NCBI GenBank assembly: GCA_003008705.1
Contig: PDUO01000060.1
Coordinates: forward strand, 175,300 to 239,299
Direction: 5' to 3'
Source of the DNA: Pezicula radicicola
Taxonomy: Eukaryota; Ascomycota; Leotiomycetes; Helotiales; Dermateaceae
DNA length: 64,000 bases
Within the stretch, counting starts at the first letter, position 1. Every line of letters begins with the position of its first letter. Below, one piece after another: positions 1 through 64,000 of the stretch. Made by a program: the position numbers and the translations under genes. Below the pieces are notes generated by a model that worked only from the letters and a program-made list of their open reading frames with translations, searched no databases and was not told the DNA's origin.

Positions 1-614
1 CCCCTAGACATTTTTTGGATACTAAACATGCTTGTTTGGATATATTATGTTACTTTAATTTAAGTAATAATTTATTAGTAAGTTATTTGCTGGTATGATC
101 ACTTTAATAACCTTCCTAATGCCCCTAGCTACAATTGTGTTTGTTATGTGTACATTGGTATTATGACAAGAAGGCAGGAGAAGTATTAATATAATGTTAC
201 GTTAAACAGTGAAGTGTAAAGTGGCTATAGGAGTGTTTATCAACCCTTCCAGGTTACTTACAGACCTATAAAATAGGCTTATTCTCTGTTCTCTTAACTA
301 TTTACAGAATACAAAATATTTTTCGTACATGCCTCAATCCGGTTGTTGCTTTCCTATCTATACACGTTGAAATAAGTGGAGTTCTCAATACGCTCCATAT
401 ATATTTCCATCATATTGGTACGCTGACTTTTGTACATTTATATCCGGAACTCCGAGCCCAAATGTTCTTACAATCCAGCGGCATACAAATCCAGCATGCC
501 ATAGTGTCCACCCAAACACCAAAACTATGCAAGTAGATGACCAACCCTTCCACGCACGATGGTAATGCCTCCTTATGACCTTTCGTATCAATAGAACATC
601 TGCATTAGAATCCC
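1..614. other. Intergenic, no gene recognised
   Basis: AT-rich stretch at the window edge. It holds only short open frames with no family resemblance. It probably includes the 3' flank of the gene that ends at 615 on the minus strand. Confidence 0.5.
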
Positions 615-1250
615 TTATTTCTTTCCTGCCTCTTCCTTCTTTTGTGCCACAACCTTCTCGTCCTCCTCCTTCAACTCTTCCGCCTCCTCCTTTCCCCAAC
701 TCCACACCTCCCAAATCTGATCCATAATCAACCCACCATACCCCCTCCCATCCTCCAACGCCTCCTTCTCCCTCTGATCCCTCTTAGCCTTCCAATCCTT
801 ATCCTCACCACCCATCCAAACCCTCTGCAAAATCCCCTGCTTCTGAACCTCCTCCCCCTCAACCCTCTTCCTCTCCAACTCAGCCAAAACCCCCTTCTCA
901 CTCTCACTCCCTAACACGGTCCCATTCTTCGCCGCCAACCTAGCAGCCTTCTCCTCCTTTAACCGTCTCTGAATTTCCTTCGCTGCAGGCGGTAAATCGT
1001 TTCCCGGTGACAAGGATTCCATAAATGCTCGTTCCCGCTGCATCAGACTTCGTCCTGTATAATCATATGCTACTTGGTTTGCTCCTGTTGCTGTAGCGAC
1101 TAGGAGACCTATGGTATAGGCATCGAATTTTCGTGGTGGGAGCAGGATTATTATGGGACAGACGATTAGGGCGCCGAGCGCGACGTTGGAGATGAGTTTT
1201 TCGCGGTCGGAGGTTGTGGAGGAGAGGGGTGTTATGGTTGGGGTTGCCAT
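615..1250 (-). CDS. Small two-helix membrane protein with charged C-terminal half (function unknown)
   Basis: Single-exon frame of 211 residues. Residues about 20-38 (ending CPIIILLPP) and 45-60 look like two closely spaced membrane helices. The rest (about 75-211) is strongly charged, with runs of Glu, Lys and Arg and a KKEEAGKK-type tail, and is probably helical and soluble. Fungal proteins of this shape are sometimes labelled rhomboid family membrane protein. No rhomboid Ser-His catalytic motif (GxSG) is visible, so I would not assign protease activity. The start is the first ATG of the frame, in a good context (GCCATC read on the plus strand just before it). The opposite strand is also open in places because of the skewed codon use; that is a shadow. 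An organelle location is possible but not shown by the sequence. Confidence 0.75.
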   Translation of the reverse strand: MATPTITPLSSTTSDREKLISNVALGALIVCPIIILLPPRKFDAYTIGLLVATATGANQVAYDYTGRSLMQRERAFMESLSPGNDLPPAAKEIQRRLKEEKAARLAAKNGTVLGSESEKGVLAELERKRVEGEEVQKQGILQRVWMGGEDKDWKAKRDQREKEALEDGRGYGGLIMDQIWEVWSWGKEEAEELKEEDEKVVAQKKEEAGKK

Positions 1251-1467
1251 CTTAGATGCTTTGTAGGTGTGATTGGGTGTGAATTTGTGACTGATGAGGT
1301 CGTTATCTCTATTGTCGCATTGTTATTTCTCTGGTGTTGGAGTTGGTCAATGATAATGATTCAATAACAGCTCCAAAAACAATTTCATGTGCAGCGGCCG
1401 ACGTTTTTCCGGGGATGTGCTTGTTGAGTATAAATATTGAGATAAGAAGCTCCATGACATAATCCGA

Positions 1468-1573
1468 GTCGAGTTGCCAGAGTGGTTAATGGGTGTGACT
1501 CGAATAGTTGCTTCGTACAATTAGCAGATATCACATGGTTTCGGCCGCGTAGGTTCAAATCCTGCACTCGACG
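1468..1573 (+). tRNA. tRNA-Ser(CGA) with a 25-nt intron
   Basis: The seven-base acceptor arm GTCGAGT pairs with ACTCGAC (1566-1572), followed by discriminator G at 1573. The anticodon stem TGTGA/TCACA encloses a loop whose anticodon is CGA at 1501-1503, reading UCG serine codons. The insertion 1505-1529 lies one base 3' of the anticodon, the standard place for a nuclear tRNA intron. A long variable arm (GTTTCGGCC region) marks a class II tRNA. The T arm is GTAGG-TTCAAAT-CCTGC. All parts agree with fungal tRNA-Ser(CGA). Confidence 0.93.
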
Positions 1574-1580
1574 ATTCATC

Positions 1581-1584
1581 TTTT
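1581..1584 (+). terminator. Likely RNA polymerase III terminator (T4 run)
   Basis: The first TTTT lies eight bases after the tRNA discriminator base, and a longer T tract follows at about 1605-1614 as a backup. Confidence 0.6.
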
Positions 1585-2051
1585 GATTATTTTGAGTAGT
1601 CTTTCTTTTTTTTTGATTGCATGAGGTTTAGTTTCTTTATCTGTGGAGGTGAATCTCCTTTTTTCTTTTTTGCTCTTCTCTGCACGGCTGATGATGTTGG
1701 CGATCAGGTGGTCTAAGCGTTCGCTAATAGACCTTAAAATTGTTGTCCGGCACACAGTGACAACAGTGACATTCAACTAAAGTAGGCGAGTCTTTGTTTA
1801 GGAAGGTCGTGAGGTCTTACGGTTAAATTTAGGTTTACACAGTCTGTATTTACCTAGTTTCTTTGATGAATTGTTTGCGTGTCGAAACAGCCTGGCGAGG
1901 CTCTGTGCTGCTCTGGTGGCTGGCGACTTTATCGGCCTGCAGGAGCCCAATCATAAGCGAGAAATAATTCTTGATTCTTCAATCTGGACCTCGAAATCAC
2001 TTGCGACCTTGTCTTCCACCTTTTCCCCAATTAGCAACAACACCTCACACC

Positions 2052-3016
2052 ATGACGAAATCAAAAGCACCTCAAGCGCACGCCAAATGGCCTGCGCTTT
2101 TCAAGAAGCACATTGGTCTGCTCGAGGCGCATATGAAGTTGATGGACCGATTGCAACAGAGCATGCGAGCAGAGATGGTAGACCTTGAGGAGGAGGAGAA
2201 GCAACAATTCTTGTCTGGTGAGAAGGGTAACTGGAAACTTGTCGCGGGAATGCGTGAGAGGACTGAAGAGTGCTTGAAGCAAGCACGGAAGATTACTTTG
2301 GGTGTTGTAAGTTTGTGACCATTGATGATTCGAGAGGGTAATAACTGACAAGATTTCCTACACAGTTACCGCAGAAGACGAAACAGCTAAGGCAGACTGC
2401 TAGACAAAAGGATCGCGATGAGAAAGAACGATTGAAAAACGGCGTCCTCGGTGATGATCCTACACATGACGGAGATGTGTCCGGCGATAGCTCCGACTCG
2501 GAGGAAGCTGTCGAGGCAAATGCTGATTTCGTCCCTCTTACGATCTTGGGCAAGAAGAGGAAGATGTCGTCTGCTGAAGCTCCATGCCAGGCCGTGGATG
2601 AGGGAGAAGCAAACCCGTACTTCGTCGTTGATGTCGAGCCTACACCCGTTGCTATCCTGAATGGGGAGACGAAACCCAAGAAGGTCAAAAAGGACAAGAA
2701 GGATAAGGACAGAAGGGCGTCGGACCTATTGAAGGAACCAGAATTGATTGGCAAGAAGACCGACGAAGATGGAGGCGAAGTACCATCTGTCCAGTCTACC
2801 CTAGAGGCTGCACCTCTGGTTGTAGAGGGAGGAAAGAAGAAAAAGCGGAGACGTAGTGAAAGAAGTGAGGTCAGTGAAGTCGAGCAGGATACAAAGAGAG
2901 CAAAGAAGGAGATAGAGAAGTCCGAGAAAAAGAAGAGAAAGGCTGAGGAGAGCCCAGATGTGGAGGCTGAAGAGCCTGCTGAAGGGAAGAAGAAGAAGAG
3001 AAAGTACAAGGCTTAA
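2052..3016 (+). CDS. Lysine-rich, probably nucleolar protein (unknown function)
   Basis: Two exons: 2052-2306 and 2366-3016. The intron at 2307-2365 is 59 nt, GTAAGT..CACAG, phase 0. The protein is 301 residues. Residues 1-85 are predicted helical, with paired Leu/Met and charged positions and a possible short coiled coil. The second exon becomes increasingly basic and acidic. Several stretches look like nuclear localisation signals (KKKKRRR; KKKKRK at the very C-terminus), separated by acidic Glu/Asp patches. That composition is typical of nucleolar ribosome-assembly factors, but I recognise no family, so the role is inference only. The start ATG has an excellent context (CACACCATGAC). Longer overlapping frames on both strands here are shadows. 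Confidence 0.8.
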
Positions 3017-3253
3017 AAAGGTTCTTGGATTAGGTGGAATTGTTGCTGTACGTTTATAGATATGGGGCACGATACCATAGCTTTTGTTGATATTAATGGC
3101 GTTACGATACCCATTGGGTCTTAAAAATAAAAAAATTATCAAGATTTGATATCTGGGGGAAGTGAGTAGCTGTACAACAGCACAATCGAAGCCAAGTTGC
3201 CTGCAGGTAATAACTAGTCTTCCATATTATTCACAGTAAAGGTCTAAAAGCCA

Positions 3254-5041
3254 CTACTTTTTGGCCTCAACCTTAACACTCGGCTCATCAAGCGCAATGC
3301 CATCAATAACAAAATCCACCTTCCCATTCTTTAATTCCTCAAGATCAGGGACAGAAGAATGCTTCACGCCATCAAACTTAACGTCCACCTCCTCAAGCGT
3401 AAGACCCTGCGTCTCAACCCAATAAAAGATAACAAACAACACCATCAAGATATCAAAACTAGCGTTGATGATATATGTCTTCCAACCAATAGCATCCAAC
3501 GCAAACGGAAAGACCATAGTTACAAACAACCCACACAGTTTCGTTGACATGGTGTAAAGTCCCATACCTGTTCCTCGGATACGGTAGGACAGAACTTCGG
3601 GAGGGTAGAGAACTGTGAGCGGACTAATACCAAAGCTGTAGGTTCCGTTATAAAGGAAGATACAGGCGATAGTTCCGTATATACCAGAAGTATTGGTCGA
3701 AGATCCATAAGCAGCTGTAAGACCACCAACCATATAAAACGCAATAATACCTCCCGTCAAACTAAGACAACACAAAAGTTTTCGACCAACGCGATCGGCA
3801 AACCAGGAGCCAACTACAGCGATAACGAGAGACCATGCTGTGAGAATAATATTGATCTCAAGTTGCGTAGTAGGAGAAGTGATTCCAGCCTGCTCCAACA
3901 TAGTACCAAAATAATAAGTAATGATATTCGTTCCAGGAAGCATAACCATAGCAGAGAAAGAGATAGCGATAATCAGACGTTTTCGATTAACAGGGTTGGT
4001 ATATGCTTCTGTGAAGGTAAGTTGACGTCCTTCTGTCTTTTCCCAGGCAATAGTATCTGCGATTTCTCGATATTGAATCAGAACTAGTGGATCTGTCTTG
4101 TCGCCTCCGCCGTTAACGATAGCTAGCACTTCGAGCGCTTCTTCATGTCGGTCTTGTCCTACGAGCCAGCGGGGTGATTCAGGTACGAAGAGTATGACGA
4201 ACATGCAGGCGATGGAGGGGACTATTTGAATCAAGCTTGGGATTCTCCAGGCCCAGGTTGTGGTTACGAATTGACTCTAATGTAATTGTCAGTATACTTT
4301 TCAATGGCGAAAATCCACAGAAAAAAACACTGAGACATAGTCTCGAAACAGTCGAGACAAACTCTTCAAAACACCAATCACCCTTTTCAGGCGGAAAAAC
4401 AAAACGAAAAGAAATAGTACTGTACTCACCCGATAACAAACACCACTAGCAATCAAAGTACCCACCCCCCAACAAGAATAATACAACCCCAGCGCAAAAA
4501 CCCTATGTTTCGGTGGAGCCGTCTCAGCAACATAAGTAGGCGTAGCAGTAGCAGCAATACCCATACCCATCCCAATAATAAACCTTCCAACAATAAACAT
4601 AGCAATATGTACGGAAGCAGTTTGTAAAATCGCACCAATGAGTGTGATAATACAAGACCAGAATATCGATTCTCGACGTCCGCGCCAATCTACGAGGAAT
4701 CCTGCGGGAAATGCGGCTATGGCTCCTCCTGTGTAGGATATTGCTGTGTTTAGTGACTTGGTTGCTGTGCTTAGGGAGAAGTAGTTGTAGTAGCTGGGCA
4801 TTACGTTTAGGGAACCCATTAGGGAACTGTCGTAGCCGAGGAGCTGGTTTTTTTGTTTTAGTTTTGGGATTTATTGCTTGATTTATTGGATGGATTGATT
4901 GGATGGCTGGTAGGTTTGATTGGTGGTTTAACTTACTACTGAGTCAACTACCGATGTTGCGACTATGAAGATTAGGATCATGATTCCTGAGTTGGGTACG
5001 AATCTCGAGACATATTGGCGTGGATATGCAGGGAGAGCCAT
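3254..5041 (-). CDS. MFS sugar transporter (hexose/lactose-permease type)
   Basis: Three exons: 5041-4937, 4843-4430 and 4276-3254. Introns are 93 and 153 nt, all phase 0 (GTAAGT, GTGAGT donors). The protein is 513 residues, the usual length for sugar porters (TC 2.A.1.1). The sequence shows the loop 2-3 motif DWRGRRES (about residue 87), the post-TM6 motif PESPRWL (about 205), the loop 8-9 motif DRVGRK, and a C-terminal ETQGLTLEEVD resembling the family PETKG motif. Roughly 12 hydrophobic segments alternate with short loops. It should sit in the plasma membrane and carry a mono- or disaccharide by proton symport; the substrate cannot be read from sequence. It lies 800 bp downstream of a same-strand 2OG oxygenase gene. 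The first exon has no signal peptide, as expected. Confidence 0.93.
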
Positions 5042-5848
5042 GATGAAGTTCGAACAATCCGACCTTGAAATTAGCGATGTGGTTTGATTGTCTTCTAAGT
5101 GTTTACTTCTAGAAGGTATTGGGGTTTCGACTTTAGTTATAGAGAATGAAGTAAGGTGCGGGGATACAGTATTATCCTCGTAGCTTTTGCTTACGAACTG
5201 CAGCAAGCTTATCGGTTCACTGAGGAGATAATGCATGCACTACTCCGTACGAGTAAGTTGTATGAAGGTCCCGGTACTTGCTTGGCGAGCTGCAGAGCGA
5301 GCGGTCATGTCCGCATTACCCCACAATTGCGTCCGATGATTAAGATAAGACTGTTATGATTTGAATCAATTCTTTGTTTATTATATGAATGGGGATAATG
5401 GGGTAAGAATGGGGTGATAAGAAGGCTTGGGGGTTTTAAAGAATGGGTCGCAAGGGACTTTCCTGAGAATAAATGTGACGAAGTATGAGCGAGGAGAGTA
5501 ATGATTGGATAGATGACAACTCTGGTAGAGATCTGCGGGATTGAATCGTGATGTGAATATTGAAGAATGGGGAAACACAGTAGACCACTGACACGCGACT
5601 TATCGAAGCACGAGGCAGTTACCAGAAAGTCATCTGTTGGCAAGATAAGGTACAACAGAAACGGGAATATGGTCGCTTAGCCAAATTACTGACATCGTGT
5701 AATATTAGGGAGATCTGGAAAGCATCTCCTCCTAAAGGGACTTGAGTTAATGTAGCAGTCTTTATCAGCTTCCAGTATGAAGCCTCAAATACACAGATGA
5801 CATTCTAAACTCACGACTAGAATTTTCTCGAAGCTCATACTGACCCCA
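5042..5848. other. Intergenic between transporter and oxygenase
   Basis: About 800 bp holding the promoter of the transporter and the 3' end of the oxygenase gene. No further gene is seen. Confidence 0.5.
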
Positions 5849-7022
5849 TCACACCGTAACACCCTCCCCCAAAATATTCTTATAATTCTTCGCCGTATTT
5901 CTAACCCTCCACTGACCCGCATTAACCTTCTCATACTTAGCGCCAGCCTCACCCTCCCTCACAATCGGTTCAATATCCACATCGGCACTAGGATGAACAA
6001 AAAAAGCCGTAGAATACCTAGCAGGTAACATACCATCCTCTCCAATCTTCCCTAATTCCTCAGCACTCAATTTCGGTGTTGTAACTCTATGCATAGTACT
6101 CCTCAATCTATCATTAGACAACCTCTGCAATAAATCCGCTACATTAATAACACAAGTCCCATGGATTGGAGTCGCTGGTACGAAATTATCGGTGTGGAAT
6201 GGATCGACTTCTAATCCTCCTACTTGGTCTTGGAAGAGTATTGTACAGAGTCCAAAATCTGTGTGTGGGATTATTCGAGCGTGTCCTTCTGACTCGATAA
6301 TGGATTTTTTGATTGGCATGTAGTGTAATAGACGTAATTGAGGATCTGCCCGTTGAAGTGCGTTCTTGAAGTATTCGAGATCGAGTTCCATTATTAGTGC
6401 TAGAGCTCTGAGAACGTCGATTGAGAGTTTGTAGCATTTCTAAGACTTTTGTTAGTACTAGTGACTGAAAAGTGCATTTATTCAAGCATAATTTGAGAAA
6501 TGGATTGTGTCGAACCTCGTAAAATGTATCCATAAACTCACGGAAACCCTTGAACTCCTCAGCTGAAGGACAGAGTGGGTTGTTAAATCTTCGATGCTCA
6601 TAACACTAACAAAAAATCAGTATCGTTTTTCCATCTCTCAGCTTTCGAAGAAAGAAAAAAAAATCACATACCTCTTTATGATCAGTACCACCATTTGCCT
6701 CAGCACCATCAGGTGTATAACCCTGATTAGTCTCCGCATCCGACAAAGTCTCTTTCAACTTCGCCTCTATCGGCCTCTCGAAATACTTCTTAGACTACAC
6801 AAATATCAAAACTTAAATCGTATAACAAAACCTCAAGAGTTGAAAGCATACCATCGCAAACATCTCATCAATTTCCGCCGGCGAAATTCCAAAGTCTTGT
6901 AGGTAAACCCAGCCATATACATGGAAAGCATTATATAACTTCTGAGCTACAGCCTTTTTTTCCACTTCTGAACCCGTGAGGAATTCTTGGAAGGAGATGA
7001 TTGGGAAGTTGGTTAGAGACAT
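5849..7022 (-). CDS. 2-oxoglutarate/Fe(II)-dependent dioxygenase (isopenicillin N synthase-like fold)
   Basis: Four exons: 7022-6852, 6794-6672, 6605-6516 and 6439-5849. Introns are 57, 66 and 76 nt, all phase 0. The product is 324 residues, normal for this family. The N-terminal part (PIISFQEF) matches the DIOX_N region. The iron triad is His187 and Asp189 in HTDFG, and His245 in STMHRVT. The 2-oxoglutarate-binding Arg269 with Ser sits in RYS. Such enzymes hydroxylate, desaturate or cyclise small molecules in the cytosol; the substrate is unknown. The third intron starts GTTCGA, a weak donor, yet the frame only works with it. The same-strand sugar-type transporter downstream may handle its substrate or product (inference). 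Three GC-box-like sites of the carbon repressor type lie in the promoter. Confidence 0.92.
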
Positions 7023-9065
7023 GGTGTATTTCAGGTGATGCGAACTCTTGCTTTGGGAACTATTGGTATAGAGGCAAGCTGGTATGTGAGGATATATGTA
7101 GTGAAGTTAAGGATATACCCCGCCTCATGGCTGATGGGATATCCCCACCATTGGCAATAACCCCACCTTTGGGGAGTCTCGCTCTTAGCTCTTAATGGCC
7201 TTATCAATATTGAATGACCTGGTAGGAGTACTGATACGAAGTACGAGTTGTATGATTGTGTTGAGTGCATGATTCACTTTTTAGGAGAAGTGTATCCCAC
7301 TTTTGACTTATCTCTCCCACCCTGTAGAAAGTGTATTAAGTGAGATTGATATAGTATCGACTTCATAAGTGGAGAAAGAGGATAATCGCTAACTTCATCA
7401 TCATTGAAGTGTTTAGAAGTAACGTGTAGTGATAATTGCAATATCCCCCTCAGAGAGAATCGGGAGGTTGAGAATTTCTATTTAACTCGCTGTTTCCACC
7501 CAACTTAACGTTTTTTTTTATTTTTAAAAAAAGGCAGCGCGAATATCTCTGTTGCTTGTTGTGCCTTTAAAAGGGCGTTAGTAAGTACAATGGGCTTGTG
7601 TAGCATACCTTAGCGACAGGTCCCATAAGGGGGAGGCTCGCTTACCAAAAATCATCCTAGAGCGCAACACCCATTTACGTGCCGTTTTCTTCTTCGTTGG
7701 ATTTTGACCGCTATTCAATCACATTCTGAAACAAAAGATCGCTGTAGATGGCGCATGGCGCATGGCGCAAGCCGAGATACTGTATGAGCGGGTGTATCCG
7801 TGCAGTAGTGCGGTCTTTACAGTAACCACTCACTAGGCTTCAAACGGGATCGTCTGCCTCTTTGTCCTCCAAGTCTAATTTAATAATATTAAGGACGAAT
7901 TCTGTGAGCTGTAAATATGTCCATGTGTTAATATTTCTTACTAGGATTGGATGCAACAGTTTTCTACTTGAAACTCGTTGGAATACGCCTCCAGAGCTCC
8001 CGACCCAGCCGTGTACATCGTGCCAGCCGCTCAAGAAAAAGCAATATCATGTTTTGTTTTCCACGAATTTAACTTCAAGAGTGAACAAGAGTTCAACGGG
8101 GATTTATCTAGATACCCGAGGCTTGGGCTATTTCGTCAAAGCACAAGGAATCGGAAACGTCAAGAAGGGACGATCATTGATGAAGCGACGCCACTCCAGG
8201 ACGGTTGTTCCTGATGCTACTGTACCATGGCGCGCATGGCTATAGTATGTACACACGTGGTAAATGCTTCTAGTTAGAGAACAGATTGCTTCTGAAACGA
8301 CCCTGAAAATGCCTTCACTGTCATAAATCATTTAAAATATACCAAAATCACATTTTTTGTAGCAAAAACCAGTTCAAGAGGTCCTCGGGACTGAACTAAC
8401 TTCGACAGTACTTGGGGAAAGGATTACTAATACGATACAGGCAGACGATGATCTGCAAAGCTTGGTAGATAATTTACATTGAAAAAACTCAGATCCTTTT
8501 GATTGTCTTGTTTCAGACTTCTAGTGTTCACAAAGACCACCTGTCGGCTACTGCCGACGAGCTCATGACTTTAGACAGAGTGACAATGACTCAGTGAGCT
8601 TGAGTCAGGGCCAGTTTGGATAATTTACTTGATTTGAGAAGCACACTTGATTTGTCAATTTGATTGACTGACTGCAAGTAATCCACATTGGTTGAGTAGT
8701 TCAGCACTTCTCAGTAATGAATTTATGAAATCAAGCGATTCAAGAATCTTCGGTCTACCCGCATCACGTCGCCTGTTCCCTACTAATAAATTTTACTTGC
8801 ACAGGCTCAATTTCCTTCTCCACATTTAGCAGATACAATACAAGTGACGGAGAATTTTCAAAACCGCTATCCTGTGCACAGCCTGACGACAAAATCGTGC
8901 GGGGGACCAAACCGAGGCAAACCAAGTCCTGCACAGACTATTCAAGTACGCCCTCTCCCCAAACTCTTATTCTGTGAATCTCTTATCTTAACCCGTCAAG
9001 AATGGCTCTTCATGTTCCTCATTCTTGATCTAGCCCTCTAGCTACTTTCTTAACAACATGTCAAG
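7023..9065. other. 2 kb intergenic, no gene recognised
   Basis: Divergent promoter space between the oxygenase (minus) and the CFEM receptor (plus). It contains short frames of 60-127 codons without family motifs, poly-A/T tracts near 7510, and a short triple repeat of ATGGCGC near 7750. Nothing coding can be supported. Confidence 0.45.
7118..7166. promoter_or_regulatory. Cluster of three CreA/Mig1-type sites plus an inverted CCAAT box
   Basis: CCCCGC at 7118-7123 and CCCCAC at 7143-7148 and 7161-7166 each fit the reverse of SYGGRG, the CreA/Mig1 consensus. ATTGG (inverted CCAAT) is at 7150-7154. They lie 96-144 bp upstream of the oxygenase ATG, where a fungal promoter should be. Binding is inferred, and single sites of this degeneracy are common. 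Confidence 0.35.
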
Positions 9066-9078
9066 ATGCGCTTCCTAA
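9058..9078 (+). promoter_or_regulatory. Upstream ORF overlapping the receptor start codon
   Basis: A six-codon frame begins at ATG 9058 and ends at TAA 9076-9078. It overlaps the main ATG at 9066 out of frame. Ribosomes would have to scan past it to make the receptor, so it could lower translation if it lies in the mRNA leader. Confidence 0.4.
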
Positions 9079-12000
9079 CCATATTGACAACAACTTTCTT
9101 TACTATCACCACTCTCGCTCAAGTCAATAACATAGAACTCGATCCTGAGACACCATCATGCGCAGTAAGCCTTCATGAGAAGAGCTTGAAGGATCTACAA
9201 CTAACTTTCTTCTTAAGTCAGCATGCGCCACAAGATACTTAGAAGTTGTTCAGTGTCAGCTAGCAGATGCAAAGAGTTGTCTCTGCACCAACAGCACACT
9301 ACAAGGACAAATCTCAGAATGTATATCAGCAGAATGTAATAGTACCGATCAAGATAGTAAGATACTTGTTCCCAGTTCCCATTTAGTCCTTCAAACCCAC
9401 ATATGGCTTCAAGTCCGAAAACTGAAATCTATAGCCACAATAAATATTCTACAGGAAACATGTAAAGGGATTCCGCAGCCAGACCGAGGCTTTGAGATAA
9501 TACGAGCCAGCATCATTCTGGCAGCCATTTCTGTTCCCATAGTCGTACTAAGACTGGTATCCCGCGTCTGTATTGCACATCGGTTTTGGTGGGATGATTG
9601 GTTTTCGTTCGCTGCTGCAGTAAGTATCCGCTCTCCGTATCTATTTGTATCGAGTAACTGACCACCTATGACAGACTATCCTAATACCTATAACCGTCTT
9701 TCAGATCCAAAGTAAGTACCTCGCCGACGTCGAAATAAAACACAATATATATTCATGAAGTACAATACTAAAGTACTATAAAGACGCCGAACTAGGCTCC
9801 GGGCAACACTTCTGGACTATACCCCCACAAAATCTAATCCAGATCCGCAAAGTAAGCAATCTTCCTATATCCTATAAAATACTAAACTAAAAACGATAAT
9901 AGCTCTACTACAGCTCTCAAATCCTCTATATCATCATCCAAAACCTCACAAAAGTCTCCATCCTTCTCCTCTACCTCCGCATATTCCCAAACGACCGCTT
10001 CCGTAGGTATACAAAATTAGTTATCGCATTAGTTTCTATCCGAACGGCGGCTTTCCTCATAGCTACTATTTGTCAATGTCTGCCCACCAAAAAAATCTGG
10101 GATTTGGAGGTCGAAGGGAAATGTATCAATTCACAAGTCCTCGCTTCCTTAGGTGCAGCTTCAAATATTATTGAGGATATTATTATCATCCTGCTGCCCA
10201 TTTGGCAATTAAGGGGCTTGCAATTATCATTTTGGAAAAAAGCGAGCTTAATACTCATTTTTACTCTAGGTTGCTTGTGAGTATATGACCACTAACTAAT
10301 AAGTTCACAAGAAATTATACTAATCTTGGCATTACAAGTATACTCCGTATGAATTTCATCATCGCTTACAGAAACACAGTTGATACCACCTGTAAGTCTC
10401 CAACCTCTTATATCAACTCAAAAACCAAACCAACACTTCTGCTTTAACTTTTCAACTAAAATTACGTGCCACTGTTCTTTGTGCACGACCCATATATAAG
10501 ACGCGACGCGTTTTCGTGCCTCCCACCACTCTTCATACAATACCACAATACCCAGCCCACGTAAATCCTTTGCTGATAGGCTTAATACCAATTGAAAGCC
10601 TCGATCCCAATTAACTAAAGACCAACGAATTGGCATTATATAAGCTGTTTTGGGTGGGGATAAAATAGGTGATGTAGTGCGTCGATTTAAGTACCATCGA
10701 AATTCGGTACGAAATATAATAAAGTGATATAAAGAGATGAATACTATACGAAATCAACCTCATCCTGGCCCGATACCTATATTAAATCGAAGAGAAAGGC
10801 GATCTCTATTCAGACTAGTTCGAAAGGAGCCTACCCTTCCCTGGGGTAGTCTTATAGAATGGTATCAAACTCGACTAGGTAAAAAGGTATTGAAAACTAT
10901 ACTTCGATATATTCTACACTCTATAAGGCTCAAACATTGGAGATCTTTGAAAAGGATATTCTTAGATAGGAGGGTTATATTATAGAGAACTTGATATTAT
11001 CGAGAATGGTAAGGGAGGGAAGTGGAGTTGACTCAGGTATATACATTAAAATAAGGTTATTTTCAAGGCTAATACCCCACCTAGGGCTACTACTCCGACG
11101 AGTGCTCTGTAGCCTTAGATACCTTGAATCCCACTGGCTGGGTATAGCGATTCTTGAACGAACGATACGAGCGATGAATGGTTAATATTACGAATCATAG
11201 GAAGCCAGATATTACTATAATGGTATGGGGGGTAATATAGTTAGGTGGGAGATCAGACCTAGTTATTATAACTAGAGATTCAGACTCTAAAGGTAATGGA
11301 TATATAACCTGGAGTTACCTATAGGCTCTTGAAGAGGTACTTCTTCCTATATATCAGCTAGGTTGATTTTATCAACAAGACAATACGAAAATATATACAT
11401 CAGGGAAGGTATAGAGGTGGTTCGAGGAGTATGGAATCTGGGTTATTGACTAGCCTGTGCACAGCCCAGATATGAACCCAATTGAATATGTCTGGCGGGC
11501 TATGAAGTCTATTTTATATAGGCAATATCCAGACATCTATTTACTTAAGAATAATAGGGAGGATGTAGAAGTTTTAAAGGGTTGGATCAAAGAGGCCTAG
11601 GAGGTGGTTCCACAAGAGCTTATTGATAGGCTTATCCTTTCTGTACCAAATAGAGTACGTGCTCTACGCAAGGCAAAAGGCTGGTATACCAAGTATTAAA
11701 GCTCTATTTTAGGGCTTTCAAATGAATGTATTATTAGATTTTTATCTATTTTATTGGGTTTTTAAATAGGTTGGGAAGATTAGGTAGATAAATCGAATTA
11801 TGGTGGGGTGGTCTGTGTTCTGGGGTATGCACAAAGATCAATGGCACGTAATTTTAATTACATTCTCAGGGAACAATACCAATATCATAATCTGGTCTCT
11901 AATCGAACAATACACAGCCCTAATCATCAACTGCCTAATCCCAATCCACCCACTCCTCACCAAATACCTACCTAGATTTTTCCTCAACCTCGTCAACAAA

Positions 12001-12309
12001 GGCCACAATTCCCTAAACCCTAGTTGGAGCCCTCCACAAAAAGAAGACAACAATAAGAACAAAAATAAACGACTCTCTTCGAAATCAGGAGCTAGACAAG
12101 AAGCTATACAGGCTCTAAGTGAGAGCGATGAGCAAGAATTGATAGCTTATTTAACAGGGATGGAGGTTGATTGTCAGAAGAAATCACGAGCTGAGACATG
12201 GTATAGTTTGGATTTACCGGAGTTTAGAGCTAAGGTTGATGATAGTTTCTTTGGTAATGATATTTGGATGGATAAGGATCTTGAGGATAGAGCGTTTAGT
12301 ATGAAGTAG
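9066..12309 (+). CDS. CFEM-domain Pth11-type seven-helix receptor, interrupted in its last intron by a transposon
   Basis: Eight exons: 9066-9164, 9218-9356, 9435-9619, 9675-9711, 9784-9851, 9903-10276, 10339-10391 and 11870-12309. They join in frame to 464 residues. A signal peptide (MRFLTILTTTFF..) is followed by a CFEM domain with the eight expected cysteines, including PSCA, ACATRY, VQCQ, KSCLC, SECIS, AEC and ETCKG. The seven-helix part follows, with family motifs DDW after helix 2, GSGQHFW, LYYSSQILY, NTVDTTW and IIIWSLIEQYTALI. The tail is cytoplasmic and hydrophilic. Pth11 of the rice blast fungus is a surface-sensing receptor of this class; the ligand here is unknown. Exon 8 lies beyond a Tc1/mariner insertion, and removing the element and one TA leaves an ordinary 80-nt intron. 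The second intron has two possible acceptors (9434 chosen for frame). Expression may be affected by the enlarged intron. Confidence 0.85.
10459..10492 (+). repeat. Left terminal inverted repeat of the Tc1/mariner element
   Basis: Matches the reverse complement of 11821-11854 with five mismatches in 34 positions; the outermost 13 bases are identical. Confidence 0.92.
10737..11699 (+). pseudogene. Decayed Tc1-like transposase
   Basis: The first part, from ATG 10737 to about 10985, reads as an HTH region (RERRSLFRLV; WGSLIEWYQTRLGKK). The catalytic part reads in one frame from about 11366 to the TAA at 11697-11699. It shows the second and third acidic positions of a DDE domain (QQDN; DMNPIEYVW). 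Between and within these parts there are many stops and frame changes. At least two stops, in the contexts ID*PVHSP and KEA*EVV, sit where related transposases carry Trp, which fits G-to-A mutation. It is not functional. Confidence 0.85.
11821..11854 (-). repeat. Right terminal inverted repeat of the Tc1/mariner element
   Basis: Inverted counterpart of 10459-10492, directly followed by the TA target duplicate and then by the receptor's 3' splice site. Confidence 0.92.
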
Positions 12310-12681
12310 TTCTGTGAACAGTTTAACAGAACCTTTTTAATAAGTGTAACAATACAATATACCCAACCTGATTAACGACACTATTCTTACTCGCCATGTC
12401 ACTACTTACCAAACCTCAGCGAAAGTTATCTTTGGAAGGTTGTTTTTGGAAGGCACATTTGTCAACTTCTGCTATTCCCATCCGCATAATAACAACTACA
12501 ATCATAATATCTAAGTCTTTTGTCTATATTCATTACAATCCAAGTCCAAAAAACCCACAGCAATTACAATATTTACCATTACCATATCTATATTCCCAAG
12601 ATCAGAAAAAAGGGTCCTGCCCATTCCATAATTAACTCCAATCCCTCCAATCCTATTGACAAACATAGCCCACGGATACCT
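12310..12681. other. Convergent 3' flank
   Basis: 372 bp between two genes transcribed towards each other. Only short frames are present; it is probably the two 3' untranslated regions. Confidence 0.5.
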
Positions 12682-15600
12682 CTACCAAGCAAACATCATC
12701 AACGCAGGATTAAGAGCAATCGGTAACATTAAATGAGAGAAAACAATTGAACAAAGCGGATATATGGCATTAAAAGTAGTGATCTTCCAAAAGACCGGGA
12801 AAAAGAAGACACCGCAGATAATCAAGGCTATCATTGCAAAGCAGAAGATAAAAGTGTATTTGAACTTCTTGGTCAGTTTTGGGAGTTCGGAAAAGAAGGT
12901 AGCATTTTCAGCCTCCTTCGAAGTGGCACCCCAAGACATGTCAATTTCGAAGAGATGGGAGAGCAGAGCTTGGGAAACATGAATGGAAATCCCGCCAAGA
13001 AATATGGTGAGAAGGAAGATCCATTTGAAATTTTCGCATACTACGGTTACATATTAGCAGGAAATCTCAAATTGAGAGCAAAAGGGTACTTACAAGATGC
13101 CAACAGGCCTTTCTCCGAAGTACGGTATCGAAGGACAGCCAATGCGATATTTCCGAGTCCGCTAAAGACGACAACAATTGCGACGTAGATTTGGAATGAG
13201 CCCAGGTAAAATTTGTCAACATAGCCGACGAACCATCCCGCCAGGAAGTAATTAAGAAGTGTGAGGAACCATGCAGCACCGATAGCGTAATATGTTCCAA
13301 TATATGCCATGATGGTGAGCTTAGCACCGATAGGCATTGAGGAGAAGACGAACTTTCGGAACAAAGGAGTGAACGGTCCTCGGATAATCCAGAAGCGTAA
13401 GGGGTGGAAGATGAGCTCGCTGCAACCATAGGCATATTTCTCCCATCTGGCTAACTCGTCATAGACTGTTAAGCTCACGCCTTCCTTGAAGCCTTCTCCT
13501 TGATATGCTGCAAGTCTAATGCTGTATCCAGTTGTTTGAAGGCGCAATGCCATGTCAAAGTCCTCCGAAACATGCGATTCGGACCAGAATTTCTCATAGC
13601 CGTCTTCCTCAAAAGTCACTTGTTGAAGAGCAGACCAACGTAGGATTGCATTGTGGCCGACAAAGGGGCAGACGTCTCCACTGGCTACTGCAAATCTAAT
13701 GGCCGTATAAATTAGATCCGTGAAGAATTTAATTCCATTCTGCGAAGCGAAAATCAGTAAATGGATCACGAAGAAAGGCAGGCAGAAGACCATTTTTGCT
13801 AACTGGTTAAACCAAAGAGAATGGGACGAACCTCAAAGAAGCTATCAGTGACCTTCATTACACCAGACGAGAACTGTAAGATTGCAACCTCTGGTGACGC
13901 TTCCATCTCGATGGCGGCATCAAGCAGGCAGTCGGTGGGAACGCGGGTGTCTGAGTCGATTATGAGAATATAATCGCCCATCCTAATATTCCCCTCAGCC
14001 CAGGCGACGCCCTGAAGCTCATCGAGTACATTTTCCATGCAAGTTCTGTAAGCTTTTTCTTCGTCTTTCTGAGTCCACTTTTCAGTGCGAACAACGTCGA
14101 CTAGTTTTCCCTCGATTCTATTGCTGACCATTAAAGCAAAATTCATGTTCGACGCCTTTTTGAACTTTCCTTTTCGCACAAAGACCGATGAGTCGTCGAA
14201 AGAGGCGTCGGCTTTCTTTGGTTTTGGATTATGCTTTGGACGTGCCACCCAGCCGATGTTGTGTTCCTCATAAAAGTCTCGGCGTTCCATGGCTTCCGTT
14301 TCTGGGATCAATTGCATTCCATCTGTATCGATTCAGTAACTGCAATCATGAATGGCATATTAGACATACCGTCATTAACGAAGATGTTGGCTGTGCCCCC
14401 CTGAAGCTCGTATGTCGATATGGCTGCTTTCAATGATTGTACAGTAGGCTTGATAACAGCATTAAGACCTTCCTTATAAACTGGCATTTGGATCGTAATA
14501 TGGGGCAGAACATCTCCATATACACGTCGTGGTGCCTTGCCGGAATATGCTTTGGAATTCATATTCATCTGGTTGACAGGAGCGAACATCTGAAAGAGAC
14601 AACCAATAATGCTTTGCATCATAAACTACATTAATTCGTTAGTATATGAGACCGTATTTTCAGATATAAAACTTACTAAGCCCACGAAGAATTCCAACGG
14701 AGTAGTGACCAACAAGATAAGCCGAGTATAAGATCCAGTGATCGAGATCTCCATTGCCAGCGCACGAAAACCAGTACCAAGCGCAGCTAGAAGAAGGCCG
14801 AGAGTACATGCCACAATAATAGGGCTCAGAAGGATAATCTTTCTAGGTTCAGAAGATAAAGCCTCCATATCATCGTCTTCTCTAGGCAACTCAACTGCTG
14901 AAGATGAGGCCGATGTCTTCTCAGATGGTACAGCAGTCGTTGTTGATGACATTATAGGCTTCTCATACTCATCAGCAGGGTCGTCACCAAAAGCGTCATG
15001 GTTGCGCCAGATGATTTGAAGTAACGTCTTTTCAAGGTTTTCCACACGGGTAATGATATGTCCTGGGTCATCGTCCCATACGACAAGCATCTTCTTATCT
15101 TGAATAAAGGCTGCAAATTGGTGCTTTGCACATTCCGGTATGTAGTCCAAGCTAGGTAGGATCTGGACATAGCTACCATTACCCAGGGACACACTTTCTG
15201 CGTCAATTTTGGAAAGGAGGACTGTTACGAGCTGCGTTTTGATCGTCATGGCACACTATCGATGTTCCGGTTAATAAAATATCCAGGCACCAAGAAAAGG
15301 AACACGAACCTTGACATTTAGAGCCATGATCTGTTGAAAGAGGCCTCCTTCGACGAGCTGAAGGCTCTCTGGGCGAGCTAAGTACTCTCCTCTGCCGAAT
15401 TTCATGACCACACCCTCCTCTGGGCCCTTCATCGTCCAAAGCTTACAATTCTGTTCTTTGTTTATTGTCTCTGCCATCATGCCATTTTGCAATTCTCTCA
15501 GTTGCTTGATGCTCAACTTCGAACCACGAGTGTTATTTGGATGGAAAGAAATATTCTGCGTAAGCTTGCGGGGAGGACTAGAATCAGTGCTTGTGGGTTG

Positions 15601-15747
15601 TGTTGTGGGTTTGGTACCAGGACTGGAAACAGTGGTCGAAGGCAATGATGAGACATCTTCAACGCTGCCACTTCCTCCTGGCGTATGGATGGGTGTATGA
15701 ATTGCAACTTGCTTTCCCTTCCCAACAGGTGAGCTAGACACGCCCAT
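12682..15747 (-). CDS. Processive family-2 glycosyltransferase, cellulose/hyaluronan-synthase-like membrane protein
   Basis: Six exons: 15747-15310, 15255-14677, 14625-14370, 14322-13832, 13739-13094 and 13040-12682. They join in frame to 922 residues. The first 290 or so are cytosolic, with a Ser/Thr/Pro-rich start and then an unusual sensor-like region. Hydrophobic helices follow (about 290-340), then the GT2 domain: VYKEG near the nucleotide site, DSD (about 547) as the DxD motif, SEDFD (about 646) with the catalytic Asp, and RWEKYAYGCSE (about 685) in place of the usual QxxRW. At least five C-terminal helices should form the export channel. It should make and extrude a cell-surface beta-glycan, but the sugar is not readable. 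Two introns start with the rare donor GTTCGT. A further 3' exon cannot be excluded because the frame ends right after a hydrophobic helix. Confidence 0.88.
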
Positions 15748-18588
15748 TGTAAATCAAATGATTGTCTGCGACTCGATCAGATTGTTCGTTGCAAGAAGAC
15801 GAACAAGAAGAAATCGACGGTAGCGACGATGTCGACAGTGAATTGGAAGATAAATGAATGAACAACAACTGATGAACGAATGTGATGAAGAAAAGGAAGG
15901 TTTACCTGATAACTTGGCTTAGAAAAAAAAGAACCAACTGCAGTGGCAGCCGTCGTCTTATCTGCTATTTCGGAAGGCACGACTCAAGGCGAGGCCTAAA
16001 AGACCCACGCCTTAGCAATGCAGCTGAGAAATGGTCAAATAGCTTGAAACTGGAAGACAAACTGGTAGTTTCACTCTAGATAGACCAAAAGTAGCCACAA
16101 ACTTGGCTGGTCGGGACTTTCTATCACGGCTGGCGGTGCCGTGGGTTTCAATATCGAGTGAGGCGGTCGACTAACTCACACTACGTTGGAAAAATGGAGC
16201 CTCTTAACGGGAATTAGATTCTCGGTGTATAGCCTTACAAGTTGTATTAGGTACAAGAGCTAAGTGGTTGGTGGACTGTCATTGGCAGCCCTTTGGGATT
16301 GAATTACTTTGCCCTGCAAGATACTCCAAACCTAGGTAAATTCTAAAAGAAAAGAAAACTATACACCTAGTACACCCATGGAATCAATCGAAGTTGGGTA
16401 ATGTATAACTGAAGCTGCGACTGCCTATCCCTATCGTGGTGCAGTTTAATATCCTGAACAATAGTCATTCTGGAGGAGCCTGCTGAGACGCAAGTGTAAA
16501 CTAACACGCCAACACGTACTGGTATCGTCTGGCTTCCCTAGCAGACTTCTGTTTGGTCTCGCTCGTATCAGGTGCATGAATCAATATCTCGGGTAGATAG
16601 CTGGACCCTTCTACCAGTTTCTTGGTTCCGGGGATCTAAAAAGGTGGCATCATAGTCCCAGTAATGGGACTAGTTGCCGTAAATTTACAGACCCTCATGC
16701 TTTATAAGTTAGAAGCGGAATAAATCAGGAACTAGCCCGCGTAGACTGACAGTCGATTGGTTGTTACCAACCGGGAGAACAACTCAAAAGCCACGAGGCA
16801 ATAAAGTTGTAACATAACGAACTTTATTCAACAAGAGCACTCCACATCGGAGGTTTAACGACAAATCTCCTCAAGCTACTGCATCTCCTGGCGTTGTTTG
16901 CTTTTTTCTAACATGATGCCCGACACATTGGGCTTTGGACTTCAGAACGTCGTGGAGATAAGTGTGATATGTGAAGAAGCTAGCCGAGCATTGAGGGTAT
17001 TATTTTCCATTTCTTGAGGACAGCTTGCCTCAATCCCTGATCAGTCTTCCAGCATGCTTAGTACTGGTTGAAGGGAGACGCGTGTCAGTGGCTATAATGA
17101 TGTGCATAAAATTAGAAGATTTTGACAAATGTAATCATTCAATAAATGAAGATTTTCGTCTGCATGGCGCAAGCACTTGTGGATTGTCGACGATAGAGCA
17201 TTGCTTTTCGGGCGGGGCCGTTTCTCCCCGCCACCGGGCAGTATCACCAGAGCCCTCCAAGCATCGATAGAATAAATATACATTCCTAATGCGGCCAGAA
17301 TTGTAATCTGTCCGAGGCCAGACTTCTAGTGTAGATGCCGCATTTGGAATACGCTTCTCACATGTTGAGAGCCAAGCTCTTCAATCGTTGGTTGCTTATA
17401 GTTAGGAAAGTCGAAGCTTTACGCTCTTGTCTAGCTTCCGTGACTAAGGTCTATCAAAGACTCAAATGATCGTAGATGCCGAAAGACTTCGGTATCTTGA
17501 AAGACCGAGCAATGTTCTGGATTCCGCTTGTCCCTCAGAATTCTGCTGGTTGCATAAGACCACATGGTAAAAGACGTTTCGAAAGTTTTTTGCAGAGGAG
17601 CTCTAAATCTTCGACTCAAAAACAATGGAAGAATGCTAGAAAGGTGCAAGACAAAGCAATTATAGCAGCTTAAGTTCGGTCAAGCATCAGCTCAAAAATT
17701 TCTGTCTGGTTTCCCAATAACTCGCAGCTCGCTTCGAGTAAGTGTGGGCCGCTGAAGCGTATTAGCGATTCAGGACACGGCTACACCTAATTCCCACCAG
17801 CTTAAACTCCAATCATTGGACGTCTGTCCAGCTTTCCCAGAATCTTTTAGATCCTGGCAGCCCTTGTTGGTCAGAGCTAGTAATACCCTTGGACAATATA
17901 ACATCAGATTGCATAGTATCTCAAATCCAAATATCTTTCATAGTCGCCTCCCCTCTTAAGCTGGCGCTGACTAGCTCGGTCGAGGTCGAGGTATTTGAAG
18001 TTTGGTGAAGCTTGCACAGTTATTTCCTAATTATCATTGTTGCAGATTTGAACCCGCCTAAGGAACTAGTACCGGCGCCGATATGTAGATCTAGAAACTT
18101 TTCTCCAACAATTCCAAAAACCGTGTTGAGTGCCGAGCGGACCGATTCCAAAAGGTAGGAGCGGTAAGTTCGATCAAGAGATCCCCAAGATCGCCAAGAG
18201 AAACCAAGGCCCTTGAGATTTTGCTGGTAGCGACTGAACCACATCTCCTTACATTTCTCATGTCGTCATCATCGCCAGGAGAAAATGACTAGGTGGAAAG
18301 ACAATGTCTTAGGTTTGAGAAGCTTGTAAAGATGTAGTTGGTAAAAGAATTGGCTCCAACTCCGATCGTATTTCCACATGTGCCTATTTTCCTCTTGGCT
18401 GATTCTTTGTACTGTAAAGATATGTACATCAGAAGTTAGGTATACTATTTGGAGACTCCTTGGTCCGTATCCCTCGTCTGTTTTGCCCTTACCAAAATGA
18501 TGATTAATAAATCATGCTCTTACAGCCTGGTGTATAATGCGCCCTCAAACTCCATCATGCAGTCCCCTGACTCCAGCCAAAAGCAGCC
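15748..18588. other. 2.8 kb gene-poor stretch
   Basis: Contains the promoter of the glycosyltransferase and the 3' flank of the LITAF protein gene. Frames up to about 80 codons exist on both strands but none has a recognisable motif or plausible splice partners. Nothing further is supported. Confidence 0.45.
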
Positions 18589-19333
18589 CTATACAGCTCC
18601 ATGTGCGACAACATCAGTTCTCCCGGTTCGATGCCAAACCGCCAATAATGAATTACAATTCCCGCAGTAATGCTCAACATCCTTCAACGCGGAGGCCATA
18701 TATGGAATACAGCCCAAACAAAGACAGAAACAAAATATGGCGGAAGCAGCACTGTGATGGGAAGATCAGTCATTGCAGAGTTCTGGATATGATATTCTAG
18801 AACACTCACTGCGTATAATTGCCACTGACGTACTCCGTCCTTGTAACTTCTCTAACCTTACAGATTGGACAATCCACCAGGCCAGGCCCTCGCCGAAGGC
18901 ACCTTAACGGCATTGACACGGCATACGTATTCTTTGGAGGTCCCGTAGCATTTTTCTCCGCCGCATTATTGTCTACCAGCTGTGGTTGTTCTCCCTCCAT
19001 TTGAGCTTGCTTCGACTGTTGTTCTTGGTATGGAGACTGGACAACTTCGATCTCTTGGTAGGCTTGATCGGCTTTGGCTTGATCTATGAGGATAGGTGTA
19101 CTGTCAACAGGGGGCGAAATATTTTTGCGATTTGAATCTTCAGGGTATGTAGGTGTGATGCCACTCAATGAAGGAGACACGGTATGATCGTGCAAATTCG
19201 AGAGTCCGGTAGTTTGGGGGGAGACAAATTCATATGCTGGATGATCGTCATTGGTATCGAGTCCTCGAGGGGCGTCGTCGCTCTGGTGCAGAGAGTCGAC
19301 ATTTGGCGCCTTTTCGTCGATGGATGATAACAT
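18589..19333 (-). CDS. LITAF-like zinc-ribbon membrane-associated protein
   Basis: Two exons: 19333-18810 and 18751-18589. The intron is 58 nt (GTGAGT..CACAG), phase 2. The protein is 228 residues. The first 140 are disordered, rich in Ser, Pro, Gln and acids. The LITAF domain is split by the intron: Cys155-x2-Cys158 (CPIC) in exon 1, then in exon 2 a Cys-rich hydrophobic stretch (IFCFCLCLGCIPYM), and Cys204-x2-Cys207 (CGNC) before SLLAVW. In this family the two CxxC knuckles bind one zinc and the hydrophobic helix inserts into the cytosolic face of endosomal or other membranes. The fungal role is unknown. The first exon alone would miss half the zinc site, so the spliced model is strongly favoured. 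Confidence 0.92.
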
Positions 19334-21606
19334 GGCGAAGGGGACGCGGCGAGTATTCCAAAAAGCAGTAAATTTGTAAAATTCTTTGACGCTAATAGTG
19401 TCCTGATGTGGTAGTCAACTGCAAACGGCAGGCTTGGAGAAGAGCGTCTTCAATACAGGATTGTTGACTGCAAAGAAAGGTATCAGGAAGAGCTTTGGAC
19501 AAACATGAAGACGAGATGATACCCCATGGCTGAACGTGCGCTCGCCCTGCCAGGTACTGAGGTGGTGGCAGATGTACGTGAGATTGCGCTCATCACCACA
19601 GTGGTGCACATTGGTGCACGCATGGTTAATTTCAGATCCCAAGGCTAACTGATCTCGAGATAGGGCGATTGATAACATGGAAGGCGCGGAAACGTGTGGT
19701 GCGCTGCGGCATAGCTAGCACGGCCCCGTGCTGCCCTCGAGCGATTGTTGCCATTGGCAACATTTTAAGCATCAGTAGAAAGAGTTACAGGCAATTGCTT
19801 GATGGTGAGGAAAGGCAGAAGAAGAAGGAGCAACGTTGGATTTGCATTTGCGATTGTAAAAGCTCCGGCGCTAAACTCTATCTGTCACGTCTGTCCCTCC
19901 GCCTCGCCTCACTGCGAAGGTGCCAGGGCTACTGTAATGTTTTGCACACCGCCTTCTTTTCGGCTCAGCAGAATTATGCTACAGGGACTTTTCCAGCCCT
20001 TTTCTCCGTACAACCAGATGCAGGTACAGTAATCATGCAGGTACTCCGTGCCCACGAGTCACGTTTTTTATTTATCTGTAGAAAAATAGTCTACATAAAC
20101 TGGATCTTTTTGATTATTATAGCACCAGAGGTTGGAGCACAATTTTGCTCAAGGTATAAAAGTAGAAACGGTGTTTACGAAGTGAATAACTTCAAAGTTG
20201 AACATGATCCAAACCTCTGATCATTTATGAGAATCCCAAAAATTTAGATAGGAGTTCCAGTTTACCTATATCTACAGTTGAATATGCAGGTCAGGAAAAT
20301 TCCAGGGTCTTGAACTAATATATCTAGGCACGCATTAGAAATTTAGCATATTAGCTATATTGGCGCTTTTATTCTTGTCCTCTAGAATTTTTGTTCTGAT
20401 GTTTTTGTAGTACTTATCATTTTTGGTGTACATTGCCTCACTAGCGTCAAAATTTAAAAAGGCACCGCTCTGGGGTTTATATTCCTATTTACAAAAATTT
20501 CTATCAAACAAAAGCAAACACTTAGCGACGTTAGGGCGTTAAGAGTTCAGAAGTGGCCAGCTTTGCTCCCAACTTTGCTTAACAATCTCCCTAACCCCAG
20601 GTAAGTGCTCCTCAATACCCTGGTCAAAAGAACGCTAATGTATTACACGGTGTATCCTTAAAAGTCGTTCCCATCTATAAGTTAAATCTGTTAGTGGGTG
20701 TCGTCGGTGCACCAAAATAGACTCCTTCATACTCCTCATCTGTACACAGTGGTTTAAGTCCACAGCTCTTGCTACGCTTGAGTTGAATAGATTCGCCTAG
20801 ATTGTAGGTTCGATTCCTACGGCCCACTCGGGTTCAACAGATAAGATTCCACTGTACAGGCTTTAAGAAAAAATTTTTTGCTTCTTTTCCCGCTGCTAAG
20901 TCTTTCTCCTCTTTCTTGTTTATTTCAAGTCCATGATAGGGTTTCAATTGAACCGTGGTTTGGCGTCCCTTTTTCTTTTTTTGTTGTTGATTCACCCTCG
21001 TCCTCAAGTAAACAAAGCAAATTAAGCGAGCACTGCGCTTGCACAAACACTTCGACAAATTCGACAGCCACTAGTCTTACTTAATGTTTAGAGCAATCTT
21101 AAGTGTAAGCTAAAGTTTATAGTATTAGTACATATCATATAGCTGTCCAGCTTTTCAATTTATCTTTTAGTTATGTAGAAGAGTGTGACTGTACAAAATT
21201 GCAAGTCATCCACTCTTAGTCGCTTTCAGCTTTGGAAAGACATAGCCGCACAAGAAAAATTGGTTTCAATTTACTCCCAACAGAACAGGAACAACCGGCA
21301 CAAAGTAGGCACAAATCTATCTAGTAATTGTTGCGGCCCATCGATAATCACTTCAGGTTGCCTGAGACTACGCCCTTGATCACAGAGGCACAAGGGCTCA
21401 TCAACAACCATCCGCTACTTCCGATGAGCACGCAAAATACATACATACATACAGAAAGAAAAAACACCACCCACAAATCCTAGTAAAAAGCCTTCATTGA
21501 GAAAGCTATCGCGCGAGGAACCTAACTAGCTATAGCCTTTGCCCACTTGTGGATAGCTTTCTCAACTCACCCATTCCCATTCCCATCCATTCCCATCACC
21601 GCCAAC
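19334..21606. other. 2.3 kb gene-poor stretch
   Basis: Short frames only (longest 183 codons at 19669-20220, without motifs). A short CATA microsatellite lies at about 21440. A T-arm-like motif at 20803-20820 does not build a full tRNA. AT-rich in 20220-20520. Confidence 0.45.
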
Positions 21607-22437
21607 TCACATCTCCATCTCCACATCCCCATCCCCATCCCCCTGTCCTACCACCCCCATCCCTTTAACACCCGCCACAACCCCCGCCATCCCCGGAGTC
21701 TCATCCACCTCCTGATCACCCTCACCCTCACCCTCATCCTCACTCTCATCCTCCCCATCCTCATCCTCTTGCAAATTAGCCGAAGCCACAAGCATCTCTC
21801 GACCAACCGGTCCCTCTCTCTCCGCCTTTCCCAACTTAAACCATCGCAAAGCGACGGCGCCCGGAATCTCTGTATTTGGTATGCCCATTTCGTGGAGCAT
21901 ATCAGCCAACGCCTCACCCGCATTCCACCACATTTGTCTCTTCCACACACTTCTGGTAAAGCGCGCGTTTTTTCGTCGCTCGGCGGTAGCCGCAGTCGCA
22001 GCCGCAGCCACAACACCAACTGTGTGGACGAGGAGGGCCTGTCCCACAGCAAATTGGTTGGTAGTGGAGGGGGTATGAGGGGCATGTTTGGTGATGTCGG
22101 CGCGAGGTTCGAAATCGAGGAAGAAATCAAGAGTGGTGGCCGCAGCCAGGGCAGAAGTTAGTTGGTGGCTTTGGAAAGGAGGAGGAGGAGGTTGTGCCGC
22201 TGCTGCTGCTTCTCCAGCTCTAGTACTGGCGCCGGCCTATATATATGTCACAGTTAGATTTGTCTCTTGAATCATTGAAATGACTTGAGTAACTCAGAAA
22301 CGAAGGAGAGGGGTGTCAGATTCTATGAACTAAATTACATTCTTCTTCTCCTTCTTCACCCTCTTGGACTCTCTCAGCTCCTGGAGCTTTCCTTCAGTCA
22401 TCCAACCACCGATTGCGCCTTTGCGCTTTGGTGCCAT
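21607..22437 (-). CDS. Alanine-rich protein with basic N-terminus and acidic tail (unknown function)
   Basis: Two exons: 22437-22339 and 22236-21607, joined by a 102-nt phase-0 intron (GTAATT..TATAG). The protein is 242 residues. Exon 1 encodes a basic segment with KRKG, WMT and RESKRVKKEKK, a likely nuclear signal. Exon 2 continues with Pro and Ala runs, a middle region with several Trp (RSVWKRQMWWNAGEALADML) that looks folded, and a Glu/Asp/Gly tail of repeated EDE and GEGEG units. No family is recognised. The downstream exon alone lacks an ATG, and the first exon supplies one in a good context. A second copy of the exon-1 motif lies 1 kb upstream on the same strand. The opposite-strand frame of 204 codons mirrors the repetitive tail and is a shadow. 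Confidence 0.7.
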
Positions 22438-23342
22438 CTTTTCAGAGTCTACGCTCGAATCACTGAATTAGTTTCAGTTACTCAATAATATAGTGAATAG
22501 CATGAACATACTTGGGAGTTGATGGTATGGTATCGTTGACTTTGAAGGTGAGCGCGAGGAGGGACAAGAAAGGATGAAAGAGAAATCGCGTTGTCTATAC
22601 AGTATTGCAACCGCTCAAACTGCTCGCTTAATTCTGACCACCTCGAACGCAACTTGAGTAACTGACCTGATTTGGGTAACTCACTTGATCTGAGTAACCT
22701 ACTTGATTTAAGTAGCTCACTTACCGCTAAATCAAGTACTTCCACGGAAAAAAAGCAATTCAAAGCGTTCAAGACAAGAGTAGAATAAGAGCTACGTCAA
22801 ACCTCCAATTTACTTGCCTTCCATATCTTCTAAACCATATTAACTCTACACAATGTCAATCTTCAACCCAACCAATCTCCCATTTCCTCATTAGTATCAC
22901 TATAAACCCCAGCATAATACATCTAGATCAAACCTTAAATCCAAAACAAGTGCACAACTATACTTACTATATCCTTTAACCGTTACTACCAAGACTCACA
23001 ATACCATCCATATAAAAAGAGGAAAGATTGCGAACAATAATATAAAATGATATCTATTATATACACCAAGACGCAATTTTTTACACACCACTGAATTCTT
23101 CCTTGCAAAGAGGCATAAAGCACAGCTACTTATTAAACGGCACATACGGCGAATATCCAGTTACTTAAAGACAAATTTGTTTTCATAATTATTATAAGTA
23201 AAGATAAACTTATACATTGTTATCAATTCTCTATAGTCTGTCATTGTTAACTATAGAAATTACAGAGGAAAGAAAACCACGTTTGATCCATTCAATATTA
23301 TAAATAAGATTACAATAATAGAAATTTTTAAGACCACACACT
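22438..23342. other. Intergenic, AT-rich
   Basis: Holds the promoter of the preceding minus-strand gene, including an 18-bp tandem repeat, and then very AT-rich sequence from 22860 to 23340 with no second exon for the relic at 23343-23453. Confidence 0.5.
22656..22727. repeat. 18-bp tandem repeat, four copies
   Basis: Four consecutive 18-bp units at 22656, 22674, 22692 and 22710. The core is GAGTAACTCACTTGATTT, with one to several changes per unit; the last is most diverged. They lie 219-290 bp upstream of the ATG at 22437. Confidence 0.7.
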
Positions 23343-23453
23343 CTATAGATCAAATTCTTTTACTAAGTCTTTTCCCTTCTTGGCCGCTCTCTGCTCTTCA
23401 AGCTGCTCTGGAGTCATCCAGCTCCTACCTTCTCCCTTGCGCTTTAGCGTCAT
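23343..23453 (-). pseudogene. Truncated second copy of the KRKG..WMT first exon
   Basis: A 36-codon frame starts at 23453. It aligns without gaps to the first exon of the gene at 22437: M-x2-KRKG-x4-WMT-x3-L-x2-x-R-x2-K. A possible donor (GTAAAA) lies after about 30 codons, but no matching second exon follows in the AT-rich 500 bp downstream. It is probably a duplicated and truncated copy. It could alternatively be a real very small protein. Confidence 0.45.
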
Positions 23454-23647
23454 CCTGTGTGGTTATAATTGAGTCGTTAAACTAGTTGTGCCTTTACAAC
23501 CTCTTTAGGGTCCAATCGTACCCTCTCTTTCTTATGAGTGCTATTTTCTTATATTCGATTTCTAAATTATTAAATTCTATTGGTCTAAAATATATCTCAT
23601 CTCCATCTCATTGACCACCCGCACCTAACTCAAACAGGATATTCAAA

Positions 23648-25308
23648 TCACCCCTCAGGTACCTGATTCGACCCCCCAACCGCCTCTGCCTCCGCCTCCC
23701 CATCCCCCTCCCCAGCACTAGGTGGTTTCTGGCCATAAACAAAATGCAAATTCGTATAAGCATGAACCTTATTATCCAAAAGAGCCTTCCTAACACTAGC
23801 AAGAAAGACCTCAATCTCAACAGCAGACATACCAATAGACAAAAAAGGTTTCCCACCTATCGCAGGCAAGATATCCATAATAGCCATCCTCCAATACAAA
23901 CCCACAAGTCTCAAAGTCTTATCTCGGGGCCAAGTACCAATCGGTAATTTAACAATCTGTTCTTGAACATTGATGAATCCGGCGGCTTTGAGCATCGAAC
24001 TTAGCTCTGTTGTTATTTCGGTGTTTATACCGAAACTGCGCAGGAAGGAGTCGTGTACCAACTCGTAGAAGATTTTCGGTGGGTAGTCTCGTGGCATTGT
24101 TCCGTCGTCACAATAGGTTTTTGGGTGGACTTCTTGAAGTTCTATCCAACCACCGGGTTTCATCTGTCTTTTTTTATTCGAAAATAAGATTTTAGCTTTG
24201 AAAGATCAACAGTTTAGGTAAGTAGATAGGATGAATCTTTCAGTACACTATGTAGTGGAAAAGATTTACCTGTAAGATGATGCGAGAACCTTTTCTGGGT
24301 TTTTGATAACTGATACGATGGTTCGTAGATGAATGAGGTCAAAATCAGAGGTGAATAACCAATCGTCCTCCATATCGTCGACCAGGAACTTCACATTTGG
24401 TGGCACCCATTCAGGTTGAATCGGGCTAAGGTCCAAGCCTATTATATTTGAATCTGGGAATTTATCGCCCACTATTTGAGGAATGTATTTCGTTAGAAGA
24501 CAGAACTATCATTTCCAGAAACAACTATGCCGGAATTTAATGACGTACTATCAATACACCATATCCCTGTTCCTGTTCCTAGATCCAGTATGTCTTTTGG
24601 GCTTTCATCGAGGGGTGCTAGGAAGAGTTTTCCTTTTGTGACTTCTAGCATCATGGCATGTTTCATATCTTCTCGAATTTGCTACAATGATCGTCAGTTT
24701 GCTAGTTCTTTTGCTGTATGTTTACAATAGGTAGGTAGCAGAACCTCGTCATCATCATTAGGTAGCGGGTAGCGACCACTGTTCAAGAACGGGGAGTCAG
24801 CATGCCTCAAAATAGCTTATGTTCGGAGCAAAGAGGAGTAGGGCTGAGTGCTTCTGAGGATTTTAGAGAGCAAATAGAGTACAAAAGAATAAAATGTAGT
24901 TAGGATCGGGTGGGGGGTCAGAAGACAAAGACTCAAAGGATCAAAGACGCACTGTCGGAAATAATGATAGCGTCGTCCATTCTCATATTCGCCAGCAAAA
25001 ACACTGGACGTTATAGATTTCGTATCCGAAGGAAATGTGTCGATGTATTCTTCTTCACCTTCTCTTCCTCTGCCATTACTAAAACTTCCTCCAAAGTGAT
25101 ACATGGTATCGGAATCTCTTTCTGTGTGAAATGTATCTTGTTCGCTGGTTTGGCGGCCTGCGAGGTCTTCTATCCCTTGTTCTCTCAACTCTTCCTCACT
25201 GCATGCTTCTATGGCTTCGAGATTTGGAAATTGTCTTTGGACTGTGGAATCCCTACCTTCCGGTCTATCAGATGACGAAGACGCCTGCGTCTGATCTATA
25301 TCCTCCAT
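23648..25308 (-). CDS. LaeA-like S-adenosylmethionine-dependent methyltransferase
   Basis: Five exons: 25308-24953, 24778-24745, 24681-24549, 24471-24270 and 24167-23648. Introns are 174, 63, 77 and 102 nt. The product is 414 residues. The N-terminal 105 residues are acidic and disordered. Then come the family block ENGRRYH, RYPLPNDDDE, and the SAM-binding motif I DLGTGTGIWCID. The post-motif block GLDLSPIQPEWVPPNV and the block MKPGGWIELQE follow; all are standard in LaeA/TAM-type fungal methyltransferases. LaeA itself is a nuclear regulator of secondary metabolism. Most paralogues in this large family have unknown substrates, so calling this one LaeA would overreach. The second exon is only 34 nt and is identified by its conserved protein motif. 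Intron 2 has a weak donor, GTTCTG. Confidence 0.9.
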
Positions 25309-26396
25309 ATCTCCGCGAGTTCCGTCACTGTCGTAGTCGGTAAAAGTGTACCCGTTGCTATCTATCCTCCGTATGCAAAGGAAAACCCGAAAAATCTATG
25401 AACGGAACTTGTGAAATGTCGTGTCTGGAGAAAGATAAGAAGAAAAGTGGTCTCTTTAGAGTTCCTGGGGCTTCCAAAAGGACGGTAGGTAAGGTCAGCG
25501 TTACCGTACTGGAAGTATGTTCGGAGTACGATGTTCGCGCCGGGCTAAAAAAACCAGTCAAGACCAGTCAAGACCAGTCACGACCAGCTCGTCGGGCTTG
25601 GTATTCCTCGGGCCCCTCTCTGGATATCACCAGGATTCGGAGGTATGTCTCTTTTGGGAGATCTCTTGGTCGTAGGTTGAACTTTGTTTCCTGGATGAGT
25701 TTGGTTTAGGTTTGGGAAATTTTGGGATTTGGTCACGGCATGCGGTGTGGTTTTGGGGGTGTGGTTGGGAGGGGTTCAACTCGGTTGAGTGATAGCGAGT
25801 AGTAAAGTGGAGCGCCGCAGTGCATTCCCCACAGTGTGTGCGAGTACCTACAGCGCTGTACGAGTAGCGGCGGCGTAGCGTCCCCGCAAGGCCCCGGTAT
25901 TTGGCCGGTGCTGCAGCAGGTCATGTGATACTTTGATGATGGCGTCGTGCATCTAGAGCGTCAGGGAGGGTGACAATTGACCGTCGCTTAATAGCTAGCT
26001 AGGTATCTTCTCTCTAACCACTACAGTCAACAATGTCAGGCTATATAAGTTTACCAATAGTATAGATTTTCATCCTTATTTTGGTTAGTGTTAGGAGATG
26101 TTACTTTCGAACGGAGAAACATATTATCACTAAGTTGAGGCGTCAAGTCACAAAAGTAAGAATGGCGCTAGTACTTGGTGCAAAGAGAGAGAAAAAGTCT
26201 CGATTGCTAGGCTAAATTAATCATCAAGGCACACTGCTCATAAAATGCCTACTACTGCTATAAAATCATGAAAAAGAGCGATGCACAACTTTGAGAAAAT
26301 GCAACTATGTAAAGAGCCACGCCAAGCCCAAATCCGTGAGCCATATCCTAATAGCTCCTCAGTATTCCTACACAAGTCCAAGCCATGTTTCCCTCC
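25309..26396. other. Intergenic with a 10-bp tandem repeat
   Basis: Promoter of the methyltransferase and 3' flank of the cohesin gene. Apart from the repeat at 25551-25590 no gene is seen. Confidence 0.5.
25551..25590. repeat. 10-bp direct repeat, four copies, in the methyltransferase promoter
   Basis: Four consecutive 10-bp units around ACCAGTCAAG; the two middle copies are identical. The 10-bp period equals about one DNA helix turn, so any factor bound would sit on one face. They are 243-282 bp upstream of the ATG at 25308. Confidence 0.7.
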
Positions 26397-29300
26397 TTAA
26401 TCACCCAAGACCTCATCTTGATCCTCGTCATCAGCTACTACATCTCCGTTCTCGTGGTCTTCCTCGTCGTCAACGCTGATGGGTGCTTCATTATCGTCCA
26501 CCAATTCCCGCCGCCGAAGATCCTCAGCTGTCCCTTCCTCCGGCTCCTCTTCTTCGATAGGATCGTCTTCTTCTTCATCCTCCTCGACGACCTCTTTGCT
26601 CTTGGCAGATTTCCTAGCAGCAACAGTAGCTTGCTGCGCCTTGCTTTTGTGACTCTTCTTACCCTTCTGCTTCGGCTCATCGAGATATGCCACAATATCT
26701 TTGAAGTTTGGGCCGAGTTTTGTTCGGTTCCTTTGTATGCGTGACCGGAGTTTGCCTTTCAGTTCACCAGACGCATCGATAACCTGTGCACAAATGGCAA
26801 GGATGATCTTGCCAGTAAGTTCACATAGTTGTTGTTCAGCCTTGAGGACTTCACCCTGTCGCTCATTGTCCGTGACATCCTCCTCTTCCTCATCTTCGGG
26901 TTCATCTTCGATATCTTGAGGCTCCTCGTCCTCTCCTGGTTCCGCGAGAAAGCGAGTCTTGTTGGCCTTTTTCGCGTACTGTCTTTCGCAAGCATCGAAA
27001 ATTGAAGTTATCTCTGCCTGCACTTCGGGACCAATTTCAGTGACAAGCTCCTGCAAGTGCTCATATTGGTCATTTTCATCAACCGCCATGGCATCATCAC
27101 CATCCTTTGCCTTCGAATCCTTCGCCGTGTTCATGTTAACGAACAAGGCATGAAGATCCAGAAGAGTCCCAGTTGCAAGAAGGCGGACGGGATCTAGTGA
27201 AGCACGAGATGAAAGAGACCTGATCAGATTGTTTGTGAATAGCTCCTTCCGCTCCTTAAGATGCTCCACATCGTCCTGGAGAATCGGCTCTTCCGAAGCA
27301 ATGGACTCCAACAAGGACCGCGTCTTCCACATAAAGTAGAAGATCGACGATTGTATTGCAGACAGTACGACTTCATCTTCAAGAGAGTCAATATCAGGGT
27401 CGGGTTCGGATAGTTCGCCTCTAGCAACCACGTCAAGTAGAATATTGATGGCCAAAGGCTCATCATCACCAGGATCTGTCTCCAGCGGCTCAACGCAGCT
27501 CGAAATACTGGATAGCTTGTCTAATCTTGCAAGATTGCTCGACAGTTCTGTTAGAGCTGGAATCGAGAAGCCTCCACGTATGGAAATTTCACCAGCTTTG
27601 TTGATTTTTCGTAGTGTATCCGTGGTATCTTCCCAGAGTGACTGCATCTTGCTCTCTGTTACTTCTTCAAGGTCCTCATAGCCACGGGCATGCAGTAATG
27701 ATGCGCTTGCTTCATTGAGAACATTTTTGTCAGCATGTCGAGTGAATTGGGCGCTGATCTCATCTAAAAGCTTGGCATAGCCACTTGAATCCTGTCGCAG
27801 CTCCTGGAAAACCTCAAGATTAAGAGCATGTTCCAAGCGTAGGACAATTGTCGCAGTTTTTGGACTGGCCCCAAATTTCTTCAGTAGCCTCGGTATTATA
27901 TCTGCTAAATGACGCGCCGTTGCTTCTCTTGCCTCCTGTAATTCCAGCTTCGTTGTTTTTCTGCCCTTTTCCAAATGGCTGGATTCGGTCAGGTTGATTT
28001 TCACTGTTGCAGTAAGAATGTCGAGAAGAATAATCTCCTCAGACTCGTCGGGTTTGAATGACTCTTTTAGAGCTCGTTCTGCCTCGCTTCCTTTGGCTCT
28101 CGCCGAATGATCGAATAGAAGATAACCTGCGAGAACCTCCCAATCTTTGAGCTCCGGCATCTTGTCATACAATGCCTGAGCAGCACAAGTGAATCGTGAT
28201 TCTGTCGCAGAAAAAAGATTGCCTGCAATTGCCTGATTAACCTGGCTGGGCATGTCTTCACTGTCCTCGGTGTCGTAAGTTGACAATATTTCTGCTAGGG
28301 ACTTGAGCTTGATCCATTCCTCACGAGGGCTGTCGAAGTCTTCGGGGTCTCCACCAAGAATCTCTTCCAGGGCTTCCTCGCCACCTATCTCTTCTACCTT
28401 AACTTCGTATAAGTCCTGAATGTTTTCTGTAAAAAAAGGAACAACAGCTTTTCGCACTTTCGGTTCAGTATCGAAGATGAGCTTTCCAACAGAATCAATG
28501 TCATCAGGCTCAAGCATCCCGGCGTCGCGTATCATGTTGATGAGCTCGACTCCAGTCGATCGCACACTTGGTTCCGAATCCTGGATTGCTATCTCTACAA
28601 GACGAGTCCTGAACCGTTCGATGAAGTGTCGCATACCCGCAGCATTGTCTTTATTCTTCATGATCCTCGCTAATTGCTTTACGACTTCATGTCTTGTCGG
28701 GTGATGCACATCAGAAAGCATCCATCCTAAATACCGCAAATAGGACCCATCGAAAAACACTCTGGGCATCTCAGCAATCCAAGTCCCGAGGGCCTCGACA
28801 CAATCAGCTCGAATTCTTGGGTCCACATCTCGGTACCGATGGACAAAAACAGTGTCAAAAAAGTCTTTGATCGTATCCTCGAGCAGGGCCGTACTACTCT
28901 CACAATCTTCTACCTTTTTTTTGAACTCTGCCAGTCTATTTTTATTTGCCTGCTTTTTCTTCTTTTCGCTCTCATATTGGCGTAATATCTTTGCCGACTT
29001 TTCTGCAAGATCTTTTGAAATGCTGCACATAGCACTAGTTATGGTCAAAGCGATGAAGGCGGAGGTATGTCGGAAAGCTCTCGTTGTGGAGGAAGACATT
29101 GTGACAACCCAAGAGTGGAGGTTCTCGAGAAGAGCGACCTCGTCATACATCAACCCAGACTCGTGAATGGTCTTGATCAACAAATCGAAAAAATTGCCAA
29201 GGCATGCTTTGAAGGTCTGACTGCTCTTTGCCTTCGCTATCAAGGGATAATCCGAAGGTTTTGTCTAAAATGTGTGAGATTTTGACCACAGAAATTGAAT

Positions 29301-30045
29301 GGTTTGACTCACTGCCTGAAATTCCTGCTGTATATCTGAAAGTCTCCCTTCAATGTTCTCTGGGTCGTTTATATCATCTTCAGTGACTTCGATCTCACAC
29401 CCTGTGCTTCTAATGATAAGGTTGATCAAATCTGTCAAAGCCTCTGAATTGTTGTCATTGTAGTGTGCCACCCAGTCTGCGACAACCTCATCCATAGGCC
29501 TGCCACTCGTGTATACCTCAGCTGCCCAAGGATTAGAAAATATTCTAAAATAAAACAAGTTGCATAAGATGCTTACCATAAAGACCCTCTGCGGATTTGT
29601 CTGCGATCGCTACCTTTGTGCCCTTCTTTCCCTTTTTTGGTCGACTTGGTAGTCTCACAGCATGCGCTTCAGACTCCTCTTCCTCGTGTAATGACGCGCC
29701 ATTGACCTTGGGTTTCTTCGCAGCTGGTTTCTTCGCCTTCTTAGTTGCTTTCTTTCGGCTTTCCTTCACTTCTTCCTCCCCCGCACTCTCCTCCTCATCA
29801 GACCCTTCGCTTTCCTCCTCATCTTCTTCTTCTTCTAAATCCGACGCGTCGTTTTCTACATCCTCGGTGGCTCTCTTCCTCTTCGCGCTCGTATTCCCAT
29901 GCTGTGACGATGGGACATCGGGTACAAATTTCTCAGGAGCTCTAACAGCGCGTCCTGACTTGCGCCTACTGTTTGCAGCGGTTGAATTGGTCGCTGGCGC
30001 GTCGTTTTCCGAAATCTCCATTAGGGGCTGTCTTCGTGTAGTCAT
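26397..30045 (-). CDS. SCC3: Cohesin subunit Scc3/SA (STAG family)
   Basis: Three exons: 30045-29577, 29521-29313 and 29264-26397. Introns are 55 and 48 nt. The product is 1,181 residues, in the family range. The N-terminal 140 residues carry acidic runs (EEEEDEEESEGSDEEE) and Lys-rich nuclear signals (KKAKKPAAKKPK). The STAG region follows at about 160-300 (LLENLHSWVVTMSSSTTRAF). The stromalin conservative domain is at about 350-440, with RYRDVDPRIRADC and YLGWMLSDVHHPTR, the most conserved Scc3 signature. A long HEAT-like helical region and an acidic C-terminal tail follow. The protein holds the Scc1 kleisin and helps load and keep cohesin on chromosomes. The first intron could use an acceptor at 29551 or 29522; only the latter keeps frame. 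The gene shares a short promoter region with UreD. Confidence 0.95.
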
Positions 30046-30413
30046 TAGTACATTTGATGCGACTGCAACGATGTCAAATTGGTATTACGAGGAGTTGGAG
30101 GCGCGTCGTGGGGATTCGTGTTTTATTCAACGTGTTGTCGCATCATTATCTACACGCGAAGTCGAAATTGGCCTTTCGAGCGCGACTAGAAATTGCTGAC
30201 TAATCAGTCTTTAAACTCAAATCCAGCTCTCACTCTCGTCGCTTCACCTTCCCTGCCTACCTATCTGTGCAGCCTCGAGATGAAGACTCCAGCGAATTTC
30301 TGAATGACATCAGCGCAATAATTACTTCTTCTTATTTATCATAACGCCTAAAAATCCGAGTCAGAGACTGCTCTATCCACTATGTCACCGGAGCCAGCGC
30401 GAGCAACGTCATC
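30046..30413. promoter_or_regulatory. Shared divergent promoter of SCC3 and ureD
   Basis: 368 bp between the two start codons, read in opposite directions. No other gene fits here. It must hold both promoters and both mRNA leaders. Confidence 0.6.
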
Positions 30414-30417
30414 ATGA
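30382..30417 (+). promoter_or_regulatory. Upstream ORF ending on the ureD start codon (ATGA overlap)
   Basis: An 11-codon frame starts at ATG 30382 and its TGA (30415-30417) overlaps the ureD ATG (30414-30416). This layout allows termination-coupled reinitiation or repression. It matters only if transcription starts upstream of 30382. Confidence 0.5.
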
Positions 30418-31403
30418 TATCTCCTTTCCCACCATCATCCTCTTTGCCTGGAGAAGGTACTCTGGTTGTACAGCTATTGCCTTACGAGATATCTGCGCTT
30501 GCAACAATCACCTTTCAATACCCTCTCAAGCTTATATCTCCGTCTCCATCAGCAGGCCAGAAGAGCGTGCTCGTCTTCCTCTTGACTTATGGCGGAGGAC
30601 TAGTCGGTGGAGATCAAGTTCATCTCGATATCAATGTCAAAGCAAAGGCAAAGCTGAGCATAGTGACTCAAGGCCATACAAAGATCTTCAAATCGCCATC
30701 ACGTGACATCGCCACACGACAGAAGTTGGATGTGCTGATTCAGTCTGGCGCTGCAGCATGCCTGTTACCTGATCCTGTCCAGCCCTTTAAAGAAAGTGTG
30801 TACGAGCAGTTCCAGAAGTTTACCTTAGCTGAGGGGGCGTCTCTGTGTCTACTCGATTGGGTCTCGGCTGGACGCACTGCACGAGGAGAACATTGGGATC
30901 TTTGGTCGTGGAGTGGTCGGAATGAAGTTTGGACGGCAGCACAAGCGGGGCAGAAGGCAAGAATGCTTTTGAGAGATAATGTGCTATTGGAAGGCAACAT
31001 GGGAAGTGCAGAGGAGAATGTTCTCAAAAATAAGATGCATGGCCTGGGTATATTCGGCACTCTCGTGCTGAAAGGGCCCTTGGTGGAAGCTCTTGCAGCT
31101 TTTTTTCTAGCGGAGTTTGCCTCACTGCCACGAATTGGGGCTCGGGATTTCAGGTCGCAAGAGAAAATGGAAAAGGACAAGGGAGTGCTTTTATCACCCC
31201 GAGATTATTGGCGAATCGCTCGACTCAAGCAGGAGAAAGATGATGCTTTGCTGTGGTCTGCGGCCAGGGTTCGAGGTTGCACGGTTGTCAAATTTGGCGC
31301 TCGAACCGTTGAAGGGGGAAGGACTTGGATTGGATCTATGCTCAAAGAAGAGGGAAGCATCTCCGAACATTTTGGAGACGACTCGATGATGTGCATCCGA
31401 TAG
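30414..31403 (+). CDS. ureD: Urease accessory protein UreD
   Basis: Single exon, 329 residues, normal for fungal UreD. Recognisable blocks are LLTYGGGLVGGD (about 56-67), the TQGHTKIFK motif (about 85-93), LLPDPVQPFK, and DWVSAGRTARGE (about 149-160). All are hallmarks of UreD/UreH. The protein binds apo-urease and, with UreF and UreG, guides nickel into the active site, so it supports use of urea as a nitrogen source in the cytosol. The N-terminus MISPFPPSSSLPGEG is typical. No intron is needed. The upstream ORF that ends on its ATG suggests translational control. The opposite-strand frame of 146 codons is a shadow. Confidence 0.95.
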   Translation: MISPFPPSSSLPGEGTLVVQLLPYEISALATITFQYPLKLISPSPSAGQKSVLVFLLTYGGGLVGGDQVHLDINVKAKAKLSIVTQGHTKIFKSPSRDIATRQKLDVLIQSGAAACLLPDPVQPFKESVYEQFQKFTLAEGASLCLLDWVSAGRTARGEHWDLWSWSGRNEVWTAAQAGQKARMLLRDNVLLEGNMGSAEENVLKNKMHGLGIFGTLVLKGPLVEALAAFFLAEFASLPRIGARDFRSQEKMEKDKGVLLSPRDYWRIARLKQEKDDALLWSAARVRGCTVVKFGARTVEGGRTWIGSMLKEEGSISEHFGDDSMMCIR

Positions 31404-32179
31404 GTACTGCATGCGGGTAAAAAGACCGCAGAGCATCTTCAACCCGAACCATTCTATCACTCGGGGTCAATAAAGGTGCTTATGAGATGGTCAGTATACA
31501 GCACAAGTCTTTATATCAGAGAAATTGGGAATTTAGTAAATATTCCATCTCTTAATCTTTCTGTTCTCGAACTCATAGGATGCAACACTATGGGTATTCT
31601 AAGGCGGATTTAACTCACAGAAAGAAATGGTATAAATCAGAAGTATGAAAATCATGTTAGGTACTCGCTTAGTTTATATTTCTCAGAAAGTTTGAAGACT
31701 CAACCTTCGTCGGCGGCAGAGCTGCTGCCGCTGCGGAGGACAACCACAGAAGACAAAATCTTAGTTTGCCCAAAGCGTAGTTTCAAAGCACTATCCTCCT
31801 CTTTTAGCTATCGCTAGTGCAAGGAAACCAAACTTCAAGTCCCAGCGATCAAAAAATGAGGGGGACGTAGCTATTCCAATGATTGTCCTCGAGTCTTCTC
31901 CGTGTTGACCAGATAAAAGAGACCACCAGAATTGCACTAGTACATAACCACGCCAAAATAGGAATGGATTACTTGAAATGGCCTACCACACCTTCCGTGT
32001 ACGCAGTGCTGCTTAAACGTCGCTTGAGGTTAGCAAGCTAAAGGCAGGATCAAGTTGAACTTCTTTCAGCACTCCTTTACTCTGAACTTCTCAACAAAGA
32101 CTTTTGATTCACCAGTCAAGTAAGTACAACATCTCAAACAACCTTGCCTATCAGTTAATAATACATTCTACTGGGCAGG
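31404..32179. other. Intergenic, no gene recognised
   Basis: About 780 bp between two plus-strand genes, holding the 3' end of ureD and the promoter of the BTB-like gene. A CT/AC-rich leader (CAACATCTCAAACAAC) lies just upstream of 32180. Confidence 0.5.
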
Positions 32180-33111
32180 ATGAAGCCAGTCAAGAACAAA
32201 CGTTCCGCTTCCAGAAACATCCGCAGAAACATCCCCAAGACAGCACCTAGGGATGCCCTGCTCCATGATATCGCACACGAGTATCAAGGCAACAACCAAT
32301 TCAGAAGAGGTGCCAACCCTAACAGAATGGTCCACTTCAGGGTCGGTCACGACCATGAGCCCTTCGAACTCTCAGCGTCCTCTCTGCGCGAGGTATCACC
32401 CTTCTTCAGTGAAATTGTAAGCAACGAAAATGAATTTGAATACAACAGCCCCATCAAGATATGCCGAAGATTCGTCAATGGAGGCAGCTTTATCCTCCTC
32501 CAGAACACCAGCCCCAAGGTCTTCGCTATCATCAAACACACCGTCGAGGAACTTAAGGTACCACAAGCTGAGTTCGATGGAGATCACTCTAAGTAAGTTC
32601 CTTTCACAAACGTATCTCGCCATTTTATGTTGGCGCTAAAATCTGATCATGATATCGCAGTACATTGAACAAGGTGGAACTTCTCGGAAAGGCCTACATT
32701 TTGTCCATTGACCTTGGCTTGAACATCTCCGAAATCATCTACTTCGCTCTTACCTGGCATAGACATGGGTACGGAAAACCTATCACGGATGGCTACGCAC
32801 ACCCCGAATTCCTATACAAGATGACAGCATTGTTCTCGGACCTTTATGAACAGACTCATAGAATGACATGCAAGGGCGGTCCTATCCGCAGTTTCTTGGT
32901 TGATTGGTACAGTTGGACTATCGATAGGGAACACTTCTATGATATGCTTAATATGGTCGATGTTGATACGGAGTTCGTAGACGATTTGGAAGAAGCTTAT
33001 TACTTGCTTATGGAGAAATACTTCTATAATCCCTTGTATCATCAAAATCTTGTCATGGGTTCCGATTTGGAGCATGGTGCCAATGGAGAGAAGATCGAGC
33101 AGGTTGAATAG
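32180..33111 (+). CDS. BTB/POZ-like domain protein
   Basis: Two exons: 32180-32592 and 32661-33111. The intron is 68 nt (GTAAGT..CGCAG), phase 2. The protein is 287 residues. The N-terminus is basic. From about residue 50 a BTB/POZ-like fold begins: FRVGHDHEPFELSASSLREVSPFFSEIV is recognisable as the usual strand-helix opening where the protein first meets the fold. An Asn/Tyr-rich strand and a helix ending in IIKHTVEELKV follow. The C-terminal half (LLGKAYILSIDLGLNI..) resembles the region after BTB in many fungal stand-alone BTB proteins and ends in an acidic tail. These are often Cullin-3 adaptors or orphan scaffolds; the target is unknown. The fungal family is large and fast evolving. Confidence 0.82.
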
Positions 33112-36100
33112 ATGAAAATCATCTTGGGCACAGTCGGCATTCGCTAGGACTGGATGTCTAGGGTTTAGGAACGGGGGACTACAGTGCCTAAGAGGTCGGC
33201 GTTTTTCTTTTACACATGTCGCGGATGGTTCTTTTCATGATGACTCGGTTTCATAGCGAACATTTCATCGTCTTGCGGTGCCGGATTATTTACGATAAAT
33301 GAGGCAGTTGCGGACTTCTATGCAACTGCATATCGAGGATTTCAATAGCAATACAATAAGATACCCACGAACAAAACCAAGTTCACGCCTTCACTTTCTA
33401 AATTTTTGGACCTCTCGCGCAGATAAAAAAAACCCAAGCACGCAATGGGCTCCTACTCCCTCGTTGCATATTCTCACCCTTAACCACTCTAAAATCTAAC
33501 CCTTGATACCTTTAGCTCAAATCTAACTACAGAGTATATCCAGTTCGCACATTCCGTTTACGAACCAAAGGGTGAAAGCAAACTTCCGCAGCATATTCAC
33601 CACATTGACGAAAAACAACCTCGAGGCGAAAACTACAACACTACCAGCAACTCCCAGCTAATAAATATGACAAACGATGTGTACGCTGCACCTACTTTCC
33701 GATTGTAACAGAAATCAATAAAGAATAAGAAAGCACAACTTGTAAAGGACAGTAAGTTTAAAAAAATTTGCCAGCTTGGAATAATTACTAGGCTTCAGTA
33801 CTTGGATGGGGTTCGGCTTTCAGGTTCTGACTTTGATATTGACGATGAAGAGATTTGATGGCGTACATTTTTGTTTGCTTTGACTTAGTATGGATTTGTG
33901 TGTTCTATAAGGAATATCGCATCGTATGTACTACAGACTACATACAAGTAGATTAGAGGAGATTGACCATTGTTTGACAGATTGTCTCGATGGTTGTATA
34001 TCCTATTGAAAAGTGTCTGGACTATAAGAATTTACACATGCTAGACAAGAAAGTAGTCTAGAGCCGTAAATACTCGAGGTAGCTCCTTCTACTATTAACC
34101 TGGCTAGGTTGGGCTTATGTCAGTAGTAAAGTATCTGCTGCATTGCAAAGAGTTGAAATCAAACTGAAATCTCCTTTGCCATTAGCTCCATAATGATATT
34201 GTAGGTCAACTGGCTTGAATTTATATATAGTAGGATCAAAAACACAAACCTGTTCTCGACCAATTGTCGAGTTAGTGATCTTAAAAAGTCGAAGGTCTTC
34301 GTTGTGTGTGCTCTACCAGCCAATCAGATATTGTTGTATGCCATTCTAAAGATGTTTAATGTTCGTGTTGGATGTTATACATCCGAGCTTACTTCTCGCG
34401 AACGGGGGGATATAGTGAACGATTCTACCATAACTACCAATATTGGTGACTCTTAACATTACTTGTCTGACAACGTAGCCTAAATATAAAGAGATTGAAT
34501 ATACAGTGTCAGCTACTCTGTTACTGTTATCCATTTATCTGCTCCATTAGGTCTAGATATCCCCGATTGTAGAATTGTAAACAAGGAAGTGTTAACCACA
34601 ACTTGGTTTGAGAAGAAATTCTCGGTATATACACGCCACAGAAAACATTAGAGCTCTATACTTCCGTAGAGTTGGTAAAGACTTCTGTAAATCGCATTCA
34701 GTAGGAGTATTATCAAGCCAACAAAGACCTCCAACCACAGCCTAGAATCCAATTTTCTAGTCCACCTAAGTAACCAAGCAGTACCTAGAGCGTATCACAT
34801 CGAATTTCACAACTCACACTTGCCCTTAGCAAATCCACTTAAAAAAAATCCACCTGTAGGATTTACACGCCGCGTCGCAACCAAGTAAACTTGGCAAACC
34901 CACCGCCTAGGCTTGACCATAATGTTTGAAGCAACGACAAGAATTGGCTCCATGGCAATCCATATCTGCGGTGTGATACAAGATTCCCTTTGTCTCTTGA
35001 GTTCTTGTAATTCCTGGATATAAGCAGCTTCGCAAGGAAGTACAGTAGGGGATATTCTCGGCGACGAGGTGCCCCGACGTTGTGGCTTCTAGTCACTATT
35101 ACAGCCTAGACGGATATCTGAAGATTTAACTTGACCTTCTTGTGACTAGTAAGGTTTAAGGTGTTGAATGCGAATTAAAGACTTCTTTTCAATCGCAACA
35201 GAGTTCCGATATGGGTGGTAGGAATTAATTTAGCGACCCTCTTCCTTGGTAGAATGTTGCGGAGGCTTCGTCGCTTAGTTTGCTTTGGCCAAATACTGAA
35301 CCGCTGGAAGAACAATATGGTCTCTATAAAGTGTATAATACGAGCATGGACAAAGTTGAAGCCGGGTGAGCTAAGACGCGATGCGTCTCTGAGCAAAATG
35401 AGGTAAACATTCGAAAGTTTCCAAGAGCACTGAAATGTAAGTCACAAAGCTGCTTCTTTTTCCAGAAGGCGTCGTAATGCTCTCAAGTTACGATGGAGAT
35501 CTTTTGGATAAGTCGTCCTTCGGGAACGAGACGCCGACTATGCAGTTCGGAATGCCTGGCAGGCTCTCAATTCGACAACTATCACAGTCGCTAAGTTCGA
35601 AGATGGCGAACCTGAGGTTATAACGACGATATATAAATACTCCCATGTTCTTTTCACCCGAATACATTAGTTGATTAGCATGCAAAAAAGAAATTGCACA
35701 GGTGTCATTTTGAGGAACAGGCCAGGAACCGAATCTGCTTTCTGAAAATGAAAGGACCCCGAGTGATTACAGATCTCCACAGCAATCGTGTAAGCAGGTA
35801 CAGGCGAAGAACGGTCCAATCGCGCGACAGAAGACTGAGGGAATGAGTGCTTCCATAAGCTGGGTTTTTTTTCCTGTCTGCAGCAATTTGGTTGGCTTAT
35901 ATAAGACCGCGAAGCCGGACACGACGTAGAAAGGCACACGCCATTGCGTGCTCAGATACTATAATATGTAAGAGTGGTACATGAAGCCGGGAGAAGTCTT
36001 GACGTGGTATTGATGTTGTTACATAAACGTAGGGTACTCAGGGAAATGCATTGAGAATATAGTGCCTCAGACAGACTATGAATACTGCTACGCCAAGGAC

Positions 36101-36625
36101 ATCGAGATATGTCATTGGAAGTAAAGGCTTCTTTGGCACTGGGAGGTCAAAGATGAAGCCCATAGCTTCTGTTTGGTTTCCTTGACATTCCTCAGTGTTA
36201 AGTCCTTCGATGTTCAACCAGTGGTCGATACAACCCGATTTCGGCTTCCATTGGGGGTTGCTCGATAATGTGGAGGGTGTATACAAGAAGTCTGTAGAAC
36301 TTATTCCTCAGCGGGATGTTTCTGACGGACCTTCACCGCCTGAGATCAGCAGTGCAGGATGCAGCTCTTCGATCTGCGATCTTTGCGATCTTCAGTCAAG
36401 GAATCTTCCTTTGTTGTACTGGGCGGTGATGACTCTGCTTGCCACTTAATCGAAAACTTCTTGTTCTTACTCAACTCAAATCTCTTTGTCTTTAGTGTCG
36501 TTAATCTCGAGCCGCTCTAGCATATCTTAAAAATGTGGTTGACTCAGGACTGTACCTTAGGAAGCTATCATTTGCCACTTATGATATGCACATGTAATGA
36601 TCTTCATGCTGCAGAACATACTATA

Positions 36626-36695
36626 CCTCCCCTGAATGAAGGTTATTTTTTTGCTTTTGCCACACTGTAAAAAATAACATTCATTCAAGGGGGGG
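36626..36695. repeat. Foldback element with 26-bp arms, possible MITE remnant
   Basis: Left arm 36626-36651 pairs with right arm 36670-36695, with three mismatches, around a short loop. The arms end in C-rich/G-rich tracts. TA dinucleotides lie a few bases outside each arm, as in Stowaway-type mariner MITEs. No coding capacity. Confidence 0.55.
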
Positions 36696-38136
36696 ACAGT
36701 AGTTATCAATTTGGTTTAGAGCTGAATGTGGCCTTCGATATCAATAGAGAGAATACGGATCTAGTCGATGAATCCCTGGTGGCCTTTGGTATTGTTGGCA
36801 GTGGATCTGTTTTGGTATTTGGTAAATATACTCTTAATTGCTTTTGCGGAATGTGTCTGGAAGCTGTGTTCCGTAGATAGTTGAAAGACAGGGTTCCCTT
36901 GAGCTGAGTATTTGGATGATCAATAGTAGTGAAGATAATGGGAAGTGATAGTCAAAACGACCGTTGCCACCACTCTACTCAATCAGGATTAAACTTTGTC
37001 CCTGGCGTGGAAAAAGAAATAATCGTCGACCTATACAGGTAAAAAAACTCATGAAAACACTGCTTAATGTTAGGTAAATTCGGTAAATGCCAGTAGAAAA
37101 CTTTCAGCGAATACAAAGCTTGCTGCACAAGTACCTGTCCTTCAAAGTGCAAGTACATCAGAGATTCAGGAGTCATAATAAACTCTATGGTGTAGTTCCT
37201 CGGAAATGCATAAAGACTCTCAACGATACTTCGCACACTAATGCTTTGTCCGATCAATAGAGTTCGGAGGGAAATAGTTTGCCGAAAGCTTACTGAACAA
37301 CGTCAGAGTTCATTCGTACATTATCGAAAGCTAAAGGCTTAAGGAAAGTATAAAAGCCTATCGAACAAATAAGGGACGGACACTACTCAGATACCCCATG
37401 ACCAGTCGTACCACTTCTATAGGTAAACTCTGGGGAAGCTTGTCGGAATCGTAAGTGGGGTATGGGAGCGGTACAGTAACTTACAGGTGTTAAAGTATAC
37501 TATAAGTTGAAAGTAGTCGATGATGATTCTGCGGCCGTATTTTAGGGCGGTATAGTTCAGCTGTATATTGGTTTAGTTTGATACGATTCTTTGTTGGGGG
37601 TGGGGGGCAGGGTAGGGGAGGGTAGCGAGCAAGCTGGGGAAGGGTGTGCTCCTGTACCAGGTGTACCAGGTCTCGGTCAAATTATCACCGAAGGACATTA
37701 TTAGTCCGAATCTGGTGAAATGTCGTCGTTGTCCTCGTCATCGTCATTGTCTCACAATGAAGCCAGTGATACTCAAGACGACGACTGTAACGGTGGAGAA
37801 TCTCTATACTCCTCTTCTCTCATCAATCACAACCCAACATGGCAAACAATCTTATGTTCCCTGTTGCAGGTCAAGTTGTCTTTATGGCCAACCGCCTCGA
37901 CCTGTAGTTCAAAGGATGTATCTGCCTACTAGAGCGCCATTACTCCCCCATATTCTCCCTTTTTGGGGCAGAAACACCAGGTAGATCCTAACATGATCCC
38001 AGGGACGCTCTTCACTTCTGCACCAGGTTTGTTACTGCAATTTCACTCGCAACGATGCCAAATCAACAAGTCGACGAATAGTCGACCAGACTTACAACTT
38101 TCTGGCTGGCATATTTAATGCGCTAAGCTTATGTCA

Positions 38137-38168
38137 CATCCAGTGCTCCATAGCTTACTGGATGTGGA
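38137..38168. repeat. Perfect 10-bp inverted repeat (hairpin)
   Basis: CACATCCAGT at 38137-38146 and its reverse complement at 38159-38168, with a 12-base loop. There is no T tract after it. Role unknown. Confidence 0.6.
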
Positions 38169-38613
38169 GTAGATCCGGGTCTCCAGCCTTGCCTTGGAAA
38201 TTCTTGGCGACGTCAAGCTTGAAACATTGCACCAGTTTCAATGTCTGAGGGTTCGAGCAAAAACCCCCATCATTGGCGAGGATTCATTGATGAACCTGAT
38301 CTGAGGATCGCAGACCAATCCCAGCGAGAGAAGAGAAGCTGCGCTGAGCTGCGTTGCAATAAACAAACTTCTCCCTGCATGCAAACCCATATCAAGCTTT
38401 GTTGCGGCTAAAAGTGAAAGGCCACCAACGACAGGGCCAATGTCAGGTTTCAAAGGCTCTTTGATACCGAAGAATACTCCGATCTTGGCACTACCGAGCG
38501 TGCCGTCTTATGAAAACCGTTTGCCATTTCATTTCCTTCATATAATATTCGCATCACCCGATGAATAGGTCTTTGATTTGATATTGGGCTTTTCGTCGGG
38601 AAGCAGTAGCAAG

Positions 38614-39875
38614 ATGTATTTTAATCGCCGTCAAGAATTAGACGATGTCACCACGTCGTGGACCGTGAAGGACGTTGTCGAGGAGGTAGTTGTGAGATGG
38701 GCCTTGAGGGAGAGGGACGAGGGAGAATGTGAAGAAGATGATGGTGGATGCGCCAAATCAGCTGGTGCAACTGCCACAAAGAAGGCTTGCTCTGGAGACG
38801 AGGATGACGATGACGATTGTACAAGCACTTCCACAACCTCAAAGTCGACAGCTTCCAGCTCAGCCTCAAAATCTACAGCCAATGCTGTCAGTACAACCTC
38901 AACCGTAAGCCAAGAACCCATTTTGAAAACATCATGCCAAGACTAAAATTTATATAGACACCAGCAATCACCAAAGCACCAGCAGCAAGCACCAGCAAGG
39001 CAGCAGGCAGTGCCATAGCCCCAGGCGTAACAGCAACCTCAAGTCTCAGCTCCATGTCAGCAGTAGCCACCAGTTCTCTCCTCAGCAGCACCTCCACTAG
39101 TGCAGCAGCATCCGTCAGTTCAGCGACGACAGGAATATCATCCTCACAATCAGCCCATAAAGAAACCATGACCACTACTGCGGAGGCAATAATCATCGTT
39201 CTAGTAGTCGGTATGTATCAAAACCCTCAGAACTCAAAAGCTCTTAGCATCAAATGACTAACATTAAGAAAAGTTGGAATCATCATTGTTCTCCCAGCAG
39301 CATTCTTCTTCACCCGTCGCTACCTACGCCGCAAGAGCGCAGCAGCCGCAGGAGAAGAGTCACCACCTAGCAGTCCGCTGTACAGAACGTCATACTCTCA
39401 AGGGCGTAACAGCGGATACTTTCCTGACGCGGAAACGGGCGAAGTGCCGCGCAACTTGTCCACCATTGCGGAGAACGACACTACGGGTTCATATCAGGGC
39501 ATCACGGGAATCACCACACAGGGGCCCAACGCCAACTCCAGAGGGAGCACCCTCAAAAACCCATTCGAGGATCCCGCCGTAGGATTGACTGAGCCAGGTC
39601 CTGTAGCTCTTATCGAGTCGCCCGGATTTGAAGAGAGGCGAGGAGCTCAGAGCGATAAGGGGACGGATATGAAAAATCAGGGGTTGAGGGACGACTCGAC
39701 GAGACAGACGTTGGAGATTAGACCAGGGGGCCGCTGGAGTGATCCGTTTACGACCGTACCGAGAATAGATGAAGATGGGCGGCCAGAGCAGGGGCAGAGA
39801 TGGAAGAATGCTTTGAGTTGGGTCCGGGATCAGAGAGGGAGAGTAAATACGGGAGTTAGAGGCGCCGGTAATTAG
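38614..39875 (+). CDS. Ser/Thr-rich single-pass membrane protein with long cytoplasmic tail
   Basis: Three exons: 38614-38904, 38958-39210 and 39274-39875. Introns are 53 and 63 nt. The product is 381 residues. Residues 30-75 are acidic and Cys-containing (ECEEDDGGC, DEDDDDDC). A long Ser/Thr/Ala stretch follows, suited to O-mannosylation. One clear membrane helix spans the second intron (TAEAIIIVLVV then GIIIVLPAAFFF), followed by the stop-transfer TRRYLRRK and a tail of about 170 residues. The layout resembles Wsc/Mid2-type wall sensors, but I see neither a WSC domain nor a signal peptide. An upstream exon may be missing. Most of the gene is sure; the start is not. Confidence 0.7.
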
Positions 39876-40779
39876 GTAGAATATTATAAATTCTGAACAG
39901 TCTATAGTCAATTGTCAGCTAGAATTGCCGCAAAGTACTATATTAATTTATTCCGGCTTTTCCATAGAAATAGACAGACCTATAATAACAATTCAATAAT
40001 GATCATATATGCTATACCCTGTTTCAAAATCCTGATTGGAGGAACATGCATCCGCGCTGCGTTTCTGACTGACTAAAGTCCAAACATTTGTACTGAAACA
40101 CCATGGTCACGAACCAGCAAGATCTTATCTGATATAACGAATCCGGGGATCCCTTCCTGTCAACAAAGGTCCCAGCCAATACTACTTCGCTTATAATCAA
40201 GGTGTTTCCAACCTCGGGTCACGGATTGTGGAGGCAAGATGTGAGAAGCGAGGCGAGGCGCAGTCGAAAGCACGACGTTGTTGAAACCAGAATCTTGCCA
40301 TACACACATAGCGACAGCGGTATATGAGATATCCGATGTGTTTAGCTCTTTAATGTCGGATGAATGTGCTATCTGATAGATATTGAAAATAGCTGCGACA
40401 GTCTGTACTTTCAGAGACAAAGCCCCTAGCAGAGCTGAAGAAGAAACTCGAGAGAGCAAAGGAGAGCTACTCTATTTCGGGCAGTTGCTACTTCTTAGTT
40501 CGCAGTTACTGCAATTGTTTCAGTGACTGAGGAGAAGGAAAAGAAACCGGGACAAGTCAGACGGAGAGCAAGCGTGATTGCATACTCCATAGGAGCGCGG
40601 GTATCTTACGTCCAGGGACTGTGCCTCAAGTACCACCGGCCATATCGAGGATTGTGATGCCATTGGCCAGAGAAATTTCCATACTGCTTTGCCGCAACTT
40701 TCCCGTAGCCTAGTATGCCTGCTGTAGCTGGGGCCTTCATAATATGCATATCCAAATTCTAGTAAAGACGCTTCCCTTC
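39876..40779. other. Convergent 3' flank, no gene recognised
   Basis: About 900 bp between the membrane protein (plus) and POT1 (minus), whose 3' ends face each other. Frames up to 99 codons without motifs. Confidence 0.5.
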
Positions 40780-43136
40780 CTAGATGATTGTTGTTCCAAA
40801 TAATCCAAATTTACGCTCCCATCTGTATCCATTCCCAGCCGTGGCCTTTGCCGGATCCTCCTCTGGCACCTTGATACCGTACTGTTTGATACAACAAGTA
40901 AAGGCCTTATTTTTAACCACTGAGGTTGGAGGAGCTGGTGGCTCTTCTTGAGCCTTTGCGTCTTCTTTCTTCCTTTTTGTTTGGCTCTTCAATTGCTGGA
41001 TTTCATTTTCTTTATCGCTGTCGGGATCTGGTTCCTCGCCGGGTCTTCGGACTGGAGAGCTGGGCAGTGTTGTATTGTTCGACGAAGGAGGTACGCCTTG
41101 GTCAGAGCAGAGTTGTTGTTGTAGTATGCCGGCTTGTGCGTTTTTGTGCTCTTCGAGGTCGCCCCAAAGGATATACAGTTTCTCTCGGACTTGGTTCAAT
41201 ACATAAGAATTGGTACGGAGGCTACAATTTGTCAATTTCATGTTTGGAGAAAGTGCTGGATGTACTTACTTGGTGGCCTCTTCGTCTATATTAAACAGCC
41301 CTTGAGCTGCTTCATTGTCGACGGTTAACCACATTCGATGCGTCGAGGTAGGTGGAAACGTAGATAGCTTCGAAGTGGCGTCTTCAACTTGTAGAGCAAA
41401 ACGCCATTCCCACTTCTTCTCCAAAAATCCTTCACCTGCTCTGAAGTTCTTCATGTTGGCCTCCAGATCTGTGTCTTCTCCACCGCTGTAGTCCGACAGA
41501 ACGTCATATTCGCTCTTTCGCCGTCCAATAGCAAAATCTTTTAGGTTGTCTGGGAAGAAATCAACTATTCGGACATGTGCTTTGTACTTGCCAATGACGA
41601 ACGGTAAATTTTGTGATGGTCCAGCACTGGACTTCATTATGTGTGTTGTCTGTATTTCGGCCAAGGTCATCGGTTCTTTATCCGCATGGTTGCATCGGAC
41701 TGAAGAACTGTTAGATTTAGTCACTCGGGTTCTGTACCGAGCCAAACCTACCATTTATATTGAGGTCTAACTTCTCTGCAGCCTTTGAGTCAGCTGCTGC
41801 AACCTTCCCATCTAATGCAGCACGCTTTTCTTTGCGGCGAATCTTGCTGTTTGCCTTCGTGGGCTCCACACTTTTTCGCTTTCGCTCCTCCACTGAGTTT
41901 TTTGCACCATTATCGATCCCATTCTTTTGGTCGAATTTATTCCACCAGACCAACTTCCGACGGACTGCTTCCTTCCATCGTGAATAGTTTCCGTCTGATT
42001 CTTCTAACTCTTCGATGACCTCTACCTGAAGAGTCGAGTACTGACGCTGACGATCTCCACGCAGATAGCCTTCTAAATGATTTCCCGCTTTCCCCATTTT
42101 CACCTGTAGATTTTTTAACAGCACCCACTGCTTGACCTTGACTTGCTCCCTTACAAAGTCCGCGTGGTTATCGAACATTGTGATCTGAATGACTAACTTC
42201 CCATATGGTCCCGGCCACTCTTTAACGGCTTTGGGTTGGTATTGAACATAGCCATACTCATCACCATCGCGACCACTTGAGTTGCTTTCTTCTCCACCCC
42301 AGCGATAGTCGTAGAAGCTCGAATGAGCCGTATAATCAGAAAGATACATGGTCACTAAGTCATAAGACTCGTGGACTTTGATGACCTCGCCTATCACATT
42401 GTAGAAATTGTCTGGCTTGATATCCTTGAGTAGACTAAATTTATCCTTAACATTCATAGCCTGCATTGACTTATTTTGGAATTCCTGTGTGTCAGGCAGG
42501 GCTGATGGTTCTATTTGGCCATTGGCCCATATCACGTACTCTGTTTCCGCTACAGCCGGTGGTTTGCACATTGCGGGATACGATTCCCAAATGGCTCCAC
42601 TATTTATCAACGGTGATTTTGGAATCTTGGAATGAGGAATGATGTGAATTGCTGAGGCGATATTTGAAATTACTGATACAACGCCATTGTGCATTTGAAC
42701 CTAGTGATGTTAGCACGAAAACAAAGCTGTGGTTTGCGATACGCACTTTTACTTTGCGAAGTAGGACAACATCAGAATGTCCATAAATTCTAGGCATCTT
42801 GTCTTCAGGCTTGAAAATGCTGACCTCGATACCAGTGCTGAATTGATTTGAGAGGTCCACAAGTCTCATTGTGCATTTCCAGTCTTTGACCACAATATTA
42901 GTTAGTATGTTATTGCTCAGAAACAAAAGGTGCAGGCAAAACCTACCCGGTCCTCTCGTTCTGATAGATGGCCGGAAATCTTTCACAAAGCCAATAATAT
43001 TGACAAGTGGCTTGCTTCTAATACTGTCTTTTGTCATGGCCTCGACCTGTTCGATGGTGTCGAAGGTTGGAGGGAGTGCCCGCTGAGAGGGACTGGGAGA
43101 GGAAGTGTTTTCCATTTGGCTGTGAAAAGAACTCAT
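40780..43136 (-). CDS. POT1: Protection-of-telomeres protein POT1
   Basis: Five exons: 43136-42947, 42883-42747, 42700-41752, 41699-41270 and 41221-40780. Introns are 63, 46, 52 and 48 nt. The product is 715 residues. After a short polar N-terminus, the first OB-fold (Telo_bind) starts at LVNIIGFVKDFRPSIRTRG and runs through DWKCTMRLVD to about residue 125. The second OB-fold (POT1PC) covers about 195-310, with FYNVIGEVIKVHESYDLVTM and LVIQITMFDNHADFV. A Lys-rich nuclear segment follows (RKRKS, RRKEKR), then a third folded region for partner binding. POT1 binds the single-stranded G-rich telomere overhang and protects it. Intron 3 could alternatively start 4 nt later; the model with GTAGGT is preferred because it matches the donor of intron 1. 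Confidence 0.9.
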
Positions 43137-43658
43137 TGCAACGTTGCGAGATGTTTCTCAAAGGATAGGTAAGGTGTGGTTCAGAGGGGAATAGGCCGGT
43201 AGACAAATCAACGGATGACAACAGGAGAGAGAAGTAAAGGTGAGGTCAAGCGCACGTATACAGGCTTGCACAGCATATGGCCTTCTGAGCCCACACCAGT
43301 GAATGAATGAGTGAATGGATGAGAACAATGAAATGCAGATATACTCCTCTGCAGGAAAAAGCCGACGCGTTGCTCTGGGACGGGGAGACGCGACTGCCAA
43401 GACCCGGCTCACATGTTTACTCTTGCCTAATGCGGAGTAGTGAATTCGGTTAGGCTGTGTCACGTTTTCTTCCAGGCGTTCCAACCGTTCTGGGAGAAAG
43501 AAGCGGCGGCTCTTATGAGAACATCGTTTTTCCTTCTGAAAAGCCATTCCAACTACCACCACCATCACCACGCCAGCCAACTGCTCCAGCTTCATTGCAG
43601 TTGATCATCTCGCGAATACCTTCGAGACAATACCAAATCCGCCCTTGCCACCGCCATC
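43137..43658. promoter_or_regulatory. Shared divergent promoter of POT1 and importin-alpha, with one MCB-type box
   Basis: 522 bp between the two start codons. ACGCGT at 43365-43370 is the MluI cell-cycle box bound by MBF in yeasts, 229 bp from the POT1 ATG. A pyrimidine-rich leader and a CACC repeat lie near 43555 before importin-alpha. Control by MBF is inference from one hexamer. Confidence 0.4.
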
Positions 43659-45693
43659 ATGGCCGAACGCTACATCCCCGAGCATCGTCGTACTCAATTT
43701 AAGGCGAAGGGCACCTTCAAGCCCGAGGAGTTGAGACGTCGCCGCGAGGAACAGCAAGTTGAAATCCGCAAGGCCAAGCGCGAAGAGAACTTGGCAAAGA
43801 GACGCGGTATTGGAGGCGATTCATCATCTCGACCTGGTGCTTCCTTGGGCGCTGCGCCGGACAGTGACGATGACACCGCTCCTACAGAATCACAGGTACG
43901 TGGATCGCATCGCTCCGTTCCTCCTCACCCACACGCTGCTGCGCTATGCGACCTGCGATCTGCGAGCTAGAAACACAGGCTTCTAGCTATGCGCGCTGCC
44001 CATTGCGATGTACCCCTCCTCGCCCGCTCACGGTTTACTTTCTTTGGTGGGGTAGCCGCCTAGCGGCAGGATTGTTTTTCGCTTGGGCGGTCAAACCACC
44101 AGGAGATCTATCAGAAAGCCAAAGCGATAGAGGGGCAGCCGCGCACACGACCATCTTATTTGTCTTTTGATATGATTTACATTTTATCTATAACCACATA
44201 CTGATCTAATCCAATGGCTATAGTTGAACGAGGACCTCCCACAAATGGTTCAAGGTGTATTCTCAGAACAGATTGACCTTCAAATCCAAGCTACCACCAA
44301 ATTCCGAAAGCTGCTGTCCAAGGAGCGCAACCCACCCATTGAAGAAGTCATCAAGACTGGTGTCGTTAGCCGTTTCGTCGAGTTCCTCCGATCTCCTCAT
44401 ACCCTCGTTCAATTCGAGGCTGCCTGGGCCCTGACCAACATTGCGTCGGGTTCTGCACAACAAACACAGGTCGTCATCGAGGCTGGTGCCGTCCCCATAT
44501 TCGTTGAGTTACTTGGAAGTCATGAGCCAGACGTTAGAGAACAAGCTGTCTGGGCTTTGGGAAACATTGCTGGTGATAGCCCATCATGCAGAGATTACGT
44601 TCTTAGCTGTGGTGCTCTCAAGCCACTCTTGAATCTACTGGGCGACAGCCGTAAGTTGAGCATGTTGCGAAATGCCACATGGACCCTTAGCAACTTCTGC
44701 CGTGGAAAGACCCCTCAACCAGACTGGAACACCGTAAGCAGTACCCCCATCCACACTGTACAACCCAAGGCTCACAATTGTAAGCAGATCTTTCCTGCGC
44801 TGCCAGTCTTGGCTAAGCTCGTTTACTCTTTGGATGATGAGGTTTTGATTGATGCTTGCTGGGCTATTTCATATCTGTCCGATGGTGCCAACGACAAGAT
44901 CCAGGCCGTTATCGAGGCCGGAATCCCCCGCCGTCTTGTAGAGCTGCTTATGCACGCCTCAACATCTGTCCAGACCCCCGCGCTCAGATCGGTTGGTAAC
45001 ATTGTCACCGGAGATGACGTGCAAACCCAAGTCATCATCAACTGCGGCTCGCTTCCTGCTTTGCTCTCCCTGTTGAGCTCAAACAAGGATGGCATCCGGA
45101 AGGAAGCCTGCTGGACCATTTCCAACGTCACTGCGGGCAACTCCACCCAGATCCAGGCTGTTATTGATGCAAACATTATCCCCCCTCTCATTCACCTCCT
45201 TTCCAATGGCGACCTCAAGACCCGCAAGGAAGCTTGTTGGGCTATCTCAAACGCAACCTCCGGTGGGCTTCAGAAGCCAGAGCAGATCCGATACTTGGTC
45301 GACCAAGGTTGCATCAAGCCTCTTTGTGATCTTCTTGCCTGCCCTGACAACAAGATCATCCAAGTCGCTCTTGATGGTCTAGAGAACATCTTGAAGGTTG
45401 GAGAGATGGACAAGGATGCTGCCGGTGAAGGCGCCGAGAACATCAACCGCTATGCTCTCTTCATTGAGGAGTGCCATGGTATGGAGAAGATCCACGAGTG
45501 CCAGACCAACGCAAACGAGGAGATCTACATGAAGGCTTACAACATGATTGAGAAGTACTTCTCCGATGATGAGGAGGGAGAAGGCGAAATGGCACCCACA
45601 ACCACCGCCAATGGAGTATTCGGTCTCAACACAGAAGGTGGCCAAAGCAACTTCAACTTTGCCAACGGCAACAACGACACGATGGATATGTAA
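43659..45693 (+). CDS. KAP60: Importin subunit alpha (karyopherin alpha, Srp1/Kap60)
   Basis: Three exons: 43659-43895, 44224-44733 and 44788-45693. Introns are 328 and 54 nt. The product is 550 residues, as in other fungi. The importin-beta-binding domain occupies about 1-75 ([35 protein letters not shown]). Ten armadillo repeats follow, with the family's [39 protein letters not shown] and [11 protein letters not shown]rp/Asn ladder that grips nuclear localisation signals. The C-terminus is acidic and then Asn/Gly-rich. It carries cargo into the nucleus with importin-beta. The 54-nt intron has no stop and keeps frame, so it can be mistaken for coding. Conserved [16 protein letters not shown] is restored only when it is removed. 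The 328-nt first intron is the longest uninterrupted one in the window. Confidence 0.96.
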
Positions 45694-48600
45694 AACTTGT
45701 AACGCAGTTTCAGCAAATCCTCTAGCTTGGCTTCCAAGTCCTTCCTTCGCGTCTACACACATATATCATTCTAATTCAATTTGACGCCCCCAATTGCCGA
45801 TTCAATTGCACTAGTCATCCCCGCCACAACACTATTCTGCAGCACCATCCACCCCTTCCGAAGAGGCATTTCCCCAGTTTCGATGTGACCCACGATTAGC
45901 GAAAGATTCACCATCATGTATTTCCTTGTTGTCTAAACCATCCCGGGACATCACATCAGGCGTTCGTCATTTAAGAATTTTGGCTCATTACGAGACATGG
46001 TAGCTTGAAAGCTCCTGTTTGTCGTAGGTGAGACACCTTTGAGTTTGTGATGCACTTAGGACTAGAGTATGAGTCGCTTGAAAGCACCTACTCGCATTGC
46101 GTATTATGCTAGAGAAGAGTACTCGTAGCTTGAAAGCTCCTACTCAGTTTGCTCGTCATGAAGCAGGAGATTAGCACATGGCCATGACCTTGTGAATAGA
46201 ACCCTTTGATCCCCAATGAAAGAATCCAAGCAAACGCGAGTACACCCTAGGTGTTGAAATCGGAATGTGATGGGAGTATGTGACACGTCCATACTTTGGG
46301 ATGCCAAAAGCTACTGACTATTGATAGTTTACTAGTCTTCGCTGTACTTGATACAATCTACCTACATGCAAACTGCCAAGTAGATAAAATTTTTATTGCA
46401 GTAGCATTTGTGTATCCCTATGCATTCGGTACCTCCATAGATTTCCTGGCGCCTAGGAGGTCTACTAGCTTGAGATAGGTCCTGCTCCTCCCACAAATTA
46501 CCCCTGCTAGATGCTGAGTTCAATTGCCCTCGAGCAATCAATCCAATTATTACTTCCTATCTTTTTGGGGGCCCTAGTCACTCTATAATGACAGATATTA
46601 CAATCTTACACCCTGTTCAGAGCTTCATAAAGAAGACCCGCCCATATGATCGACAATGTTAAGAGCTGCTTGCCTGATTTCGTGTATAATGCAGCAGTGG
46701 AGTTCCAATTGTTAGTACCAATATAGGCGGTACAGATTACTGTAGAAATGTTGTTCTAGGCACGTCTTACTGTAGAGTCTTGCAGTTGCCCACATAGAAC
46801 TGAGCTATCTTGTAGGAAGATGCTGGGCGCACAATCCAATGCTGTAGTCCTCGGTTTGTCAATGTACACTACCTTAAGTCCATATTTTCAATGTTGGTTG
46901 GTAATATCGAATCTTTTAGAATATAGGCTACCAGATTCCTGTTGTGCTTGTGCCATAGCCGGTTGTCAGTTGAGAAAAGTTGCTTTGTGACCCACATCAG
47001 CTCAATCACTCCATGAACGTTTGGTAGAAAAGTCTTCCATTACTATTACAGTGTTGCTACAGTTTGCCCGATCGAGTAAAAAAATTCGAAGTTATCCATG
47101 GTGGAACGTTCCCTTTGCCTATGTCTCCTTTCGACCTTCCAGGACCGTGGATCCTCATAGCTGCTAAGTCTCCACGTGTCCTTCACCACAACGCTTATGG
47201 TTACAGTGGATTTCGATATTCGCTCAAATCCCTATTGTTGAGCCCTTTTTTGTAGACAGAGCGAGTTGTCTCGTTGCTACTCGTTTGTAATACATTGAGA
47301 TAACCTGCCCATAATAGACTACGACAACAATTTCAAAACTTCTGGCAGCTGAAAACTGACTGGGGGCTGATAACTAGAATACTAGCGCACCTAAACCCTT
47401 CTTCTGCCCCCTTCAGATCTTTTAAATCTATCAAGTGGTTGTCAACTTCTTTGATAGGGTTAAGTCTTGCATTCGAATTCCCGAAACCGTGTATGTTGAT
47501 TCTTCACTAGCGACGAGAAACTCCATATACACATCCAAAATCTGTAACAATATAGTCTAAGCACTATTTTCTAGCGAAAGCACCAGGCTTTCTTTCTGTG
47601 GTTTTTCGTAATAATCTGCCTTCGATCGGTGGACATAATGGATCCTCTCATAGTTCTTTGGCGTTTCTGCTTTCATAGGGATTTTCAGCTCTACGCCATT
47701 TAATCTGTACCTCGTACTACTGCTGCCTGTAGCAATTCTAATAGCCAAACTGATTATTTTTGTGTACTTTTCGGTTTTGCAAGCCAAATCAATAACTTGA
47801 ATGCCATGTATTTGGAATTGTAAAAACTTCTATCTAGGCCAGCAGCACACCAACTCCTTTATTTTCAAGAGGCTTACAATCTCTCCAGACTCAGCTCCCA
47901 TCATTGGGTTGATGGCTGCTCTGTCAAAAGCGTCCGGGCCAAAGCAGAAAGAGATGTTCAGGGGGTGGCTTTCCACAGTGTTAACGAACCAACCCACTTG
48001 GGCATGTTATCTGCCTGGAGAGGGCTGGAAAACAGCCAGCAATAGGTATATAACCTTTCCCAACACTAGGAGTTCCCCATAGTTAGTTGGTTCCCGTGGA
48101 AGCTACTCGATCGTGTCGGTCCGGAGTAAAGAGATTACAGAGTCTGTGTGATTTTCTTCCGCTTGAAGAGCTGTAGACTTAGGGTTGGTGTGGTTACCAA
48201 TCTATGAAAAAAGAGGAGTCTGCCTCATCAGCTATCTGTAACTAGTACATTAAGATTGCTCCATTCTAAAAACCCACGTTGTTGAAGATAACTCTTAGTG
48301 TTGAGCGTCTTCCAGCAGGCCTAACACCATAGTACCTGGGGTTCAGAAACATTAGTTTCTTCTCTCGGATCTTCATAATTAAGCCATTCTGGTTTGATCT
48401 GATATTTCGTGGCTAATAGGGAGCATATTCATCACTCATGCCATTTGATAGTCGTAGTTTGCGCCTTCTTGGTATAGATTTTGCCCTTCTAATCTTAGCT
48501 TGCCCAGTGACCCTGGCGACCATTGCATCTACATTGCCGGTTTCGCTACCATGTCTTCCTGGCAGATGATTGACCCTTCACTCAGCAAGTCATCATCCAA

Positions 48601-51359
48601 GTCGTCACAACGCATACCAAGCGTATCGACGATAAGTATTTCAAAATTTCTATAGTTCGCATCAGATACTGGAAACATATCAGCAAGCGATGCTTCTCGC
48701 TATCAGCTAGAGACTCCAGGCAGATGTGACAATGCCACTGTAAGCGAATCTCCCCTTTTTAAGCGAGTATTGCCTATCATATCTGGTTTATGGTCGCAAA
48801 GACAACTTCTCTGGATGTGCGTTATGAATCTGTGTACTTGTAGAAAGAAACTGAAGCCAGATAGATGTTCGAGCACAACACTGCCAAGATGTAGTTTGGT
48901 TCGGTTGTTGTGCGCTTAATGCGCAGTTTCTCAAGAGGATGAGACATGTCACATGTCGGCATGGATGAGAAATCACGAAACCTTCGGGGCAGCTGTTGAA
49001 GCTAAATGTTGAATTGGTAACAGTATCCGTATTTAAAACTATCTATGAGGATAGACAAATACAATATTTTGCACCTCGAAAAGGTCTTTCGCATACAATG
49101 GTATGAAGCATATCGCGATTTTTTTCGATTTTTTTTCCCAAAAGAATAGTTTCGCCCTGGATCTAAGATCTTGCTTGTCACATATCACTTCAGATTGTCA
49201 GTGTTTCCTCCTTCAAATCCTTGAGTTTCTTTAGTCATTGCAGAGTTTTCAGGCTGCAAGGCTAGTACCCGTTGGGCAAAATAAGTATCTTGATAGGAAG
49301 CATAGCACGCAGACAGTCGGCGCACCGTCTCCGAAAAGTCAAAACCAGGGAAACGGCAATTTTTATTCCAGCACGGTCGGTAGATTTTGGCTGATAGATG
49401 TGGCTTGATGAGAGATTCTTGGGGAATCTGGCCACAATAGCTCGTACGCCTCTGGAGACAATATTGCTGTTAGCTCAACTTATTTTGGCCTTCTAGTACG
49501 GTAACAACGCCATGAGGACGGTTCTGGAGCACAAAATGCCATCAGATAAGGAAGAATCCGGGCGAGACAACCTTTACATATCTGGAAAACAATGGATGTT
49601 CTCCGCGGGCCATTGTGGGAATTTTGACCTACTGTATATCCTAGATGCTTATTCTTGTTTACAATATACCCGTTATTACTGTTACTAAACAATGGTTTTG
49701 AGGGTTTCCAATAGTTCAACCGTCCGAACCATGAAATTCGTCCTTGCAAAACTGCATAATCGCAAAGTTTTCTTGGCATTGATGAAATATACCATACGTC
49801 GGTTATAGCTGCAATATTTAACCCGTGCGTCTTCACCGCAAGATGCACTTCAGCGCTACTTATGTATTCTTGTGTCATTCTGCCGATGAAATTGAATTTC
49901 CTTGAGTAATGACTGTACATCTGTATGGACGATCATCTGAAGAGCAGTACCTCGTAACTAAAGCAACTTATCTAATCGGTGAATGGCCACACCACACTAA
50001 GATTAAACTCAACCGCCCCTCCTTTGAGCTTTGAGTTACGGTATTGCCAGCAGCACGTCGAGCACGTGTAGCACGGTACTTACCACTATATATGAGGGGA
50101 ATTGGTACAAAGTAGCATACCCAATTAAACGCCTCTATCCTCCTACTATACCTCTACTCAAGACCTAATTCTTAAGGCTGGTGCTTCGATTATCGTGGCC
50201 TATCGGCTTGCGATCGATATGGATTCTATGTTGTTGAATGGTGAGGCGTCAAGAACGGCATAATCCGCAATTTACTCCAAGTTGGCTGAATATCTTCGAT
50301 GTGCCGCAGCGCCACTTGGCTCACAAGTTGTCGTTCCGTTGCTTAGTTGACGTCGGCAGCCACGGAAGTACCCAGGTACCCTTTTTCTACTTCGCTGAGC
50401 GTCAAGATCTTGGTCTTCCCAAATACTGCTTGTATTGTCCCTACCAATAGGAGAGGCCCCAGCCGTATCCTTAAGCCCGCCACGGCTGCGAGTGGTCTAG
50501 CTGAAACTAGGCGAGAAAGGGGGCCGTGCTGTCTAGCGAAGCGAGGGACATCTCCCGGCCTGGTCTCCAAGCCGTCATGACCGTGCCAGTTTAGTCAAAA
50601 GTTAATTTTGGCAATGTATAGCAGGCACGGAAAAAAACAAAGATACGTAGGTGTGACTAGTAAGCATACTAATCCCGCGCCCAACAGAAGGAAAACCTAA
50701 AGTTGATAGTTGGAAGCTGCAAATGGATCGCTTATTGGACTATCGAAAACCGCACTTAACTTTCCCGAGTTCGGGCTTTGCTTCTTTGATGCACATAGAG
50801 TCTGAGGGCTGGAATTCTGAGGAAATAACTCGGTGGTTTGTCAAGCGGCACTCTACAATATTGATGTTTTAATTGAACGATCACAATGATCTTCCTCAAA
50901 GCGGACCTCCGCGATCAACATTTCGTTCTCGAGCTTAAGATCCATATTCTTGTGTGAATGGCGTAATAGGTGACCATGAATCAGGGCCCTGTCGTCGTGT
51001 TTAGCTGTGTGGCTAGGTTGGCCTTAGTTGCGGGCTTTCTTGGCCTGCAGGTAAACCAATCCATCCAAACTCTATTAGACAGCCACCACTTCACGAGGTG
51101 TCGATCTAGTTTCCGGTACACCAAATGCTGATGTGCACAGAATCCTGTGTATCGTAAGTGTCGGCCTGCACGGACGGCGTTCCCCGCGGGTTTCGAGAAG
51201 TTCAATACGGCAGGAAAAAGTATCCTAAGGTCTACCCTGAAAGTATCTTATAGAAGCTGACAGCCCGTGTTTATGCCTACAGCATGCACTCCTAGACTTC
51301 TCCACCATTCCCCAGTCGCATAGAAGCGCAGCATCATACATCTCCACGATATTGAGATC
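45694..51359. other. 5.7 kb gene-poor region
   Basis: Frames up to 146 codons (49480-49920, minus) lack motifs. Three copies of a 19-bp motif occur at 46001-46145. A frame around 48500-48920 has coding-like composition but one stop. The 50230-50580 part is GC-rich and open on both strands. Nothing can be firmly annotated. Confidence 0.4.
46001..46145. repeat. Three spaced copies of an AGCTTGAAAGCTCCTACTC motif
   Basis: Copies begin at about 46002, 46073 and 46127. The core AGCTTGAAAGCT is a near palindrome, and the second copy has two base changes. The last two are embedded in a longer, looser direct repeat of about 54 bp. Confidence 0.6.
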
Positions 51360-53160
51360 ATGGCTTCGCCCCTTCTACGACGCGATAGCTTTATGGGAGC
51401 CCAGGTTCCACGGGCTGGACTGGTAATATCTACGGTTCTGTCCATGATAACGATAGCGGTTCTTGCATGTTGTTTGAGTAGGTACCGGCCCAACAAATTC
51501 AAGCACGAAGTGGTTCTCATCATTTGCCAGTGCGCCGTATTTCAGCAATAAAACAATGGTCGAAGGTTCCGTTAACGGGTTGGCGTAAGTCTCCCTCAAA
51601 TTTCACTCCAACAACAAAACTAATTGATGATTTCTACAGTTATCTTTGCCATATATTCCGATTCGATGCTCTTCATTACTTGTACTACAATATTATCCCA
51701 TGGATTCGGATTAAATACAAGCCAGACGGTTTGCTCCACAGCAATCCTACTCTGCCTGATTTGTTATATGTCAACAAAGGTGTGAACCCCGTTCATCATT
51801 ACGACTGTAGAGATAGAATGTAGCTAACTCAAAGGGTAGATTGTATGAAAGAACCTTCTTTTTATGGTTTTATATGGTGCTAATAGATCTTCAGCTCATA
51901 TACTATTTCCTTGTCGAGAAAGTGGTAAGTTCACAATCGTATAAAGGTTCAATTTCAAGTTGCTAAACTACTTCTTAGTATATTATCCGACGAGTATCAA
52001 AACCAAGGCTTAAGTCAAAACTGTATCTCTTCGTAAGTTTCGGGGGTTTCCATAAACGATCCAAATATCTTTCTAACTTCGACAGAACTGCCTTGGCATG
52101 ATGTTTCCATATGTCATTTGTGTGATTCTCAACTTCGTCTTGTATATCTGTCTAGTCTCTATCAATCTCAATGGAAACTAATCCAAGAGACAGTCGCCTC
52201 GCCTACTTTGACGGCAACGGAACATGTATCATCGGAATGGAACTCAAGGCGATGATGCCACTCATCATTTTTGATGCTGTTGTCAACGTATGCAAGCTAT
52301 GTGTACCTAAATTCGGGTGTACTAACGATAGTCTAGTTTTATCTCACAATGCTTTTCGTCATCCCCCTGCGAAGTAAATAACCATTCCCTGTTCTCATGC
52401 ATAGAAACAGCTCTAACATAGCCAGATTTATACTCATACAAGAATAACCCAAACTCTGCTCTTCGAACCATTGCGCTACGAAGTTTCGTTGGAAGTCTGG
52501 CAACACTCACTTCTAGTGTTGTGTAAGATCAATAATGCACCCTCCAGTGAACTTGTCTCATAGTCTACAGAAATCTTACAGTCCTTATGGTCCTTCATGG
52601 GGAGGCAGCATGGATCTGTCTCATGTGCTGCAATGCTGACAGTAAGTGATCCGTCCCTATTCAGGTCTCGGCTTGATTGCGCGCTAACAGAACGGCCCTC
52701 AGTTTTATTCTCCGTCGTTGTTCTCCATTGGGTGACCACAAAAGATAACAGCGCTGCAAACGCATCTCTCGGCTCAAACGAACCATATGCACACAGTGGA
52801 CACAACTTAAAGAATAGGATCGCAGCGGGAGCAGTGGACGGATCTCGAAATAGGGATATAAATCAATTCGACAACTTGGAAAGCGGACTGAAAGCAGAAT
52901 TCGAAACTCGTATATCAGCGAGGGATCTAAGCGACGGTATTGATGACGATATGCGAAGGGAGGCTCTAGGAAACGGTGCTGCGTTTCCCCTCGACCGAAT
53001 CGTCGTCAGTGTGGGGCAGGTCAGGACTGTAGAAGGCAGAAGTGAAGCTGGGACAACGAGTGAGGTTCGGAGTGAGATCAGCGCGAATTATGATTATGCT
53101 AGGAGGCTAACGAGCCATAAATCGTCAACCGAGGATCTAGTTAGGAAGAATAGTCCATGA
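51360..53160 (+). CDS. Intron-rich multi-pass membrane protein of a fungal orphan family
   Basis: Nine exons from 51640 onward join in frame: 51640-51779, 51895-51924, 51979-52032, 52086-52141, 52194-52287, 52337-52373, 52426-52522, 52571-52641 and 52703-53160. A preceding exon at 51546-51584 fits, and a first exon starts at ATG 51360, but its donor is unresolved. Motifs in order: VPRAGLVIS and a first helix, YSDSMLFITCT, FLVEKVYIIRR, KPRLKSKLYLF, DGNGTCIIGMELKAMMPLI, FYLTMLFVIPLR, LRTIALRSFVGSLATLTSS, ICLMCCNAD and VLHWVTTKDN. About seven helices are likely, then a polar tail of about 140 residues. I recognise the shape from uncharacterised ascomycete membrane proteins but know no function. 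The exons are 30-97 nt, so a naive ORF search misses almost all of the gene. The 5' join may hide a real frameshift. Confidence 0.72.
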
Positions 53161-54833
53161 TAGAAACGGCTGGACAACCTGGGAAAACAGTACACAAACT
53201 TGTTGGTTGTAACATAATTGTAACTTTAATATAGAGATACCCCTATGCGTGCGTATCTGGCACAGTGACAGAAAGGGTGACGGCGCCGCAAAGCGGTAGG
53301 CTGCAAACTGCTTATTTAGGCGGTTGCTTATACAGCAGCCACCACAGGTTACCTTACGAACCTGCGGACAGAAGTCTGTGCGCCACAGGGCATTTTGCTA
53401 AATAAGTAAAGAAAAACTAAAGTAAGATTTAGATACTTTAATACGTTATAAAATATAATAAAATTAAGAAATAAGAAGATTCAACTCTCTCATCTATTTA
53501 ATTACTTAATATTAAGTAAAATTAATTCGTAGTTAATTTAAAAGGTTATCATTAAATAGTAGACTAGAATTTTTATAGCGCACAGACTTCTGTCGGTAGG
53601 TTCGTTAGTCATTAGTATACATACCTCGCTCCACATCCTTCAAAAAGAAAGAAAAGGGACCACCAGTCCACTCCACTTCCCTCATTCTCTCTCCGCATCG
53701 AGGACAAGCAACAGACAGATGTTCCTGCAGGTCCCATCACGATCTCTCGGCTCTATCCTTCGATCCTTGGCCCACCACCACTCTTCTCTCTTCTCTCTTC
53801 TCGCTCCTCACTCCCCACTCCACCTCTCGAGACTTCGACATGAACACAACTTTCTCAGCGACCGCAACTCAGTATTCATTCAGCATGCAGAATTCAACGC
53901 CGATGCATGGTCAGATGTCAAAAGATGGCAGCCTAGCAGTTCTGGTTATCCCGCCTCCAAGATCAATCTGATGCATCATACGCACGGATATAATCGCGGG
54001 ATCATTATCACAATTTCAATAGTCAGCGGTCTTCTGCAACCACCCTTCCCAATAAGTATTGTCAAGAAGTGGTCCATGACCATTCAGCTAAGCATCGTTG
54101 AACTTGAAGACGCCATGCGCTCATCCTGCGACTGCACGAATGATCCCCGGTTGTGGTTTTGAGGGGCCCCTGATGATTACCTCGGGGTTTCTAGTGAACT
54201 TGTGTTTGATTGGGAGATTTTCCGCCATTTTGAAAATCCAGGGTTCGCGCGAGTGACAGGAGCATGCGGTCCCCTTTTTTGCATGGGGATGCAGGGGTGG
54301 CCGAGGATCACGTGGAGGCGAAGTCCTCTGAAAGGTACCTTCGTACTTACAAAGCCATTGAAGGATGTTGTGGTCTATAGCACTGCAATGAGCTAGTACT
54401 CATTCAATTTCATTAATCGACCGGCTTCCCGTTCATGAGATGTTAGTTCAAGGCACAGTTGAACTTCTCATACAAGGTCCTTGATCCCACAAACCTCTAT
54501 TCGGGGAGACTCTGTGTCTAGTTGTGTTTTGGGCCTTGGGAACCATGCGGTGTAAACTGGTGAACTCATCAGGTAGGTCACAAGTGAGTGCGCAGTTACA
54601 GCAGCATACGCTCATGTCAAGTTGACCTTCGTGATCTTATTTTCGGCCAGATTCGGCCTCTCTATTCTAATTTCTTCTCATACTCAACTAGCAATTTACG
54701 TTTCGATACGAGACTTGATCACTCCCATATTTTCGAAGTCATATAAGTATGCAGCCATTTCCTTCTGTTGTTAGGTAACAAGCATTCCCTCCATCATTCA
54801 TTATTTTTTGTCCGTAAGTTGTCGCTGACAGCC
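53161..54833. other. Intergenic with a small TIR element
   Basis: 1.7 kb holding the TIR element at 53353-53608 and the promoter of the glutaminase. A 147-codon frame at 53719-54162 has a polar, Ser/His/Leu-rich start and no recognised family, so it is not called. Confidence 0.45.
53353..53608. mobile_element. Candidate MITE, 256 bp, with 31-bp terminal inverted repeats
   Basis: 53353-53383 and the reverse complement of 53578-53608 agree at 28 of 31 positions. Each arm contains the near palindrome ACAGAAGTCTGT and ends CTGTGCGC. The interior is strongly AT-rich and non-coding. No clear target-site duplication is visible, so the family is open. Confidence 0.75.
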
Positions 54834-57717
54834 ATGAAGTTCCAACTCGTTGTCACAGCTTTAGCTGCTATTGCGAACATTGTCATAGCATCCACATTCA
54901 GCCCAGCCAGACCACCCGCGATTCCTCTTGCAGGTCAGATATATATAAACCACAAGCTAAATACAAGCTGATTATTGTACAGTCAAATCCCCTTACATGA
55001 GCACTTGGCTTGAGTGCGGAAGTGATGATGGAGGTAGTGGAGGAATTTTACCCGGCACTTGGCCGTCAGTAGCCCTGATGACATCTTTTTAACAACCTAC
55101 TGACTTAACTATAGACGTTTCTGGGCGTGAGCACTCTCAGTAGTCCTTACCTTGTGGTGAAGTATGAGCTGATGAGAAGCAGTGGCCCGCAACCTGGTTC
55201 AGTTGCCGGTGCCAATGGTGCAGTTACAGGCTGGGCAGGCATGATCAAAGTTGATGGAACTACCTACACATGGATGGGTGATCCCAACATCAACGGCGTC
55301 TTCCCTACCGTTGTCACCCAAGAGAGCTTCGAGTACACATCGTTGAGGTCAACCTTCATCATGAATGTGGCTGGCAAGGTGTCAATGAACGTCACATTTG
55401 TATCACCTGTCACTCCGGATGACTTGGAGAAGCAATCTATTATTGGCACTTATCTTTATGTTTCCGTGGCAGCTATTGATGGTGCTACGCATACCGTCGA
55501 GCTTTATGCAGACACATCTGCAGGTGAGAATTTTCTTAGGTTACCATTGCAAATACTGATACTGATGCTTTAACCTAGAATGGGTCTCTCCAACGCATAA
55601 TTTAGATGTTGCACAATGGAGGTATGTAATTCGCCCCCTTCCTGGGAGGCAAAATCTTAATTTTTTAAAGCTATGCTGTAACCGATGGTATCGCTTCCCA
55701 CCGAAGCTGGAGGCAAACCCAGAGCGAGTTTAACGCCGACTATGCCGATGATGCTGGTCATTGGGGGTATTGGTACTGGTCAACAGCAGCAACCTCTGGC
55801 ATGACTTACCAGTCTGGTGAAGATACTGTAGTTCGAGGAAACTTCCTGAACAATGGCGTTCTTCCCAACACCCAAGATAGTAATTATAGAGCTATCAACT
55901 CGGACTGGCCTGTTTTTGGATTCGGTATCCGTACACCTCACATACTTTCTTAGGCTCTTACTAATTCATACCAGCCAACGCCCTTGGTACCGTTGGTACT
56001 ACACCGATAAACACCGTGTATACGATTATTCATGCTCAGCAGAATGCTATCTACTTTGATAGTGCATCTGGACTTGTCTCTGTCCCCTCTCTTTGGACTA
56101 GCTACTGGAGTACAGACTTGGCCATGGTTAGTATGGCTCTTTTTGATCATCGGTCCTTTTCTAACATCATCGCAGGTCACATACTTCTACAACGATTGGG
56201 TCAACAAGGTTGGCGCATGGGACCATTTCTACGCAGTTGATGCCCTTGCTGCTGGTGGTCAAGACTACCTGACGATCGTATCACTCTCTGTCCGCCAAGC
56301 TTTCGGTGCTGTCCAACTCTGCGGCACAACAGCGAAGCCATATCTCTTCCTCAAAGAGATCAGCTCCGATGGCAACACTCAAACAGTTGATGTGATTTAC
56401 CCTGCAATGCCGATTTTTCTTTACTCCAATCCTGTTCTTGTCAAATATATGCTCGATCCTCTATTCGAAAATCAAGAAGCTGGGGAATTCCCTCAGACTT
56501 ATGCTATGCACGATCTTGGATCAAACTACCCACGAGCAATCGGTCATCCAACAGGTGATGGCGGTACGTAGTCCCAATTCAACCTGAGATTTTTTACTAA
56601 TTACCACCCGCAGAAGCGATGCCTCTTGAAGAATGTGGAAATATGATAATAATGACCCTCGCTTATTCGCAGCGCAGCGGCGACACCGCCTACTTGACCC
56701 AGCACTACAATATCCTCAAGCAATGGACAGGCTACTTAGTCCAAGAGGCTTTAATTCCCGCAAACCAGCTTTCGACTGACGACTTCCAAGGGACTTTAGC
56801 CAACCAAACTAATCTTGCCCTGAAGGGCATTATCGCTATCCAGGCTATGGCTGTGATTGCCGAGACGACTGGTAATACAGCCGATGCTAATACATATGAA
56901 ACTACAGCGACGAGTTATATCGCACAGTGGCAGGACTATGCTATTGTTACTACAGCAAGCCCCGAACATACCAACTTGGATTATCAAGACAGTTCAAGCC
57001 ATGGTAAAAAATTCCTGTTCTCTTATAGATAAATGTACTTACTGTATCGATAGGTCTTCTCTACAATCTCTATGCAGATAAGCTTCTCGGGCTCAATCTC
57101 GTTCCACAGTCCATTTATGACATGCAGAGTGCTTTCTACCCAACTGTAGCAAACACCTATGGCGTTCCCTTGGATACTCGTAATGTCTACACTAAATGTT
57201 CGTTTCTTTCCTACTTCATGTCTATCTCCTTGCGCCTCCAACCTTCCTCCAACTCTCCTCCAACATCATTTTCTACGAAAAAAGCTAACTTCTCAATCAG
57301 CGGACTGGCAAATGTGGGCAGCAGCCATCGCAGACTCCGCCACCCAGACAATGTTCATATCCAAACTAGCAAACTGGATCAACACTACGCCAACCAACCG
57401 TGCATTCACAGATCTATACAATACAGAAACTGGAGAGTAAGTATTCTTGCCGTTCTTCCTCCCCAGATCCTCAACAATACAAAATCTGCATACATAGCAG
57501 TTATATAAACTAGCGCTAATAAAACATGATATATAGTTTCGCAAATGGTCCATTTATTGCTCGTCCAGTAGCTGGAGGCCATCTTGCTCTTCTGGCTCTT
57601 TTGGATGCTCCCACTAGTACTGTGGGTGGGCCTTTGACTCATACAAATGTTGTTAGGTCCCAACTTAATGAGACTGTTGTTCATAGGAGGAGAACTTCGA
57701 CGGAATTCAGAGCTTAA
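54834..57717 (+). CDS. gtaA: Secreted glutaminase A (GtaA family)
   Basis: Twelve exons: 54834-54933, 54983-55064, 55115-55126, 55183-55523, 55579-55621, 55671-55924, 55975-56126, 56176-56563, 56614-57003, 57054-57197, 57301-57436 and 57537-57717. They join in frame to 740 residues. The signal peptide is MKFQLVVTALAAIANIVIA. The family blocks are TGWAGMIKVDGTTYTWMGD, YAVTDGIASHRSWRQTQ, WGYWYWSTA, TSYWSTDLAMVTYFYNDW, FPQTYAMHDLGSNYPRAIGH, PLEECGNMIIM, SSSHGLLYNLYADKLLGLNL and FANGPFIARPVAGGHLALL. GtaA enzymes hydrolyse extracellular L-glutamine to glutamate and ammonia. Exon 3 is only 12 nt, and intron 10 begins GTTCGT. Every phase matches, and no lesion is seen. It should support nitrogen scavenging outside the cell. 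Confidence 0.93.
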
Positions 57718-58142
57718 TGTTTTTAGTTATTAGTATATAATTTTCTTTAAGTGGGAGGGATGTTAGTTATTAACAGAGCTGATTATTGTTATTTACTCTT
57801 TGTATTTATGTTCTCTTCTTGTATATGATATCCTTTTGTAAAGTTTGTTGATTGGTTGTTGAGGGTGAGAATTCGAAGGCATATATAGCAATTTGGTCGT
57901 GTATTCTGTACATAATCAAACCCCTGTCTGTGTAGGGTTTAGCCAGTCTAGCAACTAGAAGATATCACATCACTCTTCCTAGAAAACACCTCACAGTTCA
58001 ACGTTCAACCAATTTTACATGCATGTCTTCTACTGTAAATTTGAAAGTCTATATTGCAACCAAGGGGAGAGAGTGGCTGAGAATTAAAAGACATATTTAA
58101 TCGCTCCGACATTTAAAAGAAGTTTCTCCAAGCTCAACACAA
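57718..58142. other. Convergent 3' flank
   Basis: 425 bp between the glutaminase (plus) and the hydrolase (minus), whose 3' ends face each other. AT-rich, no gene. Confidence 0.5.
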
Positions 58143-59126
58143 CTACACAGCCCCCTTAGTATTGTACTCATATACCCTTTTAATCTCTTCAACAATGAGT
58201 TCAGGTTCCAGAAGATGAACACTATGACCACTCTTCGTCGAGTCACGATAGGTTCGCAGAGCAGGATTACTTGACAACTCCAAAATCCCTGTCATACGAG
58301 ATCCAGAATTAGCTTCCCACTCCTCAATAAAATGCCTATACTCCTCACGATCCTTCTCAGTCCCATTGCCCTTTTTAATCGCTGCATCATACATCAATTG
58401 AAAATCCCTTCCTGTCCATCCACCATGAATCACACTAATGGGATGAATTCCCAAAGCATGATTCTCAAGTTGTTTCTTTTCAGCCAGAATGGAAAAACAG
58501 GTCTTAAATCCCTCTAGTTCTGCCACCTGGGTTGCTTGATTACGAGGGTCTTCGTGACCTTTCTCAATGGCTTCGAATTCCTCCTTGGACAAAACGTGAT
58601 TCTCGCGCAGGCCAGAAATTTCCCATTCGTCGAGTCCAGCTTGGATAGCCTGAAAACAAGAGTATGGCCAATCCTCTGGATGTCCGAATGTCGTCTCCTG
58701 ATTAGCATCAACAAAAATCATGCCCACGACATCATTTCCACGCAAGTGAAGAAACTCTCGTGATAATATCCCGCCCCAGGAATGACACACTACGATATAA
58801 GGAGGTGCCACATTGATATTTTTGAGAAGTGTGTCAAGCTCATGGGCTATGTCTTCAGCAGTGATAGCCTTTGGTGGATTTAGATAACCTTCACTCTTTC
58901 CCATACCAGAGCGATCGTACCATAGAAATCGTGCGAAAGGAATGACCAGACGTCGTACTGCTGGCCATTCATCGATTGTGCTTCCAAAGCCTTGGATCAG
59001 GACTACGACGGGTTCATCCTTCTTGCGATCTGGACCGGCGACTGAGACGTAGAGTTTGTGGTCTCCAATGCTGACTAGAGATGACTTCTCTCCTTTGTCC
59101 CAGTTTTGAGATGATTCGGAGGCCAT
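58143..59126 (-). CDS. Alpha/beta-hydrolase fold protein
   Basis: Single exon, 327 residues, no signal peptide, so cytosolic or peripheral. The fold is clear: LIQGFGST (about 43-50) as oxyanion loop, WYDRSGMGKSEG (69-80) after strand 4, and the nucleophile elbow CHSWGG with Ser116. Asp140 (IFVDAN) is a possible acid, and His301/His304 (GHSVHL) near the C-terminus are candidate bases. The elbow has Cys in place of the first Gly of GxSxG, seen in some epoxide-hydrolase or esterase relatives. The substrate is not predictable. It lies between the glutaminase and the PLDc_N mini-protein without obvious functional link. Confidence 0.9.
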   Translation of the reverse strand: MASESSQNWDKGEKSSLVSIGDHKLYVSVAGPDRKKDEPVVVLIQGFGSTIDEWPAVRRLVIPFARFLWYDRSGMGKSEGYLNPPKAITAEDIAHELDTLLKNINVAPPYIVVCHSWGGILSREFLHLRGNDVVGMIFVDANQETTFGHPEDWPYSCFQAIQAGLDEWEISGLRENHVLSKEEFEAIEKGHEDPRNQATQVAELEGFKTCFSILAEKKQLENHALGIHPISVIHGGWTGRDFQLMYDAAIKKGNGTEKDREEYRHFIEEWEANSGSRMTGILELSSNPALRTYRDSTKSGHSVHLLEPELIVEEIKRVYEYNTKGAV

Positions 59127-59824
59127 TGTGGTTAATGTGATTGAGTTTGGACAATGGATAATAGAAAATTGAGTGAAAAGTGAAAGGAGCTGTGAATAGT
59201 GATCCCAACAGGCGTATATCGCAGACTTTGTTTGTATACTTTATGAAATAAGAACTGGTGAATAAGGCACTAGTATAAGTAAGCAGGCAATAGCATGGAG
59301 GGCAAGTTGGTGGTGGGTTGTCGATTTTATGTCCCTGGCTGAAACGATTCCTTTGATGGGTGAGTCTGTGGGCTAGGGAGGTACTATTGTGTGGTGTGAG
59401 ATATTGTGCTGTTAATAGCGCAAGAATGCCAATTACATAGATGCCTGATTGCCAAGTCAAATAAGTACCTAAGTAACTTACCTCAGTATACTACCCTATT
59501 TATTAGTATTATTGTGGTTGTTTGCACGTTCATGTTTGCATCGTAAGACGGAGTAAATGAAATGCCAAGACGACCTGCCATTTGTTGTTTTATCGTCGTC
59601 GTAAGCTCTGATGCCCAGCCACAGCAGACAAGCCTAGGTACATGTAGTACGTCATACCCCGCGGTATCTCTTTGACTGCTCTTTCCCTCATATCATCCCT
59701 CTACCTTCTTCAAACCCTTTTCTTCATTCACAACAACACCAACACCATCCGCAGACCATCACACACATTGCATCTTGCGACAACCAAAGCACCAAACACA
59801 CAATCATCCAGTCAAACAGTAACC
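59127..59824. other. Divergent promoter region
   Basis: 698 bp between the hydrolase (minus) and the mini-protein (plus). A long CT/CA-rich leader (59670-59824) precedes the latter, typical of strongly expressed fungal genes. Confidence 0.5.
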
Positions 59825-60215
59825 ATGTTCTTCCAAACAGCACTCAGCCTCCTCCTCCAACTCTCCCTCTTCTCTCTCGCCATGGCTCAGCCCATCGTAG
59901 CCGCTACCCATGACAATGCCTGGGGGTATGGAAGCGGTGGTGGAGTAGTTGGTTTTATCATTTTGATCTTGGATATCATTGTGTTTAGTACGTTTTCCCC
60001 CAGCCCATCATCCTTGTGCCTGCCTCGTGTCCGTGTACGTTGCTAACGTCCATCCCTCTACAGTCGAAGTACTTAAGTCGAACCGCCCTGTGTCGCATAA
60101 GCTGCTTTGGTGTGTCCTGGTCTTCTTGTTCCCAATTATTGGCTTGATCATCTACTGGTTGTTCTCCAACCGCACTGAGCACATGGGATCTGGTGGATAT
60201 GAAACGATAGCATAG
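59825..60215 (+). CDS. PLDc_N-type small membrane protein
   Basis: Two exons: 59825-59987 and 60064-60215. The intron is 76 nt (GTACGT..TACAG), phase 1. The product is 104 residues. A signal-like first helix (MFFQTALSLLLQLSLFSLAM) is followed by a Gly-rich turn and two helices. The intron splits the segment IILILDIIVF-IEVLKS, which, with HKLLWCVLVFLFPIIGLIIY-W, is the phospholipase D/nuclease N-terminal (PLDc_N) pair of helices, here alone without any catalytic domain. Such stand-alone versions are common in ascomycetes and bacteria and of unknown function. Tail NRTEHMGSGGYETIA is cytosolic or lumenal. The ATG context (AACCATGTT) is good. Confidence 0.85.
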
Positions 60216-60644
60216 AGGGCAGACAGATACCCGGTAGAGGGAGACAAAGGCTGCAGGTGGTCTGTAAGAAGGAATAAGGAGTAGTGGATGTCGGTGATTA
60301 GAAGGGGATATATTTATGATGTAATGATTCGTTGGCTGTACAGACTTGTGCCCGCCGGTGTTGGTGGCACTTATTTGACATTTGCAGGCTGTCCTGCATG
60401 GTAGAATCGTGGCTTCTACTCCCATGGTTCTAATACTATGATACCAATTTACGATGCTATATGGATGGCCTTCTTAGTCCTGTTCTAGAATAATATGCTT
60501 GGGAGTTGCTTCTGACGCATATGATCAAGCCTCTCTTCGTCCATGTTCAGTTCGCCCTTCTTTTCATCTTTCTCTCCCACCTTGCCTTGCACTCGTCCCA
60601 GCTTAACTCTAAACGCCGACAGTTTAATCTCCTGGACAGTTCCC
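60216..60644. other. 3' flank, no gene recognised
   Basis: 429 bp between the mini-protein (plus) and the beta-lactamase-like gene (minus), convergent. No motif. Confidence 0.5.
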
Positions 60645-62446
60645 CTACCATCCTCCCCTCCCCCAAAGCCCTAACTCATAGACTGGCAATCCCCCATAAT
60701 AAGCAGGGTCATCATTCGTAAGACAGACATCATCCAAGACCAAACCACCATCTCCCTTTTCGGGAACAATCACCCCCCTCCAAAGCTCGCCCTTCTGATT
60801 TTCCTCGTCCCAGTAAAGAAGAGTTGGAACAAGTTGGATACAGAATGAATCACCATGGGTTACACTTGTAAAAAATGGGAGCAAAGCTGTTAGAACATCG
60901 ATAGAGTTAGAAACGAAAGATTCTACATATAGAGATTTGGTGGAGGCATAAGAAAGGATAAGTGTCGAATTCAGATAATTTGCCTTGCATGAACCGGTAT
61001 AGCGAGTTGTGAGGTCAGACTGAGCAATCTCTTCGGCAGCACTAACCAATGGAGCGGTCAACGTTTCTCGAATCTGTTCCATTAGTGAATTATCAGGTCC
61101 TGAAGTTAGATACTGATCCCTAAGTCGTAATCTGGGAGCATAATAATTTTGCTATAATAACTTAGAACGGAACCACCTTTCGTTATAAAGGTTGTCGGTT
61201 TTGAGGTCAATGGGAGGATAGAATTGGTACGGAATATCTCCCATGGCATGCCGAAGAATGAGGAGAGTGTTGTTGAGTAGGAGGCTGGTTGGAACCAGTT
61301 GAATTGAGGACTTAATCCGTTGTAGTGCGCTAGAATGTATCTGAGGAATTTCGAAAGGTCGGATGTAGTGCTGTAGAGTCCTCCCATACTAGTTACGGTT
61401 TCAGTAAAAGTTGAAGTGCCGAAGGTATGGATGGAATCTTACAGTTTTTGAATTCCTTCTTCGATATCCCAGTAATTATCTCCTGGGAGTAGAACTGCAA
61501 TGCTATCGTTTGGTCTGGTAAAGGGGCTCCTTGTCATGTAAGGTCGAAGGATGGATTCCTCTACATACTCCGTGTAACTTAGACCCGTGACATTTTGCAC
61601 GACGAGACCCAGAAGAACAAAGTTGAGATTTGAGTATGTCGATTTCTGCTTAGGCGACCATAGGGGTTTTTTGTTGACAAGGTCTGCAAAGAGATCTGCG
61701 ATGTGAAGATTAGGTATGCGGGATATCTAATTCTTAGACTGATACTTAGCTTACCTTCTCTCTCGCAAGGCCTATCATGACCATAATATTCATCACATTG
61801 AGGCACACCCTCCTTCGCAACAGGTAGAAAACCCCAAGCTGTAGGATCATCAACGAAGTTTAGAAACTCAGCTTGTGCAGCTAGGTAGCCATAATGTCAA
61901 CAAAACACTCCTCGACCCCCAAAAATATAGAAATATCTTACATTCTCAAGGGATACCACTTAACTGGCTAGCCATGGTTCTTAGCGTGATATCTCTCCAA
62001 GGAATACCACTATTACTCCCCTTCAATCCCGGTATATACTGCTGGATAGGATCATCTAGACTCAGATTCCCAGCGATATGTTGTTGTAATATAGCCAAAG
62101 TTGTAAGTGCTTTGGCAATACTAGCTAGTCGGTATACACTATCACCGTCTACCTCTTTCACTCCAAGTCTCTCCAGATTCCTCTCCCTTGCCGTGTGATG
62201 AAGTGACCACAACGTTTCTTCAGATGTTGTAACCTCTGTTGGAAACGATGATATATTGAAGGCTAGTTGCGAAATAAGGGCTTGTAGTGCGTCATTTATT
62301 TTTTGAAAGGTGGAGTTTAATATTGTGGATGAGGTATAGATATGGAGTTTTGGAAGTGGGAAGGCTGGTGTTGGATCGTCGCATCGTGCTTGGATGCTAG
62401 TGGTGAGTACGAGCCAAGTAAAGAGGCTGCTTGATGATATATACAT
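60645..62446 (-). pseudogene. Serine beta-lactamase/transpeptidase-like (PF00144) gene with two lesions
   Basis: The frame from ATG 62446 starts with a signal peptide (MYISSSSLFTWLVLTTSIQA) and carries the active-site motif SIAK (Ser109, Lys112). Exons at 61880-61755, 61695-61443 and 61388-61106 continue with YSNLN (the family YxN) and a gly-rich GGLYSTTSDLSKFL block. Two lesions are seen. (1) At 61946-61948 a TGA stands where relatives have the Arg of a GIPRE motif. An alternative donor 8 bases before it could skip it. (2) At 61106-61108 the frame stops right after LGISI, while the rest (TSGPDNSLMEQ.., 61103 down to 60645) continues in another frame, as after loss of one base. The fungal family includes secreted or mitochondrial LACTB relatives acting on unknown amides or esters. 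It is probably a recent pseudogene or a model with sequencing errors. Confidence 0.65.
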
Positions 62447-62527
62447 GTTGATGCTCAAGGATTTATTGTCTGAGATATACGAGGAAAGGGCATAAGAAAT
62501 AGAGACTTCACAAGATCTACTAATCAC

Positions 62528-62661
62528 GCCAAAAGTGGGTGGCTGGCTAGGCTACCTACTATTTAACCTCCCCCACGCTTCACCTGTCCTTACTGTACTT
62601 AAGCGAGCGCTCGCGATATAGGAGCTTATCGGCCAGCATTATTGTACTTGGTTAATAAGAT
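62528..62661. other. Short intergenic spacer
   Basis: 134 bp between the beta-lactamase-like reading frame's upstream limit and the stop of the homeodomain gene, both minus strand. Contains the palindrome-like GCGAGCGCTCGC at about 62604. Confidence 0.4.
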
Positions 62662-64000
62662 TTAGCTTCTAATGCTATTAAAACCTAAGTCACCTTTCCA
62701 CTCTTTTGCTCTCGCTCCAGCTTCAAAATGAGCTGCAATATGATCAATCCTTGCATTCCAGGTCTCAAATCGGGCCTCACAGAAACCGCATCGCGACGAA
62801 ACATCGTGCGTTCCAATTTTCCAGCGATGTATAGTCAACTCATCTACACTCGAGACGTTGTGGACCTTGCGAAAGTGCTGCCGAAGGTGATCTTTCCGCA
62901 GAAAGGTCCTCTGTGCTTGCGGACGACCGCTACAGGCCTCCAAATCATGGTCCATCATATGTTGATTACTTGGTTCACTCTCATTGCAAAAGGCGCAATG
63001 CTGCTGGCCTGTTTCCCGAGAGAAGGTAGTGGCTTTGTTCTCTGGCATACAAATCCATCTTTCTAGAGGCAAATGTACAGACTTTTCGTGTCTCTGCCAG
63101 TCATATTTTTTTGTAAATATTTCTGAGCAAAGCAAACATTGGTAAATGCCAGAATTTGTCATGCTTTCATGACGAGGCCTAGTCTTTCTGCGTGCTCGCT
63201 TCAGCCTCTGAGCAGGCAGGTGAGATAGATTGCTCCATACAGAGCTCGCTGAGCTACTAGAATTGGTGGATTGGCCCGTGTCGATGCTGCTTATTGAGTT
63301 TGCCTTTGTTCCTGTGTCAAAGTTCTCACTCGTGGTCGCCTGTCCATTGGCCGTTTCTTGCACAATATGGCTAGATGATGAAACAGTAGCAAGAAAACTA
63401 GATGGTATGGAATCATGCTCCGGGGGAGAGTTACGCCATCGCTGCATTGGAGTCAGAGACGAGAGATCTTGGTTTGACCCAAAGCGAGAGGTAGTAATGG
63501 GCAGAGCATGCTGTCGAATTTGTCGGCGGCGTCTTGCATTGGCAAACCAATCTCTAACTTGTGCCCTCGATAGCCCACTCTCTAATTCAAGCTGTGACTT
63601 TTCTTCCTCGGATGGATATGGATCATTCTGGTGAGTGAGAAACCAATTCTCTAGCACCTTCCTACTAGCCTTCTGAGATTTGTGGTTCCTAGGTATGCTG
63701 CCCGAACGACGTAGTGGATGTGATGAAGTTCCGGCAGTATCAACCGCACCGAGCTTGGAACCCTGGTCTCGTTCTCCTCTCGGAGGCGAGTTTAGATCCA
63801 CGTCCTGAGCAGAATCTTCTTCGGTAACTCCATGGAGGTGGCCAGATGTTATGTAAGGAATTTCGAAGGTACTTGGTTTGCGCTTTTCTCCCGGAGCAAA
63901 GCTGCATTCTCTGAAAAGAGCAACGCAACTAGCGCAGGAAAGTACAGGATTTGGGTTGGCATCTCCTGTCCGGATGATCAAGCACTGGAGGCGGTGGTAT
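62662..64000 (-). CDS. TALE homeodomain plus C2H2 zinc-finger transcription factor (partial, 5' end outside window)
   Basis: Open from the window edge to a stop at 62662, at least 440 residues. The first part has Cys motifs (SCASCVALFREC) seen at the N-terminus of related fungal proteins, and FAPGEKR. A homeobox-KN domain follows at about 99-154 of the visible part (LENWFLTHQNDPYPSEEEK, helix 3 VRDWFANARRRR). The Trp-Phe-x-Asn core with Ala before the basic run and the three-residue loop extension make it TALE class. A Ser-rich linker, then a classical C2H2 finger (YQCLLCSEIFTKKYDWQRHEKSVH), a second partial finger (FLRKDHLRQHFRKVH) and a third (CGFCEARF..HIAAHF). A nuclear DNA-binding regulator; targets unknown. 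The true start codon lies upstream. Confidence 0.88.
   Translation of the reverse strand, partial: YHRLQCLIIRTGDANPNPVLSCASCVALFRECSFAPGEKRKPSTFEIPYITSGHLHGVTEEDSAQDVDLNSPPRGERDQGSKLGAVDTAGTSSHPLRRSGSIPRNHKSQKASRKVLENWFLTHQNDPYPSEEEKSQLELESGLSRAQVRDWFANARRRRQIRQHALPITTSRFGSNQDLSSLTPMQRWRNSPPEHDSIPSSFLATVSSSSHIVQETANGQATTSENFDTGTKANSISSIDTGQSTNSSSSASSVWSNLSHLPAQRLKRARRKTRPRHESMTNSGIYQCLLCSEIFTKKYDWQRHEKSVHLPLERWICMPENKATTFSRETGQQHCAFCNESEPSNQHMMDHDLEACSGRPQAQRTFLRKDHLRQHFRKVHNVSSVDELTIHRWKIGTHDVSSRCGFCEARFETWNARIDHIAAHFEAGARAKEWKGDLGFNSIRS

What the first reader, a model, noticed from the sequence alone, without database searches (positions are those of the whole stretch)
10392..11869. Tc1/mariner element sitting inside the last intron of a CFEM receptor gene
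The 1,478-nt intron minus the 1,396-bp element and one TA duplicate leaves 80 nt, an ordinary intron for this genome, with its own GTAAGT donor and CTCAG acceptor. The receptor frame is intact on both sides (NTVDTT to W-NNTN). So the host gene may have kept function by treating the insertion as intron. Gene finders are likely to truncate this gene.
Basis: partly seen in the sequence, partly recalled or inferred. Interest (0 to 1): 0.75.

Follow-up and report, generated by a model that had tools for sequence, protein, structure and literature searches.

The report
Transposon inside a fungal receptor intron
A young, mutation-riddled jumping gene sits in the last intron of a fungal cell-surface receptor gene; the insertion is real, but a second splice-site defect makes it doubtful that the receptor still works.

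Summary
A 1,396-bp Tc1/mariner (DD34E) element lies at 10459-11854 between TA duplicates, inside intron 7 (10392-11869) of an 8-exon CFEM/fungal-rhodopsin (PTH11-like) gene, 9066-12309. Without it the intron is 80 nt. In the same genome, 22 of 59 paralogues examined (33 had the anchor motif) have a 44-113 nt intron at that site. Exon 8 is homologous to the receptors' last helix.

"So the gene may have kept function" is only weakly supported. (1) The copy is young: it differs from three sister copies by transitions only (58, 63, 65; no transversions), a RIP pattern, so an unbroken exon 8 says little. (2) The TA that was hit lies in the predicted branch site CTAAT; the right junction leaves a weaker TTAAT. 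(3) Intron 6 lacks the acceptor AG that 24 of 25 measurable paralogues have at that place; the fallback stays in frame but drops five residues. (4) Exon 8 departs at 3 of 12 conserved positions.

Best reading: an ordinary TE-in-intron event in an expendable, probably degenerating member of a large receptor family. The bolder reading not excluded: the inverted repeats loop the element out and the rebuilt branch site still splices.

The parts
9066..10391 (+). Exons 1-7 of a CFEM / fungal-rhodopsin (PTH11-like) receptor gene: 9066-9164, 9218-9356, 9435-9619, 9675-9711, 9784-9851, 9903-10276, 10339-10391; six hydrophobic helices
   Evidence: Open 318-codon reading; CFEM E 9.9e-7 and Fung_rhodopsin E 3.8e-38; best homologue P0001, 54% identity over 87%; hydropathy
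10277..10338 (+). Intron 6 in the fallback model; 10322-10323 reads AA where 24 of 25 measurable paralogues have their acceptor AG; the fallback acceptor is 10337-10338
   Evidence: five-column gap in the exon 6/7 junction against 33 homologues
10392..11869 (+). Intron 7, 1,478 nt, GTAAGT...CTCAG, phase T|GG; 80 nt without the insertion
   Evidence: same-site introns of 44-113 nt in 22 of 59 paralogues
10457..10458 (.). Left TA of the target-site duplication, inside the predicted branch site CTAAT of the empty intron
10459..11854 (+). Tc1/mariner element, 1,396 bp, same strand as the gene, transposase disrupted by stops
   Evidence: 39 genomic matches including itself; DDE_3 E 4.4e-8 and HTH_Tnp_Tc3_2 E 7e-7, the latter just under its cut-off; DD34E spacing and 21 stops in the transposase frame over the whole element
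10459..10492 (+). Left terminal inverted repeat
   Evidence: 29 of 34 positions match the right one
11821..11854 (-). Right terminal inverted repeat
11854..11858 (+). TTAAT at the right junction: candidate rebuilt branch site, at the same distance from the acceptor as the lost CTAAT
   Evidence: 7.28 to 1.75 bits in a PWM from 27 introns
11870..12309 (+). Exon 8: last receptor helix and C-terminal tail, stop at 12307-12309
   Evidence: Homology in 37 of 71 homologues; one hydrophobic helix; 3 of 12 conserved positions changed

Best explanation
A Tc1/mariner DNA transposon jumped recently into a TA within the ordinary 80-nt last intron of a PTH11-like CFEM receptor gene, in the same direction as the gene, and was then mutated by RIP. 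The gene is one of a large family in this genome and was probably already expendable: intron 6 lacks its expected acceptor, and conserved residues of the last helix have changed. The insertion replaced the predicted branch site CTAAT by TTAAT and made the intron about 18 times longer. Most transcripts are therefore expected to keep the intron (stop after 18 extra residues, at 10445-10447), to end inside the element, or to be mis-spliced, giving a receptor with six helices and no seventh. SHOWN: the anatomy, the ancestral intron, youth, the RIP pattern, the altered acceptor of intron 6. INFERRED: the branch site, poor splicing, loss of function. Confidence in the anatomy alone is about 0.97; the figure below is for the whole statement.
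For: Anatomy. Ancestral intron: 22 of 59 paralogues examined have a 44-113 nt intron there; the closest, L010, has 62 nt. Repeat family. Youth and RIP: 58/0, 63/0 and 65/0 transitions/transversions to L002, L003, L004; 44 changes towards A/T relative to L002 and L003 together, 42 of them at CpA, CpG or TpG. Intron 6: AG exactly 7 nt before the conserved motif in 24 of 25 paralogues where the motif was found, AA here; five columns, two of them 33 of 33 identical, missing at the junction. Exon 8: 3 of 12 conserved positions changed, against 0-2 in each of 33 homologues. Branch site: 7.28 to 1.75 bits; no CTRAY closer than 801 nt to the acceptor. Redundancy: 96 genomic matches to exon 6, own gene included.
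Against: No RNA data. Exons 1-8 have no stop and no frameshift, and apart from the exon 6/7 junction all of the 37 columns conserved in 33 homologues are kept (34 of 37); some homologues depart at more, up to 7 of 43. TTAAT can serve: the same-site intron of paralogue L024 offers no CTRAH motif, only TTAAT. The branch-site PWM rests on 27 introns, and 27% of shuffled empty introns contain a CTRAY by chance. The fallback for intron 6 is in frame. The AA could be a sequencing error in a draft assembly. RIP indices give no sign that RIP spread into exon 8.
Confidence: 0.6

Rival explanations
1. The whole 1,478-nt intron is still spliced out well and the receptor works. The inverted repeats pair in the pre-mRNA, loop the element out and leave donor, branch site and acceptor in nearly their old arrangement; TTAAT serves as branch site.
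For: Donor and acceptor are unchanged and the frame is kept. The minimum-free-energy fold pairs 29 of 34 left-repeat bases with the right repeat and leaves the branch A and acceptor unpaired; the pairing persists when the interior is shuffled (25-29 in 24 of 24) and is lost when the whole element is shuffled (0 in 22 of 24). TTAAT sits at the old distance from the acceptor.
Against: In that fold three bases of TTAAT and the first five bases of the donor are paired. Graph distance donor-branch does not discriminate: 49 here, median 19 in fully shuffled controls. Introns of this length were not seen among the 6 other introns of this gene (51-78 nt) or the 22 paralogue introns (44-113 nt). The intron 6 defect is independent of the insertion.
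Confidence: 0.2
2. The gene persists as a truncated protein (CFEM domain plus six helices) made from exons 1-7, with exon 8 abandoned.
For: Exons 1-6 keep the conserved columns while the departures cluster from the exon 6/7 junction on; retention ends 18 residues into the intron.
Against: The insertion is too young to have caused the exon 8 changes; no relative with such an architecture was sought; no RNA.
Confidence: 0.1
3. The right end of the element is exonised: an in-phase AG at 11835-11836 is used and adds 11 residues before exon 8.
For: The AG is in phase and the reading is stop-free to exon 8.
Against: No CTRAY lies near it; the stretch would add element-encoded residues just before the last helix.
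Confidence: 0.04
4. Assembly artefact: two loci joined through a repeat, or base errors at intron 6.
For: The element is repeated and some genomic copies contain ambiguous bases.
Against: Exons 7 and 8 on either side belong to one receptor and join in frame with a TA duplication, which a chance join would not give. The single-base state at intron 6 cannot be checked without reads.
Confidence: 0.04

Closest known systems
Fungal Tc1/mariner DNA transposons (Fot1, impala and relatives; names recalled, families in Sclerotinia described in PMC4188875, abstract and passages seen)
   Same: Terminal inverted repeats, TA target, DDE transposase with DD34E spacing, dispersed copies
   Different: The S. 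sclerotiorum families in the passages seen are 1.8-2.3 kb with HTH_psq/HTH_Tnp_Tc5 domains and no RIP; this family is about 1.4 kb, matches HTH_Tnp_Tc3_2 weakly and is RIP-marked
Repeat-bearing introns of fungi (PMC8476143, passages seen: 15 recently gained introns with repeat elements in 12 genomes, TcMar-Fot1 among the classes)
   Same: Tc1/mariner-superfamily DNA inside a spliceosomal intron of a fungal gene
   Different: Those introns were called newly gained; here the intron is old (paralogues share it) and the element was added
Fot1 insertion in an intron of Fusarium niaD, with transcripts ending inside the element (recalled; not found in the held library)
   Same: Tc1/mariner-superfamily element within an intron of a fungal gene
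   Different: That was a laboratory mutant with measured transcripts (recalled); here a natural insertion without RNA data
Internally symmetrical stwintrons of Hypoxylaceae (PMC8469720, passages seen)
   Same: Terminal inverted repeats that can fold an intron with the branch A often left unpaired
   Different: Those are about 100-200 nt introns without target duplications and verified as spliced; here the repeats belong to a transposon flanked by TA

Membership tests
Tc1/mariner superfamily | TA target-site duplication | tested here: met
   Here and in 6 of the 7 other full-length copies; L006 has TA on one side only
Tc1/mariner superfamily | Terminal inverted repeats | tested here: met
   29 of 34, shuffle maximum 18 of 34 in 2,000
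Tc1/mariner superfamily | DDE transposase, DD34E spacing (Tc1 group; spacing rule recalled) | tested here: met
   DDE_3 above cut-off; 34 residues between second D and E
Tc1/mariner superfamily | Tc-type DNA-binding domain | tested here: inconclusive
   HTH_Tnp_Tc3_2 29.9 bits against a cut-off of 31.5, read with X at stops
PTH11-like CFEM receptor | CFEM domain | tested here: met
   29.1 bits, cut-off 22
PTH11-like CFEM receptor | Fungal rhodopsin 7-helix domain | tested here: met
   Exon 6 131.8 bits, cut-off 27; exon 8 reading weak on its own (13.9 bits) but placed at profile positions 207-236 of 237; 6 + 1 hydrophobic helices
PTH11-like CFEM receptor | Conserved residues of helices 6-7 | tested here: not met
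   Five residues missing at the exon 6/7 junction in the fallback model, 3 of 12 conserved exon 8 positions changed
Introner element (TE that creates an intron) | Intron gained with the element at an intron-free site | tested here: not met
   22 of 59 paralogues have a short intron at the site
Functional long intron | Spliced transcripts | not testable with these tools
   No RNA data held

The most novel reading that the evidence does not exclude
The transposon hit the TA of the branch site itself, and its own end (…TTT) plus the TA duplicate rebuilt a usable TTAAT at the same distance, while its inverted repeats fold it out of the pre-mRNA, so the spliceosome still sees an 80-nt intron. Because other copies of the family also begin TAAAAT and end ATTTTA, insertion into any CTAAY branch site would leave TTAAY: a general way for such elements to be tolerated in short fungal introns.
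Probability: 0.12. Interest if true: 0.6.

Novelty: new member of a known kind. Interest (0 to 1): 0.35.

Why it matters
Short fungal introns are thought to be recognised across the intron, so a 1.4-kb insertion inside one is a natural test of how far that tolerance goes (general knowledge, recalled). Here the ancestral intron, the insertion site relative to the branch site and the youth of the insertion are all readable, so a single RT-PCR would decide. It also cautions against reading an unbroken downstream exon as proof of function when the insertion is young.

Tried and rejected
Rejected: frame openness of exon 8 as evidence of function, because the copy has 0 transversions to three sister copies. 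Rejected: folding distance as support for looping-out; fully shuffled elements give even shorter donor-branch graph distances (median 19, range 5-58, against 49). Rejected: RIP as the cause of the intron 6 change; among the 44 counted changes none was G to A after A, with 100 such sites available. Rejected: introner origin. The count of departures in exons 1-7 alone (3 of 37) is not unusual, since homologues depart at 0-7; only the five-residue gap is.

Led nowhere: transposase protein search gave three proteins, best 71% over 54% and unnamed. The bacterial promoter/terminator scan does not apply to a fungus. Flank check of the other copies: 30 ORFs from 17 of 20 other near-complete copies went to Pfam (L004, L030, L041 left out); only L008 had related domains on both sides, and no further intronic case was seen, but the check is coarse. 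Nine literature searches were read as listings, with passages from six papers; none listed a branch-site insertion by a Tc1/mariner element. PMC3562529 (passages seen) reports no complete TE copy in an intronic region of Mycosphaerella fijiensis.

Limits of the paralogue count: 59 of the 95 other exon 6 matches were examined; 26 had no anchor motif, 11 had the motif but no intron call (several clearly without an intron there), and the donors of the 22 were picked by a score, some weak (for example L012, L052, L082).

Full report
What is there. The window is G000:C108:175300-239299 of a 61-Mb assembly in 152 contigs. The best homologues of the receptor are from Leotiomycetes, the first from Coleophoma crateriformis, Helotiales; the organism itself is unnamed. 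The gene reads in eight exons. Its seven introns are 53, 78, 55, 72, 51, 62 and 1,478 nt. CFEM and Fung_rhodopsin match the exon readings. Exons 1-7 hold six hydrophobic helices and exon 8 the seventh.

The element. Positions 10459-11854 (1,396 bp) are bounded by inverted repeats (29 of 34 matching) and by TA on both sides. The genome holds 39 matches including this one, a lower bound. Seven others span all 1,396 positions; 6 of 7 have TA on both sides. Thirteen more matches of 1,000 nt or longer belong to relatives with different outer ends but a shared inner repeat. The transposase frame has DDE_3, a weak HTH_Tnp_Tc3_2, DD34E spacing, and 21 stops over the element.

Age and RIP. Against L002, L003 and L004 the element differs by 58, 63 and 65 transitions and no transversion. 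Relative to L002 and L003 together, 44 sites have moved to A or T here, 42 of them at CpA, CpG or TpG. This is the pattern of repeat-induced point mutation, and it means the ordinary mutational clock has hardly moved. RIP indices of exon 8 resemble the window as a whole, so RIP does not seem to have spread into it.

The intron is older than the element. Of 59 paralogous loci examined (of 95 other matches to exon 6), 33 had the anchor motif of the last helix; 22 of these were called with an intron ending at the same place and phase, 44-113 nt long; 11 were not, several of them clearly continuous. The closest paralogue by exon 6, L010 (49% identity), has 62 nt. Exon 8 finds 37 of the 71 homologues.

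The branch site. Among 27 training introns (5 of this gene, 22 paralogous), 20 have CTRAY in the last 45 nt. The empty 80-nt intron has CTAAT 16 nt from its end, and of its six TA dinucleotides the one hit is inside this motif. After insertion no CTRAY lies closer than 801 nt to the acceptor; the right junction reads TTAAT at the same distance. The PWM score falls from 7.28 to 1.75 bits; one of 27 training introns scores lower, the rest 3.4 or more. In shuffled empty introns 27% have a CTRAY by chance, so the branch site is a prediction (all).

Looping out. In the predicted minimum-free-energy fold 29 of 34 left-repeat bases pair with the right repeat, the stem taking in the TA duplicates and ending just before the branch A. 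This does not depend on the interior (24 of 24 interior shuffles keep 25-29 pairs) and disappears in 22 of 24 full shuffles. But donor-branch graph distance does not separate the real intron (49) from full shuffles (median 19), and the first bases of the donor are paired in the fold. Symmetrical fungal introns that fold on terminal repeats are known (PMC8469720, passages seen).

A second lesion. In 24 of 25 paralogues where the helix-6 motif was found, an AG stands exactly 7 nt before it; in this gene the two bases read AA (10322-10323). Earlier AGs would make introns of 27 and 35 nt (read), shorter than any counted here. The next AG, 10337-10338, has CTAAT upstream and keeps frame but removes five residues; the homologues have A and S at two of these in 33 of 33. 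Exon 8 departs at 3 of 12 positions conserved in at least 90% of 33 homologues, which themselves depart at 0-2. In exons 1-7 the other conserved columns are kept, 34 of 37. The codon changes in exon 8 cannot be blamed on so young an insertion. The simplest reading is that constraint on the 3' part had relaxed before the element arrived, in a family large enough (96 matches) to spare a member.

Consequences expected. Retention adds 18 residues and stops at 10445-10447, before the element. AATAAA and ATTAAA motifs lie on the gene's strand at 10718, 10781, 11045 and 11695. An in-phase AG at 11835-11836 could exonise the element's end. None of these has been observed.

Against what is known. TE-bearing introns in fungi are on record: 15 recently gained introns with repeats in 12 genomes, TcMar-Fot1 among the classes (PMC8476143, passages seen). 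Mycosphaerella fijiensis had no complete TE in an intron (PMC3562529, passages seen). I recall a Fot1 insertion in a niaD intron with transcripts ending in the element; searches did not find it. The case is therefore a new member of a known kind, of moderate interest.

Noticed in passing
L008 (G000:C31:48167-49562): Another full-length, heavily RIP-marked copy appears to interrupt a fatty-acid-synthase-like gene: FAS_I_H (weak, below cut-off) on the left and ketoacyl-synt on the right, same strand.
   Followed up: partly
L001-L008 against L029-L041: Three classes of outer ends (TAAAATTACGTGCC, TAAAATGGGGTCGC, TAAAATTCGGTTC) share the inner repeat TCTTTGTGCACG and a related body (75-82% identity), as if outer ends diverged or were exchanged.
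   Followed up: partly
G000:C95:128134-128591 (L048): Two copies of the outermost 34 nt of the element face each other about 0.46 kb apart without the body: possibly a non-autonomous miniature derivative.
   Followed up: no
element positions 593, 611, 623 in L001-L004: Three in-frame stops of the transposase are shared by this copy and its three closest sisters, so either they multiplied after inactivation with help from another transposase, or RIP hit the same sites repeatedly.
   Followed up: no
G000, 96 matches to window 9903-10277: Very large family of PTH11-like receptors.
   Followed up: partly
13047-14329: Glycosyl transferase family 2 type gene on the minus strand, next to the receptor gene.
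   Followed up: no
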